Positions 1 to 64,000 of a stretch of DNA of 64,000 bases are shown piece by piece. The notes below the pieces were generated by a model. The model was not told the origin of the DNA and did not search any database. It saw only the letters and a program-made list of their open reading frames with translations. Position 1 is the first letter of the stretch. The number at the start of each line of letters is the position of its first letter. The DNA lies in NCBI RefSeq assembly GCF_003010935.1, contig NZ_PGGN01000006.1, forward strand, positions 124,001-188,000, in the 5' to 3' direction. The DNA is from Phyllobacterium endophyticum. Its GTDB lineage: Bacteria; Pseudomonadota; Alphaproteobacteria; Rhizobiales; Rhizobiaceae. The position numbers and the translations under genes are program-made.

Positions 1-171
1 AACTATGCCAAGTTCATAACTCCTGCGAATTTGGTCAAAGTACAAGCAGCTCACGTCGAGTACTTTTCCATTTTGGACTACGATATCAAGTCCGATCCCA
101 GTCTCGATCATGAGGTCGCAAGGACGGCATACCTCCAGATGCTTCCCAAGGATTTGGCCCTGACGAACTAA
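1..171 (+). CDS. C-terminal 56 residues of an unidentified protein (5' truncated)
   Basis: Frame 1 is open from the first base to a TAA at 169-171 and ends in the residues ALTN. The composition is that of a soluble, mildly acidic protein tail with no membrane segment. The start lies outside the window, so family and function cannot be given. The gene lies next to glycan-related genes on its right and may belong with them, but that is only position. Confidence 0.55.
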   Translation, partial: NYAKFITPANLVKVQAAHVEYFSILDYDIKSDPSLDHEVARTAYLQMLPKDLALTN

Positions 172-299
172 GCAACGGCTTAGTTACCGCCGTGCCTGCT
201 TATTACCAACGCGAGGACCTCTCCACGTCTGGCTCATCAACGTATATGCCAATTCCTTGGCTGCTGGCCCGCGTTTACCCGAAGCCGCAAGCGGTACGA

Positions 300-1313
300 T
301 CACTGTCTTGCGATAGATCTTTTAGTGGGACCGCGCACCGGCGCAGGATCGCCAACGGCTTCGTCGTCGAATGTGGTTTGCCCTATAACGAATTGCGGGG
401 TGTTGTTCAGCCTCAGGTAGATTCGGCCGATATATTCTCCGATAACGCCCATGCAGAATGTCTGGACGCCGCCGATGAACAGGACCGTAGCAATGACGGA
501 GGTCCAGCCCGGTTGCACATTGGGATTCAGCAACCACTCGATTATAACATATAGGAAGAACACAAAACTTGCGGCAGCGAGGCAGAAGCCGGCGATGGTG
601 GCCAGGCGAAGCGGATAAATGGATGAGCCAGTGGCCATTTTCAGCCAGAGTGATAGCGACTTCCTGAGATTGTAATTGCCCTCGCCGGAAAAGCGTTCCT
701 GATGATCGATATCGATTGCGGTAACAGAGTTCGTGGCTCCGACAATAAGCCCGTCAATGTAGGTATAGGGGCCATCGTACCGTAATATGGTCGTGGCAAT
801 TTCCCTCTTCATCGCCTTGAACGATGAGAGGTAAAGGTTCGCAGGCTTCTTCAACATCAGCGTGGCGACCCAATTGTTGAACCGGCTGCCCCATCGCTTC
901 CATGCTACGTGTTTCCGTTCGCGATACCTTGTGTAACAGACATCAAAGCCATCCTCGATTTGCTGCGCCAGTCGCAGGATCGCGGCGGGAGGATGCTGCA
1001 AATCATCATCCATGATTATAATGATTTTGCCGCGGGCAATGCTTAATCCGGCCATCGTCGCATTATGCTGACCAACGTTTTTCCGCAAGGATATTCCCCG
1101 GACAAACGAGTGCTGCTGAGACAACTCTTTGATCACTTTCCAGCTTTGATCCGGGCTGCAGTCATTGGCCAGTACCACTTCGAATCTGTTGTGGTATGAG
1201 CTGTTATCGAGAACTTGCCTGAGTTGCGCTATCAACTCGGGCAGAACGGCCATGCTCCGGTAAACCGGAATGACGATTGACAGATCGATCTGGTCTCGTT
1301 GTGTTCTTGGCAT
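300..1313 (-). CDS. GtrB/ArnC-like family 2 glycosyltransferase, membrane-anchored
   Basis: The protein has an N-terminal GT-A domain with the family opening LSIVIPVYR and the metal/nucleotide motif IMDDDLQHPP. About 70 residues near the C-terminus form two transmembrane helices. This is the architecture of polyprenyl-phosphate glycosyltransferases (GtrB, ArnC), which load a sugar onto undecaprenyl phosphate on the cytoplasmic face. I chose the ATG at 1313, giving 337 aa, because the conserved domain starts about 10 residues later; the frame also stays open up to an ATG at 1439. A GtrA-like protein lies 1 kb away on the other strand, which fits a glycan-modification module. The sugar is unknown. 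Confidence 0.85.
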   Translation of the reverse strand: MPRTQRDQIDLSIVIPVYRSMAVLPELIAQLRQVLDNSSYHNRFEVVLANDCSPDQSWKVIKELSQQHSFVRGISLRKNVGQHNATMAGLSIARGKIIIIMDDDLQHPPAAILRLAQQIEDGFDVCYTRYRERKHVAWKRWGSRFNNWVATLMLKKPANLYLSSFKAMKREIATTILRYDGPYTYIDGLIVGATNSVTAIDIDHQERFSGEGNYNLRKSLSLWLKMATGSSIYPLRLATIAGFCLAAASFVFFLYVIIEWLLNPNVQPGWTSVIATVLFIGGVQTFCMGVIGEYIGRIYLRLNNTPQFVIGQTTFDDEAVGDPAPVRGPTKRSIARQ

Positions 1314-1658
1314 GTCAGAACTCGATATTCGAAGGCGATTGGTGCCGGAATGGTCGTAATGTCTTGTCAACGGTGATGGACATTTTCCTCCGCCAAGACG
1401 TATGGGTACAGTAAAAGCACTAATGAATGATTCTCGCAAATTGCTGCTGGAGTCACGTCGCGATCGGCTGCTCTATATTTCGCCAAAGAGTTTTGCTCGC
1501 ATATCCATCTTCTCCGACGGTGTAAACATCCATAGCATTTCGGCAGCTCCAAGTACCATTCTTTCGATAAGTGGACGCATAGGCCCGCGGAGCGTGAAGC
1601 GTTGCAGTGTGAAAGCCCCGGTGATACCTAGAGCCCAATTATCCCTCTTGGAAAGAGC
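1314..1658. other. 345-bp gap with a possible gene remnant on the minus strand
   Basis: No intact gene is seen between the two divergent genes. On the minus strand, about 1473-1655, a reading frame ends in about 55 residues with protein-like composition (for example FTLQRFTLRGPMRPLIERM and MRAKLFGEI before the stop). Upstream that frame runs into the methyltransferase antisense, so it would be a truncated tail. I do not recognise the family. The promoters of both flanking genes should also lie here. Confidence 0.3.
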
Positions 1659-2372
1659 ATGACCGAAAACAACGGCCCACACAGCAACGAGTTTGACGCC
1701 TATCGAACGACCTATGCGGAGGCCGTGAACGACTCCATATCCTTCTCTGGCCTCAATGTGGACTTTTTCACACGCGCAAAGGCAGTCCGTCTCGTCGATA
1801 TCCTGGCGGCCCAAATTGGCGATCCATCCAATTTGTCGATTCTCGACGTGGGATGTGGGGTCGGAACATACCATCCACTGCTTCGCGGCAAAGTAGGAAG
1901 AATATCCGGCATCGATCCTTCTGACGAATGCATTCAGGAAGCAAAAAAGAACAATCCGGATGTGAACTATCAAACCTATGACGGCCAGAGGCTGCCATAC
2001 GACAATGACACTTTTGATGCGACTTATGCAATTTGTGTGATGCACCACGTTCCGCAAGCTGACTGGTCAAGGTTTGCGGCGGAGATGGCGCGCGTAACCA
2101 AGCCAGGGGGCTTGGTTATCTTGTTCGAACACAATCCCTACAACCCCTTGACCCGCCGTGCAGTGTCGACATGTCCTTTTGACGCCGATGCGGTTCTCCT
2201 TTCGAAGCGAACCGCATCCGGGTATCTTCAGCAAGCCGGATTAAAAGACGTACAGGGCGAATATATCCTGACGATACCTGCGATAAAAGGGGTTCTGCGA
2301 AAGATCGATGGCGCGTTGGGCAAGCTTCGGGTTGGGGCGCAATATTACGTTTTCGGCCGTGCACGTGACTGA
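1659..2372 (+). CDS. class I SAM-dependent methyltransferase
   Basis: A 237-residue protein with the Rossmann methyltransferase signature: motif I ILDVGCGVGTY at about residues 61-71, an acidic strand end GIDPSDECI, and motif IV/V region DATYAICVMHHV followed by RVTKPGGLVILFEHN. This is a Methyltransf_11/UbiE-like fold with no membrane segment. It starts with ATG at 1659 and overlaps the GtrA-like gene downstream, so the two are probably co-transcribed. Beside GtrA/GtrB-type proteins it may methylate a sugar or lipid intermediate, but the substrate cannot be read from the sequence. Confidence 0.82.
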   Translation: MTENNGPHSNEFDAYRTTYAEAVNDSISFSGLNVDFFTRAKAVRLVDILAAQIGDPSNLSILDVGCGVGTYHPLLRGKVGRISGIDPSDECIQEAKKNNPDVNYQTYDGQRLPYDNDTFDATYAICVMHHVPQADWSRFAAEMARVTKPGGLVILFEHNPYNPLTRRAVSTCPFDADAVLLSKRTASGYLQQAGLKDVQGEYILTIPAIKGVLRKIDGALGKLRVGAQYYVFGRARD

Positions 2373-2766
2373 ACTTTCTTCCCGGCACCCCTCGAAGAAC
2401 ATCAGGCAGATGTTAACTTTCGGCCTGATCGGCCTGGCCAATACCGCTGCATTTTTTCTGATTGCCAACGGTCTCAATTTGTTCTTGGACGAGTCTGTCT
2501 CGGCCTATCTGGCATATGCGCTTCTGGTTCCGGTTTCCTTTTTCGGACATCGCCGGTTGACGTTCAAGTCTGACGCCGCAATTGCCCGGGAATGGCTCAA
2601 GTTCTGCATCGTGCAGGCCCTGAACCTGAGCTTGATCTGGAGCGTGACGACCGTTTCGGGTATATACCCGATACTATCGGGGTGGCCGGCATTCGGAATC
2701 ATAAGTCTCCTCATCCCCATCCTGAACTTTGTCATTTTTCAAATATGGGTATTCGCAAGAGGATAG
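2365..2766 (+). CDS. GtrA-family membrane protein (putative lipid-linked sugar flippase)
   Basis: A small protein of four hydrophobic helices with the GtrA pattern: FGLIGLANTAAFF near the start, a polar FGHRRLTF loop after helix 2, and a C-terminal NFVIFQIWVF helix. GtrA proteins are thought to move undecaprenyl-linked sugars across the inner membrane for GtrB/GtrC systems. I chose the GTG at 2365, which overlaps the methyltransferase stop and gives 133 aa; an ATG at 2410 is also possible, and one at 2308 lies deep inside the preceding gene. Its partner is probably the GtrB-like gene at 300-1313. No dedicated GtrC transferase is visible. Confidence 0.8.
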   Translation: MTELSSRHPSKNIRQMLTFGLIGLANTAAFFLIANGLNLFLDESVSAYLAYALLVPVSFFGHRRLTFKSDAAIAREWLKFCIVQALNLSLIWSVTTVSGIYPILSGWPAFGIISLLIPILNFVIFQIWVFARG

Positions 2767-2807
2767 AAAAAGCTGTCGCAATTGGCGGGACAGAGCCGAG
2801 CGGCAGC

Positions 2808-3605
2808 TCAAGCCATGACTCTCAGGGTGCTCCTCACCTTCTTGTTAAGTTCGGCTTTGGCCGATTGGTAGTCTGAGTCAGACGTCCAGTAGCGTAGCGT
2901 TATAGACGCGGTATTGTCGCCTAGTTCTGCCACGAAAGCCGAAGGAGGAGGATCCTTCCTGACGCGCCTGTCGCTCTCGGCCAGCTTGAGCAAGGACTTT
3001 TGAACCTGATCGAGATCGTGCTCGTTAGTTGCCGAAATGGTGATGTCGTTGCGTCGAACACCGTTGCGGGTGAAGTTCTTGACCGGCAGCGTCCAAAGCG
3101 TTGAATTAGGTGCGAGAATATAGATCCCATCGACAGCCCGTAAGCGCGTAGCAAAGAGCCCTATCTCCTCGACTGTTCCGCTAATGCTCCCGACCTCGAC
3201 ATACTCTCCTATTCGGAGCGGGCGTAGGGCCAAGAGCATTATCCCTGCTGCGATATTCTGTAACGTTCCCTGCAGGGCAAGTCCTATGGCAAGTCCGACA
3301 GCGCCGATGGCAGCAATGACCGAGGCTGTTTGGATGCCGAATTGGCCAAGTACCATGACCACGACGAGGCCCAGAACGACGTAGCGTGCGATTTTCGAGA
3401 AAAATCGTCGCAACGTAAGATCGAAGCCTCCTACTTGCCCAAGACCGGCATAGACCCAACGTTCTATGAACCCAGCAACAACGAATCCGATGACCAAGAG
3501 AAGAACAGCACCGATGACCGAAAATGAATAGGTGACTACGAGAGCGCTGGCTTGGCGGATGCCCGTTTGGATTGCCGAAAACGCATTCTGGGGATCGAGT
3601 TCCAT
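2808..3605 (-). CDS. MscS-type mechanosensitive ion channel
   Basis: A 265-residue protein with an N-terminal hydrophobic region and the MscS pore helix pattern of small-residue repeats (VIAAIGAVGLAIGLALQGTLQNIAAG), then the conserved LRPLRIGEYVEV and the beta domain with PNSTLW. MscS channels open under membrane tension and release solutes during hypo-osmotic shock. The ATG at 3605 has AAGGAG eight bases upstream; the frame is open to 3779 but that extension has no family likeness. It is convergent with the GtrA gene and has no operon partner. Confidence 0.92.
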   Translation of the reverse strand: MELDPQNAFSAIQTGIRQASALVVTYSFSVIGAVLLLVIGFVVAGFIERWVYAGLGQVGGFDLTLRRFFSKIARYVVLGLVVVMVLGQFGIQTASVIAAIGAVGLAIGLALQGTLQNIAAGIMLLALRPLRIGEYVEVGSISGTVEEIGLFATRLRAVDGIYILAPNSTLWTLPVKNFTRNGVRRNDITISATNEHDLDQVQKSLLKLAESDRRVRKDPPPSAFVAELGDNTASITLRYWTSDSDYQSAKAELNKKVRSTLRVMA

Positions 3606-3666
3606 GAGGGTCTCCTTACGGTGATATGGTTGTGCCCCCCAAGCCTGAACCAGGCTGCACTTGAGA

Positions 3667-4881
3667 TCAAACTGGCTTGCGAGCCGCGTAGATAGTGACT
3701 GGAAGAGCGGATCGCCAGGTATCGAAGCCGCCCAGCGGTTGAGCTTGAGAAACAAGGAGCTTGGTGAGTTCACCGCCATAGGAGGCGCGCCAGGTCACAA
3801 GTGCCATTTCGCTCTGAATAGTCACGGCGTTGGCTACAAGCCGCCCGCCGGGCTTGAGGCTCTCCCAACAGGCGTCCATCACGCCCGCATCGGTGACGCC
3901 GCCGCCAACGAAGACAGCGTCAGGTTCTGCAAGTCCTTGCAAAGCCGCCGGCGCTTCACCCCGCACAAGCTGCAGGTCAGGCACGCCAAGCACCAGGCTA
4001 TTGCGCAGGATCAACTCCTGGCGCCTCTCACTGGCTTCAATCGCCAGGGTGCGACACGAATTATGTGCACGCATCCACTCGATGCCGATGGAACCGCAGC
4101 CCGCTCCGACATCCCACAGAAGCTCCCCCGGCAATGGCGCAAGATGCGCTAGCGTGACGGCTCGCACGTGCCGCTTGGTCAGTTGTCCATCATGTTCGAA
4201 CGCATCGTCCGTCAAACCGGCAAGTGTGGAATGAACTTGGGCTGGCGGGTTTGCTTTATTGCAATCGACGGCAAGTACATTGAGATCGGCACAGCGGGGA
4301 TGATCCCAGCAATCAGCAGTGCCGGCGGTTCGCCGCTCCAGGGCGCCACCCAAATGCTCCAGCACGGTCAGTTGCGCCCGGTCGTACCCCGACTCCCTCA
4401 GCATGCGCGCAACCTGGGCCGGCGTGTCACCGTCATTGCTGAGAATCAGCAACTTCGCCGCCGGAGAAAACGCCTTGAACAGAGTCTGGACTGGCCTGCC
4501 GTGAACACTCAGCAATTGCGTTTCCTGCATCGGCCAGCCGAGCGCGGCTGCAGCCAGGGAGAACGAAGACGGCGCCGGGATTATGCGCATTTCGTCAAGC
4601 GCGATATACCGCGTCAGTGTCGCTCCCACGCCGAAATGCATCGGGTCCCCGCTTGCCAGCGCAGCAACGGGCTGCCCCCGCAAGGCAAGAAGCTGCTCGT
4701 AAGTATCGGAGAATGGAACCGGCCACGCTGCTCGTTTCGCCGTCAGTCCTGCCGGCAGCATTTCCAGATGGCGTTTGCCTCCGAAAACTGTCCCTGCACA
4801 AGCCAAAGCGTCACGGGCATTCTGGCCCAGACCGCTATAGCCATCCTCACCAATCCCGATAATCGTCAGCCATCGTGTCAT
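3667..4881 (-). CDS. cobL: precorrin-6Y C5,15-methyltransferase (decarboxylating)
   Basis: A fused enzyme of about 404 residues. The N-terminal CbiE-like half (LTIIGIGEDGYSGL, then VAALASGDPMHFGVG) methylates C5. The C-terminal CbiT-like half (ELLWDVGAGCGSIGIEW) methylates C15 and decarboxylates the acetate chain at C12. The two-domain length matches CobL of the aerobic B12 pathway. I chose the ATG at 4881, which places the CbiE motif at residue 4; the frame extends to 5001 but overlaps the cobG start. It is divergent from cobG across about 118 bp, which should hold both promoters. Confidence 0.95.
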   Translation of the reverse strand: MTRWLTIIGIGEDGYSGLGQNARDALACAGTVFGGKRHLEMLPAGLTAKRAAWPVPFSDTYEQLLALRGQPVAALASGDPMHFGVGATLTRYIALDEMRIIPAPSSFSLAAAALGWPMQETQLLSVHGRPVQTLFKAFSPAAKLLILSNDGDTPAQVARMLRESGYDRAQLTVLEHLGGALERRTAGTADCWDHPRCADLNVLAVDCNKANPPAQVHSTLAGLTDDAFEHDGQLTKRHVRAVTLAHLAPLPGELLWDVGAGCGSIGIEWMRAHNSCRTLAIEASERRQELILRNSLVLGVPDLQLVRGEAPAALQGLAEPDAVFVGGGVTDAGVMDACWESLKPGGRLVANAVTIQSEMALVTWRASYGGELTKLLVSQAQPLGGFDTWRSALPVTIYAARKPV

Positions 4882-4999
4882 CGTACATTCCATTGCATCA
4901 CGACTCCATGCATGCCCGAAACCACTTGATGGGTCAACGAATCGAACGCTATGAGAAAGGTTGGCACGTCCCCGGGCATCCTGTAAAACCGGTAGTGTC

Positions 5000-6382
5000 A
5001 TGACTCATCCAGGTTCCAACATCGAACGATCAGCCGCCGAGGAGCGGCGCTCTGCCTGCCCGGGATTGTTCCGCATGCCGAAGGCTCGCGACGGCAATAT
5101 CTGCCGTTTGAAACTGACCTTTGGCGATTTGACCGCAGCGCAGGCCATGCTCGTCGCTGATGCAGCACAGCGCTTCGGCAGTGGAACGATCGAAATCACC
5201 AATCGAGCCAATCTGCAAATTCGCGGGGTACGTCCCGAAATGGAAGCGCCCCTGACGGCGGCTTTGCTAGACGCGGGGCTCGGACCGTTGAGCGCCAGGG
5301 GCGACGACGTGCGCAATGTCATGATCAGCCCGTTTGCGGGCTTTGAACCGACCGGACACGATGTGCGGCCCCTCGCCTCGCGCGTGCTCACCGTCCTGCA
5401 ATCCGACCCTTCATACCAGACGCTTTCGCCTAAATTCTCCATCCTCATTGACGGAGGGGAAAGCGTTGCGATGGTTGACCATCCTCATGATCTTTGGCTC
5501 AGTGCTGTCGATCCGAAGGACATTACGCCTTGCTATGCGTTCGGTGTTGCAGGCGTGCCGCCTACAAGGGTAGACGCTCAGCCGGCCTTGGGTACTGTTA
5601 CAACCAACCAAGCTTTCGATCTCATCACCGCAATCCTCGATATCTTCAGCGACTGGCGACGGGCTCACCCGGAAGCATCGCGCCTGCGTCACATGATCAG
5701 CGAGATGGGGATCGAATATCTCGTAGAGCAGCTCGAACTGCGACCGGGATCTCCGCTGCCCAGGAAAGAGATTGGACAATGGCGCAGGATGTACAGCCGC
5801 CCGAATGGCCATCTGGGTCCGTTATTGGACGAGCACGGTACCAACTGCGCGGTAGGAGCCATGCCTGCACTCGGTTGTCTCGACCCCGACGTGTTGCGAT
5901 CGCTTGCGGAACTTGCCGATAGGCTTGGGAATGGCAAACTGCGCATGACACCATGGCAAAGCGTCCTCTTGCCCCAGGTCTCACCAAGCGATGCCCATGC
6001 TGCGCTCCAAGCCCTCAAAGCGCTCAAACTCAGCAGTAAAGCTGATGAGCCGCTTGCGACGATGATCAGTTGTTCAGGTATGGCGGGGTGCAACTCAGCT
6101 TTGGCAGCCACTCGGGCAGATGGACTGAAATTGGCGTCCCTCTTGCGGGGAAAACCGGCAGTTCCCCAAATTCACTTGACCGGGTGCAACAAGTCCTGTG
6201 CTTCGCCCGCGGCAAAACCCGTCACGCTCGTCGCAACTGCGCCCGGTCATTATGATATTTTTCTGTACGCGACCAATGGACCGTCGCGTTTTGGCAAGCT
6301 ATTGGCTGCCGGTGTCACTATCGACGAAGCTGCCGAACTGATCGGTAAGGATTTCGGCTCTGGGGGGCCACTGCATGCTTGA
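5000..6382 (+). CDS. cobG: precorrin-3B synthase (oxygen-dependent ring contraction)
   Basis: A nitrite/sulfite-reductase-like protein of 460 residues. It has the ferredoxin-like half-domain (ACPGLFRMPKARDGNICRL, EITNRANLQIRG) and C-terminal cysteines (SCSGMAGCNS, then TGCNKSCASP) that should bind a 4Fe-4S cluster. CobG uses O2 and precorrin-3A to make precorrin-3B, which marks this as the aerobic cobalamin route. The ATG at 5000 opens the forward cob operon. Its end overlaps cobH by 8 bp. Confidence 0.95.
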   Translation: MTHPGSNIERSAAEERRSACPGLFRMPKARDGNICRLKLTFGDLTAAQAMLVADAAQRFGSGTIEITNRANLQIRGVRPEMEAPLTAALLDAGLGPLSARGDDVRNVMISPFAGFEPTGHDVRPLASRVLTVLQSDPSYQTLSPKFSILIDGGESVAMVDHPHDLWLSAVDPKDITPCYAFGVAGVPPTRVDAQPALGTVTTNQAFDLITAILDIFSDWRRAHPEASRLRHMISEMGIEYLVEQLELRPGSPLPRKEIGQWRRMYSRPNGHLGPLLDEHGTNCAVGAMPALGCLDPDVLRSLAELADRLGNGKLRMTPWQSVLLPQVSPSDAHAALQALKALKLSSKADEPLATMISCSGMAGCNSALAATRADGLKLASLLRGKPAVPQIHLTGCNKSCASPAAKPVTLVATAPGHYDIFLYATNGPSRFGKLLAAGVTIDEAAELIGKDFGSGGPLHA

Positions 6383-7001
6383 ATATATTCGCGACGGTCA
6401 GGCGATCTATGATCGCTCCTTCGCCATCATTCGTTCTGAAGCCGATTTGAAGAATATCCCGGCCGACCTTGAAAAGCTGGCGGTTCGCGTGGCGCATGCT
6501 TGCGGTATGGTTGATGTGATACAGGATCTGGCGTTTTCCGAGGGTGCGGCAACGGCTGGCCGCAACGCACTGCGCAATGGTGCACCAATCTTGTGCGACG
6601 CGCGAATGGTCGCGGAAGGCGTCACAAGAACACGTCTCCCTGCTGACAACCAGGTAATTTGCACACTACCCGATCCCTCTGTCGCCAAGTTGGCGCTGGA
6701 CATGGGCAATACCCGTTCTGCCGCAGCCCTTGAATTATGGCGTCCGCACCTGGAGGGCGCAGTTGTTGCTTTCGGCAATGCCCCCACCGCTCTTTTTCGA
6801 CTGCTGGAAATGATCGGCGAAGGAGCACCCAAACCGGCACTTGTTCTCGGCTTCCCTGTCGGTTTCGTCGGTGCGATGGAGTCGAAAATCGCCCTCGCTG
6901 AAAATATTCACGGCATCCCCTATATTGTAGTCCACGGTCGCCGAGGCGGCAGTGCAATGGCCGCAGCAGCCATCAACGCCCTCGCTTCGGAGAAGGAATG
7001 A
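6375..7001 (+). CDS. cobH: precorrin-8X methylmutase
   Basis: A 208-residue protein of standard CobH/CbiC length. CobH moves the C11 methyl group to C12, turning precorrin-8X into hydrogenobyrinic acid. The region [10 protein letters not shown] holds the histidine expected to be catalytic (His43 in the family). [12 protein letters not shown] and [13 protein letters not shown] are strongly conserved in the family. The start ATG lies inside the cobG end and the stop overlaps the cobI start, so translation is coupled. Confidence 0.96.
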
Positions 7002-7741
7002 TGCCGCAGCCAGGTCGGCTTTACGGACTGGGCGTTGGACCCGGCGACCCTGAACTCATCACATTGAAAGCATTGCGTCTTCTTCAGGCTGCTCCGGTCG
7101 TCGCCTATCATGCAGCCAAGGGCAAAAAGGGCAACGCATTGACTATCGTCGAGCGCTATCTTGACGGAAACCAGCTTCTTGTTCCGCTGATATATCCGGT
7201 CACGACCGAAATTCTTCCCGCTCATATGGACTACGAGGCCATCGTCAGCGACTTCTACGGCGAGATAACGACGGTTTTGCGAGCTCATCTTGACGCGGGT
7301 CAGGACGTCGCCGTCATAGCGGAAGGCGATCCGTTCTTCTACGGTTCCTTCATGTACATACATGACAGACTGGCGGAGTACTACGAAACCGAGGTTGTAC
7401 CCGGTGTTTGTTCCATTCTGGGTGGCGCTGCCGTTCTTGGTGCGCCTTTGGTTTACCGTAACCAGACGCTTACGATCCTTTCGGGTGTACTTTCCGAAGA
7501 TGACCTGAAGGCGCGGCTCGCCAGCACCGAAGCTGCAGCAATCATGAAGCTAGGCAAGAATTTCGCAAAAGTGCGCGGCGTAATCGAAGAGCTTGGCCTG
7601 CTCGATCGGGCCCTTTATGTCGAACGGGCGACAATGGATGCACAGCGCATCATTTCACTATCGGAAGTCGATCCTGAATCTTCCCCCTATTTCTCGTTGA
7701 TCCTCGTTCCGGGTGAAAAATGGCAGGGTAGCGCCGAATGA
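6998..7741 (+). CDS. cobI: precorrin-2 C20-methyltransferase
   Basis: A tetrapyrrole methylase of 247 residues. The N-terminal [16 protein letters not shown] loop and [18 protein letters not shown] are the usual SAM-binding motifs of the CobI/CbiL family. It methylates C20 of precorrin-2 to give precorrin-3A, the CobG substrate. The start is ATG at 6998, overlapping the cobH stop and preceded by GAAGGA. Its stop forms an ATGA overlap with the next gene. Confidence 0.95.
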
Positions 7742-9183
7742 CTAGCCCGACAGCCATATTGGTCCTCTCGGCATTGGGAATGGCAACCGCATCGCGGATC
7801 AAGGCTGGCATACCAGGTACCACAATTTATGGCTTGGAAGGTCGCGTCCGCGGTGCTGATGTCTCCTACACGAATTTCGGCGAGACTATCCGGCAGCACT
7901 ATCAGAACGGCCACAGAATTATTGCTCTTTGCGCTGCCGGTATAACGATCCGCTCCCTGGCTCCGATTCTGGGTGAAAAAGGAGGCGAACCCGCCGTTGT
8001 GGCAGTCGCAGACGATGGCAGTGCCGTCGTCCCGTTGCTGGGGGGTACATCGGGCGTGAACGTTCTTGCGCGTCAACTTGCGTCCATGCTTGAGGTTACT
8101 CCCGCAATCACGACATCCGGCGAACTTCGCTTTGGTACTTGTCTGCTCAACCCGCCTGCAGGCTTCGAATTGAAGAATCCCGAAGACGCCAAAACGTTCA
8201 TCGCCGATCTGCTGGCGGGGAAGACCGTTAGGATAGAAGGCGATGCACCTTGGCTTCGGGAGGCTCATCTGCCTTTGGATGATGCCGCGGAACTGCGTAT
8301 CCTGGTTACAACGTCAGATGTTGTACCCGCAAAGGGCGACCTGGTCTTCCAGCGCCGGCTCACTCGGAGCGAACCCACTTTCTCCGTAGCAACCTCACCC
8401 CTTGCGCACGAGAAGCGTGGACGGTTGGTGGTGGTTGGCCTTGGGCCGGGTAGCCCTGAGTTCATGGTTCCGGCAGTCAAACGGGAGCTTGAGGCCGCTG
8501 ACGATGTGCTTGGTTATGAAACCTACGTCCGCATGGCAGGATCTTTTCGTCCGGATCAGAAACTGCATATGACCGACAATCGCGAAGAAATGCAGCGCGC
8601 CCGACATGCTTTCGAACTCGCAGCAGCAGGCCGGTCCGTCGTGATGGTTTCGTCCGGTGACCCAGGTGTTTTCGCGATGGCTGCTGCAGTGGTCGAGGCG
8701 CTGCACGACTCAAACGACCCCTCTTGGCATGCGGTGGAGCTCGAGATTTTGCCGGGGGTTTCCGCCGCCTTCGCCGCAGCCAGCCTTAGTGGAGCCCCGC
8801 TCGGCCATGACTTCTGTGTTCTCTCGCTTTCCGACAATCTGAAGCCGTGGGATATTATCGAGAAGCGCATCTCCATGGCGGCACAAGCTGACCTTGCCAT
8901 GGCCTTCTACAATCCGATTTCGAAGCATCGCCCCTGGCAATTGCCACGCGCTATCGAAATTCTCCGCGAACATCGTAATGCCGATACTCCAATCGTCCTT
9001 GGCCGTGATATCGGTCGGCCCGCCCAGGCCTTGCGTGTCATCACACTCGCCGAGCTCGGTCCCGAACAGGTCGACATGCGAACTGTGATCATCGCCGGTT
9101 CTTCACTCACGCGCAGCTTCGAGCGAACCGGCGGCGGCAAATGGGTTTATACGCCGCGCTGGTATGGTACCAAGCCTGAATAG
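7738..9183 (+). CDS. cobJ: fusion of CbiG-like domains with precorrin-3B C17-methyltransferase
   Basis: Residues about 1-130 match the CbiG N-terminal domain ([37 protein letters not shown]), and 130-210 look like the CbiG middle domain. From about residue 225 to the end is a full tetrapyrrole methylase ([41 protein letters not shown]), the CobJ/CbiH enzyme that methylates C17 and contracts the ring. The CbiG C-terminal domain is absent. CbiG opens a lactone in the anaerobic pathway, so its role beside CobG is unclear. It is the last gene of the visible cob operon; cobK, cobM and cobF are not in the window. Confidence 0.92.
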
Positions 9184-9327
9184 TTAGATGGTCCCATGAA
9201 GAAAGATCATTTGCCTGCGCCGGCCCCATGCCGGAAAAAGGATTGAGCGCTTCGCATTTGTATCGACGCCCTTCCACGCTGCTCAGTATGATCCCTCAAA
9301 ATCAGTTCGCCTGCACCCGGAGTCATC

Positions 9328-10182
9328 ATGCCAGACAAAAATTACGTTCTTACCCTTTCCTGCGAAGATCGGCCGGGTATCGTTGCGTCGGTAACCACCG
9401 AGCTTGCCGGCATGGATGCCAATATTGCCGAAAGCAACCAATTCTGGGACAGACAGACCAACCGCTTCTTCATGCGCATTGCCTTCACGGCGGCCGAAGG
9501 TACAAGCAAAGACGATGTTGAACGGGCTCTAAAGCCCGCTATACAGCGCTTCGACATGAAGACGAGCCTCGTCGATCAGTCGAAAAAGCCGAAGATTGTT
9601 ATTATGGTCTCGAAATTTGACCATGCTCTGCTGCATCTCTTCTACCAGATCAAGGTTGGTTGGCTTGATGCGGACGTTGCAGCCATCGTTTCCAACCATG
9701 AAGACAGCCGCCGCTTCGCCGAACATGAAGGCATCCCGTATCACGTGCTGCCCGTTTCCAGGGACAATAAGATCGAGCAGGAAGAAGCACTGCTCCGGAT
9801 TGTAAAGGACACCGGCGCCGACCTCGTAGTATTGGCCCGTTACATGCAGGTCCTATCGGACAATTTGTCGAAACGGCTGTTTGGCAAAGTCATTAATATC
9901 CATCATTCGTTTTTGCCAAGCTTCAAGGGCGCAAAGCCCTATCACCAAGCCTATGAACGCGGGGTGAAGCTCATAGGCGCAACGGCGCATTATGTTACGC
10001 CCGATCTCGATGAGGGTCCCATCATCGAGCAGGAGACCGAACGCGTGACCCATGCAATGAGCGCCGAAGATTTCGTTGCCACGGGCCGCGACATCGAAAG
10101 CCGCGTGCTGGCGCGGGCGGTAAAAAAGCATCTCGAATCGCGCGTCATGCTCAATGGTCACAAGACGGTTGTGTTTGGATGA
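9328..10182 (+). CDS. purU: formyltetrahydrofolate deformylase
   Basis: A 284-residue protein: an N-terminal ACT domain (LTLSCEDRPGIVASVTTEL) and a C-terminal formyltransferase-like domain with INIHHSFLPSFKGAKPYHQA, which holds the catalytic histidine and glycine-rich loop. PurU hydrolyses 10-formyl-THF to formate and THF, balancing one-carbon pools and feeding formate to PurT. The ATG at 9328 has a weak Shine-Dalgarno. It stands alone, convergent with the dehydrogenase on its right. Confidence 0.96.
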   Translation: MPDKNYVLTLSCEDRPGIVASVTTELAGMDANIAESNQFWDRQTNRFFMRIAFTAAEGTSKDDVERALKPAIQRFDMKTSLVDQSKKPKIVIMVSKFDHALLHLFYQIKVGWLDADVAAIVSNHEDSRRFAEHEGIPYHVLPVSRDNKIEQEEALLRIVKDTGADLVVLARYMQVLSDNLSKRLFGKVINIHHSFLPSFKGAKPYHQAYERGVKLIGATAHYVTPDLDEGPIIEQETERVTHAMSAEDFVATGRDIESRVLARAVKKHLESRVMLNGHKTVVFG

Positions 10183-10196
10183 CTTGAGGGCTCAGG

Positions 10197-11120
10197 TCAG
10201 CTGGCCGAAAAGTAGTTTTCCAGATTAGATACGACGCGGTCAGCCATTGCCTTACGCGTTTCGACTGTCGCACTTCCCATGTGCGGCTGGAGCACTACAT
10301 TGTTGAGGGTAAGGAGGGCTTCCGGCACGTTCGGTTCGTCCACGAACACGTCGAGGCCCGCTCGCCCAAGTTCGCCAGATTGCAAGAGCTCGACCAAGGC
10401 AGTTTCGTCGACGACGGTGCCGCGAGCGACATTGATAAACGTTCCCTCTGACCCAAGCCCCTGCAGTACTTCGCGGGATATAACACCTTTGGTTGCGTCC
10501 CCGCCGGGCAGAATTGCTATCAGGGCAGAACACCTGCTTGCCATTTCGGCCAGATCAGGGAAATACTCGTATTCGACTTCGGTTTTCCTGTTGCGTGTAT
10601 GATAGACGACCTCGCACCCAAAAGCCGTGAGCTTTCTGGCGATGACGCTACCGATTCGCCCAAGCCCGACCAGCCCGATCATTTTGCCCTCAATTCCCTG
10701 CGCCAGAGGCGGCGTTTCCCCGTTTGCCCATCGTCTTTCCCGCACGAAACGATCATTGGCAACGATGTCGCGAGTAGCCGCAAGCAGAAGCGTAATCGCC
10801 ATATTCGCGGTATCTTCATTGAGAACGTCCGGCGTGTTGGCGATCTTGATCCCCTTGGTCGCCGCATAGGCGATATCCAGCGAGTCGGTGCCGACACCAA
10901 ACGAAGAAACGATCTCGAGTGCTGGCAGCAGATCGATCATATCCGCCTTGAGACCGGTAAACGTACTCGTCACGGCCGCCCGGAAACGCCCCGCGTGCTT
11001 CTGTAAGAAACCCAACGCATCTTCTTCCTCATAGAGCTTTTCAACTGCGTATCGCTTCTCCAACTCCTCCGTCAGATACGGCATGAGAGGGCCAAGCAAG
11101 AGGAGAGGTTGTTTTTCCAT
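10197..11120 (-). CDS. D-isomer-specific 2-hydroxyacid dehydrogenase (glyoxylate/hydroxypyruvate reductase type)
   Basis: A 307-residue NAD(P)-dependent dehydrogenase. The dinucleotide fold has GLVGLGRIGSVIA. The catalytic Arg, Glu and His fit INVARGTVVDE, DVFVDEPNVP and LQPHMGSATVE. The family reduces 2-keto acids such as glyoxylate or hydroxypyruvate; the substrate here is not fixed. The ATG at 11120 is preceded by GGGAAATG; the frame upstream to 11297 overlaps the lactate dehydrogenase start and is not used. It is divergent from that gene, so both may respond to hydroxy acids. Confidence 0.9.
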   Translation of the reverse strand: MEKQPLLLLGPLMPYLTEELEKRYAVEKLYEEEDALGFLQKHAGRFRAAVTSTFTGLKADMIDLLPALEIVSSFGVGTDSLDIAYAATKGIKIANTPDVLNEDTANMAITLLLAATRDIVANDRFVRERRWANGETPPLAQGIEGKMIGLVGLGRIGSVIARKLTAFGCEVVYHTRNRKTEVEYEYFPDLAEMASRCSALIAILPGGDATKGVISREVLQGLGSEGTFINVARGTVVDETALVELLQSGELGRAGLDVFVDEPNVPEALLTLNNVVLQPHMGSATVETRKAMADRVVSNLENYFSAS

Positions 11121-11295
11121 CGATTCATTTCCCGTCGAATGCTTCCAGAGTGTGCGACAATAGCTGGACGTGGCGGAAAGACAAACATTTGCTGACGAAG
11201 AGCACCTTTGCCAGTGCTGATTATCTTGAGTTGGCGCTTGCCTTTTTGAATGCATTGGTGTGAAAACCGTCGCACCAATGCTTGCGGGACGGAAC

Positions 11296-12498
11296 ATGAT
11301 AAAGACAGTAGAGATCGCCGATCTAAAAGAGCGCGCCAGACGGCGCGTGCCAAAAATGTTCTTTGACTACGCCGATTCTGGTGCATGGACAGAGAGTACT
11401 TATCGCGCGAACGAAGAGGATTTCCGCAAGATTCAATTGCGCCAGCGCGTGGCAGTCAACATGACCGACCGGACGCTCGAAAGCACGATGGTCGGCCAGA
11501 CTGTATCCATGCCTGTCGCACTCGCCCCAACCGGCCTGACCGGTATGCAGCATGCAAATGGCGAAATGCTGGCGGCTCAGGCGGCCGAGGAATTCGGCGT
11601 CCCCTTCACCCTCTCGACGATGAGTATCTGTTCTATCGAGGATGTCGCATCGGTTACTACCAAGCCGTTCTGGTTCCAGCTTTATGTCATGCGCGATCGA
11701 GACTTCATCTACAATTTGATAGACCGAGCCAAGGCTGCCGGGTGCTCGGCTTTGGTTCTGACGCTCGATCTGCAGATTCTGGGTCAGCGCCACAAGGATC
11801 TGCGTAACGGTCTTTCTGCCCCCCCGAAGTTTACACCGAAACACATCTGGCAGATGGCTACGCGTCCGCAGTGGTGTATGGAAATGCTGAGGACCAATCG
11901 CCGTACATTCGGCAACATAGTGGGGCACGCCAAAGGTGTGGGCGATTTGTCATCGCTGGCAGTCTGGACAACCGAGCAGTTCGATCCGCGCCTATCCTGG
12001 AACGATGTTACCTGGATAAAGGAACGTTGGGGCGGCAAACTTATCATCAAGGGCATTCTCGACGTCGAAGATGCGAAGATGGCAGCCGCGACCGGTGCCG
12101 ATGCAATCATCGTATCCAATCACGGTGGACGACAGCTCGATGGAGCGCCCTCATCCATTTCAGTCCTTGCGGATATCGTCGACGCAGTTGGTGACAAGAT
12201 CGAAGTGCATTTCGACGGGGGAATCAGATCGGGCCAGGACGTGTTGAAGGCGCTCGCCATCGGAGCCAAGGGAACCTATATCGGCCGGGCCTTTCTCTAC
12301 GGCTTGGGTGCTGGTGGGAAACAAGGCGTCACCGAGGCATTGGAGATCATCCGCAAGGAGCTTGATATTACGATGGCCTTGTGCGGCGAGCGGGACGTCC
12401 AGGTTCTCGACCGGAACAACCTTTACAAGAGCGGTCTCGAAACCAAACCGCGAATGGCCGAAGTGAAAAAGAAACGCGCGCGAACAGCGGGAGCGTAA
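11296..12498 (+). CDS. lldD: FMN-dependent L-lactate dehydrogenase / alpha-hydroxyacid oxidase family
   Basis: About 400 residues with the LldD family signature: FDYADSGAWTESTYRAN near the N-terminus, ALAPTGLTGMQHANGE, FQLYVMRDR, and the active-site block IIVSNHGGRQLDGAPSS, where His and Arg bind the substrate, then HFDGGIRSGQDVLKA. It oxidises L-lactate to pyruvate and passes electrons to the respiratory chain; related family members act on other alpha-hydroxy acids. I start it at ATG 11296, after GGGACGG; a GTG at 11260 would add 12 residues. Confidence 0.88.
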   Translation: MIKTVEIADLKERARRRVPKMFFDYADSGAWTESTYRANEEDFRKIQLRQRVAVNMTDRTLESTMVGQTVSMPVALAPTGLTGMQHANGEMLAAQAAEEFGVPFTLSTMSICSIEDVASVTTKPFWFQLYVMRDRDFIYNLIDRAKAAGCSALVLTLDLQILGQRHKDLRNGLSAPPKFTPKHIWQMATRPQWCMEMLRTNRRTFGNIVGHAKGVGDLSSLAVWTTEQFDPRLSWNDVTWIKERWGGKLIIKGILDVEDAKMAAATGADAIIVSNHGGRQLDGAPSSISVLADIVDAVGDKIEVHFDGGIRSGQDVLKALAIGAKGTYIGRAFLYGLGAGGKQGVTEALEIIRKELDITMALCGERDVQVLDRNNLYKSGLETKPRMAEVKKKRARTAGA

Positions 12499-12501
12499 AG
12501 A

Positions 12502-13608
12502 TTAGAACACACTCTTGAAGAAGCCAAGCTCGGCCAATTGCTTCGAGTTTTCGAACCGAACGGAAACACTCGAATTGAGGTTGTCGAGCTTCCCGGCGGT
12601 GATTGCCTCCAGCATGGTCTTGTATGCGCGAGAACCCTTGAAATACTGCCCACCCTCTATCGCCTTCTTCACGAACTCTTCCGTTTCGCTGAAAAACTTG
12701 AAATGCAGCAGCGACCCGAAGATGGGCGAAAAGTTGCGGTGAAATGGCCACGGCTTGTGAATGCTGATGGTGAACGCGATAGGATACTCTACGTAGAGCA
12801 GAGGATATTTCATCAACTCGTCATAATGCTGAGGATCATCCAACAACCTGTCCCTTGGCCCTCCCATCATCGACATGGCCGAGTTGGTGCGGCTCAGCCG
12901 ATAGCCGCTTCTATCGAATGTATTGGCGATCTCCCAAGGCATCGTACCCGAAGATCCGTTGAACACCGCAGATTTTAGATTTGCCGATGGGTAACAATCG
13001 ATCATCGGCGCTGGGCAATGCAAAACGCCCTTTGCTTCCAGGCGGACTATCAGTTCTGGCAGCGTTCTCGTCTCACATTCGTCATAGATAAAATATTCGT
13101 CGCAATCGACATTCATATACCAGCGCTTGGTCCCATAAATCCGGACCAGTGCCTCGCGCCAAAGATTGCCGCCGTTCGCCTGTCGGTAACGGATATCCGA
13201 GCCGAAGATGTCGACGTCGTTTTCAGCGAGAAGTTTTTCCCGTGTTCCATCTGTCGATTGATCGTCAACGCACAAGAACCGCGTTATCCCGAGTTTGCGA
13301 TAATGGGCGAGAAATGACGGTATGAATTGGATGCTGTTATGGGCTAGAAAAATGAGAGGTATGTCCCGAGGTTCGAGCGGCCGGATATCATCTTTCCTCA
13401 ATGAGTAAATTCGGACCGGATCATGACGCTTCTTCACGCTGACGTTACGCCAACGCGTGAGCAAGGACTGGCCTGTTTTCTTGGGAAAGGCGGCTGGACT
13501 GCCAGGGCGGTATGGAAAGGGAATTTCCGGTCTCGGAAACAGGAAAGATTGGTGACGTTTCAATAGGTGGTTCCGCCTTGAACGCGAGTCGGGTCTTTGT
13601 GCATGCAA
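12502..13608 (-). CDS. glycosyltransferase family 2-like protein (Glyco_tranf_2_4 type)
   Basis: A 368-residue cytosolic-looking protein. From about residue 80 it has IPLIFLAHNSIQFIPSFLAHY and FLCVDDQSTDGTREKL, then WYMNVDCDEYFIYDECE, where the DCDE stretch fits a metal-binding DxD motif. This pattern matches the Glyco_tranf_2_4 group found in surface-polysaccharide loci. The first 75 residues are basic and variable, so the start (ATG at 13608) is uncertain. It is convergent with lldD. The acceptor is unknown. Confidence 0.75.
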   Translation of the reverse strand: MHAQRPDSRSRRNHLLKRHQSFLFPRPEIPFPYRPGSPAAFPKKTGQSLLTRWRNVSVKKRHDPVRIYSLRKDDIRPLEPRDIPLIFLAHNSIQFIPSFLAHYRKLGITRFLCVDDQSTDGTREKLLAENDVDIFGSDIRYRQANGGNLWREALVRIYGTKRWYMNVDCDEYFIYDECETRTLPELIVRLEAKGVLHCPAPMIDCYPSANLKSAVFNGSSGTMPWEIANTFDRSGYRLSRTNSAMSMMGGPRDRLLDDPQHYDELMKYPLLYVEYPIAFTISIHKPWPFHRNFSPIFGSLLHFKFFSETEEFVKKAIEGGQYFKGSRAYKTMLEAITAGKLDNLNSSVSVRFENSKQLAELGFFKSVF

Positions 13609-13780
13609 CTCCAGAAGGCCGACCGATTAAACTTGGACGTGTGGAAGGTCAAGTATGGCCCGGTGAGCGCCGTATCCCCACTTTCCTGATGTAAAGCCAG
13701 CAAGTACGCCGCAATTTGGCAGCAATGAGGGGTTTTCCTTTTCCGCATTTGGTCTTAAACCCTACTCAGACTCTCAGAAT

Positions 13781-14497
13781 ATGAAGCGAGGCATCATGCA
13801 GAATGATCTTGACATCTACGTGGGATGGGACTCACGCGAACCGATCGCATATGAAGTTGCCAAGAGCACCGTATTGAAACATGCGACGATCCCCGTCCAG
13901 GTAGTTCCGATCAAATTGGAAGAGCTCGTAGAGAAAGGCGCTTATACACGCGATATCGACCCCCTTGCCTCGACTGAGTTTACCTATTCACGCTTCTTCA
14001 CACCCTGGCTCGCAGGCTACAAGGGCTGGGCACTTTTCTGCGATTGTGACTTCCTGTTTTTTGGCGATGTGGCGAAGCTGCTTCAGTACCGCGACGAATC
14101 GAAAGCGGTGGTTTGCGTCAAACATGATTACACGCCTAAGGCAGGCACGAAAATGGACGGCAAAGTCCAGACCAGCTATCCGCGCAAGAACTGGTCATCA
14201 TTCATGCTGTTCAATTGTGAGCACCCGTCCACGCGCCAGCTCACGCCGGAACTGATCAACCGGGAAAGCGGCGCCTATCTGCATCGTATGCAATGGGCGC
14301 AAGATCACGAGATCGGGGAGATTCCGGTTGAATGGAATTGGCTGGAAGGCTGGAACGAAAAGCCGGCGAACGGTTATCCCAACGCAGTCCATTTTACCAA
14401 TGGCGGACCATGGTTCAAGGATTGGCAGAATGTAGATTACGCCGACGAGTGGCGCGCGGCAGCCAATGCAGTTGATCCGGATTGGAAGGCCATCTGA
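13781..14497 (+). CDS. glycosyltransferase-like protein (family 8-like GT-A)
   Basis: A 238-residue protein starting DIYVGWDSREPIAYEVAKST, with ASTEFTYSRFFTPWLAGYKGWALFCDCDFLFFGDV, where CDCDF supplies a DxD motif. It ends with HFTNGGPWFKDWQ, as in GT8-like proteins that act on surface glycans. No signal peptide or membrane helix is seen. A second possible ATG lies at 13796. It sits between two minus-strand glycan-type genes and is transcribed on its own. Donor and acceptor are unknown. Confidence 0.7.
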   Translation: MKRGIMQNDLDIYVGWDSREPIAYEVAKSTVLKHATIPVQVVPIKLEELVEKGAYTRDIDPLASTEFTYSRFFTPWLAGYKGWALFCDCDFLFFGDVAKLLQYRDESKAVVCVKHDYTPKAGTKMDGKVQTSYPRKNWSSFMLFNCEHPSTRQLTPELINRESGAYLHRMQWAQDHEIGEIPVEWNWLEGWNEKPANGYPNAVHFTNGGPWFKDWQNVDYADEWRAAANAVDPDWKAI

Positions 14498-14536
14498 CAA
14501 GCGGATATCCCGGGCCGGAATAACCCACCGATGCGC

Positions 14537-15316
14537 TCACCGTAATGTTGCGCCACGCGTTGTGGTCGCAACGCTCGCGCTGAACTTGTGAAATGTCTCG
14601 TGTGTCCATAGAGGGATACCCGAGATTTTGGCGACCTCGTCATCTGCGGTGTAGAGCGGATACCCTCGGTCGATAAGCGCCTGCAATATCTGCTTGTCCG
14701 TGCCCGCGTGCAGACGTTTCAGATTGGCGTCGTTATAAATGTGGCCTGATGAATCAGGATTGATGCCGCTGATGATCACGGCCCTGGCACCGCTGAGAAT
14801 TGCGTAGAACACTGCGGTGATGCCATTGGAGAACTTCATATTGTCATCGATCTCGACATTGAGCCCTCCCATGACGGCCTCGTACATCGCCATCCGTTTA
14901 AAACGGTTGATCAGCTTTAGATCGTCATAGCCATAGTTGAACGCAGCGATACCCTGTTTGAGTTGTTCCAGGCTTTTCGGCCAACGTACGACGTAAAGAA
15001 GCCGCGTGCGTTTTCCATTCAATACCTTTCGAACGTGCAAGGCGTTCGTTGTTTGCCCCTCGACCTGATTGAACTGCATGAACGTCGCGTCCGGAACGTA
15101 AATTCCCCACGCGTCCAGTACGCCTTGTGAGCCGTTCACGGTGATGACATGGAAATCTGCGTTGAAGCCGGCTGGAACCGTCGAAATGGGTGCCGAGCCC
15201 AGTACCACCACCGGTCCAGTGAACCCAACCGGATGCGAAGGCGCGCGCGGCCTCAGTATCCTGTAGATCACAGAGCGCCGAATCCTCGTCAGGATCTCAA
15301 ATCGGGGCAGCCTCAT
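14537..15316 (-). CDS. unknown protein, weakly sialyltransferase-like N-terminus
   Basis: A 259-residue basic protein. After a short N-terminal stretch it has VVVLGSAPISTVPAGF and HVITVNGSQGVLDAWGI, a pattern reminiscent of bacterial sialyltransferase-type folds, where a nucleotide-binding loop is followed by a conserved Asn. The C-terminal half (NGITAVFYAILSGARAVIISGINPDSSGH) looks like a second Rossmann half. The likeness is weak and I do not assign a reaction. Its neighbours are two glycosyltransferase-like genes, and the integrated element begins 55 bp upstream of its start. Confidence 0.6.
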   Translation of the reverse strand: MRLPRFEILTRIRRSVIYRILRPRAPSHPVGFTGPVVVLGSAPISTVPAGFNADFHVITVNGSQGVLDAWGIYVPDATFMQFNQVEGQTTNALHVRKVLNGKRTRLLYVVRWPKSLEQLKQGIAAFNYGYDDLKLINRFKRMAMYEAVMGGLNVEIDDNMKFSNGITAVFYAILSGARAVIISGINPDSSGHIYNDANLKRLHAGTDKQILQALIDRGYPLYTADDEVAKISGIPLWTHETFHKFSASVATTTRGATLR

Positions 15317-15371
15317 AAGAGCGGCCTTTCGCGATACGAATGAACATTTTCGAAATTAACAGGGAATGATA

Positions 15372-15421
15372 TGCTGGTACGCCCAAGGGGAATCGAACCC
15401 CTGTTTGCGCCGTGAGAGGGC
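15372..15421. repeat. left attachment site (copy of the tRNA-Glu 3' part)
   Basis: 50 bp identical to 25508-25557. It contains the T-arm, acceptor 3' strand, CCA and anticodon-stem part of the tRNA (minus strand), then diverges at 15422. It is not a working tRNA because the 5' half is missing. This is the expected product of tyrosine-integrase insertion into a tRNA 3' end. Confidence 0.93.
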
Positions 15422-15636
15422 CGCTTAACCGGCCTTTTGCGAAATTGATTAGCACCCATTTTTATCCCAGCTTACCCGTCCAACCTCTCTCCATATCTTT
15501 GATATCATTGGTTTAATCCCTGAGAGCAAGTTAAATTGCGTTACATTTAGCTTGCCTGCGATTGTACCGGTATATACACTCCTATTTTACCGCTACTGGC
15601 TTCCGAGGGCTTAGGGTAAAATGGAGAACCGACATA

Positions 15637-17070
15637 ATGGCACGCACTATACGCGAAGCGACACTAGATAGTCGCACGGCAAGAAGCAACTTGAAGACCG
15701 GCACGAAGAAGAGCGGCGAGAAGAAGAAAAGCGGCGACGATATCCACTTTCGCACTCTAATCCCCGGCGAACTGCACCTTGGCTATCGCCGCCACCAATC
15801 TGGGGTGCCGGGGGTTTGGCTGGCGCGAATATATGTGAAGAAGATGTCTGGCGAAAAAGGCAGCCCGTACAAGAAAGTCGTGCTTGGCCGCGCCGACGAC
15901 TACCAAGATGCAGACGGCGAAAAGGTACTGACTTTCGGGCAGGCACAGAAGCTGGCTTATAAAGCTGCTGAAGACGCCGAGCGCGAGTCCAAGGAAGCCG
16001 CCATCGCCCAGGAAGAAGCCGCTAAGCCAAAGCCGCTGACAGTGAAGGATGCGATAGAGGATTATATCGTTTTCCTGAAGGCACATAAGAAGACCGGCAG
16101 GGACGCTGAGCGCCGGGCAAACGTGCTTATACTGCCAACCCTTGGCGACGTGGCCGTGGTGGACCTGACTACCGACCAGTTGGCCAAATGGCGCGACGCA
16201 CTGGCGGCAGCCCCTGCCCGGCTGCGCACGCGTCCCACGGAGGACCAGCGATACAAGCCAGCCCCAGCCACCGCCGACGAAAAGCGCGCCCGGCGCGCCA
16301 CCGTAAACCGCACACTGACTGTCCTTAAGGGAGCGCTGAACCGAGCCTTTAAACTAGGCCGGGTGAACGACGACCTTGCATGGCGGCGCGTGGAGCCCTT
16401 TTCCAACGTGAGTGCAGCCCGTGAGGATTTCCTATCCAAGGAAGAGATAACCCGCTTTCTTAATGCTGCTGACGAAGGTTCCGGTTTTAGGGCTATCGCA
16501 CAAGCCGCGCTGCTGACCGGCTGCCGGTATGGGGAACTGTGCAATCTAAACGCCAAAGATTTTGAACATGGCCGCATTGTCGTGCGGGAATCCAAGAGCG
16601 GTAAGCCGCGCCGCGTGCGATTGACCCCGGAAGCCGTGAATTTCTTTACCGAGCACGTTGCCGGGCTCGCCAAAGATGCCCCTATGTTTGTGAAATCAGA
16701 CGGCGAACGCTGGGGACCTTCCCACCAGATTCGGCCGATGCTGGCCGCTTGCGTGGCTGCCAAGATAAAGCCGGTTGGCTTCCACCAGTTGCGACACACC
16801 TATGCCAGCCTTTCCATTATGAACGGCGCTTTGTTGAACGCCGTTGCAAGGAACCTTGGCCACGCAAACACGTCCATGGTGGAAAAGCATTATGGCCACC
16901 TGACCGATGACTACATGGACGAGGCTATCCGCGTCGGTGTTCCAGAGTTTGGCATTACCAAACCCGGCAAGGTGGTTCCATTCGAGCCCGCTGACCGTTT
17001 CCTGCTTAATAGGGCAGACGTGGTGGAATTGGAGCCCGACCAGATGGTTGTGAAGAAAGACCGCAAATGA
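15637..17070 (+). CDS. int: tyrosine-family site-specific integrase of the element
   Basis: A 477-residue recombinase. The N-terminal part has an Arm-type DNA-binding region (GVPGVWLARIYVKK), then a SAM-like core-binding domain. The C-terminal catalytic domain has all expected residues: Arg in TGCRYGEL, Lys in SKSGKPRRVRL, HxxR in HQLRHT, His in LGHAN and the nucleophile Tyr in KHYGHL. The frame is open from a TTG at 15562, but the ATG at 15637 with GGAG 10 bases upstream is the better start. It lies just inside the left att repeat and reads inward. Its stop overlaps the next gene (ATGA). Confidence 0.95.
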   Translation: MARTIREATLDSRTARSNLKTGTKKSGEKKKSGDDIHFRTLIPGELHLGYRRHQSGVPGVWLARIYVKKMSGEKGSPYKKVVLGRADDYQDADGEKVLTFGQAQKLAYKAAEDAERESKEAAIAQEEAAKPKPLTVKDAIEDYIVFLKAHKKTGRDAERRANVLILPTLGDVAVVDLTTDQLAKWRDALAAAPARLRTRPTEDQRYKPAPATADEKRARRATVNRTLTVLKGALNRAFKLGRVNDDLAWRRVEPFSNVSAAREDFLSKEEITRFLNAADEGSGFRAIAQAALLTGCRYGELCNLNAKDFEHGRIVVRESKSGKPRRVRLTPEAVNFFTEHVAGLAKDAPMFVKSDGERWGPSHQIRPMLAACVAAKIKPVGFHQLRHTYASLSIMNGALLNAVARNLGHANTSMVEKHYGHLTDDYMDEAIRVGVPEFGITKPGKVVPFEPADRFLLNRADVVELEPDQMVVKKDRK

Positions 17071-17681
17071 GCGATCTACCGCCTTGGCCAGAAACCATTG
17101 AGGAAGCGACCCCGGCGTGGTTTGCCAGCGTTGAGGCATGGGTGGAGCAGGCCGACGAGGAAGGACTGATTACCGTGTTCCGCGAAGGCCAACGGTATGC
17201 CAACTTTAAATCCGACGAGTTGGAACTGCTGGTCTTTCCACCCCCCGGCATTGCGGCTGACGAACTTGAGGCAATTCGGCAGGGCAACGCCAAGCGATTA
17301 CGCGGCGAGCCCAGCCCGTGGGCAGGGGTGTCCGCGTGCCTTCGGGCTCCATTGCCCACGCCTGCGTTCCTTTCTGTGATCGCTGATTTGATTGATGGTA
17401 ACGGGTTACAGAACAGGGGCGCAGTTAACCCGACCAAGGCGGAGGTCCAGGCCCGCCGCGACCATTGCGCTGCCGTATTGCGGCAAGCCTATCGTAAAAA
17501 ACCCATGCGCTCTTGCCAGCAAAAGGGAAAAGATGTGGTTTCCCATGAGTCCCTGCGCGAAGGCGAGAGCCTGCAGGATGCTCGCGACCGCATAGATAGT
17601 GTTCTCGGCCACGGTGCAAAACGTGACGGCGACGACAAGATTTCCAAGATTATTATTCGCGCCCTTAAGGCGCTGGGGTGA
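17067..17681 (+). CDS. unknown element protein coupled to the integrase
   Basis: 204 residues, acidic in the N-terminal half and basic in the middle, with no membrane segment and no motif I recognise. The ATG overlaps the integrase stop (ATGA), so it is translated with it. It contains a single conserved-looking tail (DRIDSVLGHGAKRDGDDKI). Being coupled to an integrase suggests a role in excision or regulation, but nothing in the sequence proves it. Confidence 0.7.
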   Translation: MSDLPPWPETIEEATPAWFASVEAWVEQADEEGLITVFREGQRYANFKSDELELLVFPPPGIAADELEAIRQGNAKRLRGEPSPWAGVSACLRAPLPTPAFLSVIADLIDGNGLQNRGAVNPTKAEVQARRDHCAAVLRQAYRKKPMRSCQQKGKDVVSHESLREGESLQDARDRIDSVLGHGAKRDGDDKISKIIIRALKALG

Positions 17682-17788
17682 CGCCCTAGCCAAATTGAAC
17701 GATCCTTTGGCCATACGCCTAACGCAATAACACCCATTCTGAACAAATAAAACCCGCGCGCTAAGGGCGCTGGCTTGTCGCAGAAAGT

Positions 17789-17802
17789 ATTAATGCGTTA
17801 AT
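17789..17802. promoter_or_regulatory. AT-rich inverted repeat, possible operator
   Basis: ATTAA-TGCG-TTAAT is a perfect 5-bp inverted repeat, followed by further TTAA/TATA-rich sequence (to about 17817), 36 bp before the helix-turn-helix gene. It lies where a promoter is expected and could be bound by that regulator. No direct proof. Confidence 0.4.
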
Positions 17803-17837
17803 GTATGTGTATATTAACCCGCTAAAGGAGACTACCT

Positions 17838-18155
17838 ATGAGTAATGATAACAATAAGAAAGAAGTAGACTTGCGCTCTCCTCTTGAAAAAGGGCGTTTG
17901 CTTTTGTCTATTACTGAGTTTTGCCAGTGTGTCGGCATTTCTCGTGTAACCTATTACGCGTGGAAGCGAGAAGGCATTATCCCAGCCGAGGGCTTTGAAA
18001 CCCGCCTTGGTGCCGGGATAGTGCGCATAAGCTTTGAAGCCATGCTTGCGTGGATGCGTGCTCGGGGTGCACCGGTCGGTGACGAATTGCTGGCCGTGCA
18101 GCAGCAGATAGAGCGGCGGAAAGAACATTCCCATATCGCTGTCGGTGGGCGCTAA
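17838..18155 (+). CDS. AlpA/MerR-like helix-turn-helix regulator or excisionase
   Basis: 105 residues. LSITEFCQCVGISRVTYYAWKREG is a clear helix-turn-helix of the type seen in AlpA-like and excisionase proteins, with the turn at VGIS and Tyr/Trp in the recognition helix. A strong AAAGGAG lies 7 bases before the ATG. In P4-like and PICI satellites an AlpA protein controls integrase or replication genes, and the position between int and primase fits that. It could also be a simple repressor. Confidence 0.72.
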   Translation: MSNDNNKKEVDLRSPLEKGRLLLSITEFCQCVGISRVTYYAWKREGIIPAEGFETRLGAGIVRISFEAMLAWMRARGAPVGDELLAVQQQIERRKEHSHIAVGGR

Positions 18156-18160
18156 CGCCG

Positions 18161-18748
18161 ATGGCCGCCGACAGGGATGAGAGGGAATGGAGACAGCTGT
18201 TGAAGTATGCTGAGCCCGCCTTTGAGCCCCGGCAGTGCAGTATTCCCAACGTGGTTGACTGCATACGCCGCACGTACGTTCTGTGTCGCCACAGGCCCCG
18301 GCGTGGACCGTTGCCGCCGAACCACGGCCCGGCGTTTTTGGTCTATGAGATGTTCCCCTCCGGTAAATATGTTCCGGAGGAATACCAGCATATATTGATC
18401 GGCCAGATGATGACCCCGCCGACCGATTGGCAGCGTGAGTACATCGGCAGACTTCGCATGTGGTTCGCCATAGCCCGCACCCAAGAGCGGTCCACCCGCC
18501 AGCTTACCGAAGCCAGCCGTGATGACGCTTACGTGCGGTACTCCCGCTTTACGGACTGGCCACAATTCTACACCGACTTTATCCGCATCGCCGAAGCCGA
18601 CGACCTCGCGTTCCTTGCTGACCAAGGGATAACCAAGGACGCCGCGCTGCTGCTTGATGGCACTGGCCGCTGGGAACCAATGAACCTTGCCGCCATGCCG
18701 TACAAAATAGAAAATGACAAAGGACTGACAGGATGGACGCACATTTGA
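18161..18748 (+). CDS. unknown element protein upstream of the primase
   Basis: 195 residues, Arg- and Trp-rich, with no membrane helix. Motifs such as CIRRTYVLCRHRPRRG (two cysteines and a histidine) are suggestive of metal or nucleic-acid binding but are not a complete zinc finger. It starts 5 bp after the regulator and overlaps the primase start by 16 bp, so it is part of the replication operon. Function unknown. Confidence 0.7.
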   Translation: MAADRDEREWRQLLKYAEPAFEPRQCSIPNVVDCIRRTYVLCRHRPRRGPLPPNHGPAFLVYEMFPSGKYVPEEYQHILIGQMMTPPTDWQREYIGRLRMWFAIARTQERSTRQLTEASRDDAYVRYSRFTDWPQFYTDFIRIAEADDLAFLADQGITKDAALLLDGTGRWEPMNLAAMPYKIENDKGLTGWTHI

Positions 18749-20343
18749 GTACCGACGCTTCCGTCGGGGAACGGTATGCGCAGGCTATGCGCGACTTATT
18801 CCCCGGCCCAAGCAATCGCAGTTTGACTTACGATTTGGCGAAATATGACAGGCTTAAGGCCGCGTCGCCAAACGAGAAGATTAAGCTGAGGGACTGCGGT
18901 GGTGATTTTGACGTTAAAAAGGCCGCGACAGTAGAATTCTGGCGGATGCATCTGGATCGAAAGCGCCCGTTGGGTATTAGCCCGGTAATGGACGATGGCA
19001 ATTGTCTCTGGGGCTGTATCGACGATGACGTATACGGCAGCGACCGCCGCTCTGAGTTGTTAAAACTGATTGCACTGGCCAAGTTGCCACTGGTGATGTG
19101 CGAGTCCAAGTCGGGCGGGTCGCACCTTTACCTCTTCTTGAGCGAGCCCGCGTCCGCCGGGGAGGTGTACAAAGCGCTGACCGCCTTTGCCGCGAAGTTG
19201 GGACTGAAAGAGTTTGACCTCTTTCCCAGCAACCCCGACGGAATAACGTCCAGCCAAGTGAACATGCCGTACCTCGGCGAAGAGCGCTGGTACATCGACC
19301 AGGGTGGACTGACAAAGACCTTGGGGGAGTTTCTGGACGCAGCGGAGAAGGCTAAGGTTTCCGTGAGAGCCATGCGCACCGCCGCGAGGATAGCCAACGC
19401 CAGCCAAGCCAGCGATGCCGACAATGACGCTGTGGCCGAACCACAGAATGGCACCATGGGCGACGCCGAACAGCGGCTGGAACTGTGGAAGGCTCGCTTT
19501 GCGGACAGAGCTCCAGTGGACCTGCGGTATGTACATGCGAACAAGATTCTTGCCGCCGCCGCCTATGATCTAGGACGATGGGTACGAGACTGTGGCCTTT
19601 CGGAGTTCGCAGCCCACGACGCCATGCGCCAAGCATGGCTTACCCGTAAGGCTGAGGAGGGCGGCGATGAAGCCACGTTTGATGATATATGGAAGCGGCA
19701 ATATGCCGAAGGCTTTGCCAAGGGCAGCCCGGCCAAGGTGTCCCCCGGCGCAACCTTGCCGTATTTTGAGCGCGTGCAGTATGAGCGCGATGACAAGGGC
19801 AAGAAGGTTTACCTGATCCAGATTGAAGGCAAGATAGTACAGGCAACAACTCCCGAACTAACCGACTGGAAAAAGTTTAACGATTGTTGCGTGGAGTATC
19901 TAAGCAAGCGGATAACGTACATTCGCAGCAAGGAGATTTGGGGCAAATATATCCAGCGCGGCCTCGATATAGAAGAGGAAATCCCGCAGGAATATATAAC
20001 CAGCGAGGCAGAGTTATTCCGTGAACAGTTGGAAAGCTTCTTAGTTGATTATTACCGGGCAGAAACTAGGGAGGCGATTCTACTGGGAAAGCCATGGGAG
20101 GACGAGGACCACTTTCGCTATGTCTTTAGAATGATGGACCTTGAAAAGCACCTGAGGTCTTTATCCAGCCGCTTTGTTGTGGAGAGCAGAACTGCGCTTG
20201 GCAAACGCATCCGCGCATTGGACGGTGATGACACGAACCTGCGCATTAGAGGTAAGGTCGTTAATGTGTTCTGGGTGCCCAGCAGGCACTTCCAAGCAAC
20301 GCCTACCATTCCACCGCACACGTTCGAACCAGATCCCCTATGA
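18733..20343 (+). CDS. AEP-superfamily primase (primase-polymerase) of the element
   Basis: 536 residues. The N-terminal domain has archaeo-eukaryotic primase features: an acidic catalytic motif in LWGCIDDDVYG (Asp97-99), a basic/His motif ESKSGGSHLYLFLSEP (His131), and FPSNPDG with NMPYLGE after it, as in the TOTE/phage primase-polymerase group. A helical linker (about 230-320) resembles PriCT. The C-terminal 200 residues are unassigned. No Walker A is present, so it lacks a helicase domain. It should prime replication of the excised element, and the twelve-copy repeat array begins 18 bp after its stop. Confidence 0.82.
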   Translation: MDAHLSTDASVGERYAQAMRDLFPGPSNRSLTYDLAKYDRLKAASPNEKIKLRDCGGDFDVKKAATVEFWRMHLDRKRPLGISPVMDDGNCLWGCIDDDVYGSDRRSELLKLIALAKLPLVMCESKSGGSHLYLFLSEPASAGEVYKALTAFAAKLGLKEFDLFPSNPDGITSSQVNMPYLGEERWYIDQGGLTKTLGEFLDAAEKAKVSVRAMRTAARIANASQASDADNDAVAEPQNGTMGDAEQRLELWKARFADRAPVDLRYVHANKILAAAAYDLGRWVRDCGLSEFAAHDAMRQAWLTRKAEEGGDEATFDDIWKRQYAEGFAKGSPAKVSPGATLPYFERVQYERDDKGKKVYLIQIEGKIVQATTPELTDWKKFNDCCVEYLSKRITYIRSKEIWGKYIQRGLDIEEEIPQEYITSEAELFREQLESFLVDYYRAETREAILLGKPWEDEDHFRYVFRMMDLEKHLRSLSSRFVVESRTALGKRIRALDGDDTNLRIRGKVVNVFWVPSRHFQATPTIPPHTFEPDPL

Positions 20344-20360
20344 TGATGCTATGGGCAAAG

Positions 20361-20722
20361 TGTAGGGCGTTTTGGCCCGAAAAGCGCAAAACGGCCTACA
20401 AACGGCCTACAAAAAAGGCGCGTAATTACAGGCACATAGAATGCGTGTAGGGCGTGTAGGCTATGTAGGCCCTTTTTGTTACGCGCGTTTATTGGACGGT
20501 GTTACATCGTCTAAAATACATCGTGAAAAGACCATGGTTTCTGGCTCTAAGGCCGGGGGATTATCGCTACCTGTACTTGCGAAAAGTGCTTTAATTGCGC
20601 GCGCGCATAAAACAGCCTACACAGCCTACATGGCCTACGTGTGCGCTAACCTGTTGGAAACGCTTGGTAATTTTGTAGGGCGTTTGTAGGCCGTTTTATG
20701 TTTGACCCAATAACAGCCTACA
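20361..20722. repeat. dyad-symmetric array of twelve TGTAGG heptamers, probable replication origin
   Basis: Heptamers TGTAGGC/G or their complement GCCTACA/G start at 20361(+), 20394(-), 20405(-), 20446(+), 20455(+), 20464(+), 20615(-), 20624(-), 20633(-), 20674(+), 20685(+) and 20716(-). Spacing is 9 bp inside each triplet and 11 bp inside each pair. The order + / -- / +++ / --- / ++ / - is symmetric about 20542, and the flanks also match as inverted sequence. The centre (20471-20614) has no heptamer. A short open frame at 20441-20689 is only translated repeat. Confidence 0.85.
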
Positions 20723-20742
20723 CGAACAAAGCTATTCCAGCG

Positions 20743-20778
20743 GCGCAGCGGCAGCGCACCCCCGGCACACCGCTGCGT
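20743..20778. other. GC-rich hairpin beside the repeat array
   Basis: GCGCAGCGG pairs with CCGCTGCGT (one G-T pair) around an 18-base loop. No T-tract follows, so it is a poor terminator. It lies between the heptamer array and the next gene, in a stretch (20723-20880) where nothing else is seen. Confidence 0.4.
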
Positions 20779-20910
20779 CGTGCAGTTGACCACTTTCCAG
20801 GACGGTCGAGCGCGTTTTGCACCTTGGCCGCTGGCATACAGCCGGGCAGCACCTAAACGCCCTGTACGGTCCTAAAAATTAACAGGCTAAAACCAAGAAA
20901 GGAACAAAGC

Positions 20911-21288
20911 ATGAACCAATTAGCGCTAAGAGAGATCGAACCATTCTACGTCGTGCCTACCGTGATGCATGTGCAGCGCTTTATTGATGGCGACTTGCTG
21001 ACGATTGCAGTGTGCACACGGGAAGATGGCGAAGAGACCTACCGGGGCGACATTACCATGAACAAAGAGATAGCCATGGAGCTTGGCCACTTTGCCGAAT
21101 GTGTTGAGCAGCTATTGCAGTTCCCGGTATCGCAGGAATTTACCGAGCGCTGGCGGTTGATGATGGGGCAGGGCATACGCAATGCACGAATGACCGTTTA
21201 CCGGACTACGCGCCCGGTCGGCGGAGCAGCAACGGAAGCGCCGGTAATTGCTGACCGGTTGGTGGTAGCAGTAAAGAATCCACAGTGA
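20911..21288 (+). CDS. unknown small element protein
   Basis: 125 residues, soluble, with a good ribosome-binding site (AAAGAAAGGAACAAAGC before the ATG). Sequence such as YRGDITMNKEIAMELGHFAECVEQLLQ suggests a helical core flanked by beta strands. I do not recognise a family. It is the first gene after the origin-like array and stands apart from the terminase operon, which is where satellites often carry accessory or anti-helper genes; that is inference. Confidence 0.65.
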   Translation: MNQLALREIEPFYVVPTVMHVQRFIDGDLLTIAVCTREDGEETYRGDITMNKEIAMELGHFAECVEQLLQFPVSQEFTERWRLMMGQGIRNARMTVYRTTRPVGGAATEAPVIADRLVVAVKNPQ

Positions 21289-21326
21289 TGTATGATCCCC
21301 TCGGATGATTCGAAGCGGGGGCTTAC

Positions 21327-21698
21327 ATGACTATTGATCGCATTGGTTTTATCGTTGTCCTTCTGGCGTCGATCGTGTGCGTGGTTCTGGGAGTAGTCGG
21401 GCTAGTTAAGCCCCGAATCCCAGCGGGTAAATGGATGTCTACGGCAAGCGCGCTGCTCGCGCTTTCGTCGGTTTACCAGCTTAGAATAACCGGCTGGTTC
21501 GATAGCGTGCTGGAAACCTTTGGAGATGCCGACAAATTCCCTTTTGGGCCACCTTCGGAGATTACGCGCCAGATAATCGATAACCCTGATGCGCCGATCC
21601 AATCGTGGATACGAAACACGCTCTTCTTTAATCCGACGACGGGCGCAGAATTGGCCGTTGCGAGTATAGTTGCGGCGATTATCGCGGTGTGGATATAG
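21327..21698 (+). CDS. small membrane protein of the element
   Basis: 123 residues with a strong N-terminal helix (IGFIVVLLASIVCVVLGVVGLV), a second moderate hydrophobic stretch (STASALLALSSVY) and a C-terminal helix (LAVASIVAAIIAVWI) that ends at the stop. The loop between holds charged and Pro-rich sequence. It could be holin-like by topology, but no lysin is nearby and the size of the loop argues for another role. No family recognised. Confidence 0.6.
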   Translation: MTIDRIGFIVVLLASIVCVVLGVVGLVKPRIPAGKWMSTASALLALSSVYQLRITGWFDSVLETFGDADKFPFGPPSEITRQIIDNPDAPIQSWIRNTLFFNPTTGAELAVASIVAAIIAVWI

Positions 21699-21858
21699 AC
21701 TGCATTAATCCAAGATCGGGGATTTAATTCGTGAAAACTCGTGTTTTTCCCGACGACCGATCCGCCTGCGTCTTCCGCTCTGACTCCGCTTATGTAAGGC
21801 GCAAACACTATCGCGCCCTAACCCACATTTACCCACAAAAACAATGGCTTAAGAGTCG

Positions 21859-21900
21859 TGCGTCCTGTACTATATAGCTAACAACGCAATATAGGACGCA
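21859..21900 (+). promoter_or_regulatory. inverted repeat that can mask the Shine-Dalgarno of the packaging operon
   Basis: TGCGTCCT (21859-21866) and AGGACGCA (21893-21900) are perfect complements around a 26-base loop containing TATATAG. The AGGA of the right arm is the ribosome-binding site for the ATG at 21903. It may be an operator over a promoter or a translational switch. Confidence 0.55.
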
Positions 21901-21902
21901 AT

Positions 21903-22154
21903 ATGCCCGCCAAATACCCCCACAAAAGGCGCAAGCCACCCGCAGCCAAGCCCGCCGCCTTGGCCCCGGCCAAGACTTCCGGGGTTACAGACAGGGACGT
22001 GATCCACCTGCGCCAGAAATTGGCAGCCGTTCGCTACAATGATGGCATGACCGTCGGGGCGTTCGTTGCCAAGAATGCCGACCGCACTGTGGCCCTGCAA
22101 ATGCTGTACCGCGACCACAAGGCCGGGCGCATATCGTTTGAGGGGCGGCGCTGA
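21903..22154 (+). CDS. small basic protein, first gene of the packaging operon
   Basis: 83 residues with a Lys/Pro/Ala-rich N-terminus (HKRRKPPAAKPAA) and a short helical C-terminus. It may bind nucleic acid. The ATG sits 7 bases after AGGA. The stop overlaps the next ATG (TGATG). I do not recognise a family. Confidence 0.6.
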   Translation: MPAKYPHKRRKPPAAKPAALAPAKTSGVTDRDVIHLRQKLAAVRYNDGMTVGAFVAKNADRTVALQMLYRDHKAGRISFEGRR

Positions 22155-22441
22155 TGACTGACCTTAGCAAGCTGCCAATGAGCCTCTATCCTTTTGCGGC
22201 CATTCCTGCCGAGATGCACGACAGCATTAATATCCACCGCCTGAGCCAGAGCGCTGAGGTGGAGGGGCGATACGGGTACGAGATGAAGGCCAGTGCCTTC
22301 GTCGCCAAGCACACCGACCCCTGCCGGGCGCTGGACGAGGACTACAAGGGCCAGCACATAACCTACACGGCAAGCGGTGATCTATGGGTCTGCGGCCATT
22401 GCGGAACGCTGATCCGCCGACCAGCAAGTTACCAAAGGTGA
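22154..22441 (+). CDS. small element protein with a CxxC knuckle
   Basis: 95 residues. The C-terminus WVCGHCGTLIRRP has one CxxC and, further up, His and Cys residues (HTDPCRALDEDYKGQH), so it may hold a zinc site. It is coupled to both neighbours: TGATG at its start and GTGA at its end. No function assigned. Confidence 0.6.
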   Translation: MTDLSKLPMSLYPFAAIPAEMHDSINIHRLSQSAEVEGRYGYEMKASAFVAKHTDPCRALDEDYKGQHITYTASGDLWVCGHCGTLIRRPASYQR

Positions 22442-22848
22442 CTGACCGCAAGCACCCAGCCTCTGGCGTTAAGCAGGCATACCCGAACAATGCTCGCAGC
22501 CGGGTGACGAACGGCAAGGACCTACTCCCCGGCGTTGACGGTCGCACCGCATGGGTAAAGCGGGCACGCGATCTGCTGTCCATCCACATTGCCGACCTTG
22601 GGGGTGAGGACGTTTGCAGCGAGGCAGAGAAGGGCATTATCCGCCGTGCCTGCGTGATAACCGTGCAGCTTGAGCAGTTGGAAAAGAAGTTCGCCATAAC
22701 CAACGAGGCCAAGCCAGCCGACCTTGATCTGTACTTCCGGGGTGCCAACACCCTCCGCCGCCTGCTTGATGTGACCGGCCTACAGCGTCGGTCCCGCGAC
22801 ATGACGCCAACTATTGATGAGTATATTCGGCGGGAGGCCGCTGAATGA
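22438..22848 (+). CDS. terS: putative terminase small subunit
   Basis: 136 residues from a GTG at 22438 that overlaps the previous stop (GTGA); an ATG at 22384 in the same frame would lie inside the previous gene. The mostly helical protein ends with NTLRRLLDVTGLQRRSRDMTPT, a pattern seen in TerS-like proteins encoded directly before TerL. TerS binds the packaging site and loads TerL. The assignment rests on position plus this weak likeness. Its stop overlaps the terL start (ATGA). Confidence 0.65.
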   Translation: MTDRKHPASGVKQAYPNNARSRVTNGKDLLPGVDGRTAWVKRARDLLSIHIADLGGEDVCSEAEKGIIRRACVITVQLEQLEKKFAITNEAKPADLDLYFRGANTLRRLLDVTGLQRRSRDMTPTIDEYIRREAAE

Positions 22849-24380
22849 AGGTATTGAATATTCTGGAAGCCTGCGCTGACGATAAGCTCTTCGCTCTGTG
22901 GTTTAAGAAGCGCGAAACATGGGAAATGTGGTTCGCCTTTCTGGCAGCCCTGTTCGCCCTGCCCATGGACGAGGCGCAGATCGCCACCTATCGCAAGCAC
23001 ACGGGACGCATGGCGCTACCCCAAAAGCCATTCTCCGAGGCATGGCTGGTGGTAGGGCGGCGCGGCGGCAAGAGCTTCGTACTCGCGCTGGTTGCCGTGT
23101 ATCTGGCGACCTTCCGCCAATATAAACAATATCTACAGCCGGGGGAGCGTGCCACCATCCGCGTTATCGCTGCCGACCGTAAGCAAGCCCGCACGATAAT
23201 GAACTATGTTCGGGGAATGCTGACAAATATCCCGATGTTGAAAAAGCTGATCGGCAATGAAACGGCAGAAGCCTTTGAACTGACCAACGGTGTGAACATC
23301 GAGATTGGCACTGCTTCGTTTAAGACCAGTCGCGGTTATACGTATGCCGCTGTCCTTGCAGACGAGCTTGCCTTCTGGCCCACTGATGACAGCGCAGAAC
23401 CAGACTACGCCATTCTAAACGCCATCCGCCCCGGCATGAGCACGATCCCCGGCGCGATGCTGCTTTGCGCCAGCAGCCCTTATGCCCGGCGTGGTGCCCT
23501 GTGGGACGCGTACAGTCGCTACTGGGGTAAGGCCGACAAGCCGCTGGTGTGGAAGGCCACTACCAAGGAAATGAACCCGGCCATTGACCAAGCTTTTATT
23601 GACGCGGAAGTGGAGCGCGACCCAGCCAGTGCGCAAGCCGAATATTTTGCCGAGTTCCGCACCGACATGGAACTGCTGCTGACGCGCGAAGTAGTACAGG
23701 GTTGCGTCGACCAGGGTGTGTATGAACGCCCCTACGAACCGGGCATTCGCTACCATGGCTTTGTAGACCCTTCTGGCGGCAGCAGCGACAGCATGACCCT
23801 TGCCATTGCCCACTATGTGGATGGCGGCGCGGTGCTGGATGCCGTGCGCGAGGTTAAGCCGCCATTCTCGCCTGATGCCGTTACACGCCAGTTTGCAGAG
23901 TTGCTGCAGAGCTATGGTCTGCGGTCCGTGACCGGAGACCGATATGCCGGGGAATGGCCCCGCGAGAAATTCCGCAGCTACGGCATAAATTACGAGCTTT
24001 CGCCGCAGAGCCGGAGCGACCTGTACCTGTCGCTGGTGCCTGCAATGAATTCCGGGCGCATCGCCCTGCTGGATTTGAAACCTATCGAAAACCAACTGAT
24101 CGCCCTTGAGCGCCGCACCAGCCGCGCCGGGCGCGACATCGTAGACCATCCCCCCGGCCAGCACGACGACCTCGCCAATTCCGTTGCCGGGGCTTTGATT
24201 ATGGCATTGGCGGCGGAAGCCAAGCCGCGCGGCGGTTCTGGCACCTACGGTTATGACGGAAAACTTGTCTGGAATACCGACGAGGCACCGGCGCGCGTTT
24301 GGCATTGGGGTCCGGGCATATCCGCTCTCGATGGCAAGCCAACAGCATACGCCAACGGACGCCAACGTCCGCTGAACTAG
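22845..24380 (+). CDS. terL: phage terminase large subunit (packaging ATPase and nuclease)
   Basis: 511 residues. The ATPase domain has Walker A VVGRRGGKS (residues 69-77), Walker B AAVLADELAF (Asp173, Glu174) and coupling motif LLCASSP (about 207-212). The nuclease domain has VDPSGGSSDS (Asp308), VTGDRYAGEW (Asp365) and a late acidic motif near GQHDDLANS. All catalytic sites look intact and the length is normal for TerL. It should cut and pump the element's DNA into a procapsid. No portal or capsid gene follows, so the procapsid must come from elsewhere. Confidence 0.95.
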   Translation: MKVLNILEACADDKLFALWFKKRETWEMWFAFLAALFALPMDEAQIATYRKHTGRMALPQKPFSEAWLVVGRRGGKSFVLALVAVYLATFRQYKQYLQPGERATIRVIAADRKQARTIMNYVRGMLTNIPMLKKLIGNETAEAFELTNGVNIEIGTASFKTSRGYTYAAVLADELAFWPTDDSAEPDYAILNAIRPGMSTIPGAMLLCASSPYARRGALWDAYSRYWGKADKPLVWKATTKEMNPAIDQAFIDAEVERDPASAQAEYFAEFRTDMELLLTREVVQGCVDQGVYERPYEPGIRYHGFVDPSGGSSDSMTLAIAHYVDGGAVLDAVREVKPPFSPDAVTRQFAELLQSYGLRSVTGDRYAGEWPREKFRSYGINYELSPQSRSDLYLSLVPAMNSGRIALLDLKPIENQLIALERRTSRAGRDIVDHPPGQHDDLANSVAGALIMALAAEAKPRGGSGTYGYDGKLVWNTDEAPARVWHWGPGISALDGKPTAYANGRQRPLN

Positions 24381-24395
24381 GATAGGAGAACTAAA

Positions 24396-25157
24396 ATGAC
24401 AGACCAGAAATTGCCCATAACAGCAGACACGAAAAATACCTTTGCACCCATTTCGCCGTCGATCCACGAAGGGGTAATCCAGCGGCACTTTGCAACCGAC
24501 CCAGCCACCCGCGACGTTGTGTTTGATCCGCTGCTGGAAGGCATGGCCGACGCCATGCAGACCCTGCGCTTGAACGTGGAAAAGGCCAAGCGTGTGGCGC
24601 AGGCCATCTTCGCCAATGAGATGGAAACCATACCCGCCCGCCACAAGCGGGTTAAAGAGGAAAGCTGGCGTGCCACGCAGGCCGGGACTAAAGCGATTGA
24701 TGCGATCTTCCCACGGGCGCAGCGCGAAATTGAAATGATTGAGCAGAAGATTAGCGCACCACCCCGGCCAGCCGACTCCGCCGGGCACATGCTGGCAACG
24801 GAGATCCGCTCGCGACTTTCCGCGATGAAGCCAGCCGACCGCAAGAAGGCAATAGACGCAGCCATGGCAGACGGCGACGATACGGTGCTGGGTGCAGTGT
24901 TGAACGCCCCGCCGATACTGTCTGGTGTTGGAAGTAACGAGGAAATGGCAATGCTGCGCACCCGCTGGCAGCGGGCACGCCATGGTGCAGACGTAAACCG
25001 GCTGGAGCGCATTAAGCAGGCCATGGACGATCTGACCCGTGCTGGAACTATCGCCAACAGCTACACGGCCCGTTTGGCCAATTCCAAAATTATCGACCAA
25101 GCCGAAGCAAAAGCCCAAGCCGTGAAGGACGCCATTTCCGGTGCAATTGCTTCGTAA
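24396..25157 (+). CDS. unknown helical protein after the terminase
   Basis: 253 residues, rich in Ala, Lys, Glu and Arg, with long predicted helices from about residue 45 to the end and no membrane segment. A good site (ATAGGAGAACTAAA) precedes the ATG, 15 bp after terL. In a phage this is where the portal sits, but nothing resembles a portal: it is half the size and lacks the fold pattern. It could be a scaffold-like or capsid-redirecting protein; that is only a guess from position and composition. Confidence 0.65.
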   Translation: MTDQKLPITADTKNTFAPISPSIHEGVIQRHFATDPATRDVVFDPLLEGMADAMQTLRLNVEKAKRVAQAIFANEMETIPARHKRVKEESWRATQAGTKAIDAIFPRAQREIEMIEQKISAPPRPADSAGHMLATEIRSRLSAMKPADRKKAIDAAMADGDDTVLGAVLNAPPILSGVGSNEEMAMLRTRWQRARHGADVNRLERIKQAMDDLTRAGTIANSYTARLANSKIIDQAEAKAQAVKDAISGAIAS

Positions 25158-25201
25158 ATCCGCTGCCGACCGCCGAAACCTGCTGCTTCGGTTGGCGCGT
25201 C

Positions 25202-25251
25202 GCGGGCTGCTCTACCACTTTCCCAAGGTCCCTAGTGGTGGGGCGGCCCGC
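25202..25251. other. 18-bp perfect-stem hairpin
   Basis: 25202-25219 pairs with 25234-25251 over all 18 positions (15 Watson-Crick, three G-T) around a 14-base loop. No T-tract follows (AACTTAATCC), so it is not a typical terminator. It is 44 bp after the stop of the last gene. Confidence 0.75.
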
Positions 25252-25301
25252 AACTTAATCCAGATCGCTAAGGCTAATATCTAATAGGCCAAGGCGTACA
25301 A

Positions 25302-25351
25302 GGCGGGTTGTTCTGATGTCTTAGCAGCCACGGAACAGCCCGCCGCTTTTT
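25302..25351 (+). terminator. Rho-independent terminator-like hairpin
   Basis: GGCGGGTTGTTC (25302-25313) pairs with GAACAGCCCGCC (25333-25344) with one G-T pair, loop of 19, followed by GCTTTTT. It could end the packaging operon transcript. Confidence 0.6.
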
Positions 25352-25396
25352 GCATACGCTGCCGACCGTCCCTTGTCCTGTCCCGTTGGCGCGTTT

Positions 25397-25441
25397 GGCG
25401 GGTTGTCTGGTGGGCAAAACACTAGGCGACCCGCCTTTTTT
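25397..25441 (+). terminator. Rho-independent terminator at the right end of the element
   Basis: GGCGGGTTGTC (25397-25407) pairs with GGCGACCCGCC (25425-25435), two G-T pairs, directly followed by six T. This is the clearest terminator of the element and would isolate it from the tRNA gene beyond, which reads the other way. Confidence 0.75.
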
Positions 25442-25507
25442 CTTGGCCGGTCTATTTTACCTGTCTTTTACCCAACTCGCTGATTATTTGTGCTAAGTGC
25501 TTGTTTT

Positions 25508-25557
25508 TGCTGGTACGCCCAAGGGGAATCGAACCCCTGTTTGCGCCGTGAGAGGGC
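25508..25557. repeat. right attachment site inside tRNA-Glu
   Basis: 50 bp identical to 15372-15421: three bases outside the tRNA 3' end plus the last 47 bases of the tRNA gene. The tRNA remains complete because its 5' half lies to the right. Confidence 0.93.
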
Positions 25558-25585
25558 GCCGTCCTGACCGCTAGACGATGGGCGC
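25511..25585 (-). tRNA. tRNA-Glu (anticodon CTC)
   Basis: 75 bases including an encoded CCA. The 5' strand GCGCCCA pairs with TGGGCGT, the anticodon loop is CT-CTC-AC, and the T-arm loop is TTCGATT between GGGG and CCCC. The anticodon reads GAG codons. It is the insertion target of the element, which restores its 3' half exactly. Confidence 0.95.
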
Positions 25586-25605
25586 GTAGCAGGTAGCTAT
25601 GAGGG

Positions 25606-25633
25606 GTATAATCAAGCATACGCCAAAGTGCAA
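25606..25633 (-). promoter_or_regulatory. probable sigma-70 promoter of tRNA-Glu
   Basis: On the minus strand TTGCAC (25633-25628), 16-bp spacer, TTATAC (25611-25606). The -10 box ends 20 bases before the tRNA 5' end, which suits a short precursor. Confidence 0.5.
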
Positions 25634-25666
25634 TAATGATTTCTCATCGGCTTCAACTCCACCCTG

Positions 25667-26065
25667 TCAATTGCCTGCAGCTTCCGAGATTCGAGCTACT
25701 ACACGTTTGGACGGAATATCGTAGATTAGAATCTGGCGTGTTCCGTCAGCCAATCTCGTCTCCAGCGAAAGCGTGTTGTCGACGAGATTGTGGGAAAGTA
25801 TCCGTGTTCCAGGATTGAGCGTGATGGCCTCGCCGGCAACCGCATCACTCAGCTGTTGTCCCGAAACATCTGAACCAACCGGCGTTGCCACGTTCTGGAC
25901 TGGCTGGTTAATCTTATAGACAATGGCTGCCAGCACGGCCATAAGACCGATGACCATGATACCGATGGAAACAGCCAATAACCGGATCATCTTGCGCCGG
26001 ACCCGTTCCATTGCTGGATCAAGGGGTTGTTCATCCCCATCCATATCCGGGTTGATATTGGTCAT
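25667..26065 (-). CDS. small single-pass membrane protein (DUF6476-like)
   Basis: 132 residues. A basic stretch (MERVRRKMIRLL) precedes one transmembrane helix (SIGIMVIGLMAVLAAIVYKI), followed by a periplasmic beta-rich domain (TLSLETRLADGTRQILIYD). This matches a conserved, uncharacterised alphaproteobacterial family. The ATG at 26065 is chosen because the frame upstream (to 26215) overlaps the divergent rluD start and has no domain. Function unknown. Confidence 0.75.
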   Translation of the reverse strand: MTNINPDMDGDEQPLDPAMERVRRKMIRLLAVSIGIMVIGLMAVLAAIVYKINQPVQNVATPVGSDVSGQQLSDAVAGEAITLNPGTRILSHNLVDNTLSLETRLADGTRQILIYDIPSKRVVARISEAAGN

Positions 26066-26120
26066 ATAGACTGTCTCCGAGGTTTCGAACCAAGCCTCCT
26101 GTAACGAAGGGCCCAGGCTT

Positions 26121-27122
26121 TTGAAAGAGCTAATTACCGATACTGATTCAACTGGCAAGCGACTCGACGCGTGGCTTTCTGCTCGGCTCGCACCAGATCT
26201 TTCACGCAATCGCATCCAGTCGCTTATTGGTGAGGGTCAGGTCAGTATCGACGGCAGACCAGTGCTCGAGACCAAGCACAAGCTGCGCGAGGGTCTCCGC
26301 ATCACGATCGAAATTCCAGAGCCTCACGACGCAACGCCGAAGGGCGAAGATATCGCTCTCGATATCGTCTACGAGGATACCGACCTGATCGTGATCAACA
26401 AACCCGCCGGATTGGTGGTTCACCCTGGCAATGGCAATTGGACCGGTACTCTCGTCAACGCCCTGCTTCACCACTGCGGCGACACATTGTCTGGCATCGG
26501 CGGTGTCAGGCGGCCCGGTATCGTTCACAGGCTCGACAAGGAAACTAGCGGTGTCATGGTCGTTGCCAAAAACGATCTCGCCCATCGTCATCTCAGTGCC
26601 CAGTTCGCTGATCATGGACGCACAAATGAACTGGAACGCGCATATATTGCGCTTGTATGGGGAACGCCCGATCGAACAACCGGCACCATCGACGCCCCTC
26701 TTGGCAGATCACATAGGGATCGCACCAAGCAAGCAATCGTCCATGAGGAACGCGAAGATGCCCGTCATGCGATTACGCATTTCGAGGTTAAGGAGCGGTA
26801 TGACGCCAGGGAAGATGCCACTGCTCTCGCATCCCTCGTGGAGTGCCGGCTGGAAACCGGCAGAACGCATCAAATACGTGTTCACATGGCCCACATAGGC
26901 CACCCGCTAGTCGGCGACCTGGAATATGGCAGTTCGTATAAAACCAAGGCCAACAAGCTGAATGAACCCTTGCAGACCATCGTAAAGGCGTTCACCCGGC
27001 AGGCTTTGCATGCGAAGTTGCTTGCTTTCGAGCATCCCACGACAGGTGATGTCATGCGTTTCGAGGCAGCAGTCCCCAGCGATATGGCCGAGTTGATCAG
27101 GGCATTTCAGGAAACAGCATAA
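26121..27122 (+). CDS. rluD: RluA-family 23S rRNA pseudouridine synthase (RluD type)
   Basis: 333 residues: N-terminal S4 RNA-binding domain (RLDAWLSARLAPDLSRNRIQ, then VSIDGR) and catalytic domain with INKPAGLVVHPGNGN and the active-site HRLDKETSGVM, whose Asp attacks the uridine. RluD modifies helix 69 of 23S rRNA; RluA and RluC relatives are alternatives, but the S4 domain and HPGNGN favour RluD. The start codon is TTG at 26121 with GAAGGG upstream. It is divergent from the membrane protein gene and followed by rpoH. Confidence 0.88.
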   Translation: MKELITDTDSTGKRLDAWLSARLAPDLSRNRIQSLIGEGQVSIDGRPVLETKHKLREGLRITIEIPEPHDATPKGEDIALDIVYEDTDLIVINKPAGLVVHPGNGNWTGTLVNALLHHCGDTLSGIGGVRRPGIVHRLDKETSGVMVVAKNDLAHRHLSAQFADHGRTNELERAYIALVWGTPDRTTGTIDAPLGRSHRDRTKQAIVHEEREDARHAITHFEVKERYDAREDATALASLVECRLETGRTHQIRVHMAHIGHPLVGDLEYGSSYKTKANKLNEPLQTIVKAFTRQALHAKLLAFEHPTTGDVMRFEAAVPSDMAELIRAFQETA

Positions 27123-27240
27123 AAAGCCTTACCGACGGAACCATTGAAGACTTTTCGAGTTCTGCCAGTATGAGTACAAACATGAGTGGATCGTTCACGT
27201 TTATGTGACGGATTGTTTCGCTGCTTAATGCACCGTGTTT

Positions 27241-27361
27241 TTGACAAAATGATACCTATATATTGATAGAGCTAATCCGGCCCGCGCCAACCTGTTGGGC
27301 GGGCGGGAAATCGGGACCTGCCGATAATGGGGGTCTTTCCAACATTGAGGAGGGGTGCCAA
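27241..27361 (+). promoter_or_regulatory. rpoH promoter region and leader
   Basis: TTGACA at 27241-27246 is a consensus -35; the AT-rich TATATATTGATAG that follows supplies a -10. The leader contains a GC-rich stem (CCCGC-CCAA with TTGGG-CGGG, about 27283-27309) and ends in the strong GAGGAGGGG ribosome site before the GTG. The stem could influence translation with temperature, but that is inference. Confidence 0.5.
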
Positions 27362-28273
27362 GTGGCCCAAAATCTTCCAAGTATTCTAGGTGGTGACGGT
27401 GGGTTGACCCGTTATCTGGAAGAAATCAGACGCTTCCCCATGCTTGAGCCGCAGGAAGAGTATATGCTCGCCAAGCGGTATCTTGAGCATGCCGACCCGA
27501 AAGCCGCGCATAAGCTCGTCACCAGCCATCTGCGGCTCGTTGCCAAGATTGCAATGGGTTACCGGGGCTATGGCCTGCCGATCGGCGAAGTTATATCCGA
27601 AGGAAACGTGGGTTTGATGCAGGCGGTGAAGCGCTTCGAACCCGAACGCGGCTTCCGTCTTGCGACATATGCCATGTGGTGGATCAAAGCTTCGATCCAG
27701 GAGTATGTGCTGCGGTCGTGGAGCCTTGTCAAAATGGGCACAACCGCGAACCAGAAGCGTTTGTTTTTTAACCTGCGCAAGGTCAAGAGCAAGATCCAGG
27801 CGCTGGACGATGGTGATCTCAATCCTGAACAGGTGAAGGAGATCGCGACACGCCTCAGCGTATCCGAAGAAGAGGTCGTTTCGATGAACCGCCGCTTGTC
27901 TGGCGACGCTTCACTGAATGCCCCCATCCGGTCCTCAGATGGCGAAGCGGGTGGCGACTGGCAGGACTGGCTCGTCGACGACCACGATAGCGCCGAAACG
28001 ATGCTGATCGAGCAGGACGAGCTGGAAAACCGCCGTGAGATGCTTACGGGGGCGATGTCGTCGCTCAATGATCGCGAACGCCGCATTTTCCAGGCGCGGC
28101 GCCTTGCTGACGATCCGGTAACACTCGAGGATCTCTCCACGGAGTTCGGCATCAGCCGCGAACGCGTTCGCCAGATCGAGGTTCGGGCTTTCGAGAAAGT
28201 TCAGGACGCGGTAAAGGCGGCGGCCGTCCGACAGCAGAAGGCACTTGTTACAACGGGTTCTGACGCCCGCTGA
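27362..28273 (+). CDS. rpoH: RNA polymerase sigma-32 factor, heat shock
   Basis: 303 residues. Region 2 has the conserved LVTSHLRLVAKIAMGYRGYGLP and GFRLATYAMWWIKASIQEYVLRSW; the RpoH box appears as QKRLFFNLRKVK; region 4 has the helix-turn-helix LEDLSTEFGISRERVRQIE. I chose the GTG at 27362, because AGGAGGGG lies directly upstream and family members begin with AQNLPS; an in-frame start at 27263 adds unrelated sequence. It directs transcription of chaperone and protease genes; ftsH lies 10 kb away. Confidence 0.95.
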   Translation: MAQNLPSILGGDGGLTRYLEEIRRFPMLEPQEEYMLAKRYLEHADPKAAHKLVTSHLRLVAKIAMGYRGYGLPIGEVISEGNVGLMQAVKRFEPERGFRLATYAMWWIKASIQEYVLRSWSLVKMGTTANQKRLFFNLRKVKSKIQALDDGDLNPEQVKEIATRLSVSEEEVVSMNRRLSGDASLNAPIRSSDGEAGGDWQDWLVDDHDSAETMLIEQDELENRREMLTGAMSSLNDRERRIFQARRLADDPVTLEDLSTEFGISRERVRQIEVRAFEKVQDAVKAAAVRQQKALVTTGSDAR

Positions 28274-28288
28274 TTGGTCCCATCCAAG

Positions 28289-28318
28289 AAAAAAGGTCGC
28301 TGGTGCGGCCTTTTTTTG
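28289..28318 (+). terminator. Rho-independent terminator after rpoH
   Basis: GGTCGC-TGGT-GCGGCC stem preceded by A-run and followed by TTTTTTT; it sits 15 bp after rpoH and also just before the end of the convergent gene, so it may work both ways. Confidence 0.85.
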
Positions 28319-28322
28319 TGTC

Positions 28323-29918
28323 TTAGCCGCCGGTCTTGGCGGCCCACGATTTCAACACTTCATCAAAGGCTTTCTCACCGGGCAAACCTTTTTCAAGTGT
28401 AATAAGGGCCCGCCGACCTGTCTTGTAGGCGATCGGAATATCGATCCACGACTGGCGCCGAATCAACGAAAGATTGGTGTCTACAGCAGTTTTCGCGTCA
28501 TTCATGGCGATGATGAAGAAATTGTCCGCGATTTTTGCCGGAATCGCTACAAGCGGATTGCCCGGCGCTTGCTCCGTATCCTTGAACGTCATGCGCGAGA
28601 CATTGTCGATCGACCCTCCCGGGAAGCCCTCTGGCACCGTAAAGATCATCTCCACAAGATGGCTGGCGGGGAGCGATTTGTCCCCATTGCGCCGAATGAT
28701 CATACGAAGATTAATCCCGCGATCCGGAATGGTCACCTCGGCCTTGATAGCAGGTTCCGGCGGGAGATCATTGCCCGGCGATTCCTGCACGACTGACCAG
28801 ACTACACCGCCTGCGTCGGCCGTTCCTGCATCCTGTCCCGAGCGTTCTTCATAGAAGAATGCCTTTTGGCCTATCGGCAGAGCCGCTGGTGGTTGTGACT
28901 GGCCTGCGGCTTGCTGTTGACCTGGAGTGGCCGGAGGCTGTGCAGGCTGATCCGGCGTCGATGTGGCGACAGAGGTGCCCTCGCCCAAGGAAGGCGTATC
29001 GTTGGCAGGACCGGGGTTTACCTCTTGCCCATCCGGAAGAAGTCTTTGAGTAAGCTTGGGTTCAGGCTTCGGCTCCGCGGTTTCGGGCGATGGTGAGGGG
29101 CCCGGCGTAGGCTGAGCCGGTTTTGCGGGTGAAGCTGGAGCGGAAGGCTCGTTTGCGGCTGTATTCGCCGGCGGCGCAGCATCCCTGCTCATAAGGTTTG
29201 CGAGGTAAGTTTTTACGGCAACGGCCTCTTGTGCGATCCGATCGCGGTAGGTCCAGCCTGCATAGCCCGCGCCGGCAATGATCAGCAGCAAGGCCGCGAC
29301 ACCCAGCAGTGGTAATAGCGAACGCCGCTGCGATGGTTGTTTTAGCGGGCCTCTTGTATAGACACCATAATCATTCGAACGGCGATCTTCGGTCGCGACG
29401 TCCAACTCATCATCCTGTTCCTCAGGACCGCGTCCGCTGTTTGCAGATGATCCAGATAAGGGAAAGTTGTCACGGTTGCCTTCTTCTCTAGAGTCGCTGC
29501 GCGCCACCCCCCCAGCACCGTGGCTCGAAAGAAAGTCCTCCAGTGCGTCCGGCTGGGACTCGACCTTGCTAAACGAGCGGACCGCAGATGGGGTAGAGGC
29601 AGCAGGAGCGGTGCTGGCAGATGAAGGGCTGGCAGATGCAGGTGGCGGCGCTGGTGCCGGCAAGGGCGGAGGCGCGGGGACCGAAGCTGGCTCCGGTATG
29701 CTATCCTCGACGGCAGGCGCGAAATCGGACTCCACCTCAGCGATGGCATCTTCGAGCGCCTTGATCTGACGTGTGGTCACGGCCTCCGGAGCATTGAGGG
29801 TAACAAGCTTCTGCTCGATCGTGGCGCGAGCTTTAGCGTATACACGTTGCCGTAGCGCCGGCGTTGGGTCCGCCAGCCCATCAATTGTCTTTCTCAGTAC
29901 CGCAACGAAATCTGCCAT
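28323..29918 (-). CDS. proline-rich single-pass membrane protein, conserved hypothetical
   Basis: 531 residues. The N-terminal 70 residues form a helical domain (FVAVLRKTIDGL...RQRVYAKARATIEQKL). A Pro/Ala/Ser-rich linker follows, then one transmembrane helix (LLPLLGVAALLLIIAGAGYAGW, about residue 210), a second Pro-rich stretch and a C-terminal globular domain of about 170 residues (YEERSGQDAGTADAGGVVWSV...DTNLSLIRRQSWIDIPI). The layout resembles conserved rhizobial envelope proteins. No known catalytic motif. It is convergent with rpoH. Confidence 0.8.
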   Translation of the reverse strand: MADFVAVLRKTIDGLADPTPALRQRVYAKARATIEQKLVTLNAPEAVTTRQIKALEDAIAEVESDFAPAVEDSIPEPASVPAPPPLPAPAPPPASASPSSASTAPAASTPSAVRSFSKVESQPDALEDFLSSHGAGGVARSDSREEGNRDNFPLSGSSANSGRGPEEQDDELDVATEDRRSNDYGVYTRGPLKQPSQRRSLLPLLGVAALLLIIAGAGYAGWTYRDRIAQEAVAVKTYLANLMSRDAAPPANTAANEPSAPASPAKPAQPTPGPSPSPETAEPKPEPKLTQRLLPDGQEVNPGPANDTPSLGEGTSVATSTPDQPAQPPATPGQQQAAGQSQPPAALPIGQKAFFYEERSGQDAGTADAGGVVWSVVQESPGNDLPPEPAIKAEVTIPDRGINLRMIIRRNGDKSLPASHLVEMIFTVPEGFPGGSIDNVSRMTFKDTEQAPGNPLVAIPAKIADNFFIIAMNDAKTAVDTNLSLIRRQSWIDIPIAYKTGRRALITLEKGLPGEKAFDEVLKSWAAKTGG

Positions 29919-29972
29919 TCACCCAAACCCATGGTTTTATTGTGGGATTATCTCCCGGACGTGTCCGCGATT

Positions 29973-31265
29973 CTAATCATGAAACGGGTCCGTAACAAGT
30001 ATCGTGTCGTCCCGCTCGGGACTCGTGGAAAGGAGCGCTATCGGTGCACCGATCAACTCCTCGACGTAGCGCACATATTTAACCGCCTGCGCTGGAAGTT
30101 CGCTCCAGCTTCGCGCACCCGCAGTCGTTCCTTCCCAGCCTTCAAGTGTCTCATAGATTGGCTTTACCCTCGCCTGCTGGCCCTGGCCTGCCGGCAAATA
30201 GTCGATGACCTCACCATCAAGCTCATACCCGGTACAGACCTTGATTTGGCTGAGCCCATCAAGCACATCCAATTTGGTCAACGCTATTCCGCTGATACCA
30301 TTGTTGGCGACCGCTTGCCGGACAAGAACGGCGTCGAACCAGCCGCAGCGGCGCTTACGCCCGGTGACGGTCCCGAACTCGTGACCACGCTCCCCTAGAA
30401 ACTGCCCTACCTCATTTTGCTGTTCTGTCGGGAAAGGACCTTCTCCGACGCGCGTTGTATAGGCCTTGGTTATACCGAGCACGTAGTGGAGAGATCCTGG
30501 ACCGATGCCGGAACCCGCCGACGCCTGTCCTGCGACCGTATTTGACGACGTTACGAAAGGGTAAGTCCCGTGGTCGATGTCGAGCAGGGTACCCTGGGCT
30601 CCCTCAAAAAGAATGCGCTCTCCGGCACGCTTTTTCTGATCGAGAACGTACCAAACCCGGTCCATGAACGGTAAAATGTGCGGCGCGGCATCATTCAGTT
30701 CGGCCAGGAGTTTTGCGCCATCCACCTCCTCGACGCCGAGCCCCCGGCGCAAAGGATTATGGTGGGCGAGCAGGCGTTCAATCTTGGCAGGCAATGTGTC
30801 CGGATCGGCAAGATCAAGAACGTGAATTGCACGGCGGCCGACCTTGTCTTCATAGGCCGGCCCGATACCGCGGCCGGTCGTTCCGATCTTTGTGCCCGCA
30901 TTCGAGGCTTCGCGTCTGCGGTCCAGTTCGCCGTGAATTGAAAGGATGAGTGTGGTGTTTTCGGCGATTTTCAGGGTCTGCGGCGTTATCGCAACGCCCT
31001 GCGCCTCCAGTTTTTTCTTTTCAGCAATGAACGCGTGCGGGTCGAATACAACGCCATTTCCGATGATGGAAAGCTTGCCTTGGCGCACAACTCCCGATGG
31101 CAATAGTGACAACTTGTAAGTCACGCCGTCTACGACCAGAGTGTGACCGGCGTTATGGCCGCCTTGAAAGCGAACGATGACATCGGCACGTTCTGAAAGC
31201 CAGTCGACGATTTTGCCCTTGCCTTCATCGCCCCACTGGGAACCGATCACAACAACGTTTGCCAT
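29973..31265 (-). CDS. purA: adenylosuccinate synthetase
   Basis: 430 residues, standard length. The N-terminal [16 protein letters not shown] is the GTP-binding and catalytic Asp loop, HNAGHTLVV holds the catalytic His, and [24 protein letters not shown] is the IMP-binding segment. PurA condenses IMP and aspartate using GTP, the first step to AMP. It is transcribed alone; the 272-bp gap to the DMT transporter gene holds both divergent promoters. Confidence 0.97.
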
Positions 31266-31537
31266 TCAAAACTCCTCAAGTCACAATCTCATCATGTACC
31301 CGCGCCGCCGAATAGTTCTGAAGGGCGCAGCAACACTTCAATGGCGCGCAATTCCTCGAAAACCCGATTCTGGTTTGACGTTACGCGCTAAATGCGGTGC
31401 TTCTATACAGGCTGGTTCGTGAAAGCGCGACAATTCTTTCCACTACAAGACAACCAATTTGTCATTATCGCCCGAATAAACCTATTGTCGCGGCGACTCA
31501 GCCTGAATATGCCTGCCGACATTCGAGACCAATAGCC

Positions 31538-32449
31538 ATGAACCGCAATGCTTACGTATTTCTTCTCACAACCGCTCTCTTGTGGGGTGGTAACGCAGTT
31601 GCGGGAAAATTCGCTGTTGGACACATTTCACCGATGCTTTTGACGATGTTGCGCTGGTTTCTGGCTTTCCTGCTGATTGCATGCATAAGCGTCAGGCACG
31701 TCATTCGCGACTGGAAAGAGATCAAGCCGCATATCCCGTTGCTGGCCGCGTTGGGCGCGTTCGGCTTCACTTTCTTCAACATGGCTCTCTATAGCGCCCT
31801 CAATTACACCTCCGCAATCAACGTCACGATTGAGCAGGCTGGCATACCGATGGTGATTTTTCTGACGAATTTGCTGCTATTCGGCACACGTGTACGGCCA
31901 GGACAGATATTCGGGTTCAGCCTATCGTTGATCGGCGTTGCCCTGACGGCAGGCCATGGAAATTTTGCGCGACTGGCCAGTCTCGATGTAAATTTCGGCG
32001 ACGCATTGATGATTCTGGCGGTGCTTCTCTATAGCGGCTACACGGTTGCGTTGCGTTTCCGCCCCAGTATCCACTGGCAAAGCCTTATGACGGTGATGAC
32101 TTTCTTCGCGTTCCTGACGGCCGTTCCATTCACGATCTGGGAATGGCACAGCGGAGCAATTACCCCCCCGGACCTGACAGGAACGATAGTGGTTCTTTAT
32201 ACCGCGGTCTTCCCGTCGCTGGCCGCCCAGGTGCTCTTCATCAAGGGCGTCGAGTATATCGGCGCAAATCGAGCTGGGCTGTTCATCAACGCCGTTCCGA
32301 TCTTTGGGACACTGCTGGCGGTTGCTCTACTGGGTGAGGACTTCCAGATCTATCACGCCGTAGCGCTGGTCCTCGTTCTCGGCGGGATCTGGATTGCGGA
32401 ACTGAGCGGGCGCAAGCACGCCCGCGCTAACGAAGCTGGCGTACCATGA
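31538..32449 (+). CDS. EamA/DMT-family transporter
   Basis: 303 residues, about ten transmembrane helices in two EamA repeats; the first begins TALLWGGNAVAGKFAV and the second around NFGDALMILAVLLYSGYTVALR. The ATG at 31538 puts the first helix at residue 5; the frame runs open to 31397 without a membrane segment. DMT proteins export or import small metabolites; the substrate cannot be told. Its 3' end overlaps the GNAT gene on the other strand by about 23 bp. Confidence 0.88.
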   Translation: MNRNAYVFLLTTALLWGGNAVAGKFAVGHISPMLLTMLRWFLAFLLIACISVRHVIRDWKEIKPHIPLLAALGAFGFTFFNMALYSALNYTSAINVTIEQAGIPMVIFLTNLLLFGTRVRPGQIFGFSLSLIGVALTAGHGNFARLASLDVNFGDALMILAVLLYSGYTVALRFRPSIHWQSLMTVMTFFAFLTAVPFTIWEWHSGAITPPDLTGTIVVLYTAVFPSLAAQVLFIKGVEYIGANRAGLFINAVPIFGTLLAVALLGEDFQIYHAVALVLVLGGIWIAELSGRKHARANEAGVP

Positions 32450-32948
32450 AGCGCGCATCTTCAGAGTAGGACTTGAGCTTTTCAACGAGTTCCGGCCGGT
32501 CAGCCGTAGCAAATCCATGTCTCTCCCAGAAAGGCGCTGATCCATTGACGGCAACGAGCGACATGGTTCGGTAACCCAGCTCTCTGGCGTGATCAGTGAC
32601 CTTCGTGACGATTTTACCTGCAGTTCCACTTCCGCGCGCAGCCTTCACAAGCGCAATATCGTGGATGTAGTAGTTTTCTGACCCGCCCGGCAAAGTCACC
32701 AGAACCGTATTCAGCGCTGGAATATCAAAGCTCTTCCACGGATGGGTAATGGCGTAGCCAAGCGCAGCTGCCCCGCTCTCCAGAATATATGCACCTTGCC
32801 CGTGCAACATCATTCGATTGGCAAAGACAGCATCATCCTCGGGAAAATCAGGATGGACCTCGGCCGCAATGGCGCAGACGGAAGCAAGATCGCCTGCTTT
32901 CATCAAACGCCAGTGCGGCATATTCTTATACGTGTCTGGCACGATCAA
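32427..32948 (-). CDS. GNAT-family N-acetyltransferase
   Basis: 173 residues with a GNAT core: the beta-4 strand NYYIHDIALVKAARGSGTAGKIV gives the acetyl-CoA pyrophosphate loop (R-G-S-G-T-A), and LVAVNGSAPFWERHGF is the usual C-terminal motif. The frame begins at a TTG that overlaps the serA stop (TTGA); a GTG at 32942 and ATG at 32921 are possible. It is probably co-transcribed behind serA. The acetyl acceptor is unknown. Confidence 0.8.
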   Translation of the reverse strand: MIVPDTYKNMPHWRLMKAGDLASVCAIAAEVHPDFPEDDAVFANRMMLHGQGAYILESGAAALGYAITHPWKSFDIPALNTVLVTLPGGSENYYIHDIALVKAARGSGTAGKIVTKVTDHARELGYRTMSLVAVNGSAPFWERHGFATADRPELVEKLKSYSEDARFMVRQLR

Positions 32949-34540
32949 CCGATATCGAACTCCAACGGCTTGGCCGAGACAATGGCCTTGTTGATGCGCA
33001 ATTCTTCAAGAACATGGTCGGGAATCCGCTCGTCAAGATAGAGCATGGCGATGGCGTTTCCGCCGGGATTGTCCCGCCCAAGCGAGAAGTTGGCGATGTT
33101 GACGTTGTTCTTGCCACAGATCGTTCCCAGCAAGCCAATCATGCCCGGCGTGTCGTTGTTGGTTGTATAAAGCATATGCTGGCCGACTTCGGCATCGAGA
33201 TTGATGCCCTTGATCTGGATGAAGCGAGGCTTGCCGTCGGAAAAACAAGTGCCCGCGATCGAGCGCGTCAGGGATGCGGTCTTCACCGTGAGCTTGATGT
33301 ATCCGTCGAATACGCCTGATTTATCGCGTCTCACTTCGGAAAGAACAATTCCGCGTTCCTTCACCATGACGGGTGCCGAAACCATGTTCACATCAGCCAC
33401 CTGAGGGCGAATCAGGCCAGCCAGCGCAGCACTCACCAGCGCACGGGTATTCATCGCGGCAGTGGAGCCATCGAATAGGACCTCGACTTCCTGTATGGGA
33501 TCCTCAGTAACCTGACCGACGAACGCGCCAAGCACCTCCGCAAGCTTGACGAAAGGCTTGAGACGAGGGGCTTCCTCTGCCGTGATCGACGGCATGTTGA
33601 TCGCGTTCGAGACTGCTCCCTTGATAAGATAGTCCGACATCTGCTCAGCCACCTGCAGGGCGACATTTTCCTGTGCTTCGCTCGTGGAAGCGCCCAGATG
33701 CGGCGTGCAGACAACGTTCGGAAGATGAAATAGCTCATTCTCGGTGGCAGGTTCCACCTCGAATACATCTATTCCGGCACCGGCCACCTTGCCCGATTTT
33801 AGCGCTGCAATAAGATCCTTTTCGACGATCAGACCACCACGTGCGCAATTGATGATGCGGACACCGTCCTTCATCTTGCTGATGTTCTCCGCATTGATGA
33901 TGCCGCGCGTCTTATCGGTCATCGGCGTATGCAATGTGATGAAGTCGGCGCGCGTCAATAGTTCATCGAGTTCTACTTTTTCTACGCCGAGTTCTTCGGC
34001 TCGCCCCTCGGAAAGGAACGGATCGAAGGCAATCACGTGCATTTTCAGACCCACACCTCTTGTGGCGACGATCGAGCCGATATTGCCGCAACCGATGATG
34101 CCAAGCGTCTTGCCGGTGATTTCGATGCCCATGAAGCGGTTCTTCTCCCACTTGCCTGCGCGTGTGGACGCGTCTGCTTCGGGCAATTCACGGGCGACAG
34201 CGAACATAAGGGCCACCGCGTGTTCGGCGGTCGTGATCGAGTTGCCGAAGGGTGTATTCATTACGATAATGCCACGACGCGAGGCCGCGGGGATATCGAC
34301 GTTATCGACACCGATGCCTGCCCGGCCGACGACTTTCAAGTTCGTTGCTGCCGAGATCAACTTCTCGGTGACCTTGGTCGCCGAGCGGATAGCAAGGCCG
34401 TCATATTGGCCGATCACCTCGAGGAGTTTTTCCTTGTTAGGACCGAGATCTGGAAGATAGTCTACCTCCACGCCGCGATCCTTGAATATCTGAACGGCGG
34501 TTGGAGAGAGTTTGTCGGATACGAGTACGCGCGGTGCCAT
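32945..34540 (-). CDS. serA: D-3-phosphoglycerate dehydrogenase
   Basis: 531 residues in the long SerA form: catalytic domain, NAD-binding fold with LGIIGCGNIGSIVATRG, catalytic Arg in INCARGGLI, Glu in FEVEP and His in CTPHLGAST, then an intervening ASB domain and a C-terminal ACT domain (NNDTPGMIGLLGTICGKNNVNI) that senses serine. It starts the serine pathway. Several ATGs cluster at 34540-34552; the one at 34540 has GGAGG five bases upstream. serC lies just upstream on the same strand, so the pathway genes form an operon. Confidence 0.96.
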   Translation of the reverse strand: MAPRVLVSDKLSPTAVQIFKDRGVEVDYLPDLGPNKEKLLEVIGQYDGLAIRSATKVTEKLISAATNLKVVGRAGIGVDNVDIPAASRRGIIVMNTPFGNSITTAEHAVALMFAVARELPEADASTRAGKWEKNRFMGIEITGKTLGIIGCGNIGSIVATRGVGLKMHVIAFDPFLSEGRAEELGVEKVELDELLTRADFITLHTPMTDKTRGIINAENISKMKDGVRIINCARGGLIVEKDLIAALKSGKVAGAGIDVFEVEPATENELFHLPNVVCTPHLGASTSEAQENVALQVAEQMSDYLIKGAVSNAINMPSITAEEAPRLKPFVKLAEVLGAFVGQVTEDPIQEVEVLFDGSTAAMNTRALVSAALAGLIRPQVADVNMVSAPVMVKERGIVLSEVRRDKSGVFDGYIKLTVKTASLTRSIAGTCFSDGKPRFIQIKGINLDAEVGQHMLYTTNNDTPGMIGLLGTICGKNNVNIANFSLGRDNPGGNAIAMLYLDERIPDHVLEELRINKAIVSAKPLEFDIG

Positions 34541-34592
34541 CATGGCCTCCATCTGTCAAAAGAACTGGCGTTGAATCGGAATTATGAAAGGC

Positions 34593-34610
34593 GGCCGCAA
34601 CAAAGCGGCC
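34593..34610 (-). terminator. hairpin between serC and serA
   Basis: GGCCGC-AACAAA-GCGGCC. On the minus strand the stem is followed by only a short CTTTC, so it may attenuate or stabilise rather than end the transcript. Confidence 0.35.
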
Positions 34611-34623
34611 ACGTGACCGGGAA

Positions 34624-35799
34624 CTAAGCGGCCTTTCTTGCGGCAGCCTTTTGCGACTGGAAAGCCCACTCGAGCCAAAGCGTCAACGCTTCAAGGTCGG
34701 CTGCCTCGACAGTTGCACCCGCCCAAATTCGCAGGCCCGACGGGGCGTCGCGATAGGCGCCGATGTCGTAAGCGACGCCCTCCTTCTCCAGCACCGCTAC
34801 GAGGCTCTTGGCGAAATTTGCCTGCGCTTCCGTGCCAAGAGCGGTGATGTCAGGGTCGATGATCGTTAGACATACCGAAGTGTTGGATCGCGTCGCCGGA
34901 ACCCGCGCGAGATTCGCAATCCATGGCGTCCGCTCGATAAAAGCATCGAGAACGGCAAAGTTTCTGTCCGCACGGCCAACCAGTCCGTCCAGCCCGCCGA
35001 TCGATTTCGCCCATGTCAGAGCGTCAAGGTAGTCCTCGACACATAGCATTGACGGAGTATTGATAGTTTCACCGCTGAAGATGCCTTCGATCAGCTTACC
35101 GCCCGAGGTTAGCCGGAAGATTTTGGGCAACGGCCATGCCGGCTTGTAAGTGAGTAACCGTTCGACGGCACGCGGGCTGAGAATGAGCATGCCATGCGCA
35201 CCTTCCCCGCCAAGCACCTTCTGCCAGGAGAACGTTACGACGTCGAGCTTGTCAAAATCCAGTCTCTGCGCAAAGGCGGCAGAAGTCGCATCGCATATGG
35301 TGAGCCCTTTACGATCAGCGGGTATGAAATCGCCGTCAGGTACCCGAACCCCGGATGTCGTGCCGTTCCAGGTGAATACAACGTCCCGGTCAAAATCTAC
35401 GCTGGAAAGGTCAGGCAGATCGCCATATGCCGCCTCTATGATGCGCGTATCGCCGAGCTTCAGCTGTTTGATGACATCGGTCACCCAGCCGGAGCCAAAG
35501 CTCTCCCACGCAACCATGTCGACGCCGCGCTCGCCCAGCAATGACCAAAGTGCCATTTCGACTGCTCCCGTATCGGAGGCTGGCACGATGCCGATACGAT
35601 AGTCGGCTGGCACTTGTAGAATTTCACGGGTAAGATCGATTGCCTGTTTCAGCTTGTCCTTACCGACCTTGGCGCGATGGGAGCGACCAAGCGGTGCATC
35701 GGAAAGCGCGTCAAGCGACCATCCGGGACGTTTTGCACAGGGTCCTGATGAAAAATTTGGATTAGCCGGGCGTTGCGCCGGCTTTGAAAGCGTCGTCAT
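34624..35799 (-). CDS. serC: phosphoserine aminotransferase
   Basis: 391 residues of the long alphaproteobacterial SerC form: [16 protein letters not shown] at the start and [18 protein letters not shown] with the lysine that binds pyridoxal phosphate. It transaminates 3-phosphohydroxypyruvate, the SerA product, to phosphoserine. The ATG at 35799 has AGGAG nine bases upstream. A folded leader precedes it and serA follows 83 bp later. SerB is not in the window. Confidence 0.95.
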
Positions 35800-35880
35800 G
35801 TTTTCTCCTATCCTTACAGATAGCTCGCCTCTCGTTGGGGAGAGGTGGCCCACTCCGGGAACTAGGAGAAATGTCGTTGG
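35800..35880 (-). promoter_or_regulatory. serC leader RNA with self-complementary Shine-Dalgarno
   Basis: TAGGAGAA (minus strand, 35810-35803), the ribosome site of serC, is complementary over 8 bases to TTCTCCTA (35870-35863) further upstream in the leader. Between them is a hairpin CCTCTC-loop-GAGAGG (35845-35828). The fold could hide the ribosome site. A serC leader motif is known from alphaproteobacteria; I could not compare with its model. Confidence 0.55.
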
Positions 35881-36004
35881 CAGTCAAGAAATATGTTCGT
35901 AGGCGACATGCAAATCGTTCGTCACCGCGGATGATACCAAACGCGCAGGAACGACAACGGCAGGAAAAAGGCCTCCTGCCGTTGAATTTTCTTTGGATAA
36001 TCAA

Positions 36005-36778
36005 TCAGAATGCGTAGCGTACACCGACTGTGAAGTCGTGCGACGTAATGTCCTTGAACTTGAATGCCTCGTTGCTCGTAGAACCGTCGAAATTATAGGC
36101 AGTGCCGGTTTTCCCGTCCCCGAGGTCCAAATAGCTATATCCGACATCGATGGTCATCTGATCCGTAGCCTTGATGCCGACGCCAGCATGCAGTGCCCAG
36201 GCAAGCTCCCACTGCGATTCACTACCTGCATATCCCCCGCCTCCAGTGATCACGTTGTTATCGATGAAGTTGGAGATCGTATTGCGCGACCCGCCGATAC
36301 CGGCGCCAACATAAGGCGTTATGCCGGCATAGGTACCGAGGTCTGCATAGGCGTTGGCAAGGAAAAGCCATTCCGATTTCTTGGCGGAATAGTCGTTCGT
36401 GCCCTCGTCGCCTGTCCCGGGAATTCCGTCGGTGTCGTAAATATCCAGTGCGCTGAAATCGGTTTTGCCGCGATATTGCCCAGTTACGTCGGCACGGAAC
36501 CAGTCGTTGAACTGATAACCGATACCGATCTGGCCGGTTATTCCGGCGTCAAAATCTCCATCGTCGAGAAAGTCGTGAACGGCAGGTCCTGCGAAGCCCG
36601 CGTAGTCCAACCCGTCGAATTCCTGATTGCTCATGCCGATATCGCCGCGCAGGTACCATCCGCCAAATTGCTGAACTTCTACAATCGGTGTTTCCTGAAT
36701 ATCTGCTGCATATGCCGGGGCAGCTCCCAGGCACAGAAGTGCTGCACTCACGGCAGTATGTTTGATGAAAGTGCTCAT
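36005..36778 (-). CDS. Omp25/Omp31-family outer membrane protein
   Basis: 257 residues. A signal peptide (IKHTAVSAALLCLGAAPAYA, cut after AYA) precedes an eight-strand beta-barrel with alternating aromatic strands (GGWYLRGDIGMS, GIGYQFNDWFRADVTGQYRG) and the C-terminal DFTVGVRYAF ending in Phe, as needed for barrel assembly. This matches the Omp25/Omp31 group of Brucellaceae and rhizobia. The ATG at 36778 has GAGGG upstream. A perfect CtrA box lies 78 bp upstream. Confidence 0.9.
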   Translation of the reverse strand: MSTFIKHTAVSAALLCLGAAPAYAADIQETPIVEVQQFGGWYLRGDIGMSNQEFDGLDYAGFAGPAVHDFLDDGDFDAGITGQIGIGYQFNDWFRADVTGQYRGKTDFSALDIYDTDGIPGTGDEGTNDYSAKKSEWLFLANAYADLGTYAGITPYVGAGIGGSRNTISNFIDNNVITGGGGYAGSESQWELAWALHAGVGIKATDQMTIDVGYSYLDLGDGKTGTAYNFDGSTSNEAFKFKDITSHDFTVGVRYAF

Positions 36779-36855
36779 TTTTTCCCTCACGAAGCCCAAT
36801 GATTGGAGTGCAGCGAATGCTACTAAAGTCTAAGAGCCAATATGAGCGGGAAAAG

Positions 36856-36871
36856 TTAAATGTCGCTTAAC
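36856..36871 (-). promoter_or_regulatory. CtrA-binding box upstream of the Omp25-like gene
   Basis: TTAA-ATGTCGC-TTAAC, an exact TTAA-N7-TTAAC match, 78 bp before the start codon. CtrA is the cell-cycle response regulator of alphaproteobacteria. A further TTAACGTTAA lies at 36893-36902. Confidence 0.65.
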
Positions 36872-36936
36872 CGTGTTTGTTCACCATATCCATTAACGTT
36901 AATAGAGTGGAAACAACGCTGATTGCGCTGAAATGA

Positions 36937-36960
36937 AATGGGCCCCTCCCGGGGCCCATT
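36937..36960 (-). terminator. hairpin after glmM
   Basis: AATGGGCCCC-TCCC-GGGGCCCATT, a perfect 10-bp stem, 24 bp downstream of the glmM stop. On the minus strand ATTTCATTTC follows, a weak U-tract. Confidence 0.65.
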
Positions 36961-36983
36961 CATGAAACGCAATCGAAGCTTAC

Positions 36984-38327
36984 CTACGCGGCCGAAGAGA
37001 TCACCGAAATGATATCGTTCACCACAGTCTCGACCAGTTTTCGGTCGTCGCCTTCTGCCATGACGCGGATCAATGGCTCCGTTCCGGATGGGCGTATCAC
37101 CAGGCGCCCGGCAGCGCCCAGACGATCGCGCGCATCGTCGATCGCAATTTTGACCTTCTTGCTCTCGAGCGGTTTTCCCCCGGTCGTACGCACATTCTTT
37201 AGAAGTTGCGGCACTGGTTCGAATTTTCGGCAGACCTCGCTCACCGGCTTGCCAAGCTCCTGAACGACAGCAAGGATTTGCAATGCCGAAACCAATCCAT
37301 CGCCCGTAGTGGAAAAATCGGATAGGACTATATGGCCGGATTGCTCGCCGCCGATATTGAACCCATGATTACGCATGTACTCGACAACGTAGCGGTCGCC
37401 TACCTGGGTGCGGGCGAGCGTTAACCCGCGATCAACGAGGAAGCGCTCGAAGCCAAGATTGGACATGATCGTCGCAACGACGCCGCCACCGGCTAGCCGG
37501 CTCGATTCCTGCCAGGATTGCGCGATGACGGCCATGAGCTGGTCGCCGTCAATAATCGCGCCATTTTCGTCAACGATAAGAACGCGATCGGCATCACCGT
37601 CGAGCGCAATGCCAATATCGGCGCGCACTTCGTGAACTTTTTTGATCAGGCCGAGCGGATGGGTTGATCCACAATCTTCATTGATATTCGTGCCATTCGG
37701 CTCGTTGTTGATTGTAACAACTTCCGCCCCAAGCTCCCAAAGCGCCGCGGGTGCGACCTTGTAGGCCGCTCCGTTGGCGCAATCGACGACGATTCGCAAC
37801 CCGCTCAAAGAGATGTTCTTCGGCATGGTCCGCTTGGCGAACTCGATATAACGGTAAATGTCGCCATCCACGCGCTTTGCCCGGCCGAGCGCATCGAAGC
37901 TCGACAGACGATTCGTAAGGTCTTCGCCCATCAGGCGCTCGATCTCGAGTTCGATCTCGTCCGAGAGTTTGAAACCGTCCGGACCGAACAGCTTGATACC
38001 ATTGTCGCTATAGGGGTTGTGCGATGCCGAAATCATAACGCCGATGTCTGCGCGCAGCGATCTGCACAGCATGGCAACAGCCGGTGTCGGTATCGGTCCG
38101 AGAAGGAATACGTCCATTCCTGTCGAGGTAAAGCCGGCGACGAGCGCCGTCTCGATCATGTAACCGGAAAGCCTTGTATCCTTGCCGATGACGACGCGGT
38201 TGCGATGCTGGCCCCGCTTGAACGCGAGCCCCACCGCCATACCGACCTTCATCGCGATATCGGGGGTCATGGGATAGGCATTTGCCTGCCCTCGAATACC
38301 GTCCGTGCCAAAATACTTTCGAACCAT
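36984..38327 (-). CDS. glmM: phosphoglucosamine mutase
   Basis: 447 residues. [14 protein letters not shown] opens the family; [16 protein letters not shown] holds the phosphorylated serine; [13 protein letters not shown] binds Mg2+; [13 protein letters not shown] is the phosphate-binding loop. GlmM turns glucosamine-6-phosphate into glucosamine-1-phosphate for UDP-GlcNAc and so peptidoglycan and LPS. The ATG at 38327 places the family start at residue 1. It follows ftsH on the same strand, as in E. coli and Brucella; a hairpin lies between them. Confidence 0.96.
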
Positions 38328-38480
38328 CTCTGATACCCGGGTTTGCGGCTGCCGGCGATCGGACATGTCCGAGAGCAGCGGTTTTCTATGCACGATCTCT
38401 GCTACTACAGAAAGACTCTCGATCGCGCACGTATTGAGTTCTGCGAAATCATATTGAACTCAAATCCATGAACAATTCGT

Positions 38481-38509
38481 ACAAACGGCCGGTTCAACCG
38501 GCCGTTTGT
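38481..38509 (-). terminator. perfect hairpin between ftsH and glmM
   Basis: ACAAACGGCCGGTT-C-AACCGGCCGTTTGT, an almost loop-free inverted repeat 18 bp after the ftsH stop. On the minus strand it is followed by ACGAATTG, so termination may be partial. Confidence 0.65.
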
Positions 38510-38526
38510 CTAAGTTGGATACCACA

Positions 38527-40458
<1,932 letters not shown>

Positions 40459-40553
40459 ATCGGGTCCCATCAATCATACCCGCAAAGACGCGGAATTTAC
40501 ATGTAACATAGGTTCGAAGCATGTCCTTGCCAAGGCTGGCGTTCAAACTCACG

Positions 40554-41885
40554 TCAATTCTTGTTAACCTGGTTTACAGGACAAGGCTTGTAGTCCTGCA
40601 ATCGAAATAGCTTGGCGACACTTTTTGCCAGAATTTCATCATAGCCTGAAAGGACATGATCGAACAGGGCAAGGTGTCTCGCCACGGAAATGCCTCCAGG
40701 CAGTCTTGCCTGATCCATGGGGACGGCGCTCTCATCGTCCAGAAGCACGACCGGGCTCGACACCATAGACGGCACCGGCTCCGCCGCACCTGCCGCGACT
40801 ACCTTGATCGCACGGCCCGAGCAATTGGTGATGCGGTAACGCCCGTCCCAGACAGCAGTCTCGCCAGTTTCAACGACAATCTCCGGCAATGAACGGTTCT
40901 CGCGATATATGATTGCCTTGTCGATCCTAAGCTGCAGGACGCAGCGATGTAGCGTACGCCGCCCGGATGAAGCCTTTGAACCGAGATGCTGGCTGGCTTT
41001 GGCGCAATTGTCCGCCGAAGGCAGGAAAGATTGTCCGCCCATTGCTGCAAGTAACACGCCGATTGTCAGGTCCTGCACGTCCGGCTCGTGCTTGAAAAGT
41101 TCGGCGCGGCTGACTTCAACGCGGTCTTCGTGGATCGTCGCACAAGAAGACAATACCTGTGCGACCCGGCTGTTCAACTCCCGTCGGGCGCCTGCTCTTT
41201 GGGCGATTTCGCGCTCCAGTCCGTCGCGATCTGCTGACTGCAAAGCTTTGCGAACGCGAACGCGCTCATATTTCAGGTCGTCATTGGTGGGATCATCCCG
41301 CCAGGAGATATTATGCTGGCGGAGGTAATTCCGCAGTTTCTCGCGTGGAATGTCAAGCAAAGGCCGGATAAGCCAGATTTCTCGTTCGAGCAATGTCGCA
41401 GGCGCCATGACTGCCAATCCACGGCCGGTTCCCATCGCACCTGTTCGCGCTGAGCGCATGACAAATGTTTCAATCTGGTCGTCCAGCGTATGCCCGGTAA
41501 GGATAACGTCGGTGCCCGCATCTCGTGCTGCCTTGCGAAGCAGGTCGTAGCGCGCATCCCTCGCTTTGGCCGATATTCCGGTATCAGGCTTCGTGCCGCG
41601 CCAGTTCAAGGTTTGATGGGCGATTCCTGCGTCTTCGCAAAGCTTCGATACGAACCGCGCTTCCTCGGCCGATTCCCGTCGAAGTCCATGATCCACGGTC
41701 ACTGCGACGATCTTTGGAACGAGGCCCTTCAACTCGCGGTACGCGAGCAGAAGGTGAAGCAGCGCGAGTGAATCGCTGCCACCGGACACCGCGACGATAA
41801 CCGAACTTAAACCTTGGAAATCGATCGTTCGAAAAATGCCAACCGGATCAAGCTCCGCGTCAGCATTTGTTGGCGGCACGTTCAT
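40554..41885 (-). CDS. tilS: tRNA(Ile)-lysidine synthetase
   Basis: 443 residues. The PP-loop ATP-binding motif VAVSGGSDSLALL at about residues 31-43 and GHTLDDQIETFVMR are diagnostic. TilS adds lysine to C34 of tRNA-Ile(CAT), so that it reads AUA. The C-terminal 200 residues form the tRNA-binding part. Its start overlaps the cpoB end by 26 bp, which ties it to the Tol-Pal cluster. Confidence 0.95.
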   Translation of the reverse strand: MNVPPTNADAELDPVGIFRTIDFQGLSSVIVAVSGGSDSLALLHLLLAYRELKGLVPKIVAVTVDHGLRRESAEEARFVSKLCEDAGIAHQTLNWRGTKPDTGISAKARDARYDLLRKAARDAGTDVILTGHTLDDQIETFVMRSARTGAMGTGRGLAVMAPATLLEREIWLIRPLLDIPREKLRNYLRQHNISWRDDPTNDDLKYERVRVRKALQSADRDGLEREIAQRAGARRELNSRVAQVLSSCATIHEDRVEVSRAELFKHEPDVQDLTIGVLLAAMGGQSFLPSADNCAKASQHLGSKASSGRRTLHRCVLQLRIDKAIIYRENRSLPEIVVETGETAVWDGRYRITNCSGRAIKVVAAGAAEPVPSMVSSPVVLLDDESAVPMDQARLPGGISVARHLALFDHVLSGYDEILAKSVAKLFRLQDYKPCPVNQVNKN

Positions 41886-42867
41886 TCTTTACGCGCTCTT
41901 TTATCGCCGTTGAGAGACTGGGATATCTTGACGTTACCGACGCAAATGTCGCGCAGGCGACCTCGTGATCCTGCATCTTTGCGAGCGTCATCCCGAGCTT
42001 CAGGAGATTTTCCGGGCTTTTCTTGGAGTCCGGAAACTGCTTGTGGTTGTCTAGGAATACCGAAGCCGCCTCCTGGAACCGCCCTTGACCGTAGAGCGAT
42101 TCGCCCAACCAATACCGTGCGTCAGGATCGGCGGGATCCTTCGGAAACCGATCCACGTGACTGCGAAATGCCGCTTCCGCGCTCTTGTAGTCACCGGAAA
42201 GGAACAACTGATAGGCTTGGCTATAAAGAGCCTTCGGGTCATCAGTATCCGGCAGCGAGGCCACGGTCGTGCTGTCGTCGAACGTTTGGCCAGGCACTAC
42301 GTCGTTTCTCGAACCACCAATTACGTTGCCATTGGCATCAAACTCGATCTGACCAAGCGGGCGCGGCGGCTCACCAAGCGGCACAGTGGAAGGATCGGTT
42401 TGTGGAGCAATAGCAGCGGAATCAGTGGTATCGGGCGACGACCCTCGCGTCGATCCTGTTGCGTCGGCAGAGGCATCTCTCGATGCCTCCCCTGTTGTAC
42501 GAGAGGGTGCCACCGAGGCAACGCTGCGGTCACCCTTGCCGCCCGCGTCCGAGCGCTTGCCCTTCTCCAATTCCTCGAACCGGAATTCATTATCTTCCTG
42601 TACTTTTCGCATCTGCTCCTGCATCTGCAGAATTTGGAAGTTCAGCTCTTCTATCTTGCCCGTAAGCTGCCTGATCTGCTCTTCCAATTGGCTGACGCGC
42701 GGGTCGCCTGCCTGAGCCAGCAGAACAGGCGCATCGCTCGTTCTGACGCTTTCCTTTGGCACCGGTGGGAATAGCCCGAGATCCACACTAGCGGCACGCC
42801 CTGGGCCCGCCGCCAGAAATGGCAGCATCGTCATTGCCATTACCATTGTCTTTAGTCTTTTGTTCAT
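41860..42867 (-). CDS. cpoB: Tol-Pal system protein CpoB (YbgF)
   Basis: 335 residues. A signal peptide (MVMAMTMLPFLAAGPGRAA) leads to a periplasmic protein with a coiled coil (VSQLEEQIRQLTGKIEELNFQILQMQEQM), a Ser/Thr/Asp-rich linker and C-terminal TPR-like repeats (ALYSQAYQLFLSGDYKSAEAAF; ARYWLGESLYGQGRFQEAA). CpoB links Tol-Pal to peptidoglycan synthesis at the septum. It lies after pal with a terminator between, so it may have its own promoter in 42868-42974. Confidence 0.92.
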   Translation of the reverse strand: MNKRLKTMVMAMTMLPFLAAGPGRAASVDLGLFPPVPKESVRTSDAPVLLAQAGDPRVSQLEEQIRQLTGKIEELNFQILQMQEQMRKVQEDNEFRFEELEKGKRSDAGGKGDRSVASVAPSRTTGEASRDASADATGSTRGSSPDTTDSAAIAPQTDPSTVPLGEPPRPLGQIEFDANGNVIGGSRNDVVPGQTFDDSTTVASLPDTDDPKALYSQAYQLFLSGDYKSAEAAFRSHVDRFPKDPADPDARYWLGESLYGQGRFQEAASVFLDNHKQFPDSKKSPENLLKLGMTLAKMQDHEVACATFASVTSRYPSLSTAIKERVKNERAANKC

Positions 42868-42974
42868 TCCTTACCGCCCCTGATATGGGAATAAAAACAC
42901 CGCTGAAATTTGCGGAAGCTTATCTAACACGAGCAACGTGACTTCGGCCAAATTTTGTTTTGTCATACGTTGAA

Positions 42975-43002
42975 ACAAAAAAAGCGGCCCGAAAGCCGCT
43001 TC
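42975..43002 (-). terminator. Rho-independent terminator after pal
   Basis: On the minus strand AAGCGGC-TTTCGG-GCCGCTT is followed by TTTTTGTTTC, 24 bp after the pal stop. A textbook structure. Confidence 0.88.
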
Positions 43003-43025
43003 TTGTGGATCAGGACGATCTCGGC

Positions 43026-43529
43026 TTAGCTGCCTGCACCGCCAAGAACGGTAATGGCACGGCGATTCTGCGACCAACAGGATTCGCTGTCGCAAACTGC
43101 GACTGGGCGCTCGTTACCGTAAGAGAGAGTTTTGATACGTGCGGCCGGAACACCCTGCGATGCAAGATAGTTGCGCGTGGCTGCGGCGCGGCGCTGGCCG
43201 AGAGCCAGGTTGTATTCGCGTGTTCCACGTTCGTCGGCGTGTCCTTCGACTGTAATCGCATAGTTTGGATAGCGCTGCAGCCATTGTGCCTGTTTTGCCA
43301 ATGTCTGCTGTGCGTCGGCACGAATAACGGAGGAGTCGACGTCGAAGAAAATGCGATCGCCCACATTGACTGTGAAGTCCTGGGTCGAACCAGGCCGCGC
43401 GCTGCCGGCAAGGCCAAGGTCACCAGCATTGTTGGGCAAGTTTTTCTTCGAAGCACAACCCGCAATGGCGAGCGACAGGAACAGTGCAACGAAAACGGGA
43501 CTGCGGGCGATCATTTCGAAGCGGCGCAT
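43026..43529 (-). CDS. pal: peptidoglycan-associated lipoprotein Pal
   Basis: 167 residues. A lipoprotein signal with lipobox LAIAGC (Cys at 24) leads to an OmpA-like domain with FFDVDSSVIRADAQQTL and the diaminopimelate-binding VEGHADERGTREYNLALGQRRA. Pal anchors the outer membrane to peptidoglycan and binds TolB. It follows tolB with a 230-bp gap that holds a CtrA box, so it can be expressed apart from tolQRAB. Confidence 0.96.
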   Translation of the reverse strand: MRRFEMIARSPVFVALFLSLAIAGCASKKNLPNNAGDLGLAGSARPGSTQDFTVNVGDRIFFDVDSSVIRADAQQTLAKQAQWLQRYPNYAITVEGHADERGTREYNLALGQRRAAATRNYLASQGVPAARIKTLSYGNERPVAVCDSESCWSQNRRAITVLGGAGS

Positions 43530-43611
43530 AGCCTGGACTCCTTAAGAATTGAATTGTTTCGGTGAGTAAGCAGTAACCATATCGAGGTTAAGGCCCGGTC
43601 AAGAAACACGG

Positions 43612-43627
43612 TTAATCCACTCTTAAC
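43612..43627 (-). promoter_or_regulatory. CtrA-binding box upstream of pal
   Basis: TTAA-TCCACTC-TTAAC, exact TTAA-N7-TTAAC, 83 bp before the pal start. TTAAC at 43633-43637 adds a half site with an 8-bp gap. Confidence 0.65.
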
Positions 43628-43759
43628 ACCAGGATTAACGGCGGATTTGATAGTGCGAGCTGCACCCTTAAGGCACAAAATGAGGCGGAAAGACGACAAT
43701 CGCGACGATGTTCTATGCCATTGGCGCGATTGTTCATTTTTACCTGCCTGTCCACCTCC

Positions 43760-45076
43760 TCATTCCAGTAGCGGCGACCAGGCTGGATCCGATGCCAGGT
43801 TCGGCGTTTGAATCTGGCGCAGATTGCGGCCAGTCAAATCCACCGTCGACAGCTTGGGACTGTTGGAACCGGGAGGCAGGCGGAAGAACATCAACACTCG
43901 GCCGTTCGGGGCCCAGGTGGGTCCTTCGTCGTGATAACCGCTGGTCAATATCCGCTCACCCGATCCATCGGTCTTCATTACGCCGATGGAGAATTCACCG
44001 CCGGACTGCTTGGTGAACGCAATCAGATCACCGCGGGGCGACCATACCGGCGTCGAGTAGGAGCCATCACCGAAGGATATGCGCTGCGGGTTTGAGCCAT
44101 CGGCGCCCATCTTGTAGATTTGAGGACGGCCACCGCGATCCGATTCGAATACGACCTGGCTGCCATCTGGCGAATAGGAAGCACCCGTATCGATGGCCGA
44201 TGTGCTCGTCAGGCGCGTTGTTGTCCTGCTGCGCAAGTCCATAGTGTAAACGTTCGCACTCCCATCTTCCTGCAGCAGGCTCATGACCACCTTCTGGCCG
44301 TCGGGAGAGAAGCGCGGCGCGATAGTCATGCCTGGAAAATTGCCGACAAGCTCACGCTGACCGGTTTCAAGCTGCAGAAGATATATCTGCGGCTTGCCGC
44401 CTTCGAAAGACATGTAAGTGATTTCCTGCCGGCTTGGCGAGAAGCGTGGAGTGAGAACAAGGTCCTTGCCGTTCGTCAGATAACGAACGTTAGCGCCATC
44501 CTGGTCCATGATCGCCAGGCGCTTGATGCGCTTTTCTTTCGTACCGGACTCGTCAACGAACACGACCCGCGTGTCGAAATAGCCTTTTTCGCCAGTGAGC
44601 TTTTCATAGATCGCGTCGGCGATTATGTGCGCAACGCGGCGCCAGCTTTCCGGCGACGTAAAGAACTGCTGACCGTCGAGCTGCTGTCCAGCGAATGTAT
44701 CCCAAAGTCGGAACTCAGCCTTGAGGCGGCCGTCGCCCTGTTTAGTGACGCGACCCGTGACAAGCGCCTGGGCGTTGATAACCTTCCAGTCTTCAAAGCG
44801 AGGTGCTGCATCGGGGTTTGAAATCTTTTCGATGAACGCGCCCTTGTCGACAGGCGCAAACAACCCGGACCTCTCAAGATCCGCAGCGATCACATTGGAG
44901 ATGTTCGTGCCCAATTGATCGCCTGAAAGGAAATCGGTGATGGCAATTGGCATGGGTTCGACAACACCCTTGGTGATATCGAGTTTCAGCTGGGCTTTCG
45001 CTGGTAGCGTCGCCACGATCAGGATCGCCATGACCATCGCGAAAGCTGCACATAAAGTCCGGATTGATTTTAACAT
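43760..45076 (-). CDS. tolB: Tol-Pal translocation protein TolB
   Basis: 438 residues: signal peptide ([18 protein letters not shown]), N-terminal alpha/beta domain ([21 protein letters not shown]) and a six-bladed beta-propeller of repeats with [21 protein letters not shown] and [10 protein letters not shown]. TolB is periplasmic and binds Pal and the TolA C-terminus. The ATG at 45076 has AGGGCCC upstream; an ATG at 45115 would overlap the tolA stop (ATGA) and is the alternative. Confidence 0.96.
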
Positions 45077-45114
45077 TAGTTCTGGGCCCTCTTTTGGCTG
45101 GCCTGTTGTCGACA

Positions 45115-46224
45115 TCAGGTAGCACCGGGATGGAACGTCAATTCAACGCTCGACCAGGTGTCATATTTATCTTGAGGCAGGTTGAACGGTGCTGATTTCA
45201 TCACCGCCCGCAAGGCGCTGCTCTTTACCGCATTCAACAAGGCTGAATCGCCACCGCTGCCGCTAACCTCCGGCCGGCCATCGATCTCGCCATCCTGAGT
45301 TAACCTGAACTTCACAACGATGATCATGTCGGGAGTCTCTTCAGCTCCCACGGGCTTGTTCCAGTTTCCTTCGATAAGCCCTCGCAACGCATCCATCTCG
45401 CTCTGGCTGAGCTTCGAGCCGCCCGTTGCCCTGTCGGCCCCGAGCGAGGCCTGGTCGCTTGATCGCTTGGCTCCTCCCGACGATGCCTTTTGCTTGTTCA
45501 GAAGGTCCGCGACCTGATCGGCGATACCGTCTTTTTCTTTGGATGGCGTCGCAGCTGTCTGCGTAGGCTTCGGCTTTTCCTGCACTTCCTTGCGATCCGG
45601 CGTCTTGGCCGTCTGCGCGGGTGGCGTCGGTTTGGCTTCCGGTTTTGCAACGGTTTCGGGCAGCTTGAACGCCTCCTCGGCCGGCTTGTCTACCGGAGGC
45701 GTTGGCGTAGGTTTGGCTTCCTCTTTAGGCGCAGGATCCGATTTGACTTCATTGATCGCTTCGGCAACAGGATCCGGCTTCACCTCTTCCTTTGGAGCAG
45801 GTTCTGGCTTGATTTCGGTCGCCGGAACGGGGATCGGTTTGGGCTCGGGCTTGACCTCCGGCTTTGGTTCCGGTAGCGGGTCGGGCTTGGCAACAGGCGT
45901 ATCCGACGGCCTTGGCGCTTGTGCAGCTTCCACGGGTTTCGGTTTCGTCTCCGGCGCAGGTTTCACATCTGCATCGACTTCGCTATCGCCGACGTTCTGG
46001 GCCTCTGGGATGGTCTGCGGCTTTTGTGTGGGTTTGGGCGCGGCTTTTTCGGCCTTCGCTGCCTTTTTGTCGCCCTTCTGCAATTGGCTTATATCTGACA
46101 CGATATCGATCGGCATCGATTCCGAGTTGGCCAAGTCCATCGGCGTGGGCGACGAGAACGACAGCAGCCCCCAGCCGATGACCACGGCGTGGATAATAGC
46201 GGAGGATGTGACGCTGGCCCGCAT
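45115..46224 (-). CDS. tolA: Tol-Pal energy-transducing protein TolA
   Basis: 369 residues. One N-terminal membrane helix ([17 protein letters not shown]) leads to a long Pro/Lys/Glu-rich periplasmic stalk (repeats of KPEPKPE type, about 40-250) and a C-terminal TonB-like domain with [15 protein letters not shown]. TolA spans the periplasm and moves TolB-Pal using the TolQR motor. The stalk is Pro-rich, as in rhizobia, unlike the Ala-rich E. coli stalk. It starts 6 bp after tolR. Confidence 0.93.
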
Positions 46225-46230
46225 GACTGA

Positions 46231-46680
46231 TCAGTTAGCCTCCGGCAGGCTGACGAGACCGATATTCTTGAAACCTGAACCTGATATTTGTGCCATGACC
46301 TTCATGATCGTCCCGTAGTCGGCAGACTTGTCGCCCTTGACGAAGATGCGTTCATTGTAGCCGGTCTTGGCGATAGCCTGGAGTTTCGGCACGATTTCAT
46401 CAATCGGGATCTCGGTCTCCTGCAGATAAACCTGCCCTTGCTGATTGATCGTCACGTAGATGGGATCAGCTTCACTGTTCAAAGTCTGCGCTGACGTTTC
46501 TGGCATATCGATCGGGACACCCACCGTCATCATAGGCGCGGTCACCATAAAGATGATCAAAAGCACGAGCATCACGTCAACCAACGGTGTCACGTTGATT
46601 TCGCTCATCACGCCCTTGCTCGAACGCCCGCGACGGCGGCGGCCATTTGAGGAGCCATTGTTACCTATCGACATGCCCAT
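46231..46680 (-). CDS. tolR: Tol-Pal motor protein TolR
   Basis: 149 residues of the ExbD/TolR family: a basic cytosolic tail (GRRRRGRSSKG), MSEINVTPLVDVMLVLLIIFMV where the Asp in PLVDVML carries protons, and a periplasmic domain (YVTINQQGQVYL; FVKGDKSADYGTIMKVM). It pairs with TolQ as a proton channel. It lies between tolQ and tolA. Confidence 0.96.
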   Translation of the reverse strand: MGMSIGNNGSSNGRRRRGRSSKGVMSEINVTPLVDVMLVLLIIFMVTAPMMTVGVPIDMPETSAQTLNSEADPIYVTINQQGQVYLQETEIPIDEIVPKLQAIAKTGYNERIFVKGDKSADYGTIMKVMAQISGSGFKNIGLVSLPEAN

Positions 46681-46724
46681 GGCATTTAATCCCGCAATTT
46701 CTGTGTCGGTGTCTCAGATGGTGC

Positions 46725-47432
46725 TCAAGCCCGTGGCAGCTTCTCATCGATTTGCCGCGAGAGTATGGCGGAGAATTCGTCGGCGAACCCTTCCATGCGT
46801 GCTGTCAGTTTTCCCGCATCGCTTGATAGCTTGTTATAGGCGATAACTGCCGGAATAGCGGCGACAAGGCCGATCGCCGTTGCCAGCAGCGCTTCGGCGA
46901 TACCGGGTGCGACGACGGCAAGGCTGGTGGATTTGGACCCGGCAATACCCATGAAGGACGTCATGATGCCGATGACGGTACCAAATAGACCGATGAAGGG
47001 GCCTGCCGAACCTATGGTTGCGAGAAACGTCAGTCGCGCGGCTAGGTAGTCGCTTTCGCGGGCAAGCGCCACATCCATTGCCTTGTCGATGCGCATTTGC
47101 AGGGCGATCGGTGACCGAGCACCTTTTTCGAACGACTTTTTCCATTCGCGCATGGCAGCAATGAAGATCGAACCCATTCCCGTCGTGCGCTTGTCGCCAA
47201 GATTCCGGTAGAGCTCTTCGAGAGATTGTCCTGACCAGAATATCTGCTCGAAACGATCAAAAGCACGCTTGGCGCGTCCAAACCCGAGTATTTTGTCGAT
47301 GATGATTGCCCAGGTCCAGATCGATGCACCGAGCAGACCCACCATCACAAGCTTGACGACAAACCCAGCCTGCCAGAACAGGCCCCACAGGGACATGTCC
47401 GATGTCTGAACGGCAACTGCTAAATTTTCCAT
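46725..47432 (-). CDS. tolQ: Tol-Pal proton channel TolQ
   Basis: 235 residues with three membrane helices: FWQAGFVVKLVMVGLLGASIWTW, then LTFLATIGSAGPFIGLFGTVIGIM and VAPGIAEALLATAIGLVAAIPAVIAY, the MotA/TolQ/ExbB pattern. It forms the stator with TolR and powers TolA. The ATG at 47432 is preceded by TAGG; the frame upstream to 47489 lacks likeness. It is first in tolQ-tolR-tolA-tolB. Confidence 0.96.
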   Translation of the reverse strand: MENLAVAVQTSDMSLWGLFWQAGFVVKLVMVGLLGASIWTWAIIIDKILGFGRAKRAFDRFEQIFWSGQSLEELYRNLGDKRTTGMGSIFIAAMREWKKSFEKGARSPIALQMRIDKAMDVALARESDYLAARLTFLATIGSAGPFIGLFGTVIGIMTSFMGIAGSKSTSLAVVAPGIAEALLATAIGLVAAIPAVIAYNKLSSDAGKLTARMEGFADEFSAILSRQIDEKLPRA

Positions 47433-47666
47433 ACCTACAATCCTCGAATCCGAAAACCCGGCATGTTGACCGGGTCGCAATCGTCTCAATCCAGATGAGC
47501 CACGCTTCTAACCGGAATTCTCCAGTAACCTTAACGCGGCTTCTTTACGTTAATTTTGGTAAAACGAAGGCGTTAACGTGAAACCTGTCGTCTGCACGTC
47601 TTATTCATGATTTGTTATGGTTAAGGATCAGTTATGATTTCACAGGCAGCAGACAATTATCATCGC

Positions 47667-48149
47667 CTATTTCTGCAATGCCGGTTGAAACAGGCTGATC
47701 CATTCGGATGGAAACCGCCTCGGGCGACCCGCACCGTTGATCATGGCTGCCTCTACTGTCGCCGCGATCAGCAGATCCTTTCCTCGCCTGATGGACTGTG
47801 CCATCCTCACCCTTGCGCCGGATATTTCGGCCGTCCGCGTTTCGATGGTTAATACATCGTCTATCCGCGCTGCCGACTTGAAGTCGATCTCCATGCGTCG
47901 CACCACCCAGACGATGCTCTCGCCAAGGATTCCGCCGGCAAGCTCCGTATGGTGAACACCGAGAAGGCGCAGGTAGTCGGTCCGTCCGCGTTCCAGAAAC
48001 TCGAGATAACGTGCGTGATAGACAAGACCCGAGAAATCCGTGTCGGCATAATACACGCGGGCATGCAGCCGATGTCCCGATTCCGTCAGTTCTCCGGCAA
48101 GTCCGGTTGCCGAGGCAGCGATTAATGATGAAGAATTGTTTTCACTCAT
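47667..48149 (-). CDS. ybgC: Tol-Pal-associated acyl-CoA thioesterase YbgC
   Basis: 160 residues with a hotdog fold: VYYADTDFSGLVYHARYLEFLERGRTDYL holds the catalytic Asp and the conserved Tyr/His of the YbgC family. It hydrolyses acyl-CoA in the cytosol and travels with the tol genes in most proteobacteria. The ATG at 48149 follows AAAGGA; the longer frame (to 48554) is not family-like and runs into the GH5 gene. It is 234 bp before tolQ, so it may have its own promoter. Confidence 0.93.
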   Translation of the reverse strand: MSENNSSSLIAASATGLAGELTESGHRLHARVYYADTDFSGLVYHARYLEFLERGRTDYLRLLGVHHTELAGGILGESIVWVVRRMEIDFKSAARIDDVLTIETRTAEISGARVRMAQSIRRGKDLLIAATVEAAMINGAGRPRRFPSEWISLFQPALQK

Positions 48150-48216
48150 GGTCCTTTCCTTTTGCAGGCTCGGCAGGCATTTTGTCCATAGGCCCACGAC
48201 GAAGGATGCGAAAGAA

Positions 48217-49452
48217 TTGAATCTCCCATTGTTGCGCATCGCACTTTGTATCTCGTGCATATTCGCTGGCTCAGCCGCTGCTTCAGCTACGGCATTCACC
48301 ATGAAACGCGGCCTGAATCTCGAAATGTGGACCACGTGGCCAAAGCCCGAACGCTGGGACGAGGACGCTGTTCTCGATAATTTTCCCGAATGGCGGCATG
48401 GAACGGGTCCTGGCAATCTCGAACGCATCAGAACGGCCGGCTTCGATTTCGTCCGCATGCCAGTCGATCCCGCGATTTTTCTGGAGGATGCGTCCGAGAA
48501 ACGGGTGACGACGCTGATTGTCCAGACTCTCAGGACAGTTGGCATGCTGCACAAGGCCGGGCTTAAGGTAATTGTCGATTTTCACTCAATTCCCAGCGAC
48601 TCCCGGAAGATCGACACAAACCGCATCCTTGCCGACGACGCGCTATTCACCCGGTATGTGCAGATGGTGGGGAGGCTCGGCAGAGCATTGTCCGATACCG
48701 ATCCCGGGCTCACCGCGTTTGAGCCCTTCAACGAACCCGTGATCGATTGCGATCCCACTCTGGCTCCAAGATGGCCGGCCATGCTGAAGCAACTGCATTC
48801 GGCTGCGCGCGATGCGGCCCCGAGCCATACGTTGATATTGTCGGGCGGCTGTTGGTCCAGTGCTTACGGGTTGGAAAAGGTTGATCCTTCTACCATCGCC
48901 GATGACAACGTCATCTGGACGTTTCATTCTTACGAGCCCTACGTCCTGACCCACCAAGGCGCAGACTGGACGGGCGATTCGATGAGTTATGTCGAAGCCT
49001 TGCCCTATCCGCCGGACCTGCTGGGCGAAAAGGCGTTTGAAGAGCGCCTTGCAGCTATCCGGAAAACGATCGAGGTCAAGGCTCCCAGGGAGCGCCGCGA
49101 GGAAATGCTGATAGGGTTCAATGAGATGGCAGGCGGCGTCTCCACCTATGGAGAAGTGCTCGCCGCGCTCAACGAACCGTTCGACAAGGCTGCGACTTGG
49201 GGAAAGACGCACAACATCCCGCCGGAGCGGATACTTCTTGGCGAATTCGGCATGATACGCAGGGAGTATCAGAAGAAGTTCCGCATGCCGTCAGAGTGGC
49301 GCGCGTCTTATTTGAAAGACGTGACGGAAGCCGCGCACAAACGCGGATTTCCCTGGGCCGTCTGGTCGTGGGGCGGAGCCTTCGGCATTACACTTGACGA
49401 TAAGCAGCGCGTGCTGGACCCCGTTATCCTGAAAGGCCTCGGGTTGAAGTGA
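48217..49452 (+). CDS. secreted glycoside hydrolase family 5 (endoglucanase-like)
   Basis: 411 residues. A signal peptide (LLRIALCISCIFAGSAAASA) precedes a TIM barrel with KRGLNLEMW near strand 1, FDFVRMPVDP, LKVIVDFHS, the acid/base Glu in FEPFNEPV and the nucleophile Glu in LLGEFGMI, both present. WAVWSWGGAFGI closes the barrel. GH5 enzymes cut beta-glucans such as cellulose. The start is TTG at 48217 with AAGGATG upstream; the open frame begins at 48136 but is antisense to ybgC there. It lies between tol-pal and ruv on the opposite strand to both. Confidence 0.88.
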   Translation: MNLPLLRIALCISCIFAGSAAASATAFTMKRGLNLEMWTTWPKPERWDEDAVLDNFPEWRHGTGPGNLERIRTAGFDFVRMPVDPAIFLEDASEKRVTTLIVQTLRTVGMLHKAGLKVIVDFHSIPSDSRKIDTNRILADDALFTRYVQMVGRLGRALSDTDPGLTAFEPFNEPVIDCDPTLAPRWPAMLKQLHSAARDAAPSHTLILSGGCWSSAYGLEKVDPSTIADDNVIWTFHSYEPYVLTHQGADWTGDSMSYVEALPYPPDLLGEKAFEERLAAIRKTIEVKAPRERREEMLIGFNEMAGGVSTYGEVLAALNEPFDKAATWGKTHNIPPERILLGEFGMIRREYQKKFRMPSEWRASYLKDVTEAAHKRGFPWAVWSWGGAFGITLDDKQRVLDPVILKGLGLK

Positions 49453-50493
49453 TCAGCTGTCTTCCTGGAAAAGGTTGATTTGCTGCTGGATAATGTCTGC
49501 CGGAGCACTCAGGCCAAGATGCTTCCACGCATTCGCGGTGAGGACCCGCCCGCGCGGTGTACGCTGGATGAATCCCTGCTGTATCAGGTACGGCTCGATA
49601 ATGTCTTCGATCGCGTCACGGGGTTCTGAAAGTCCCGCTGCAATTGTTTCGATACCAACAGGCCCGCCACCGAAATTGTGGGCGATCATGGCCAGATAGC
49701 GACGGTCGAGCTGGTCAAGGCCGAGCGAATCCACTTCAAGGCGCAAAAGAGCGGAATCAGCGGTCTCGCGATCGATCTTGTCCTTGCCGTCCACAATGGC
49801 AAAGTCGCGCACACGGCGCAAAAGTCGTCCGGCTATTCGCGGCGTACCGCGCGCACGACGAGCAACTTCCAGCGCTCCGTCATCTGTCACGCCAATGCCC
49901 AGGATTCGGGCCCCGCGACGTACGATGTGTTCCAGTTCCTCGACCGTGTAAAAATTGAGCCGGACAGGAATACCGAAGCGATCCCGCAGTGGCGTGGTCA
50001 GAAGCCCCAAACGAGTGGTCGCAGCAACAAGTGTGAACTTGGCAAGGTCGATCTTCACCGAACGGGCCGCGGGGCCCTCCCCGATAATCAGATCAAGTTG
50101 ATAATCCTCCATCGCCGGGTAGAGAATTTCTTCGATAGCTGGATTGAGGCGGTGGATTTCATCGATGAACAGAACGTCGTTTTCTTCCAGATTGGTTAAA
50201 AGTGCCGCAAGATCGCCTGCCTTGGCAATAACGGGACCGGAGGTCGACCGGAAGTTGACCCCCAGTTCCTTTGCCATGATCTGTGCGAGGGTAGTCTTGC
50301 CAAGACCCGGCGGTCCGACGAACAGCACGTGATCAAGCGCCTCGCCACGCGACTTCGCCGCCTCGATGAAGACTTTGAGATTGGCGCGTGCGGCGGCCTG
50401 ACCGACAAAATCGGCAAGCGTCTGCGGCCGCAGCGAGGTATCGAGATCCTCACCACGCTTGTCCGGAGAAATCAGGCGGCTGCTATCACTCAT
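49453..50493 (-). CDS. ruvB: Holliday junction branch-migration helicase RuvB
   Basis: 346 residues. AAA+ core with Walker [12 protein letters not shown], Walker [11 protein letters not shown] and sensor [17 protein letters not shown], then the winged-helix C-terminus ([32 protein letters not shown]). RuvB pumps DNA through the junction held by RuvA. It is 40 bp after ruvA and ends one base from the GH5 stop. Confidence 0.97.
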
Positions 50494-50533
50494 ACCTGTG
50501 TCTTCGCATAAGGCACTTGATCAGACAACCGCA

Positions 50534-51151
50534 TCAGCGCGACAGCTCCTTCAGACCAAGCCGGATCAACTTGGTGGAATCGGCGCCCTCGCCCACCTCC
50601 TTCATGGCAGCGGCAATGGCATTGGCCGCCTGATCGCGCGAATAGCCGAGATTGGTCAAAGCCGACACGGCATCCGCAACGGGAGCGGGAGCAACGCCCT
50701 CACCCAACTCCTGCTTGAGGCCGATGGTGCCCATTGCTTCGCCGGCAAAGGCGGGCGCCTTGTTCTTCAATTCCGTAACGATACGTTCCGCAACTCGCTT
50801 TCCAACCCCGGGAGCCCGGCTGACCATGGCAATGTCCCGCAGCGCAATGGCATTGGCAAGATCCGACGGGGTCAATGTCCCGAGCACGCTCAACGCCACC
50901 TTGGCGCCTATGCCCTGCACGTTTTGCAACAGGCGGAACCATTCGCGCTCGAGCGCGGTGCCGAAGCCGAACAGCCGTATCACATCTTCACGCACATAGG
51001 TTTCTATGAGCAGGACGACCGCCTCGCCTGGCGCGGGAATATTGGAAAGTGTGCGGGCAGAGCAGAACGCAACGTAACCGACGCCGTGAACGTCAACAAT
51101 CACATGATCCTCGGCGATTTCGTCCACAGTCCCCTTGAGCTTGCCAATCAT
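50534..51151 (-). CDS. ruvA: Holliday junction DNA-binding protein RuvA
   Basis: 205 residues: OB-fold N-terminus ([29 protein letters not shown]), two helix-hairpin-helix motifs ([33 protein letters not shown]) and a C-terminal RuvB-binding domain. The ATG at 51151 overlaps the ruvC stop (ATGA). Confidence 0.97.
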
Positions 51152-51675
51152 CCGAGTGCCGCCAATTTCCGTTCGATAGCTATGCGCCCGATCGCGCTTT
51201 GCCGATGATGTGCGTGACAAATGGCAACTGCCAATGCATCAGCAGCATCGTCCGTGTCGAATATAGCTTTCGGCATCAGCACTTTCACCATCATATGAAT
51301 TTGCTTCTTCTCGCCGTGGCCGACGCCAATCACAGCCTTCTTCACCGCGTTTGGCGCATACTCCGCAACCGGTAGCCCAGCAAGCGCCGGCACCAGCAAG
51401 GCAATCCCGCGAGCTTGACCCAGTTTAAGCGTCGCGGTGGCGTCCTTGTTGACGAAAGTGTGCTCGACCGCCGATTCATGCGGCATCATTTCGTGAATTA
51501 CCCGGGCAAGTCCATCATGCAGTTGACAAAGACGGGAGGCAAGGTCGAGTTTCGCGTCTGAAAGAACGGTGCCGGCTGCCACATAACGCAGCGAATTGCC
51601 AAGCGTCTCGATGATGCCCCAGCCTGTTCGCCGAAGACCAGGGTCAATGCCGATAATACGAATCGCTTCTTTCAT
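51148..51675 (-). CDS. ruvC: Holliday junction resolvase RuvC
   Basis: 175 residues. [16 protein letters not shown] holds the first catalytic Asp, [22 protein letters not shown] the Glu, and [15 protein letters not shown] the last two acidic residues. RuvC cuts junctions bound by RuvAB. It is first of ruvC-ruvA-ruvB; the upstream gap of 74 bp follows the rcdA-like gene. Confidence 0.97.
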
Positions 51676-51749
51676 CCTCGAACCTTATCCATGTGCCACA
51701 CATGTTGACAGCAGAAAGGTGAACAAAAGAGAAACAAAACTGTGCGTTT

Positions 51750-52283
51750 TTACGGATGACCGAACGCTGTCGCCAAGAGGCTGATCTGGTCGGAGACAGG
51801 GTTGGTTGAGAGGACACGTTTTTGCTCGGCGCCAGCACCATCATTGTAGATCTCGTCGTCCATCTGGCGGACGCGTGCCTGCAGGCGCAATGAACGATGC
51901 ACGATGTCACAATAGGAGAGCGGGATCTCATCCCAGCCGACTACTGTTCCAGGCGCTGAATCGGTATCGAGCCGGACCTTGGCCTTTTCGGAAAGAACCT
52001 GTTCGAGTGTCATTTCGCCGCTGCGTGAGGCGCGCTGAAGCAGCAACCATGATGCGACCTGCATCAAGCGCGTCGTCAGCCGCATTGATTCGGCTGCGTA
52101 GAGTGTCGCGGCGACACGGGATAATCGCTTGGCTTCCGCCCGGCCTTCACCATCGAGATAGAAAGCAGCTTCTTCCACAAGGCTCATGCCCTCATCGTAG
52201 AGATGATTGAAACTTTCAGAACGCACCATGCGCTCCGCAAGCCTTATCGTATTGTCTACGTGGAGTTCCCGTTCGGTCATCAT
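51750..52283 (-). CDS. rcdA: DUF1465 / RcdA-like protein
   Basis: 177 residues, mainly helical (LAERMVRSESFNHLYDEGMSLVEEAAFYL; RLSRVAATLYAAESMRLTTRLMQVASWLL). This is the DUF1465 pattern that includes Caulobacter RcdA, an adaptor that helps ClpXP degrade CtrA and other regulators in the cell cycle. A perfect CtrA box lies 150 bp upstream, as expected for a gene in that circuit. The function is inferred from the family. Confidence 0.78.
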   Translation of the reverse strand: MMTERELHVDNTIRLAERMVRSESFNHLYDEGMSLVEEAAFYLDGEGRAEAKRLSRVAATLYAAESMRLTTRLMQVASWLLLQRASRSGEMTLEQVLSEKAKVRLDTDSAPGTVVGWDEIPLSYCDIVHRSLRLQARVRQMDDEIYNDGAGAEQKRVLSTNPVSDQISLLATAFGHP

Positions 52284-52433
52284 ATGCCCTGTTACCTAAA
52301 ATGCGCTGCCACTAACCGCAATTTTGCCAAAGCAGTGCCCCCTTACTGGAACAGCAAGCGAGGTACCACAACGGTCGGCGAGCAGTAGTCCCCAGCAACC
52401 TGCCTGCATCCTCACAGGAGCGCAAGTTTATCC

Positions 52434-52449
52434 TTAATAAAGGGTTAAC
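52434..52449 (-). promoter_or_regulatory. CtrA-binding box upstream of the RcdA-like gene
   Basis: TTAA-TAAAGGG-TTAAC, exact TTAA-N7-TTAAC, 151 bp before the start. TTAAAC follows at 52457 with an 8-bp gap, so there may be a tandem site. The rest of 52284-52433 shows no gene. Confidence 0.65.
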
Positions 52450-52477
52450 GGCAGCGTTAAACATTGGATATGAACAT

Positions 52478-52507
52478 AAAAAAAGAGCCGCGAAACGAGG
52501 CGGCTCT
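52478..52507 (-). terminator. Rho-independent terminator
   Basis: AGAGCCGC/GCGGCTCT stem with an 8-base loop and TTTTTTT on the minus strand. It ends the candidate small RNA or the opgC transcript. Confidence 0.85.
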
Positions 52508-52575
52508 CAGGAGTCTAACAGGGAGGCGTCAAACAAAGTGGCCAAACCACTTGGTAAGAATCCAGAAAACTGGAT
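52478..52575 (-). ncRNA. candidate small RNA with terminator
   Basis: On the minus strand: CCAG-TTTT-CTGG (52573-52562), AAGTGG-TTTGG-CCACTT (52552-52536) and a terminal hairpin AGAGCCGC...GCGGCTCT ending in seven T (52507-52478). About 100 bases, no open frame, CtrA box just upstream at 52599. It may instead be only the 3' end of the opgC transcript. Confidence 0.45.
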
Positions 52576-52598
52576 GATCAATTCATAGATTGTAATGC

Positions 52599-52614
52599 TT
52601 AACCATTGGTTAAC
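52599..52614. promoter_or_regulatory. CtrA-type palindromic box
   Basis: TTAA-CCATTGG-TTAAC. It matches CtrA in both directions. It lies 22 bp after the opgC stop, so it cannot serve opgC and more likely controls the small RNA to its left. Confidence 0.55.
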
Positions 52615-52636
52615 GGAAACAGAAAACTCCGATTCA

Positions 52637-53830
52637 TCAGGATATGACTGCTCTGGTTGCCGGAGCCAACGCTCCCGTCACGGGTTTGCCGGCCAGAAGC
52701 GTTTTGGCCTGTGTCGGCTTCTGGACCGGGCGCCCGCCCCATCCAATGCGCGGCAGCCACTCAAGATAATAGGCCAGAGCAAATTGCGCCATTATTCCGC
52801 TCGCGATCAGCAATGTATCATCCAGCAGACCACCCGGGTTCAACACTTTGACCACCTGCGCCACCATGGCGAGTATCGTACCTGCGACAAACACGGGGAG
52901 AGAATGTTTGCCGAGGATCGCCAGCGGATGATCTGGAGCACGACGAGCCAGATTCGAAATCGCGGGAACCGAGACAATCACGTAGGCAAGTGCCAGCACA
53001 TGCGCGAGCCGGGTCAATGACAAGAAGGTCTTGTCAAAGCCGGTGACCACCATTGGCAGGCCCAATGAGGTGTCGATACCCCATAATGGCCAGCGAACCC
53101 AGATCAGCGCGATCGCGATATATCCGGCACAGAGCCCAAACAGATACTTGTTGAAGGCAATAGTCCCGCCCCGGCGCACGTGCATGATTCCGGCGATCCC
53201 GATAACGAAGAGAAACTGCCACGACAGCGGGTTGAGAAACCACACACCATTCGTCGGATAGTTGGGTGGCGCGATCTGATAGACGCCGGAGACCAGCCAC
53301 AGCGTTCCTGAAAGCGCGACCATCGCGGCGATGCTGATCCTGGCGATCATCAGGAACAACGGGAGCATCAGCAACAGAACGCCGTACATCGACAGAATAT
53401 TGTTATAGCCAATCTGATGACCCATCGTCGCAAGGCCGATAAGGGCTTTGGCAGGCTGATCCATCAACGGCCCGATATTGATGAACGACATGAAATCAGG
53501 GCGTTTCAGGTAGATGCCCGCGGCACAGAAGATTGCCAATGTAGCGACAGTCGTGAGGATGTGAGCGCAATAGAGTGTCGTAGCCCGCCGCCACGCTTTC
53601 AGCGTCGTAAGGAGACGGCTGCCGCGTTCGAACTTGGAACCATAAGCCAGACCGACGGCGATACCCGAGATCAGCACGAACGCTTCGGCCGAGTCAGAAA
53701 AACCGAAGTTCTTGTGTGTCAGGTTCTCGTAAACCGTTCCTGGAATATGATTGATAAAGATCGTGAGAAGAGCCAAGGCCCTGAATACGTCGATACGGGT
53801 GTCCCGCTGTTTAAGCTGGTTCTGTGTCAT
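52637..53830 (-). CDS. opgC: OpgC-family membrane acyltransferase-like protein
   Basis: 397 residues with about ten transmembrane helices. RDTRIDVFRALALLTIFINHIPGTVYENLTHKNFGFSDSAEAFVLISG is the OpgC start with the conserved His and Asp. OpgC adds succinyl groups to periplasmic glucans in proteobacteria, which matter in osmotic stress and host contact. The ATG at 53830 puts the first helix at about residue 12; an ATG at 53857 is an alternative. No glucan synthase is nearby. Confidence 0.85.
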   Translation of the reverse strand: MTQNQLKQRDTRIDVFRALALLTIFINHIPGTVYENLTHKNFGFSDSAEAFVLISGIAVGLAYGSKFERGSRLLTTLKAWRRATTLYCAHILTTVATLAIFCAAGIYLKRPDFMSFINIGPLMDQPAKALIGLATMGHQIGYNNILSMYGVLLLMLPLFLMIARISIAAMVALSGTLWLVSGVYQIAPPNYPTNGVWFLNPLSWQFLFVIGIAGIMHVRRGGTIAFNKYLFGLCAGYIAIALIWVRWPLWGIDTSLGLPMVVTGFDKTFLSLTRLAHVLALAYVIVSVPAISNLARRAPDHPLAILGKHSLPVFVAGTILAMVAQVVKVLNPGGLLDDTLLIASGIMAQFALAYYLEWLPRIGWGGRPVQKPTQAKTLLAGKPVTGALAPATRAVIS

Positions 53831-53961
53831 GGCGTTCACCAATATCCTGTTATGCATGGGTAGCTCGCTTCCGGGCCTCGGTGGGAAGCGATTTCGCTTG
53901 GGCGTGTGATCGATAATGTTGACATATGGCAAAAGTTGCGATTGCGCCGATCAACTTTCGT

Positions 53962-54735
53962 TCAAAAATATGACAAGCTGCCAAATCCATCATAGGTCAG
54001 CTTCAGACCCATCAGCAGAATCATCGCATACATAAAGGGGTAAAATACCTCCGGCCGCATCCGCTTGACGATCCAGACGCCGGCGAAGGTCGCGAGTGGC
54101 GCAAGGGGTACAAGCACAGCGGAGGCTTGCAAGTTCGTAGCGTCAAGCTGCCCGAGAGCAAAATAGGGAATTACCTTGATTGCGTTGATAATGGCGAAGA
54201 AAATGACACTGGTGCCGTTGTAGATCTTGGGGTTTTGCCGCAGCGGCAACGCATAAACCTGATATGGCGGACCGCCAGCATGGGCGACGAAACTTGTGAA
54301 GCCGGCGATTGTCGACCACAGCGTAGCCGACGCGCCATTGTGGGGCCGAGCGGTCGCCCGCTTCTCTGCGCTTGCAAAGGCGTAGCGCCCAAAAAAAATG
54401 ATCGCGACCAGGCCAACGATCAGCTTCACCATGTCGTCGGTTACGATGGAGGCGGTCATCCAGCCTATGCCGACGCCGAGCAGCCCTCCCGGCAGCATTA
54501 GCTTGAGTGTCGTCGCGTCGCGGTATCCGCGCCACGACCAGAGGCTTGCGAGGTCCATGATGATCAGAATCGGCAGCATGATAGCCGCGGCCTGCACCGG
54601 CGGCATCACAAGCGCCATCAGCGGTACTCCGACCTGCCCCATGGCGCCGCCAAGGCCACCTTTGGAAAGCCCGATCAAAATGGTGGCCGGTATGGCAGCG
54701 GCATAGAACCAAGGGTCTAGCAAGAGATCGGGCAT
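53962..54735 (-). CDS. TauE/SafE-family membrane transporter
   Basis: 257 residues, about eight membrane helices. It has the TauE opening (AIPATILIGLSKGGLGGAMGQVGVPLMAL) and the second repeat (TIAGFTSFVAHAGGPPYQVYALPL). The family exports sulfite, sulfoacetate or similar organic anions; the substrate is unknown. It is divergent from the ThiE-like gene. Confidence 0.88.
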   Translation of the reverse strand: MPDLLLDPWFYAAAIPATILIGLSKGGLGGAMGQVGVPLMALVMPPVQAAAIMLPILIIMDLASLWSWRGYRDATTLKLMLPGGLLGVGIGWMTASIVTDDMVKLIVGLVAIIFFGRYAFASAEKRATARPHNGASATLWSTIAGFTSFVAHAGGPPYQVYALPLRQNPKIYNGTSVIFFAIINAIKVIPYFALGQLDATNLQASAVLVPLAPLATFAGVWIVKRMRPEVFYPFMYAMILLMGLKLTYDGFGSLSYF

Positions 54736-54937
54736 CGGGTTAATCCGGCAGGAGGGACTTTTCCATAACCCCGAGGGCGATAATTGTGAAACACTTTCGC
54801 CGAATATACCCCGGTTTGAAGCATAAAACCGGGTGACCTGTTCAAATCCTCATTCATCTTGTATGCCCGAATTCCATCATGATTGGCCGGTCTATGAAGA
54901 CAGTCCTCGATGAAGAATGATTGGAAGGTCGAAAGCA

Positions 54938-55594
54938 ATGAACACCGAACCGATACCTCAACGCTGCCGCATCGTTTTGATCGCGCCTCCGGTCACGAGC
55001 GTTGACGAACTTGCCCGCGCGCTGCGCGATGCGCTTTCGGGAGGTGATGTCGCTTCGGTCCTGCTGCCCCCCTATGAAGCAGATGAAGCATTGTTCCAGA
55101 CCCTTGCCGAAGCAGCCACTCCTATCATTCAAGGGGCCGGTGCAGCCGCAATCATCGTCGGCAACACGCAGGTGGCCGGCCGCGTCAAGGCTGACGGCCT
55201 GCATATCGAAGGACCGGCCGCCGATCTTTCGGCGAGTGTAGCCCGTTTTTCGCCCAAGATGATTGTCGGTACGGGCAATATCAAGAATCGTCACACGGCG
55301 CTGGAGATCGGCGAGGCCCAACCGGATTATGTTCTGTTTGGCAAAATTGGTGCTGACAACAAACCTGAAGCGCACCCGCGCAACATCGAACTCGCCGACT
55401 GGTGGGCCTCGATGGTTGAAATTCCTTGTATTATTCAGGCAGGCAATACCCTCGATAGTATTCTCGATGCGGCCGCAACGGGTGCGGAGTTCATCGCCCT
55501 TGGCTCAGCCGTCTTCGATGGAACAGACCCGGCAGGAGCTGTCCGGGAAGCCAACCGGCTCCTCGACGAGCACGCGCCCAAATTTGAGGAATAG
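54938..55594 (+). CDS. ThiE-like thiamine phosphate synthase family protein
   Basis: 218 residues, a TIM barrel. IIVGNTQVAGRVKADGLHIEG and VLFGKIGADNKPEAHPRNIE, with EFIALGSAVF late, match the thiamine phosphate synthase fold. ThiE joins the pyrimidine and thiazole units, but typical ThiE has a Gly-Thr-Thr phosphate motif that is altered here, so it could be a paralogue. ATG at 54938 follows GGAAGG. The Sel1 gene starts 5 bp after its stop. Confidence 0.75.
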   Translation: MNTEPIPQRCRIVLIAPPVTSVDELARALRDALSGGDVASVLLPPYEADEALFQTLAEAATPIIQGAGAAAIIVGNTQVAGRVKADGLHIEGPAADLSASVARFSPKMIVGTGNIKNRHTALEIGEAQPDYVLFGKIGADNKPEAHPRNIELADWWASMVEIPCIIQAGNTLDSILDAAATGAEFIALGSAVFDGTDPAGAVREANRLLDEHAPKFEE

Positions 55595-55598
55595 TTGC

Positions 55599-56660
55599 AT
55601 GGAAGCAAGACCAGGAAAGCTTCTTTGTTCCGTTGCGGCCACTATGATCGCTTTGTCGGCTTTTGCAGTTGAGAGCTCCGCCCAGACAGCTCAAACACCA
55701 CCGGCAGCCGCTGAGCCGGCGGGAACTCCTGCCCCCGCCACACCTGCGCCAGAAACAACAGCCAAGCAAGCCAAACCCAAATCGCCCAATGATCCCGTGC
55801 TCGACACCGTCAACCCGACCCGGTTTGGCAAGGGTCCCGAAGATGATGCTTTCGGCGCCTATCAGCGCGGTCTCTACAAGACGGCCTACAATCTCGCGTT
55901 GCCGCGTGCCGAAGGAGGCGACGCTGCCGCACAGGTCCTGCTGGCCGAAATTTTGGCGCGCGGGCTGGGAGTGCCCACGAATATGCAGGAATCGGCGAAA
56001 TGGTATGGCAAGGCGGCGGAACAAGGATTGGCTGAAGCGCAGTTTCGCTATGGGGTCATCCTGCTTCAGGGGAAATACGCCCCGAAAGATTCCAAAAGGG
56101 CAAAGGAATTGATGAAGGCTGCAGCGGACGCCGGAAATGCTCCGGCACAGTTTAACTTTGGCCAGATTCTGCTGCAAGAACGGCCGGGCGCCTCAGGCAT
56201 CGAGAACGCTTATCCCTGGTTCCAGAAGGCAGCGGACAAGGGACTTCCCGACGCGGAATATGCAATCAGCCAGATTCTTGCCAATGGCACCCTGAAAATA
56301 CCGCGCGACGATGCCAAGGCTCGCCAATATCTGGCGAAGGCTGCTGTCAAGGGATACGACACCGCGCAGCTCGATCTAGGGACGTGGCTCGTTGCCGGCC
56401 GTGGGGGGGCAAGAAACTACAAGGCCGGCTTCGGCTGGATGTTGCGGGCGGCCACGGGCGGCAATGTCGCAGCGCAGGCCCGTCTCGCCAAACTTTACCG
56501 GGATGGACTTGGCGTCGAGGGCGATTTCATCAAGGCCGCCGCATGGTACATCGTGGCGAAACGCGCGGGCCTCAATGATCCCGAGCTGGAATCGTTCATG
56601 GCGGGTCTTGATGATAGCCAGACGCAAGCCGCAATCACAGAAGCAAATAAGTTGCAGTGA
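55599..56660 (+). CDS. periplasmic Sel1-like repeat protein
   Basis: 353 residues. A signal peptide (LLCSVAATMIALSAFAVESSAQ) leads to a Pro/Ala-rich linker and then about six Sel1/TPR repeats of 36 residues (AAQVLLAEILARGLGVPTNMQESAKWYGKAA; AQARLAKLYRDGLGVEGDFIKAAAWY). Such proteins scaffold protein contacts in the envelope. It is coupled to the ThiE-like gene. A partner cannot be named. Confidence 0.85.
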   Translation: MEARPGKLLCSVAATMIALSAFAVESSAQTAQTPPAAAEPAGTPAPATPAPETTAKQAKPKSPNDPVLDTVNPTRFGKGPEDDAFGAYQRGLYKTAYNLALPRAEGGDAAAQVLLAEILARGLGVPTNMQESAKWYGKAAEQGLAEAQFRYGVILLQGKYAPKDSKRAKELMKAAADAGNAPAQFNFGQILLQERPGASGIENAYPWFQKAADKGLPDAEYAISQILANGTLKIPRDDAKARQYLAKAAVKGYDTAQLDLGTWLVAGRGGARNYKAGFGWMLRAATGGNVAAQARLAKLYRDGLGVEGDFIKAAAWYIVAKRAGLNDPELESFMAGLDDSQTQAAITEANKLQ

Positions 56661-56663
56661 AGT

Positions 56664-56678
56664 GGCCGCAATGCGGCC
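56664..56678 (+). terminator. short hairpin after the Sel1 gene
   Basis: GGCCGC-AAT-GCGGCC, three bases after the stop, without a T-tract. A weak terminator or stabiliser. Confidence 0.35.
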
Positions 56679-56751
56679 GTTGACGGCGCTGATATCGGCG
56701 CAATAGATTTCTGATGTACCAACATCGCAACCTGCCGATCGGAATCTGGAA

Positions 56752-57915
56752 ATGCCGTTGATCAACCGCGCTCATGAGATGCAGCAAGACGTCGCCGAAT
56801 GGCGCAGGCATTTGCACCAGAAACCCGAGCTCATGTACGACGTGCATGAGACATCCAGGTTCATAGCCGGGAAACTGCGCGCTTTTGGCTGCGACAGCGT
56901 CGAAACCGGCATAGGCAAGACCGGCGTAGTCGCCATTATTCGTGGCCGGCACGGCGACGGGGGTGTGATCGGGCTTAGGGCGGATATGGACGCTTTGCCG
57001 ATAACCGAAGCAAGTGGAAAAGCCTGGGCGTCCATTGTACCCGGCAAGATGCACGCGTGCGGCCATGATGGCCACACTGCCATGCTCCTCGGCGCAGCGC
57101 AGTATCTTGCGGAGACTCGCAACTTCAAAGGTACGGTCGCTGTCATCTTCCAGCCTGCAGAAGAAGGCGGCGCCGGAGCGCTCGCCATGATCGACGATGG
57201 ATTGATGGAGCGTTTCGGCATCGGCGAAGTCTATGGCATGCACAATGCTCCGGGTCTGGCCGTGGGTGAGTTTGCGACCCGCAAGGGTTCGATCATGGCG
57301 GCAACCAATGAATTCGAAATCGCGATCACGGGGCGTGGTGGCCACGCGGCAAAACCGCAATCGACGATCGACCCGGTTGTGATAGCGGCCCACACCATTC
57401 TTGCGCTGCAGTCTATCGTGTCGCGCGAAACCGATCCGTTGAACTCGCTTGTCATTTCCGTGACCCAGCTCAATGGCGGCGATGCGTCCAACGTCATACC
57501 CGATGTGATCACACTTGGAGGTACAGTTAGGACCCTTTCGCCGGAGGTTCGCGCGTCGGCGCGAAAAAGGCTGACTGAAATTGCTGAAACGACTGCAGCT
57601 GTCTTCGGCGGCAGGTCAGTAGTGACGTATCATGATGGTTATCCCGTAACGTTCAACCATGAGCGGGAAACAGAGTTTGCTGTAGGCGTCGCCCGCGATA
57701 TCGTTGGCGCAGATGCGGTAACGGCGGAGATGCCGCCGGTGATGGGCGCCGAGGATTTTTCATACATGCTGGAGAAACGGCCGGGGGCCTTTATATTTAT
57801 CGGCAATGGCGACACGGCGAGCCTTCATAATTCGGCCTATGATTTCAATGATGATGCGATCCCTTATGGAATTAGCTACTGGGTCTCCCTGGCGGAAAGA
57901 GCTCTGGCTGCCTGA
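56752..57915 (+). CDS. M20-family amidohydrolase (hippurate/IAA-amino acid hydrolase type)
   Basis: 387 residues. Metal ligands appear in MHACGHDGHTAMLLGAA (Cys, His, Asp), in PAEEGGAGAL (Glu-Glu) and in a late His. The dimerisation domain has GRGGHAAKPQSTIDPV. The family splits N-acyl amino acids such as hippurate or indole-acetyl amino acids; rhizosphere bacteria carry many copies. The ATG at 56752 has GGAA upstream. It ends at a clear terminator before efp. Confidence 0.9.
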   Translation: MPLINRAHEMQQDVAEWRRHLHQKPELMYDVHETSRFIAGKLRAFGCDSVETGIGKTGVVAIIRGRHGDGGVIGLRADMDALPITEASGKAWASIVPGKMHACGHDGHTAMLLGAAQYLAETRNFKGTVAVIFQPAEEGGAGALAMIDDGLMERFGIGEVYGMHNAPGLAVGEFATRKGSIMAATNEFEIAITGRGGHAAKPQSTIDPVVIAAHTILALQSIVSRETDPLNSLVISVTQLNGGDASNVIPDVITLGGTVRTLSPEVRASARKRLTEIAETTAAVFGGRSVVTYHDGYPVTFNHERETEFAVGVARDIVGADAVTAEMPPVMGAEDFSYMLEKRPGAFIFIGNGDTASLHNSAYDFNDDAIPYGISYWVSLAERALAA

Positions 57916-57925
57916 GCTTGCCACA

Positions 57926-57959
57926 GCAAAAACGAACAGCGCCAGGTGGCTGTTTTTGC
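57926..57959 (+). terminator. Rho-independent terminator after the M20 gene
   Basis: GCAAAAAC-ACAGC pairs with GCTGT-TTTTGC around GCCAGGTG, ten bases after the stop, with a T5 run in the right arm. Confidence 0.7.
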
Positions 57960-58059
57960 CCCCACTCTTGCCTATTTTGCGAATTTGTGGTCTTGGAGCG
58001 CCATTCTTGACCACCGCCGCAGTACTGGCGCGGTATCCAACACAAATCCGAGTAGACAC

Positions 58060-58623
58060 ATGAAAATCAACGGCAATGAAATCCGCACCGGCAACGTGAT
58101 CGAACATGATGGTGGCCTTTGGGTTGCTGTGAGAACCAATCATGTCAAACCCGGCAAGGGCGGCGCCTACAACCAGGTGGAACTGAAGAACCTTATCAAT
58201 GGCACCAAGTTGAACGAGCGTTTCCGTTCCGCTGAAACCGTCGAGAAGGTTCGTCTGGAGCAGAAGGATTTCTCCTTCCTCTATGAACAGGGCGAGGCGT
58301 TGATTTTCATGGATACCGACAGTTACGAACAGCTTGAACTTCAAAAAGACTTCGTTGGTGACCGCGCCGCCTTCCTTCAGGACGGCATGATGGTCACGGT
58401 CGAGCTTTACGACGAACGCCCGATCGGCATTTCGTTGCCAGACTATGTCACGCTGGCAATCACCGAGGCCGATCCGGTCGTCAAGGGCCAGACGGCAGCC
58501 TCCTCCTATAAACCTGCGGTTCTGGAAAATGGCATTCGCGTGCTTGTACCGCCATTCATTTCGTCGGGCGAGCGCATTGTCGTCGATACGAACGAACTGA
58601 CTTATGTTCGCCGCGCCGACTAA
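58060..58623 (+). CDS. efp: translation elongation factor P
   Basis: 187 residues. [16 protein letters not shown] near residue 31 holds the lysine that EpmA modifies, and the three beta-barrel domains run to the end ([48 protein letters not shown]). EF-P rescues ribosomes stalled at polyproline; TolA and the protein at 28323 in this window are rich in proline. ATG at 58060 gives the usual MKINGNEIR. epmA and epmB are not in the window. Confidence 0.96.
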
Positions 58624-58657
58624 GCTAATCTTTGACTTGACGGAGAAATAACCCGAA

Positions 58658-59449
58658 ATGGCGCGTTCAGCGATTCTCAATGTAATGGTGCAGGCTGCCA
58701 TGAAAGCCGGCCGCTCGCTCGCTCGCGATTTTGGCGAAGTACAGAACCTGCAGGTGTCGCTTAAAGGTCCAGGCGACTATGTCAGCCAGGCCGACAAGAA
58801 AGCCGAAGAGATCGTCTACGCTGAACTGAAGCGCGCCCGCCCGGACTACAGCTTCCTTATGGAAGAATCAGGCGTGGTCGAGGGCTCCGATAGCCAGCAC
58901 AGGTGGCTGGTCGATCCGCTCGATGGCACCACGAATTTCCTGCACGGTATTCCGATTTTTGCGGTTTCCATAGCGCTTGAGCGTCAGGGCCAGATAGTGG
59001 CGGGTGTGATTTTCAATCCGGCCATGGATGAACTGTACACTGCTGAGCGCGGCGGCGGAGCGTTTCTCAACGACCGGCGCCTGCGCGTTGCGGCACGCAG
59101 CAAGCTCGTCGATTCCGTTATTGGAACCGGGGTTCCCCATCTTGGCCGTGGTGATCACGGCAACTATCTTTTGCAGATGCGCAACGTCATGGCCGAAGTA
59201 TCCGGTATCCGCCGAATGGGCGCAGCGGCTCTTGATTTGGCCTATGTGGCAGCAGGCCGTCTCGACGGCTTCTGGGAAGATGGTCTTTCCCCGTGGGATA
59301 TTGGCGCCGGCATTATCATGATCCGCGAGGCCGGCGGTTTCGTCACCGATCTGGAGGGCGGGCAGGACGTGATCGAGAGCAAGACCATTATTGCAGGCAA
59401 CGAAGCTATTCAGCGGGCTCTTTTGAAGACGTTGAAAAAGCCAATCTGA
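58658..59449 (+). CDS. suhB: inositol-1-monophosphatase family protein SuhB
   Basis: 263 residues. Metal site motifs are present: FLMEESG (Glu of motif A) and WLVDPLDGTTNFLHGIP (motif B), plus a late LSPWDIGAGIIMIREAGG. SuhB dephosphorylates inositol phosphates and acts in rRNA transcription in E. coli. It is 34 bp after efp and probably co-transcribed. 226 bp to the next gene hold no clear gene. Confidence 0.94.
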   Translation: MARSAILNVMVQAAMKAGRSLARDFGEVQNLQVSLKGPGDYVSQADKKAEEIVYAELKRARPDYSFLMEESGVVEGSDSQHRWLVDPLDGTTNFLHGIPIFAVSIALERQGQIVAGVIFNPAMDELYTAERGGGAFLNDRRLRVAARSKLVDSVIGTGVPHLGRGDHGNYLLQMRNVMAEVSGIRRMGAAALDLAYVAAGRLDGFWEDGLSPWDIGAGIIMIREAGGFVTDLEGGQDVIESKTIIAGNEAIQRALLKTLKKPI

Positions 59450-59675
59450 TATGGCGAGGCCTTATTGACAGGCGGTATTATACTGGGCGGCTGGTGACAT
59501 CCTTCTAGCTACGTTCGAGTGGCATTGTTGCCTTCAGTCCCTTCGAGAAGGTCGCTTCACCAACCGCAGATTGCCTTCAATAACAACAAACTCAACCATC
59601 GCTCCAATGCATCTTCCAATTTCACCGCAAATTCGGCTAGGGTCGCAAAATCTGATTTGATGCGGAGACGACACG

Positions 59676-60698
59676 ATGGCTGATTTCAGTTCGACCCGCC
59701 AGGGTATGGACGGCGATGATTTTGATCCTTACCGGCTCTCCAGCCCGCGGTTCGTGCTTCTGTCGATGGCGATCTTTCTGGCAATCGTTGCCTTTCTCGC
59801 TGCCATTCTCTTTCGTCAGATTTCGGTGTTCTTTACGACCAATCCCGGCCTCAACGGCCTGATTGTCGGGGTTCTCGTCGTCGGCATCCTGCTTGGTTTC
59901 GGTCAGGTAATCCGCTTGTTCCCCGAAGTTCGCTGGGTCAATTCGTTCCGTAAGGGCAACAATGATCCAAACGCCAAACCTGTCATGCTCGCACCTATGC
60001 GTGCGTTGATAGGGCGAAGGCAATCCATGGCGCTTTCAACGAGCGCCATGCGCTCCATGCTGGATTCCATCGCTTCGCGGCTCGACGAGACCCGCGACAT
60101 ATCGCGCTATCTGATCGGGCTGCTGGTATTTCTCGGTCTTCTCGGGACCTTCTGGGGACTTCTCGAAACGATCGGCTCAATCGGTCAGACGATACAGTCG
60201 CTCGACCCGCGGGCGGGCGATGCCAATAGTGTACTGGATTCGCTGAAAGCCGGTCTCCAGTCCCCGCTCCGAGGCATGGGCACGGCATTCTCCTCATCGC
60301 TTTTCGGTCTCTCTGGCTCGCTGATCCTCGGCTTTCTCGATTTGCAGGCGGGCCGGGCGCAAAACCGGTTCTACACAGAACTGGAAAACTGGCTCTCGAG
60401 CGTCACCGACCTTGGCTCCGACCTGCAAGCGCTGGATGCCGTGAATAGTGGCACGTCCGACGAGTTACGCGCATTGGCGGAACGCCTGCAAAACATCCAG
60501 GAGACAGGCGGATCGAGCCAACGTACGACAGCCGCCCTGGCAAGTCTGGCTGAGGGCATTCAAGGGCTCGTCAAGAACATGCGGTCCGAACAGCAGATGA
60601 TGCGGGATTGGGTTGAAAAACAATCCGACGAACAAAAGGCCATTCGACAGACGCTCGCTAAACTAGGCGATGCCATCGCTCGCGACAAGGCAAACTGA
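59676..60698 (+). CDS. MotA/TolQ/ExbB-like proton-channel membrane protein
   Basis: 340 residues, four membrane helices: two near the start (FVLLSMAIFLAIVAFLAAILF; LNGLIVGVLVVGILLGFG), then LIGLLVFLGLLGTFWGLLETIGSIG and GMGTAFSSSLFGLSGSLILGFLDL, which match the MotA/TolQ channel helices. A helical C-terminus follows. It overlaps the OmpA-like gene by one base, so the two form a stator-like pair. The energised process is unknown; it is conserved in rhizobia. Confidence 0.8.
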   Translation: MADFSSTRQGMDGDDFDPYRLSSPRFVLLSMAIFLAIVAFLAAILFRQISVFFTTNPGLNGLIVGVLVVGILLGFGQVIRLFPEVRWVNSFRKGNNDPNAKPVMLAPMRALIGRRQSMALSTSAMRSMLDSIASRLDETRDISRYLIGLLVFLGLLGTFWGLLETIGSIGQTIQSLDPRAGDANSVLDSLKAGLQSPLRGMGTAFSSSLFGLSGSLILGFLDLQAGRAQNRFYTELENWLSSVTDLGSDLQALDAVNSGTSDELRALAERLQNIQETGGSSQRTTAALASLAEGIQGLVKNMRSEQQMMRDWVEKQSDEQKAIRQTLAKLGDAIARDKAN

Positions 60699-61729
60699 TG
60701 GCCCTCGGTCGTAACCGCAGAGCCGTTCGCCACGTTGATTACTGGCCTGGATTTGTCGACGCGCTGTCGACATTGCTCCTGTCGATCATGTTTCTTCTGT
60801 CGGTTTTCGTGCTGGCACAGTTTCTCCTGAGCCAGGAAATCACCGGCAAGGACGCAGTCCTCAACCGGCTTAACTCGCAGATCAACGAACTTACGCAACT
60901 GCTGTCGCTCGAACAGGGCAACAAGCAGGATCTCGAAGACACGATTGCCAATTTGCAGGCATCGTTGACCAGCGCCCAGAATGAACAATCACGTCTCCAA
61001 TCACTCTTGTCCCAAGGCGCGGGTGCCGGCGCCGCCGCGGAAGGCAAGATCAACGAACTGTCGACTGGCCTTGAAAATGAAAAACAGATCAGCGCCCGGG
61101 CCCTGTCACAAGTTGAGATACTGAACCAGCAGATTGCAGCATTGCGCAAACAGATCGGCGCCCTGGAGGACGCTCTCAATGCCTCCGAGTCGCGAGACAG
61201 GGAATCCAACGCCAAGATTGCCGATCTCGGCAAGCGGCTGAATGTCGCTCTCGCGCAACGCGTTCAGGAGCTTAATCGCTACCGCTCAGACTTTTTCGGC
61301 CGTCTGCGGGAGATACTTTCCGACCGCGAGAACATTCGCATCGTCGGCGACCGTTTCGTCTTCCAGTCTGAAGTGTTGTTTCCCTCGGGAACCGCAATTC
61401 TGAATCCGGCCGGATCCGAGGAGATGAAGAAACTGGCGACCGCCTTGATCGATCTGCAGAAGGAAATCCCGGACGATATCAACTGGGTCCTGCGCGTCGA
61501 CGGTCATACGGATGATGTCGCTCTTTCGGGCACCGGGCAATTCCAGGACAATTGGGAGCTATCGTCGGCACGCGCTATTTCGGTGGTGAAATTCCTCATC
61601 GCCAATGGCGTTCCGGCAAACCGTCTCGTCGCAGCGGGCTTCGGTGAGTTTCAACCGCTGGAGCCAGGGGGCGCACCGGAAGTACGGGCGCGTAACCGCC
61701 GCATCGAACTGAAGCTGACGGAACGATGA
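60698..61729 (+). CDS. OmpA/MotB-like peptidoglycan-binding protein with coiled coil
   Basis: 343 residues. One N-terminal helix (FVDALSTLLLSIMFLLSVFVLAQFLL) with a DALS start, as in MotB/PomB, leads to a long coiled coil (residues 55-190) and an OmpA C-terminal domain (LFPSGTAILNPAGSEEM; VDGHTDDVALSG; ELSSARAISVVKFLIANGV). It should pair with the MotA-like protein and hold peptidoglycan. No flagellar gene is nearby. Confidence 0.85.
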   Translation: MALGRNRRAVRHVDYWPGFVDALSTLLLSIMFLLSVFVLAQFLLSQEITGKDAVLNRLNSQINELTQLLSLEQGNKQDLEDTIANLQASLTSAQNEQSRLQSLLSQGAGAGAAAEGKINELSTGLENEKQISARALSQVEILNQQIAALRKQIGALEDALNASESRDRESNAKIADLGKRLNVALAQRVQELNRYRSDFFGRLREILSDRENIRIVGDRFVFQSEVLFPSGTAILNPAGSEEMKKLATALIDLQKEIPDDINWVLRVDGHTDDVALSGTGQFQDNWELSSARAISVVKFLIANGVPANRLVAAGFGEFQPLEPGGAPEVRARNRRIELKLTER

Positions 61730-61765
61730 TAAGTGGTTCTGCAGCGTCAGCTCGGGAACACGGGA

Positions 61766-63580
61766 CTATTCAGCGGCGCCTTTGAAGGCGTCGGCGCCCG
61801 CTTCGAATTGCAGCTTGGCAAGACTGGCATAAATCCCGTTCTTCTTGACCAAGGTCTGGTGCGTTCCCTCTTCGATGATCCGTCCGTTTTCCATGACCAG
61901 AATTCGATCGGCCTTCAACACGGTCGCGAGCCGATGCGCGATAACCAGCGTTGTACGCCCCTGCATCAGATGATCCAGCGCCCTCTGCACCAGCATCTCG
62001 CTTTCGGCATCCAGTGAGGAGGTTGCCTCGTCCAGCAGGAGGATGGGCGCGTCGCGGAGGATGGCGCGTGCGATGGCGATGCGCTGGCGTTGTCCGCCGG
62101 ACAGCGTGATGCCGCGCTCGCCGACTTGCGTGTCATAGCCGCGCTCCAGCGCCTGGATGAACTGATGCGCCAAAGCTGCCTTGGCCGCGGCTTCGACATC
62201 TGCCTTTGTGGCGCCCGGCCGGCCAAAGGCAATATTGTCACGCACGGTCGCCGCAAAGATCGTCGTGTCCTGCGGAACAATGGCGATGCGTGATCGGAGG
62301 TCGGCGGGATCAACCTTGCGCGCATCGACCCCATCGACGCTGACAACACCGGAAACTGGATCGTAGTAGCGCAGCAACAATGAGAACACCGTGCTCTTGC
62401 CAGCGCCGGAAGGACCCACGATGGCGACGGTTTCGCCCGGCTCAATCCTGAAGTTAAGGCCTCTTAGCGCCGGAGCACCCGGCCGCGACGGATAGTTGAA
62501 CTGTACGTCGTCGAAGTGAACGGAACCGAGGGGCGGCTGCGGCAGCAGCACAGGAGTGGCTGGCGCCGTGATCGCCGGCTTCTCCGCCAGGATTTCCATC
62601 AACCGCTCGGCCGCACCCGACGCTTGCGACAGTTCTCCCCAAACCTCCGACAGCGCTCCCAAGGCTCCCGCAGCAAAAACAGCGTAGAGCAGGAACTGGC
62701 CGAGAGTTCCCGGCGTCATCGCGCCGGAAAGCACATCCCGCGAGCCAAACCAAAGTACGGCGACGACGCTGGAAAAGATCATGAAGATGGCGAAAGCGGT
62801 CAAGATGGCTCTTGCCTTCACCGATGAGCGTGCGGCCGCAAACGCATCTTCCACTGAGGCGCCAAAGCGGGTTGTTGCCAGGTTCTCGTTGGTGAATGCC
62901 TGTAAAGTGCGCACGGACACAATGGATTCGCTGGCATAGGCAGTGGCGTTGGCCAGAGTATCCTGGGCGGCACGTGATCGGCGGCGCACGGATCGTCCGA
63001 AAGCGACCAGTGGAATGATGATGAGCGGAATTGCAGCGATGACCAGTCCTGAAAGTTTGGCGCTTGTGATGACCATCATCACGATTGCGCCGAGGGCCAG
63101 AATGAGATTGCGCAGGGCTACCGAAGCCGTCGCGCCGACCGCCGATTTGATCTGCGTCGTGTCTGCGGTGAGGCGCGAGACAATCTCGCCCGATTGCGTA
63201 CCGTCGAAGAAAGCAGGAGAGAGCCTTGTCAGATGATCGAAAACATCCCGGCGCAAATCCGAGACGATCCGCTCACCCAGCGTAATGACGAAATAGTATC
63301 GTCCGCCGGAAGCGAGAGCCAAAAGCGCCGCGAGCACCACCAGCATGCCAAAGTAGTTGTTGATGAAGGCACCGTTTGCGCCAGAAAAGCCGTGATCGAT
63401 CATGCGCCGGACAGCCAGAGGAAGCGTCAGGGTCGTCACTGCCGCGAGGACGAGCGAGAATAGCGCACCAGCTATCATGCCCCGATAGCGAGACATGTAG
63501 GGGTAAATGCGCCGCAGCGGTTTCAAGGAGCGACGCCTTCTTTCCGTCTCCTGAAGATGAGATGGTTCCCTGGTGGCCAT
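61766..63580 (-). CDS. ABC transporter, fused permease and ATPase (MsbA-like exporter)
   Basis: 604 residues. Six membrane helices (about residues 25-320), then the ATPase: Walker A VAIVGPSGAGKSTVF, signature TLSGGQRQRIAIARAI, Walker B ILLLDEATSSLD and the H-loop AHRLAT. A homodimer is likely. Family members export lipids, glucans or drugs; the substrate is not visible. It is convergent with the OmpA-like gene and divergent from rpmE. Confidence 0.92.
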   Translation of the reverse strand: MATREPSHLQETERRRRSLKPLRRIYPYMSRYRGMIAGALFSLVLAAVTTLTLPLAVRRMIDHGFSGANGAFINNYFGMLVVLAALLALASGGRYYFVITLGERIVSDLRRDVFDHLTRLSPAFFDGTQSGEIVSRLTADTTQIKSAVGATASVALRNLILALGAIVMMVITSAKLSGLVIAAIPLIIIPLVAFGRSVRRRSRAAQDTLANATAYASESIVSVRTLQAFTNENLATTRFGASVEDAFAAARSSVKARAILTAFAIFMIFSSVVAVLWFGSRDVLSGAMTPGTLGQFLLYAVFAAGALGALSEVWGELSQASGAAERLMEILAEKPAITAPATPVLLPQPPLGSVHFDDVQFNYPSRPGAPALRGLNFRIEPGETVAIVGPSGAGKSTVFSLLLRYYDPVSGVVSVDGVDARKVDPADLRSRIAIVPQDTTIFAATVRDNIAFGRPGATKADVEAAAKAALAHQFIQALERGYDTQVGERGITLSGGQRQRIAIARAILRDAPILLLDEATSSLDAESEMLVQRALDHLMQGRTTLVIAHRLATVLKADRILVMENGRIIEEGTHQTLVKKNGIYASLAKLQFEAGADAFKGAAE

Positions 63581-63780
63581 GTCTCAGGTCTTCCTCATAT
63601 CGCAGTGCGACTTTGCGGCCAGACGGCCTTGTTATTGCTTAAAGGCTGATGTATAGGCTCGCCAACAGTTTTGGAAGCCCACGCCCCTGTGACGTTTGGC
63701 TTCATCTCTACCAATCGGCTCCGACCGGAACCCCACTTAGCAGTGGCGCTGGTTGTGCCCACCAGTTTAGGACAATACAG

Positions 63781-64000
63781 ATGCAAGCCAAGATTCATCC
63801 AGATTACCACACAATCAAGGTCGTCATGACCGATGGTACCGAATACCTGACCCGCTCCACATGGGGCAAGGAAGGCGATACGATGAACCTCGATATCGAC
63901 CCCTCCACGCATCCGGCATGGACCGGCGGTTCGCAGCATTTGACGGATCGTGGCGGCCGCGTGTCGAAGTTCAAGACCCGTTTCGCCAATCTCGGTATAT
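63781..64000 (+). CDS. rpmE: ribosomal protein L31 (cut at the window edge just before its stop)
   Basis: 73 residues visible: [21 protein letters not shown] and [13 protein letters not shown] are the L31 signature. The cysteine-free form is present. 73 residues is the usual full length in this group, so only the stop codon lies beyond the window. L31 bridges the two ribosomal subunits. Confidence 0.95.

Follow-up and report, generated by a model that had tools for sequence, protein, structure and literature searches.

The window analysed here, a 64,000-nucleotide stretch of the genome of the soil bacterium Phyllobacterium endophyticum, carries an integrated element of 10,186 bp, an intact insertion flanked by perfect 50-bp direct repeats. 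Its features, in window coordinates, are as follows.

15372..25557, no strand: whole element, delimited by the 50-bp direct repeats and by empty sites in congeners
15372..15421, no strand: left att repeat (perfect, 50 bp), a partial copy of the tRNA-Glu 3' end
15562..17070, + strand: tyrosine integrase (PF00589, E 1.7e-19; phrog_1, E 2.4e-54)
17067..17681, + strand: 204-aa protein overlapping the integrase gene; no Pfam, PHROG or PADLOC match
17838..18155, + strand: AlpA-type helix-turn-helix regulator or excisionase (HTH_17/PF12728, 29.4 bits, cut-off 27; phrog_66 excisionase, E 3.8e-5)
18161..18748, + strand: 195-aa protein; no Pfam, PHROG or PADLOC match
18733..20343, + strand: primase, 536 aa (phrog_21866, E 6e-26; AEP-TOTE, E 8.8e-5, below cut-off)
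20361..20723, no strand: iteron-like cluster, 11 copies of CCTACA/TGTAGG; predicted replication origin
20911..21288, + strand: 125-aa protein; no Pfam, PHROG or PADLOC match
21327..21698, + strand: 123-aa protein, probably membrane (by eye); DUF454/DUF4190 weak, below cut-off; no PADLOC match
21903..22154, + strand: 83-aa protein; no PHROG match
22154..22441, + strand: 95-aa ORF, an ORF call only
22384..22848, + strand: protein in the TerS position, start at 22384 or 22438, overlapping the TerL gene by 4 nt; family present in 37 of 38 delimited elements
22845..24380, + strand: terminase large subunit (TerL), 511 aa (phrog_2, E 2e-25; PF03354, 22.5 bits, just below the cut-off of 23.7)
24396..25157, + strand: protein of 253 aa encoded behind TerL, probably helical; an HMM places homologues at +1 to +3 of TerL in 13 of 38 delimited elements
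25508..25557, no strand: right att repeat (perfect, 50 bp), inside tRNA-Glu and overlapping its 3' end
25511..25585, - strand: tRNA-Glu(CTC), the integration site (ARAGORN and Rfam RF00005)

The block had been delimited in a preliminary description made from the sequence alone, and those limits prove exact, with the repeats at both ends and the tRNA gene at the right. The site is unoccupied in seven of 19 congeneric genomes, where the two flanks, spliced together with the element removed, align as a single run or as collinear pieces. The integrase, AlpA-like regulator, primase and TerL named at that time are each confirmed by a profile match. The true start of the integrase is probably the ATG at about 15637, judged from where the homologue in the related locus L010 begins. 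Integrase homologues occur in the elements E2 (40%) and E3 (30%), and E3 also has a 48% identical homologue of the AlpA-type protein.

The replication module comprises the primase and the adjoining repeats. Phage primases are 28-36% identical to the element primase over parts, and a search with it against solved structures gave nothing useful. The hexamer CCTACA/TGTAGG occurs 11 times within 20340-20910 and twice in the remainder of the element, whereas the commonest hexamer never exceeds seven copies in 500 shuffles of the sequence; the origin-like repeats proposed earlier are therefore real. The cluster also contains a 27-nt inverted repeat (20388-20414/20671-20697) and, on this sequence evidence, is likely to be the replication origin. 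Several PICI traits are present: a site-specific integrase with att repeats, an AlpA-type regulator above the PF12728 cut-off, and a primase module (phrog_21866) with a putative origin in the iteron-like cluster. PF12728 is one of two AlpA models applied to satellites in PMC10803314.

The packaging genes lie downstream. The TerL profile touches the nuclease domains of solved TerL structures at E 0.007-0.01, and its catalytic residues are kept. Across the 38 delimited elements described below, the Walker A lysine is present in 37 and the Walker B and nuclease aspartates are present in all. The dN/dS of TerL is 0.04-0.19, indicating purifying selection in all 13 of the close pairs, picked by hand, that were compared. 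The gene before it had been called TerS-like. That assignment is one of position, made beside a TerL that it accompanies as a family, and profiles lend it no support: the window protein has no match in Pfam, PHROG or 50,697 phage records, a single member out of 45 in the family touches a nameless PHROG (E 0.0085), and PDB gave no meaningful match. The element thus shows the cf-PICI trait of its own TerS and TerL, TerL by profile and TerS by position and family, and departs from the PICI trait of TerS at most, with TerL from the helper, in encoding a TerL with its residues kept. The 253-aa protein finds no match in Pfam, PHROG, PADLOC, 50,697 phage records or PDB. It may be a scaffold or a capsid-size factor, a guess from its position and its repeated co-occurrence with TerL. 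The limitation of its family to 13 of the 38 delimited elements is counted against the reading preferred below.

Genes for a virus particle were sought throughout the element. Pfam and PHROG were each given ten of its proteins (the 82-aa and 95-aa ORFs lying outside both sets and the 83-aa ORF outside Pfam), and neither library matched any of them to a portal, capsid, tail or lysis family. Every product of more than 100 aa was scanned for a portal and none was recognised; nor was a major capsid protein, by Pfam, PHROG or a capsid-family search. The ten proteins given to Pfam, a set without the 82-, 83- and 95-aa ORFs, include no match to an HNH nuclease. Profile searches therefore agree with the earlier statement that such particle genes are missing, and reveal no portal or capsid remnant among the unknown genes, a finding that would have spoken against a satellite. 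The central observation, an element that brings genes for its own replication and packaging but no recognised particle genes, is confirmed.

The search for relatives of this gene order, suggested in the preliminary description, has yielded a family. Scans of genome and virus collections with single proteins found no relative, and the relatives came from alignment scans. Ends were sought by an att scan of 130 loci of at least 9 kb, 66 of them with a tRNA. Repeats bracketing TerL exceed chance, being found at 40 of the 130 loci with tRNA probes and at none with inverted probes; five-fold random windows gave six positive loci of 130, although some of these windows may fall on att copies themselves. 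Removal of the duplicates L010 and L011 from the 40 positives leaves 38 distinct tRNA-flanked elements of 9,353-18,345 bp with the same kind of TerL, 30 of them alphaproteobacterial. Four of the 38 are supported solely by repeats of 17-18 nt. TerL is present in all and the same TerS family in 37. Gene calls in the relatives come from a simple custom script rather than a standard gene finder.

No recognised portal occurs in any of the 38 elements, an HK97 capsid occurs in three (L113, L156 and L177) and is missing from 35, and some particle gene occurs in 18. The preliminary description had regarded a TerL without a portal as uncommon; among its kin it is the rule. Three Pfam portal families were sought in the 36 genomes or records holding the elements and none lies inside an element; four local portal profiles found none, nor did a reading of doubtful contig numberings. 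PHROG scans of one representative per candidate cluster of at least 350 aa also gave none. Portal types outside the profiles used could have escaped these searches, in which one-by-one scans of the relatives' proteins stopped at 240 aa. The capsid search recovered the three in-element capsids in the same genomes, so the method can detect such genes. In two satellite-like contigs, L063 and L090, this TerL is accompanied both by a portal and by a homologue of the 253-aa protein; the lack of a portal is thus not universal where this TerL is found. The nearest relatives are not full prophages, as they would be were the segment a decayed piece of one: no row of the element's 43-row TerL clade carries a portal label. 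That tree is a quick build from 143 of 164 loci, with duplicates and short and weak rows dropped, and its portal labels are four clusters: C9 and C44 take their names from PHROGs, and C240 and C286 were assigned from size and position.

We think it probable that the element is an integrated phage satellite that brings its own TerS and TerL, attaches this motor to a helper phage's portal and fills the procapsid of that helper. The earlier satellite interpretation is supported, in that the element is bounded, inserted in a tRNA gene, absent from seven of 19 congeners and one of 38 such elements. Dependence on a helper, the identity of that helper and packaging are what we infer. The integrase and the AlpA-type protein, called as genes, would excise the element from tRNA-Glu, and its primase would replicate it from the iteron cluster. 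Its TerS would mark the element DNA and its TerL would pump that DNA into a procapsid. As the element has no recognised portal, capsid or tail gene, TerL would have to dock on a helper portal, and helper capsid and tail would be used; the 253-aa protein would perhaps serve as scaffold or size factor. Within this explanation we propose TerS and TerL as the constant core of the family, around which elements would swap their kind of integrase, their replication genes and extra particle parts (tape measure, neck, protease, capsid and fibre).

Other explanations fit parts of these data. The element could be a PICI-like satellite of the ordinary kind, with packaging done by the TerL of the helper and the element's own TerL competing with or blocking the helper motor or cutting concatemers. 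Integrase, AlpA-type protein, primase and TerS are the PICI kit, and a TerL without its own portal could serve as a decoy; the retained ATPase and nuclease residues and the strong selection on TerL make this unlikely, and 37 of 38 elements pair TerS with TerL, which agrees with a functioning motor, though all this is also compatible with a decoy. A very small autonomous phage, its portal and capsid diverged beyond recognition, would find room for them among five to seven unknown products that were judged by sequence profiles, not folds. Yet the largest product besides integrase, primase and TerL, at 253 aa, is short by portal standards, neither Pfam nor PHROG shows a tail or lysis gene, and the 38 relatives of 9.4-18.3 kb have no recognised portal even where, in three, an ordinary HK97 capsid is present; such a phage seems improbable. 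Slightly less credible still is a decayed prophage that has retained integrase, primase and terminase by chance. Several relatives do have partial head and tail gene sets, as remnants would, and in L153 TerL is shortened. Against this stand the sharp att ends, the TerS-TerL core in 37 of 38 elements, polymorphic occupancy and circular relatives, and decay is unlikely because TerL is under purifying selection in all 13 pairs; with the shared layout, that selection led us to reject it.

The host genome itself offers one candidate helper. PF04860 (portal) and PF05065 have one match each in it, lying near each other, and the portal matches the solved portal of the Rhodobacter gene transfer agent (E 3e-111). 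The element might then travel in the host's gene transfer agent, which holds the genome's only portal and capsid of these Pfam families. Gene transfer agent heads, however, hold only about 4-5 kb, under half the length of the element; in the host cluster, portal and capsid are separated by extra genes; and 19 of the 36 element-bearing genomes lack a PF04860 match, so that we give this idea almost no weight. The PF04860 portal was likewise rejected as that of a resident helper, since it belongs to the gene transfer agent; as it is the sole one and PF05133 and PF05136 portals are absent from the genome, no resident helper is known.

As a satellite with its own motor, the element is a variant between PICIs, which have TerS at most, and cf-PICIs, which have motor, portal and capsid. 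It resembles PICIs in size, integrase, AlpA-type regulator, primase with origin, a gene in the TerS position and the lack of recognised particle genes. It differs in having its own TerL, whereas PICIs as described take that of the helper and sometimes have their own TerS, and its TerS and 253-aa protein are without match in the 50,697 phage records. With cf-PICIs it shares TerS and TerL, and some relatives add an HK97 capsid and protease; cf-PICIs are described with capsid, protease, portal, connectors, terminase and HNH nuclease, whereas here the portal is missing from all 38 elements and the capsid from 35. The Streptomyces satellites Mulch and Flayer likewise have small and large terminase, but they have genes for portal, capsid and scaffold as well, and no obvious replicases. 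PICMIs, the minimalist islands of Vibrionaceae, share integrase, AlpA (by the PF12728 model), primase and the lack of capsid genes and are packaged as concatemers; they lie at fis rather than in tRNA-Glu, and the gene set given for them is without a terminase, a word that the paper nowhere uses. Also similar is scaffold ML_43_3791 of cryoconite satellite group G8, circular, 15.8 kb and from a virus-size fraction (Bellas et al. 2015, PMC4490671). It is termed a putative satellite phage-plasmid, with ParB, terminase, resolvase, phage tail, prim-pol and P4-type integrase. Several elements here likewise combine genes for a resolvase, a terminase and a tail; in the sections of that paper available, the terminase is neither singled out nor treated as a family trait.

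Satellites described so far either rely on the motor of the helper or encode motor, portal and capsid as a set. Where the motor comes without a portal, the satellite TerL has to act on a foreign one, and natural pairs then allow the specificity of the TerL-portal contact to be tested directly. Relatives across bacteria with the same layout point to a parasite of viruses that loads itself into other viruses' shells. The family escapes annotation, the matching genes in five of six plasmid records being called hypothetical protein and its TerS family and 253-aa protein having no phage-record matches; for rhizobia and their relatives, on which the literature searched contains hardly any reports of phage satellites, it would add a common group of satellites recognisable by simple markers. 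A bolder idea, which we hold tentatively and think rather less likely true than false, is that the TerS-TerL clade is a portable satellite motor, retained because it can pass DNA into unrelated helper phages by way of their portals, while satellites collect single virion parts around it. One such part might be a tape measure, which would reset the length of the tail, and another a capsid unaccompanied by a portal. On this view satellites would grade continuously from those with the motor alone, via those that add selected parts, into nearly complete phages, and the fit of TerL to portal would be far looser than thought.

Of 21 whole relative contigs, two (L034 and L035) are circular, with repeats at their ends, the end junction of L035 being spanned by unbroken L034 sequence, and others lie on circular plasmid records of 9.7-58 kb; in five of six plasmid records the matching genes are annotated merely as hypothetical protein. 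An attP was sought in the circular relatives, and none of 77 tRNAs matches L034, L035 or two plasmid loci. The host genome carries a second such element at tRNA-Glu(TTC), with a 58% identical TerL. PADLOC found no defence cargo in five proteins of the window element or five of the second. In other relatives, whose bulk scans cover the best 25 of 55 Pfam families and the best 25 of 140 PHROG families, the matches listed include likely defence genes (SMODS, AbiJ, putAbiC and restriction-modification domains) and, in E2 and some relatives, P4/D5-type primases.

The block at 15372-25557 is a real, bounded unit. It is bracketed by perfect 50-bp direct repeats, the right copy of which lies within a tRNA gene:

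25511-25585, minus strand, tRNA-Glu(CTC), its 3' part formed by the right repeat copy

The flanks joined without the element, used as a query, aligned as contiguous or collinear pieces, i.e. as an empty site, in 7 of 19 other congeneric genomes (G002, G006, G007, G009, G013, G018 and G019). The element is therefore an insertion absent from many congeners, and the limits proposed in the preliminary description are confirmed.

The gene set proposed there holds for the most part. The tyrosine integrase, HTH_17/AlpA-type protein, primase and terminase large subunit (TerL) are all called by profile, and the origin-like repeats stand up to shuffling: a 571-bp stretch separating primase and late genes holds CCTACA/TGTAGG 11 times, and no hexamer exceeded 7 copies in 500 shuffles. 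The small subunit (TerS) is assigned by position: its gene has a 4-base overlap with the downstream TerL and sits where TerS does in phages, and the protein matched no named family in Pfam, PHROGs, phage records or solved structures. The 253-aa product encoded downstream of TerL likewise gave no match in these collections or in PADLOC. A gene-poor stretch with G+C-rich inverted repeats (25160-25450) lies directly before the right att site and could contain a packaging site or terminators. Also before that site, at 25149 and 25345, are the two copies of an imperfect 24-nt direct repeat.

Relatives of this gene order, a search for which had been suggested at the outset, are readily delimited. 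Alignment scans with TerL provided 71 viral loci and the best 80 of 165 genome loci; a survey of sampled genomes that counted the window's own detected TerL in 6 of 149 relatives (one only at E 1e-4), 11 of 397 from the order and 4 of 385 from the class. Of 130 loci no shorter than 9 kb, 40 had tRNA-anchored repeats bracketing TerL (inverted decoys, 0 of 130; random windows, 6 of 130), which left, among the matches listed, 38 elements once duplicates were removed. The repeats are at least 25 nt long in 34 and only 17-18 nt in 4. The elements range from 9,353 to 18,345 bp, use 13 tRNA isotypes and come from Alphaproteobacteria in 30 cases, the others being Gammaproteobacteria, Nitrospira, Binatia and Acidobacteria records and one viral contig. 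Their replication genes vary (prim-pol, D5/VapE-like, RepA-like and helicase types); the constant part is TerS plus TerL.

The nearest relative among the matches listed is a 9,902-bp element in tRNA-Glu of the Rhizobiaceae MAG ECS31B3 (L010, identical to L105), with seven matching proteins including TerS (61% identical), TerL (64%) and the 253-aa protein (43%). The window's own genome has a second TerL, 58% identical to the first, within a second element that also encodes a primase of P4 type along with unknown cargo:

L009 (contig C5) 6347-19617, element of 13,257 bp at tRNA-Glu(TTC), with TerL of the same family

TerL function appears to have been kept, judging from coding sequence: dN/dS is 0.04-0.19 in 13 of 13 close pairs, the Walker A glycine and lysine are present in 37 of 38 proteins (the exception, in L153, is a short ORF), and the Walker B and nuclease aspartates in all 38. 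In one locus (L026/L029; G325:C6:1730544-1732805) a TerL of this family is split into two pieces ~0.87 kb apart, perhaps by an insertion or intron, and the downstream piece is followed by a homolog of the 253-aa protein. By sequence, two of the 21 whole viral contigs are circles, and unbroken L034 sequence spans the junction of the L035 ends:

L034, 9,819 bp, end repeat of 114 bp
L035, 9,398 bp, end repeat of 60 bp

TerL also occurs on circular plasmid records from Komagataeibacter, Methylobacterium and Roseomonas (the Roseomonas gene covers part only). In the Komagataeibacter nataicola plasmid pKNA06 (25.8 kb), ParA has TerS, TerL and a gene resembling a head protease as neighbors, and a 4.4-kb stretch is duplicated at 99.7%.

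TerL without portal or capsid had been considered an uncommon mix. Among the kin of the element it is not: no portal was recognized in the 38 elements, within the portal types profiled, and the same kind of search with PF05065 recovered a capsid in only three (L113, L156 and L177). Across the 36 genomes and records bearing the elements, PF04860 matched at 28 places in 17 and PF05136 at 11 places in 8, none of them inside an element according to their place on the contig or, where contig numbers were ambiguous, to the DNA itself; PF05133 had no match. Four local portal profiles found nothing in the 38 elements, nor did PHROGs find a portal among products of at least 350 aa, taking one representative per cluster. 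At least one particle gene is recognized in 18 elements (tape measure in 11, tail fibre in 4, capsid, head protease and neck in 3 each) and none, in the scans made, in the other 20, which include the window element. An HK97-type capsid gene ~3 kb beyond the att boundary of a Mesorhizobium element (L118 18956-20041) is apparently a separate remnant. The region around a distant TerL (L014 in G071; E 1e-4) is opened by an integrase and has capsid-like and protease-like genes; no portal was seen there by eye.

The nearest relatives do not look like full prophages of which the element would be a decayed piece. In a quick TerL tree of 143 rows, the 43-row clade around the window TerL (SH-aLRT 97) lacks portal-bearing rows; the 17 such rows are scattered elsewhere. 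Among 164 TerL loci the TerS cluster occurs in 115 and a portal cluster in 23, with no overlap, or with one locus (L063) when a more sensitive TerS profile is used. L063 and another satellite-like locus, L090, carry portal, tape measure or neck genes together with a homolog of the 253-aa protein, which weakens any claim that the portal is always lacking. Only six GenBank phage records match TerL, at no more than 27% identity and none across >80% of its length.

The element is best read as a phage satellite bringing its own motor. From gene content, the one observed step, we infer the later ones: Int and the AlpA-type protein would excise the element, the primase would replicate it from the iterons, TerS would recognize its DNA and TerL would translocate this through the portal of a helper, which would also supply capsid and tail. 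For the 253-aa family a role as scaffold or size factor is proposed, from its position at +1 or +2 of TerL in 30 of 35 HMM hits and downstream of the portal in two portal-bearing contigs; as only 13 of the 38 elements have this family, it is not a general requirement.

In the literature searched, which left most subscription papers outside, portal-less satellites carrying TerL were not found described as a family. The nearest published likeness is a set of small circular genomes that came from virus-size fractions and were termed satellite phage-plasmids, one of which combines a terminase with resolvase, tail, prim-pol and integrase genes [Bellas et al. 2015; PMC4490671], so single members of the family may have been seen before.

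Between its portal and capsid genes, the host's own gene transfer agent cluster (L015 9922-18788, contig C4) carries additional genes spanning several kb, which encode a pair of similar small proteins and, in a further ORF, what by eye resembles a bacteriocin-type RNase domain. These genes are perhaps a toxin-immunity cassette within the cluster. Two RNA features were also found in the window:

35803-35855, minus strand, serC leader (RF00517)
52478-52623, minus strand, BjrC1505 sRNA (RF02356)
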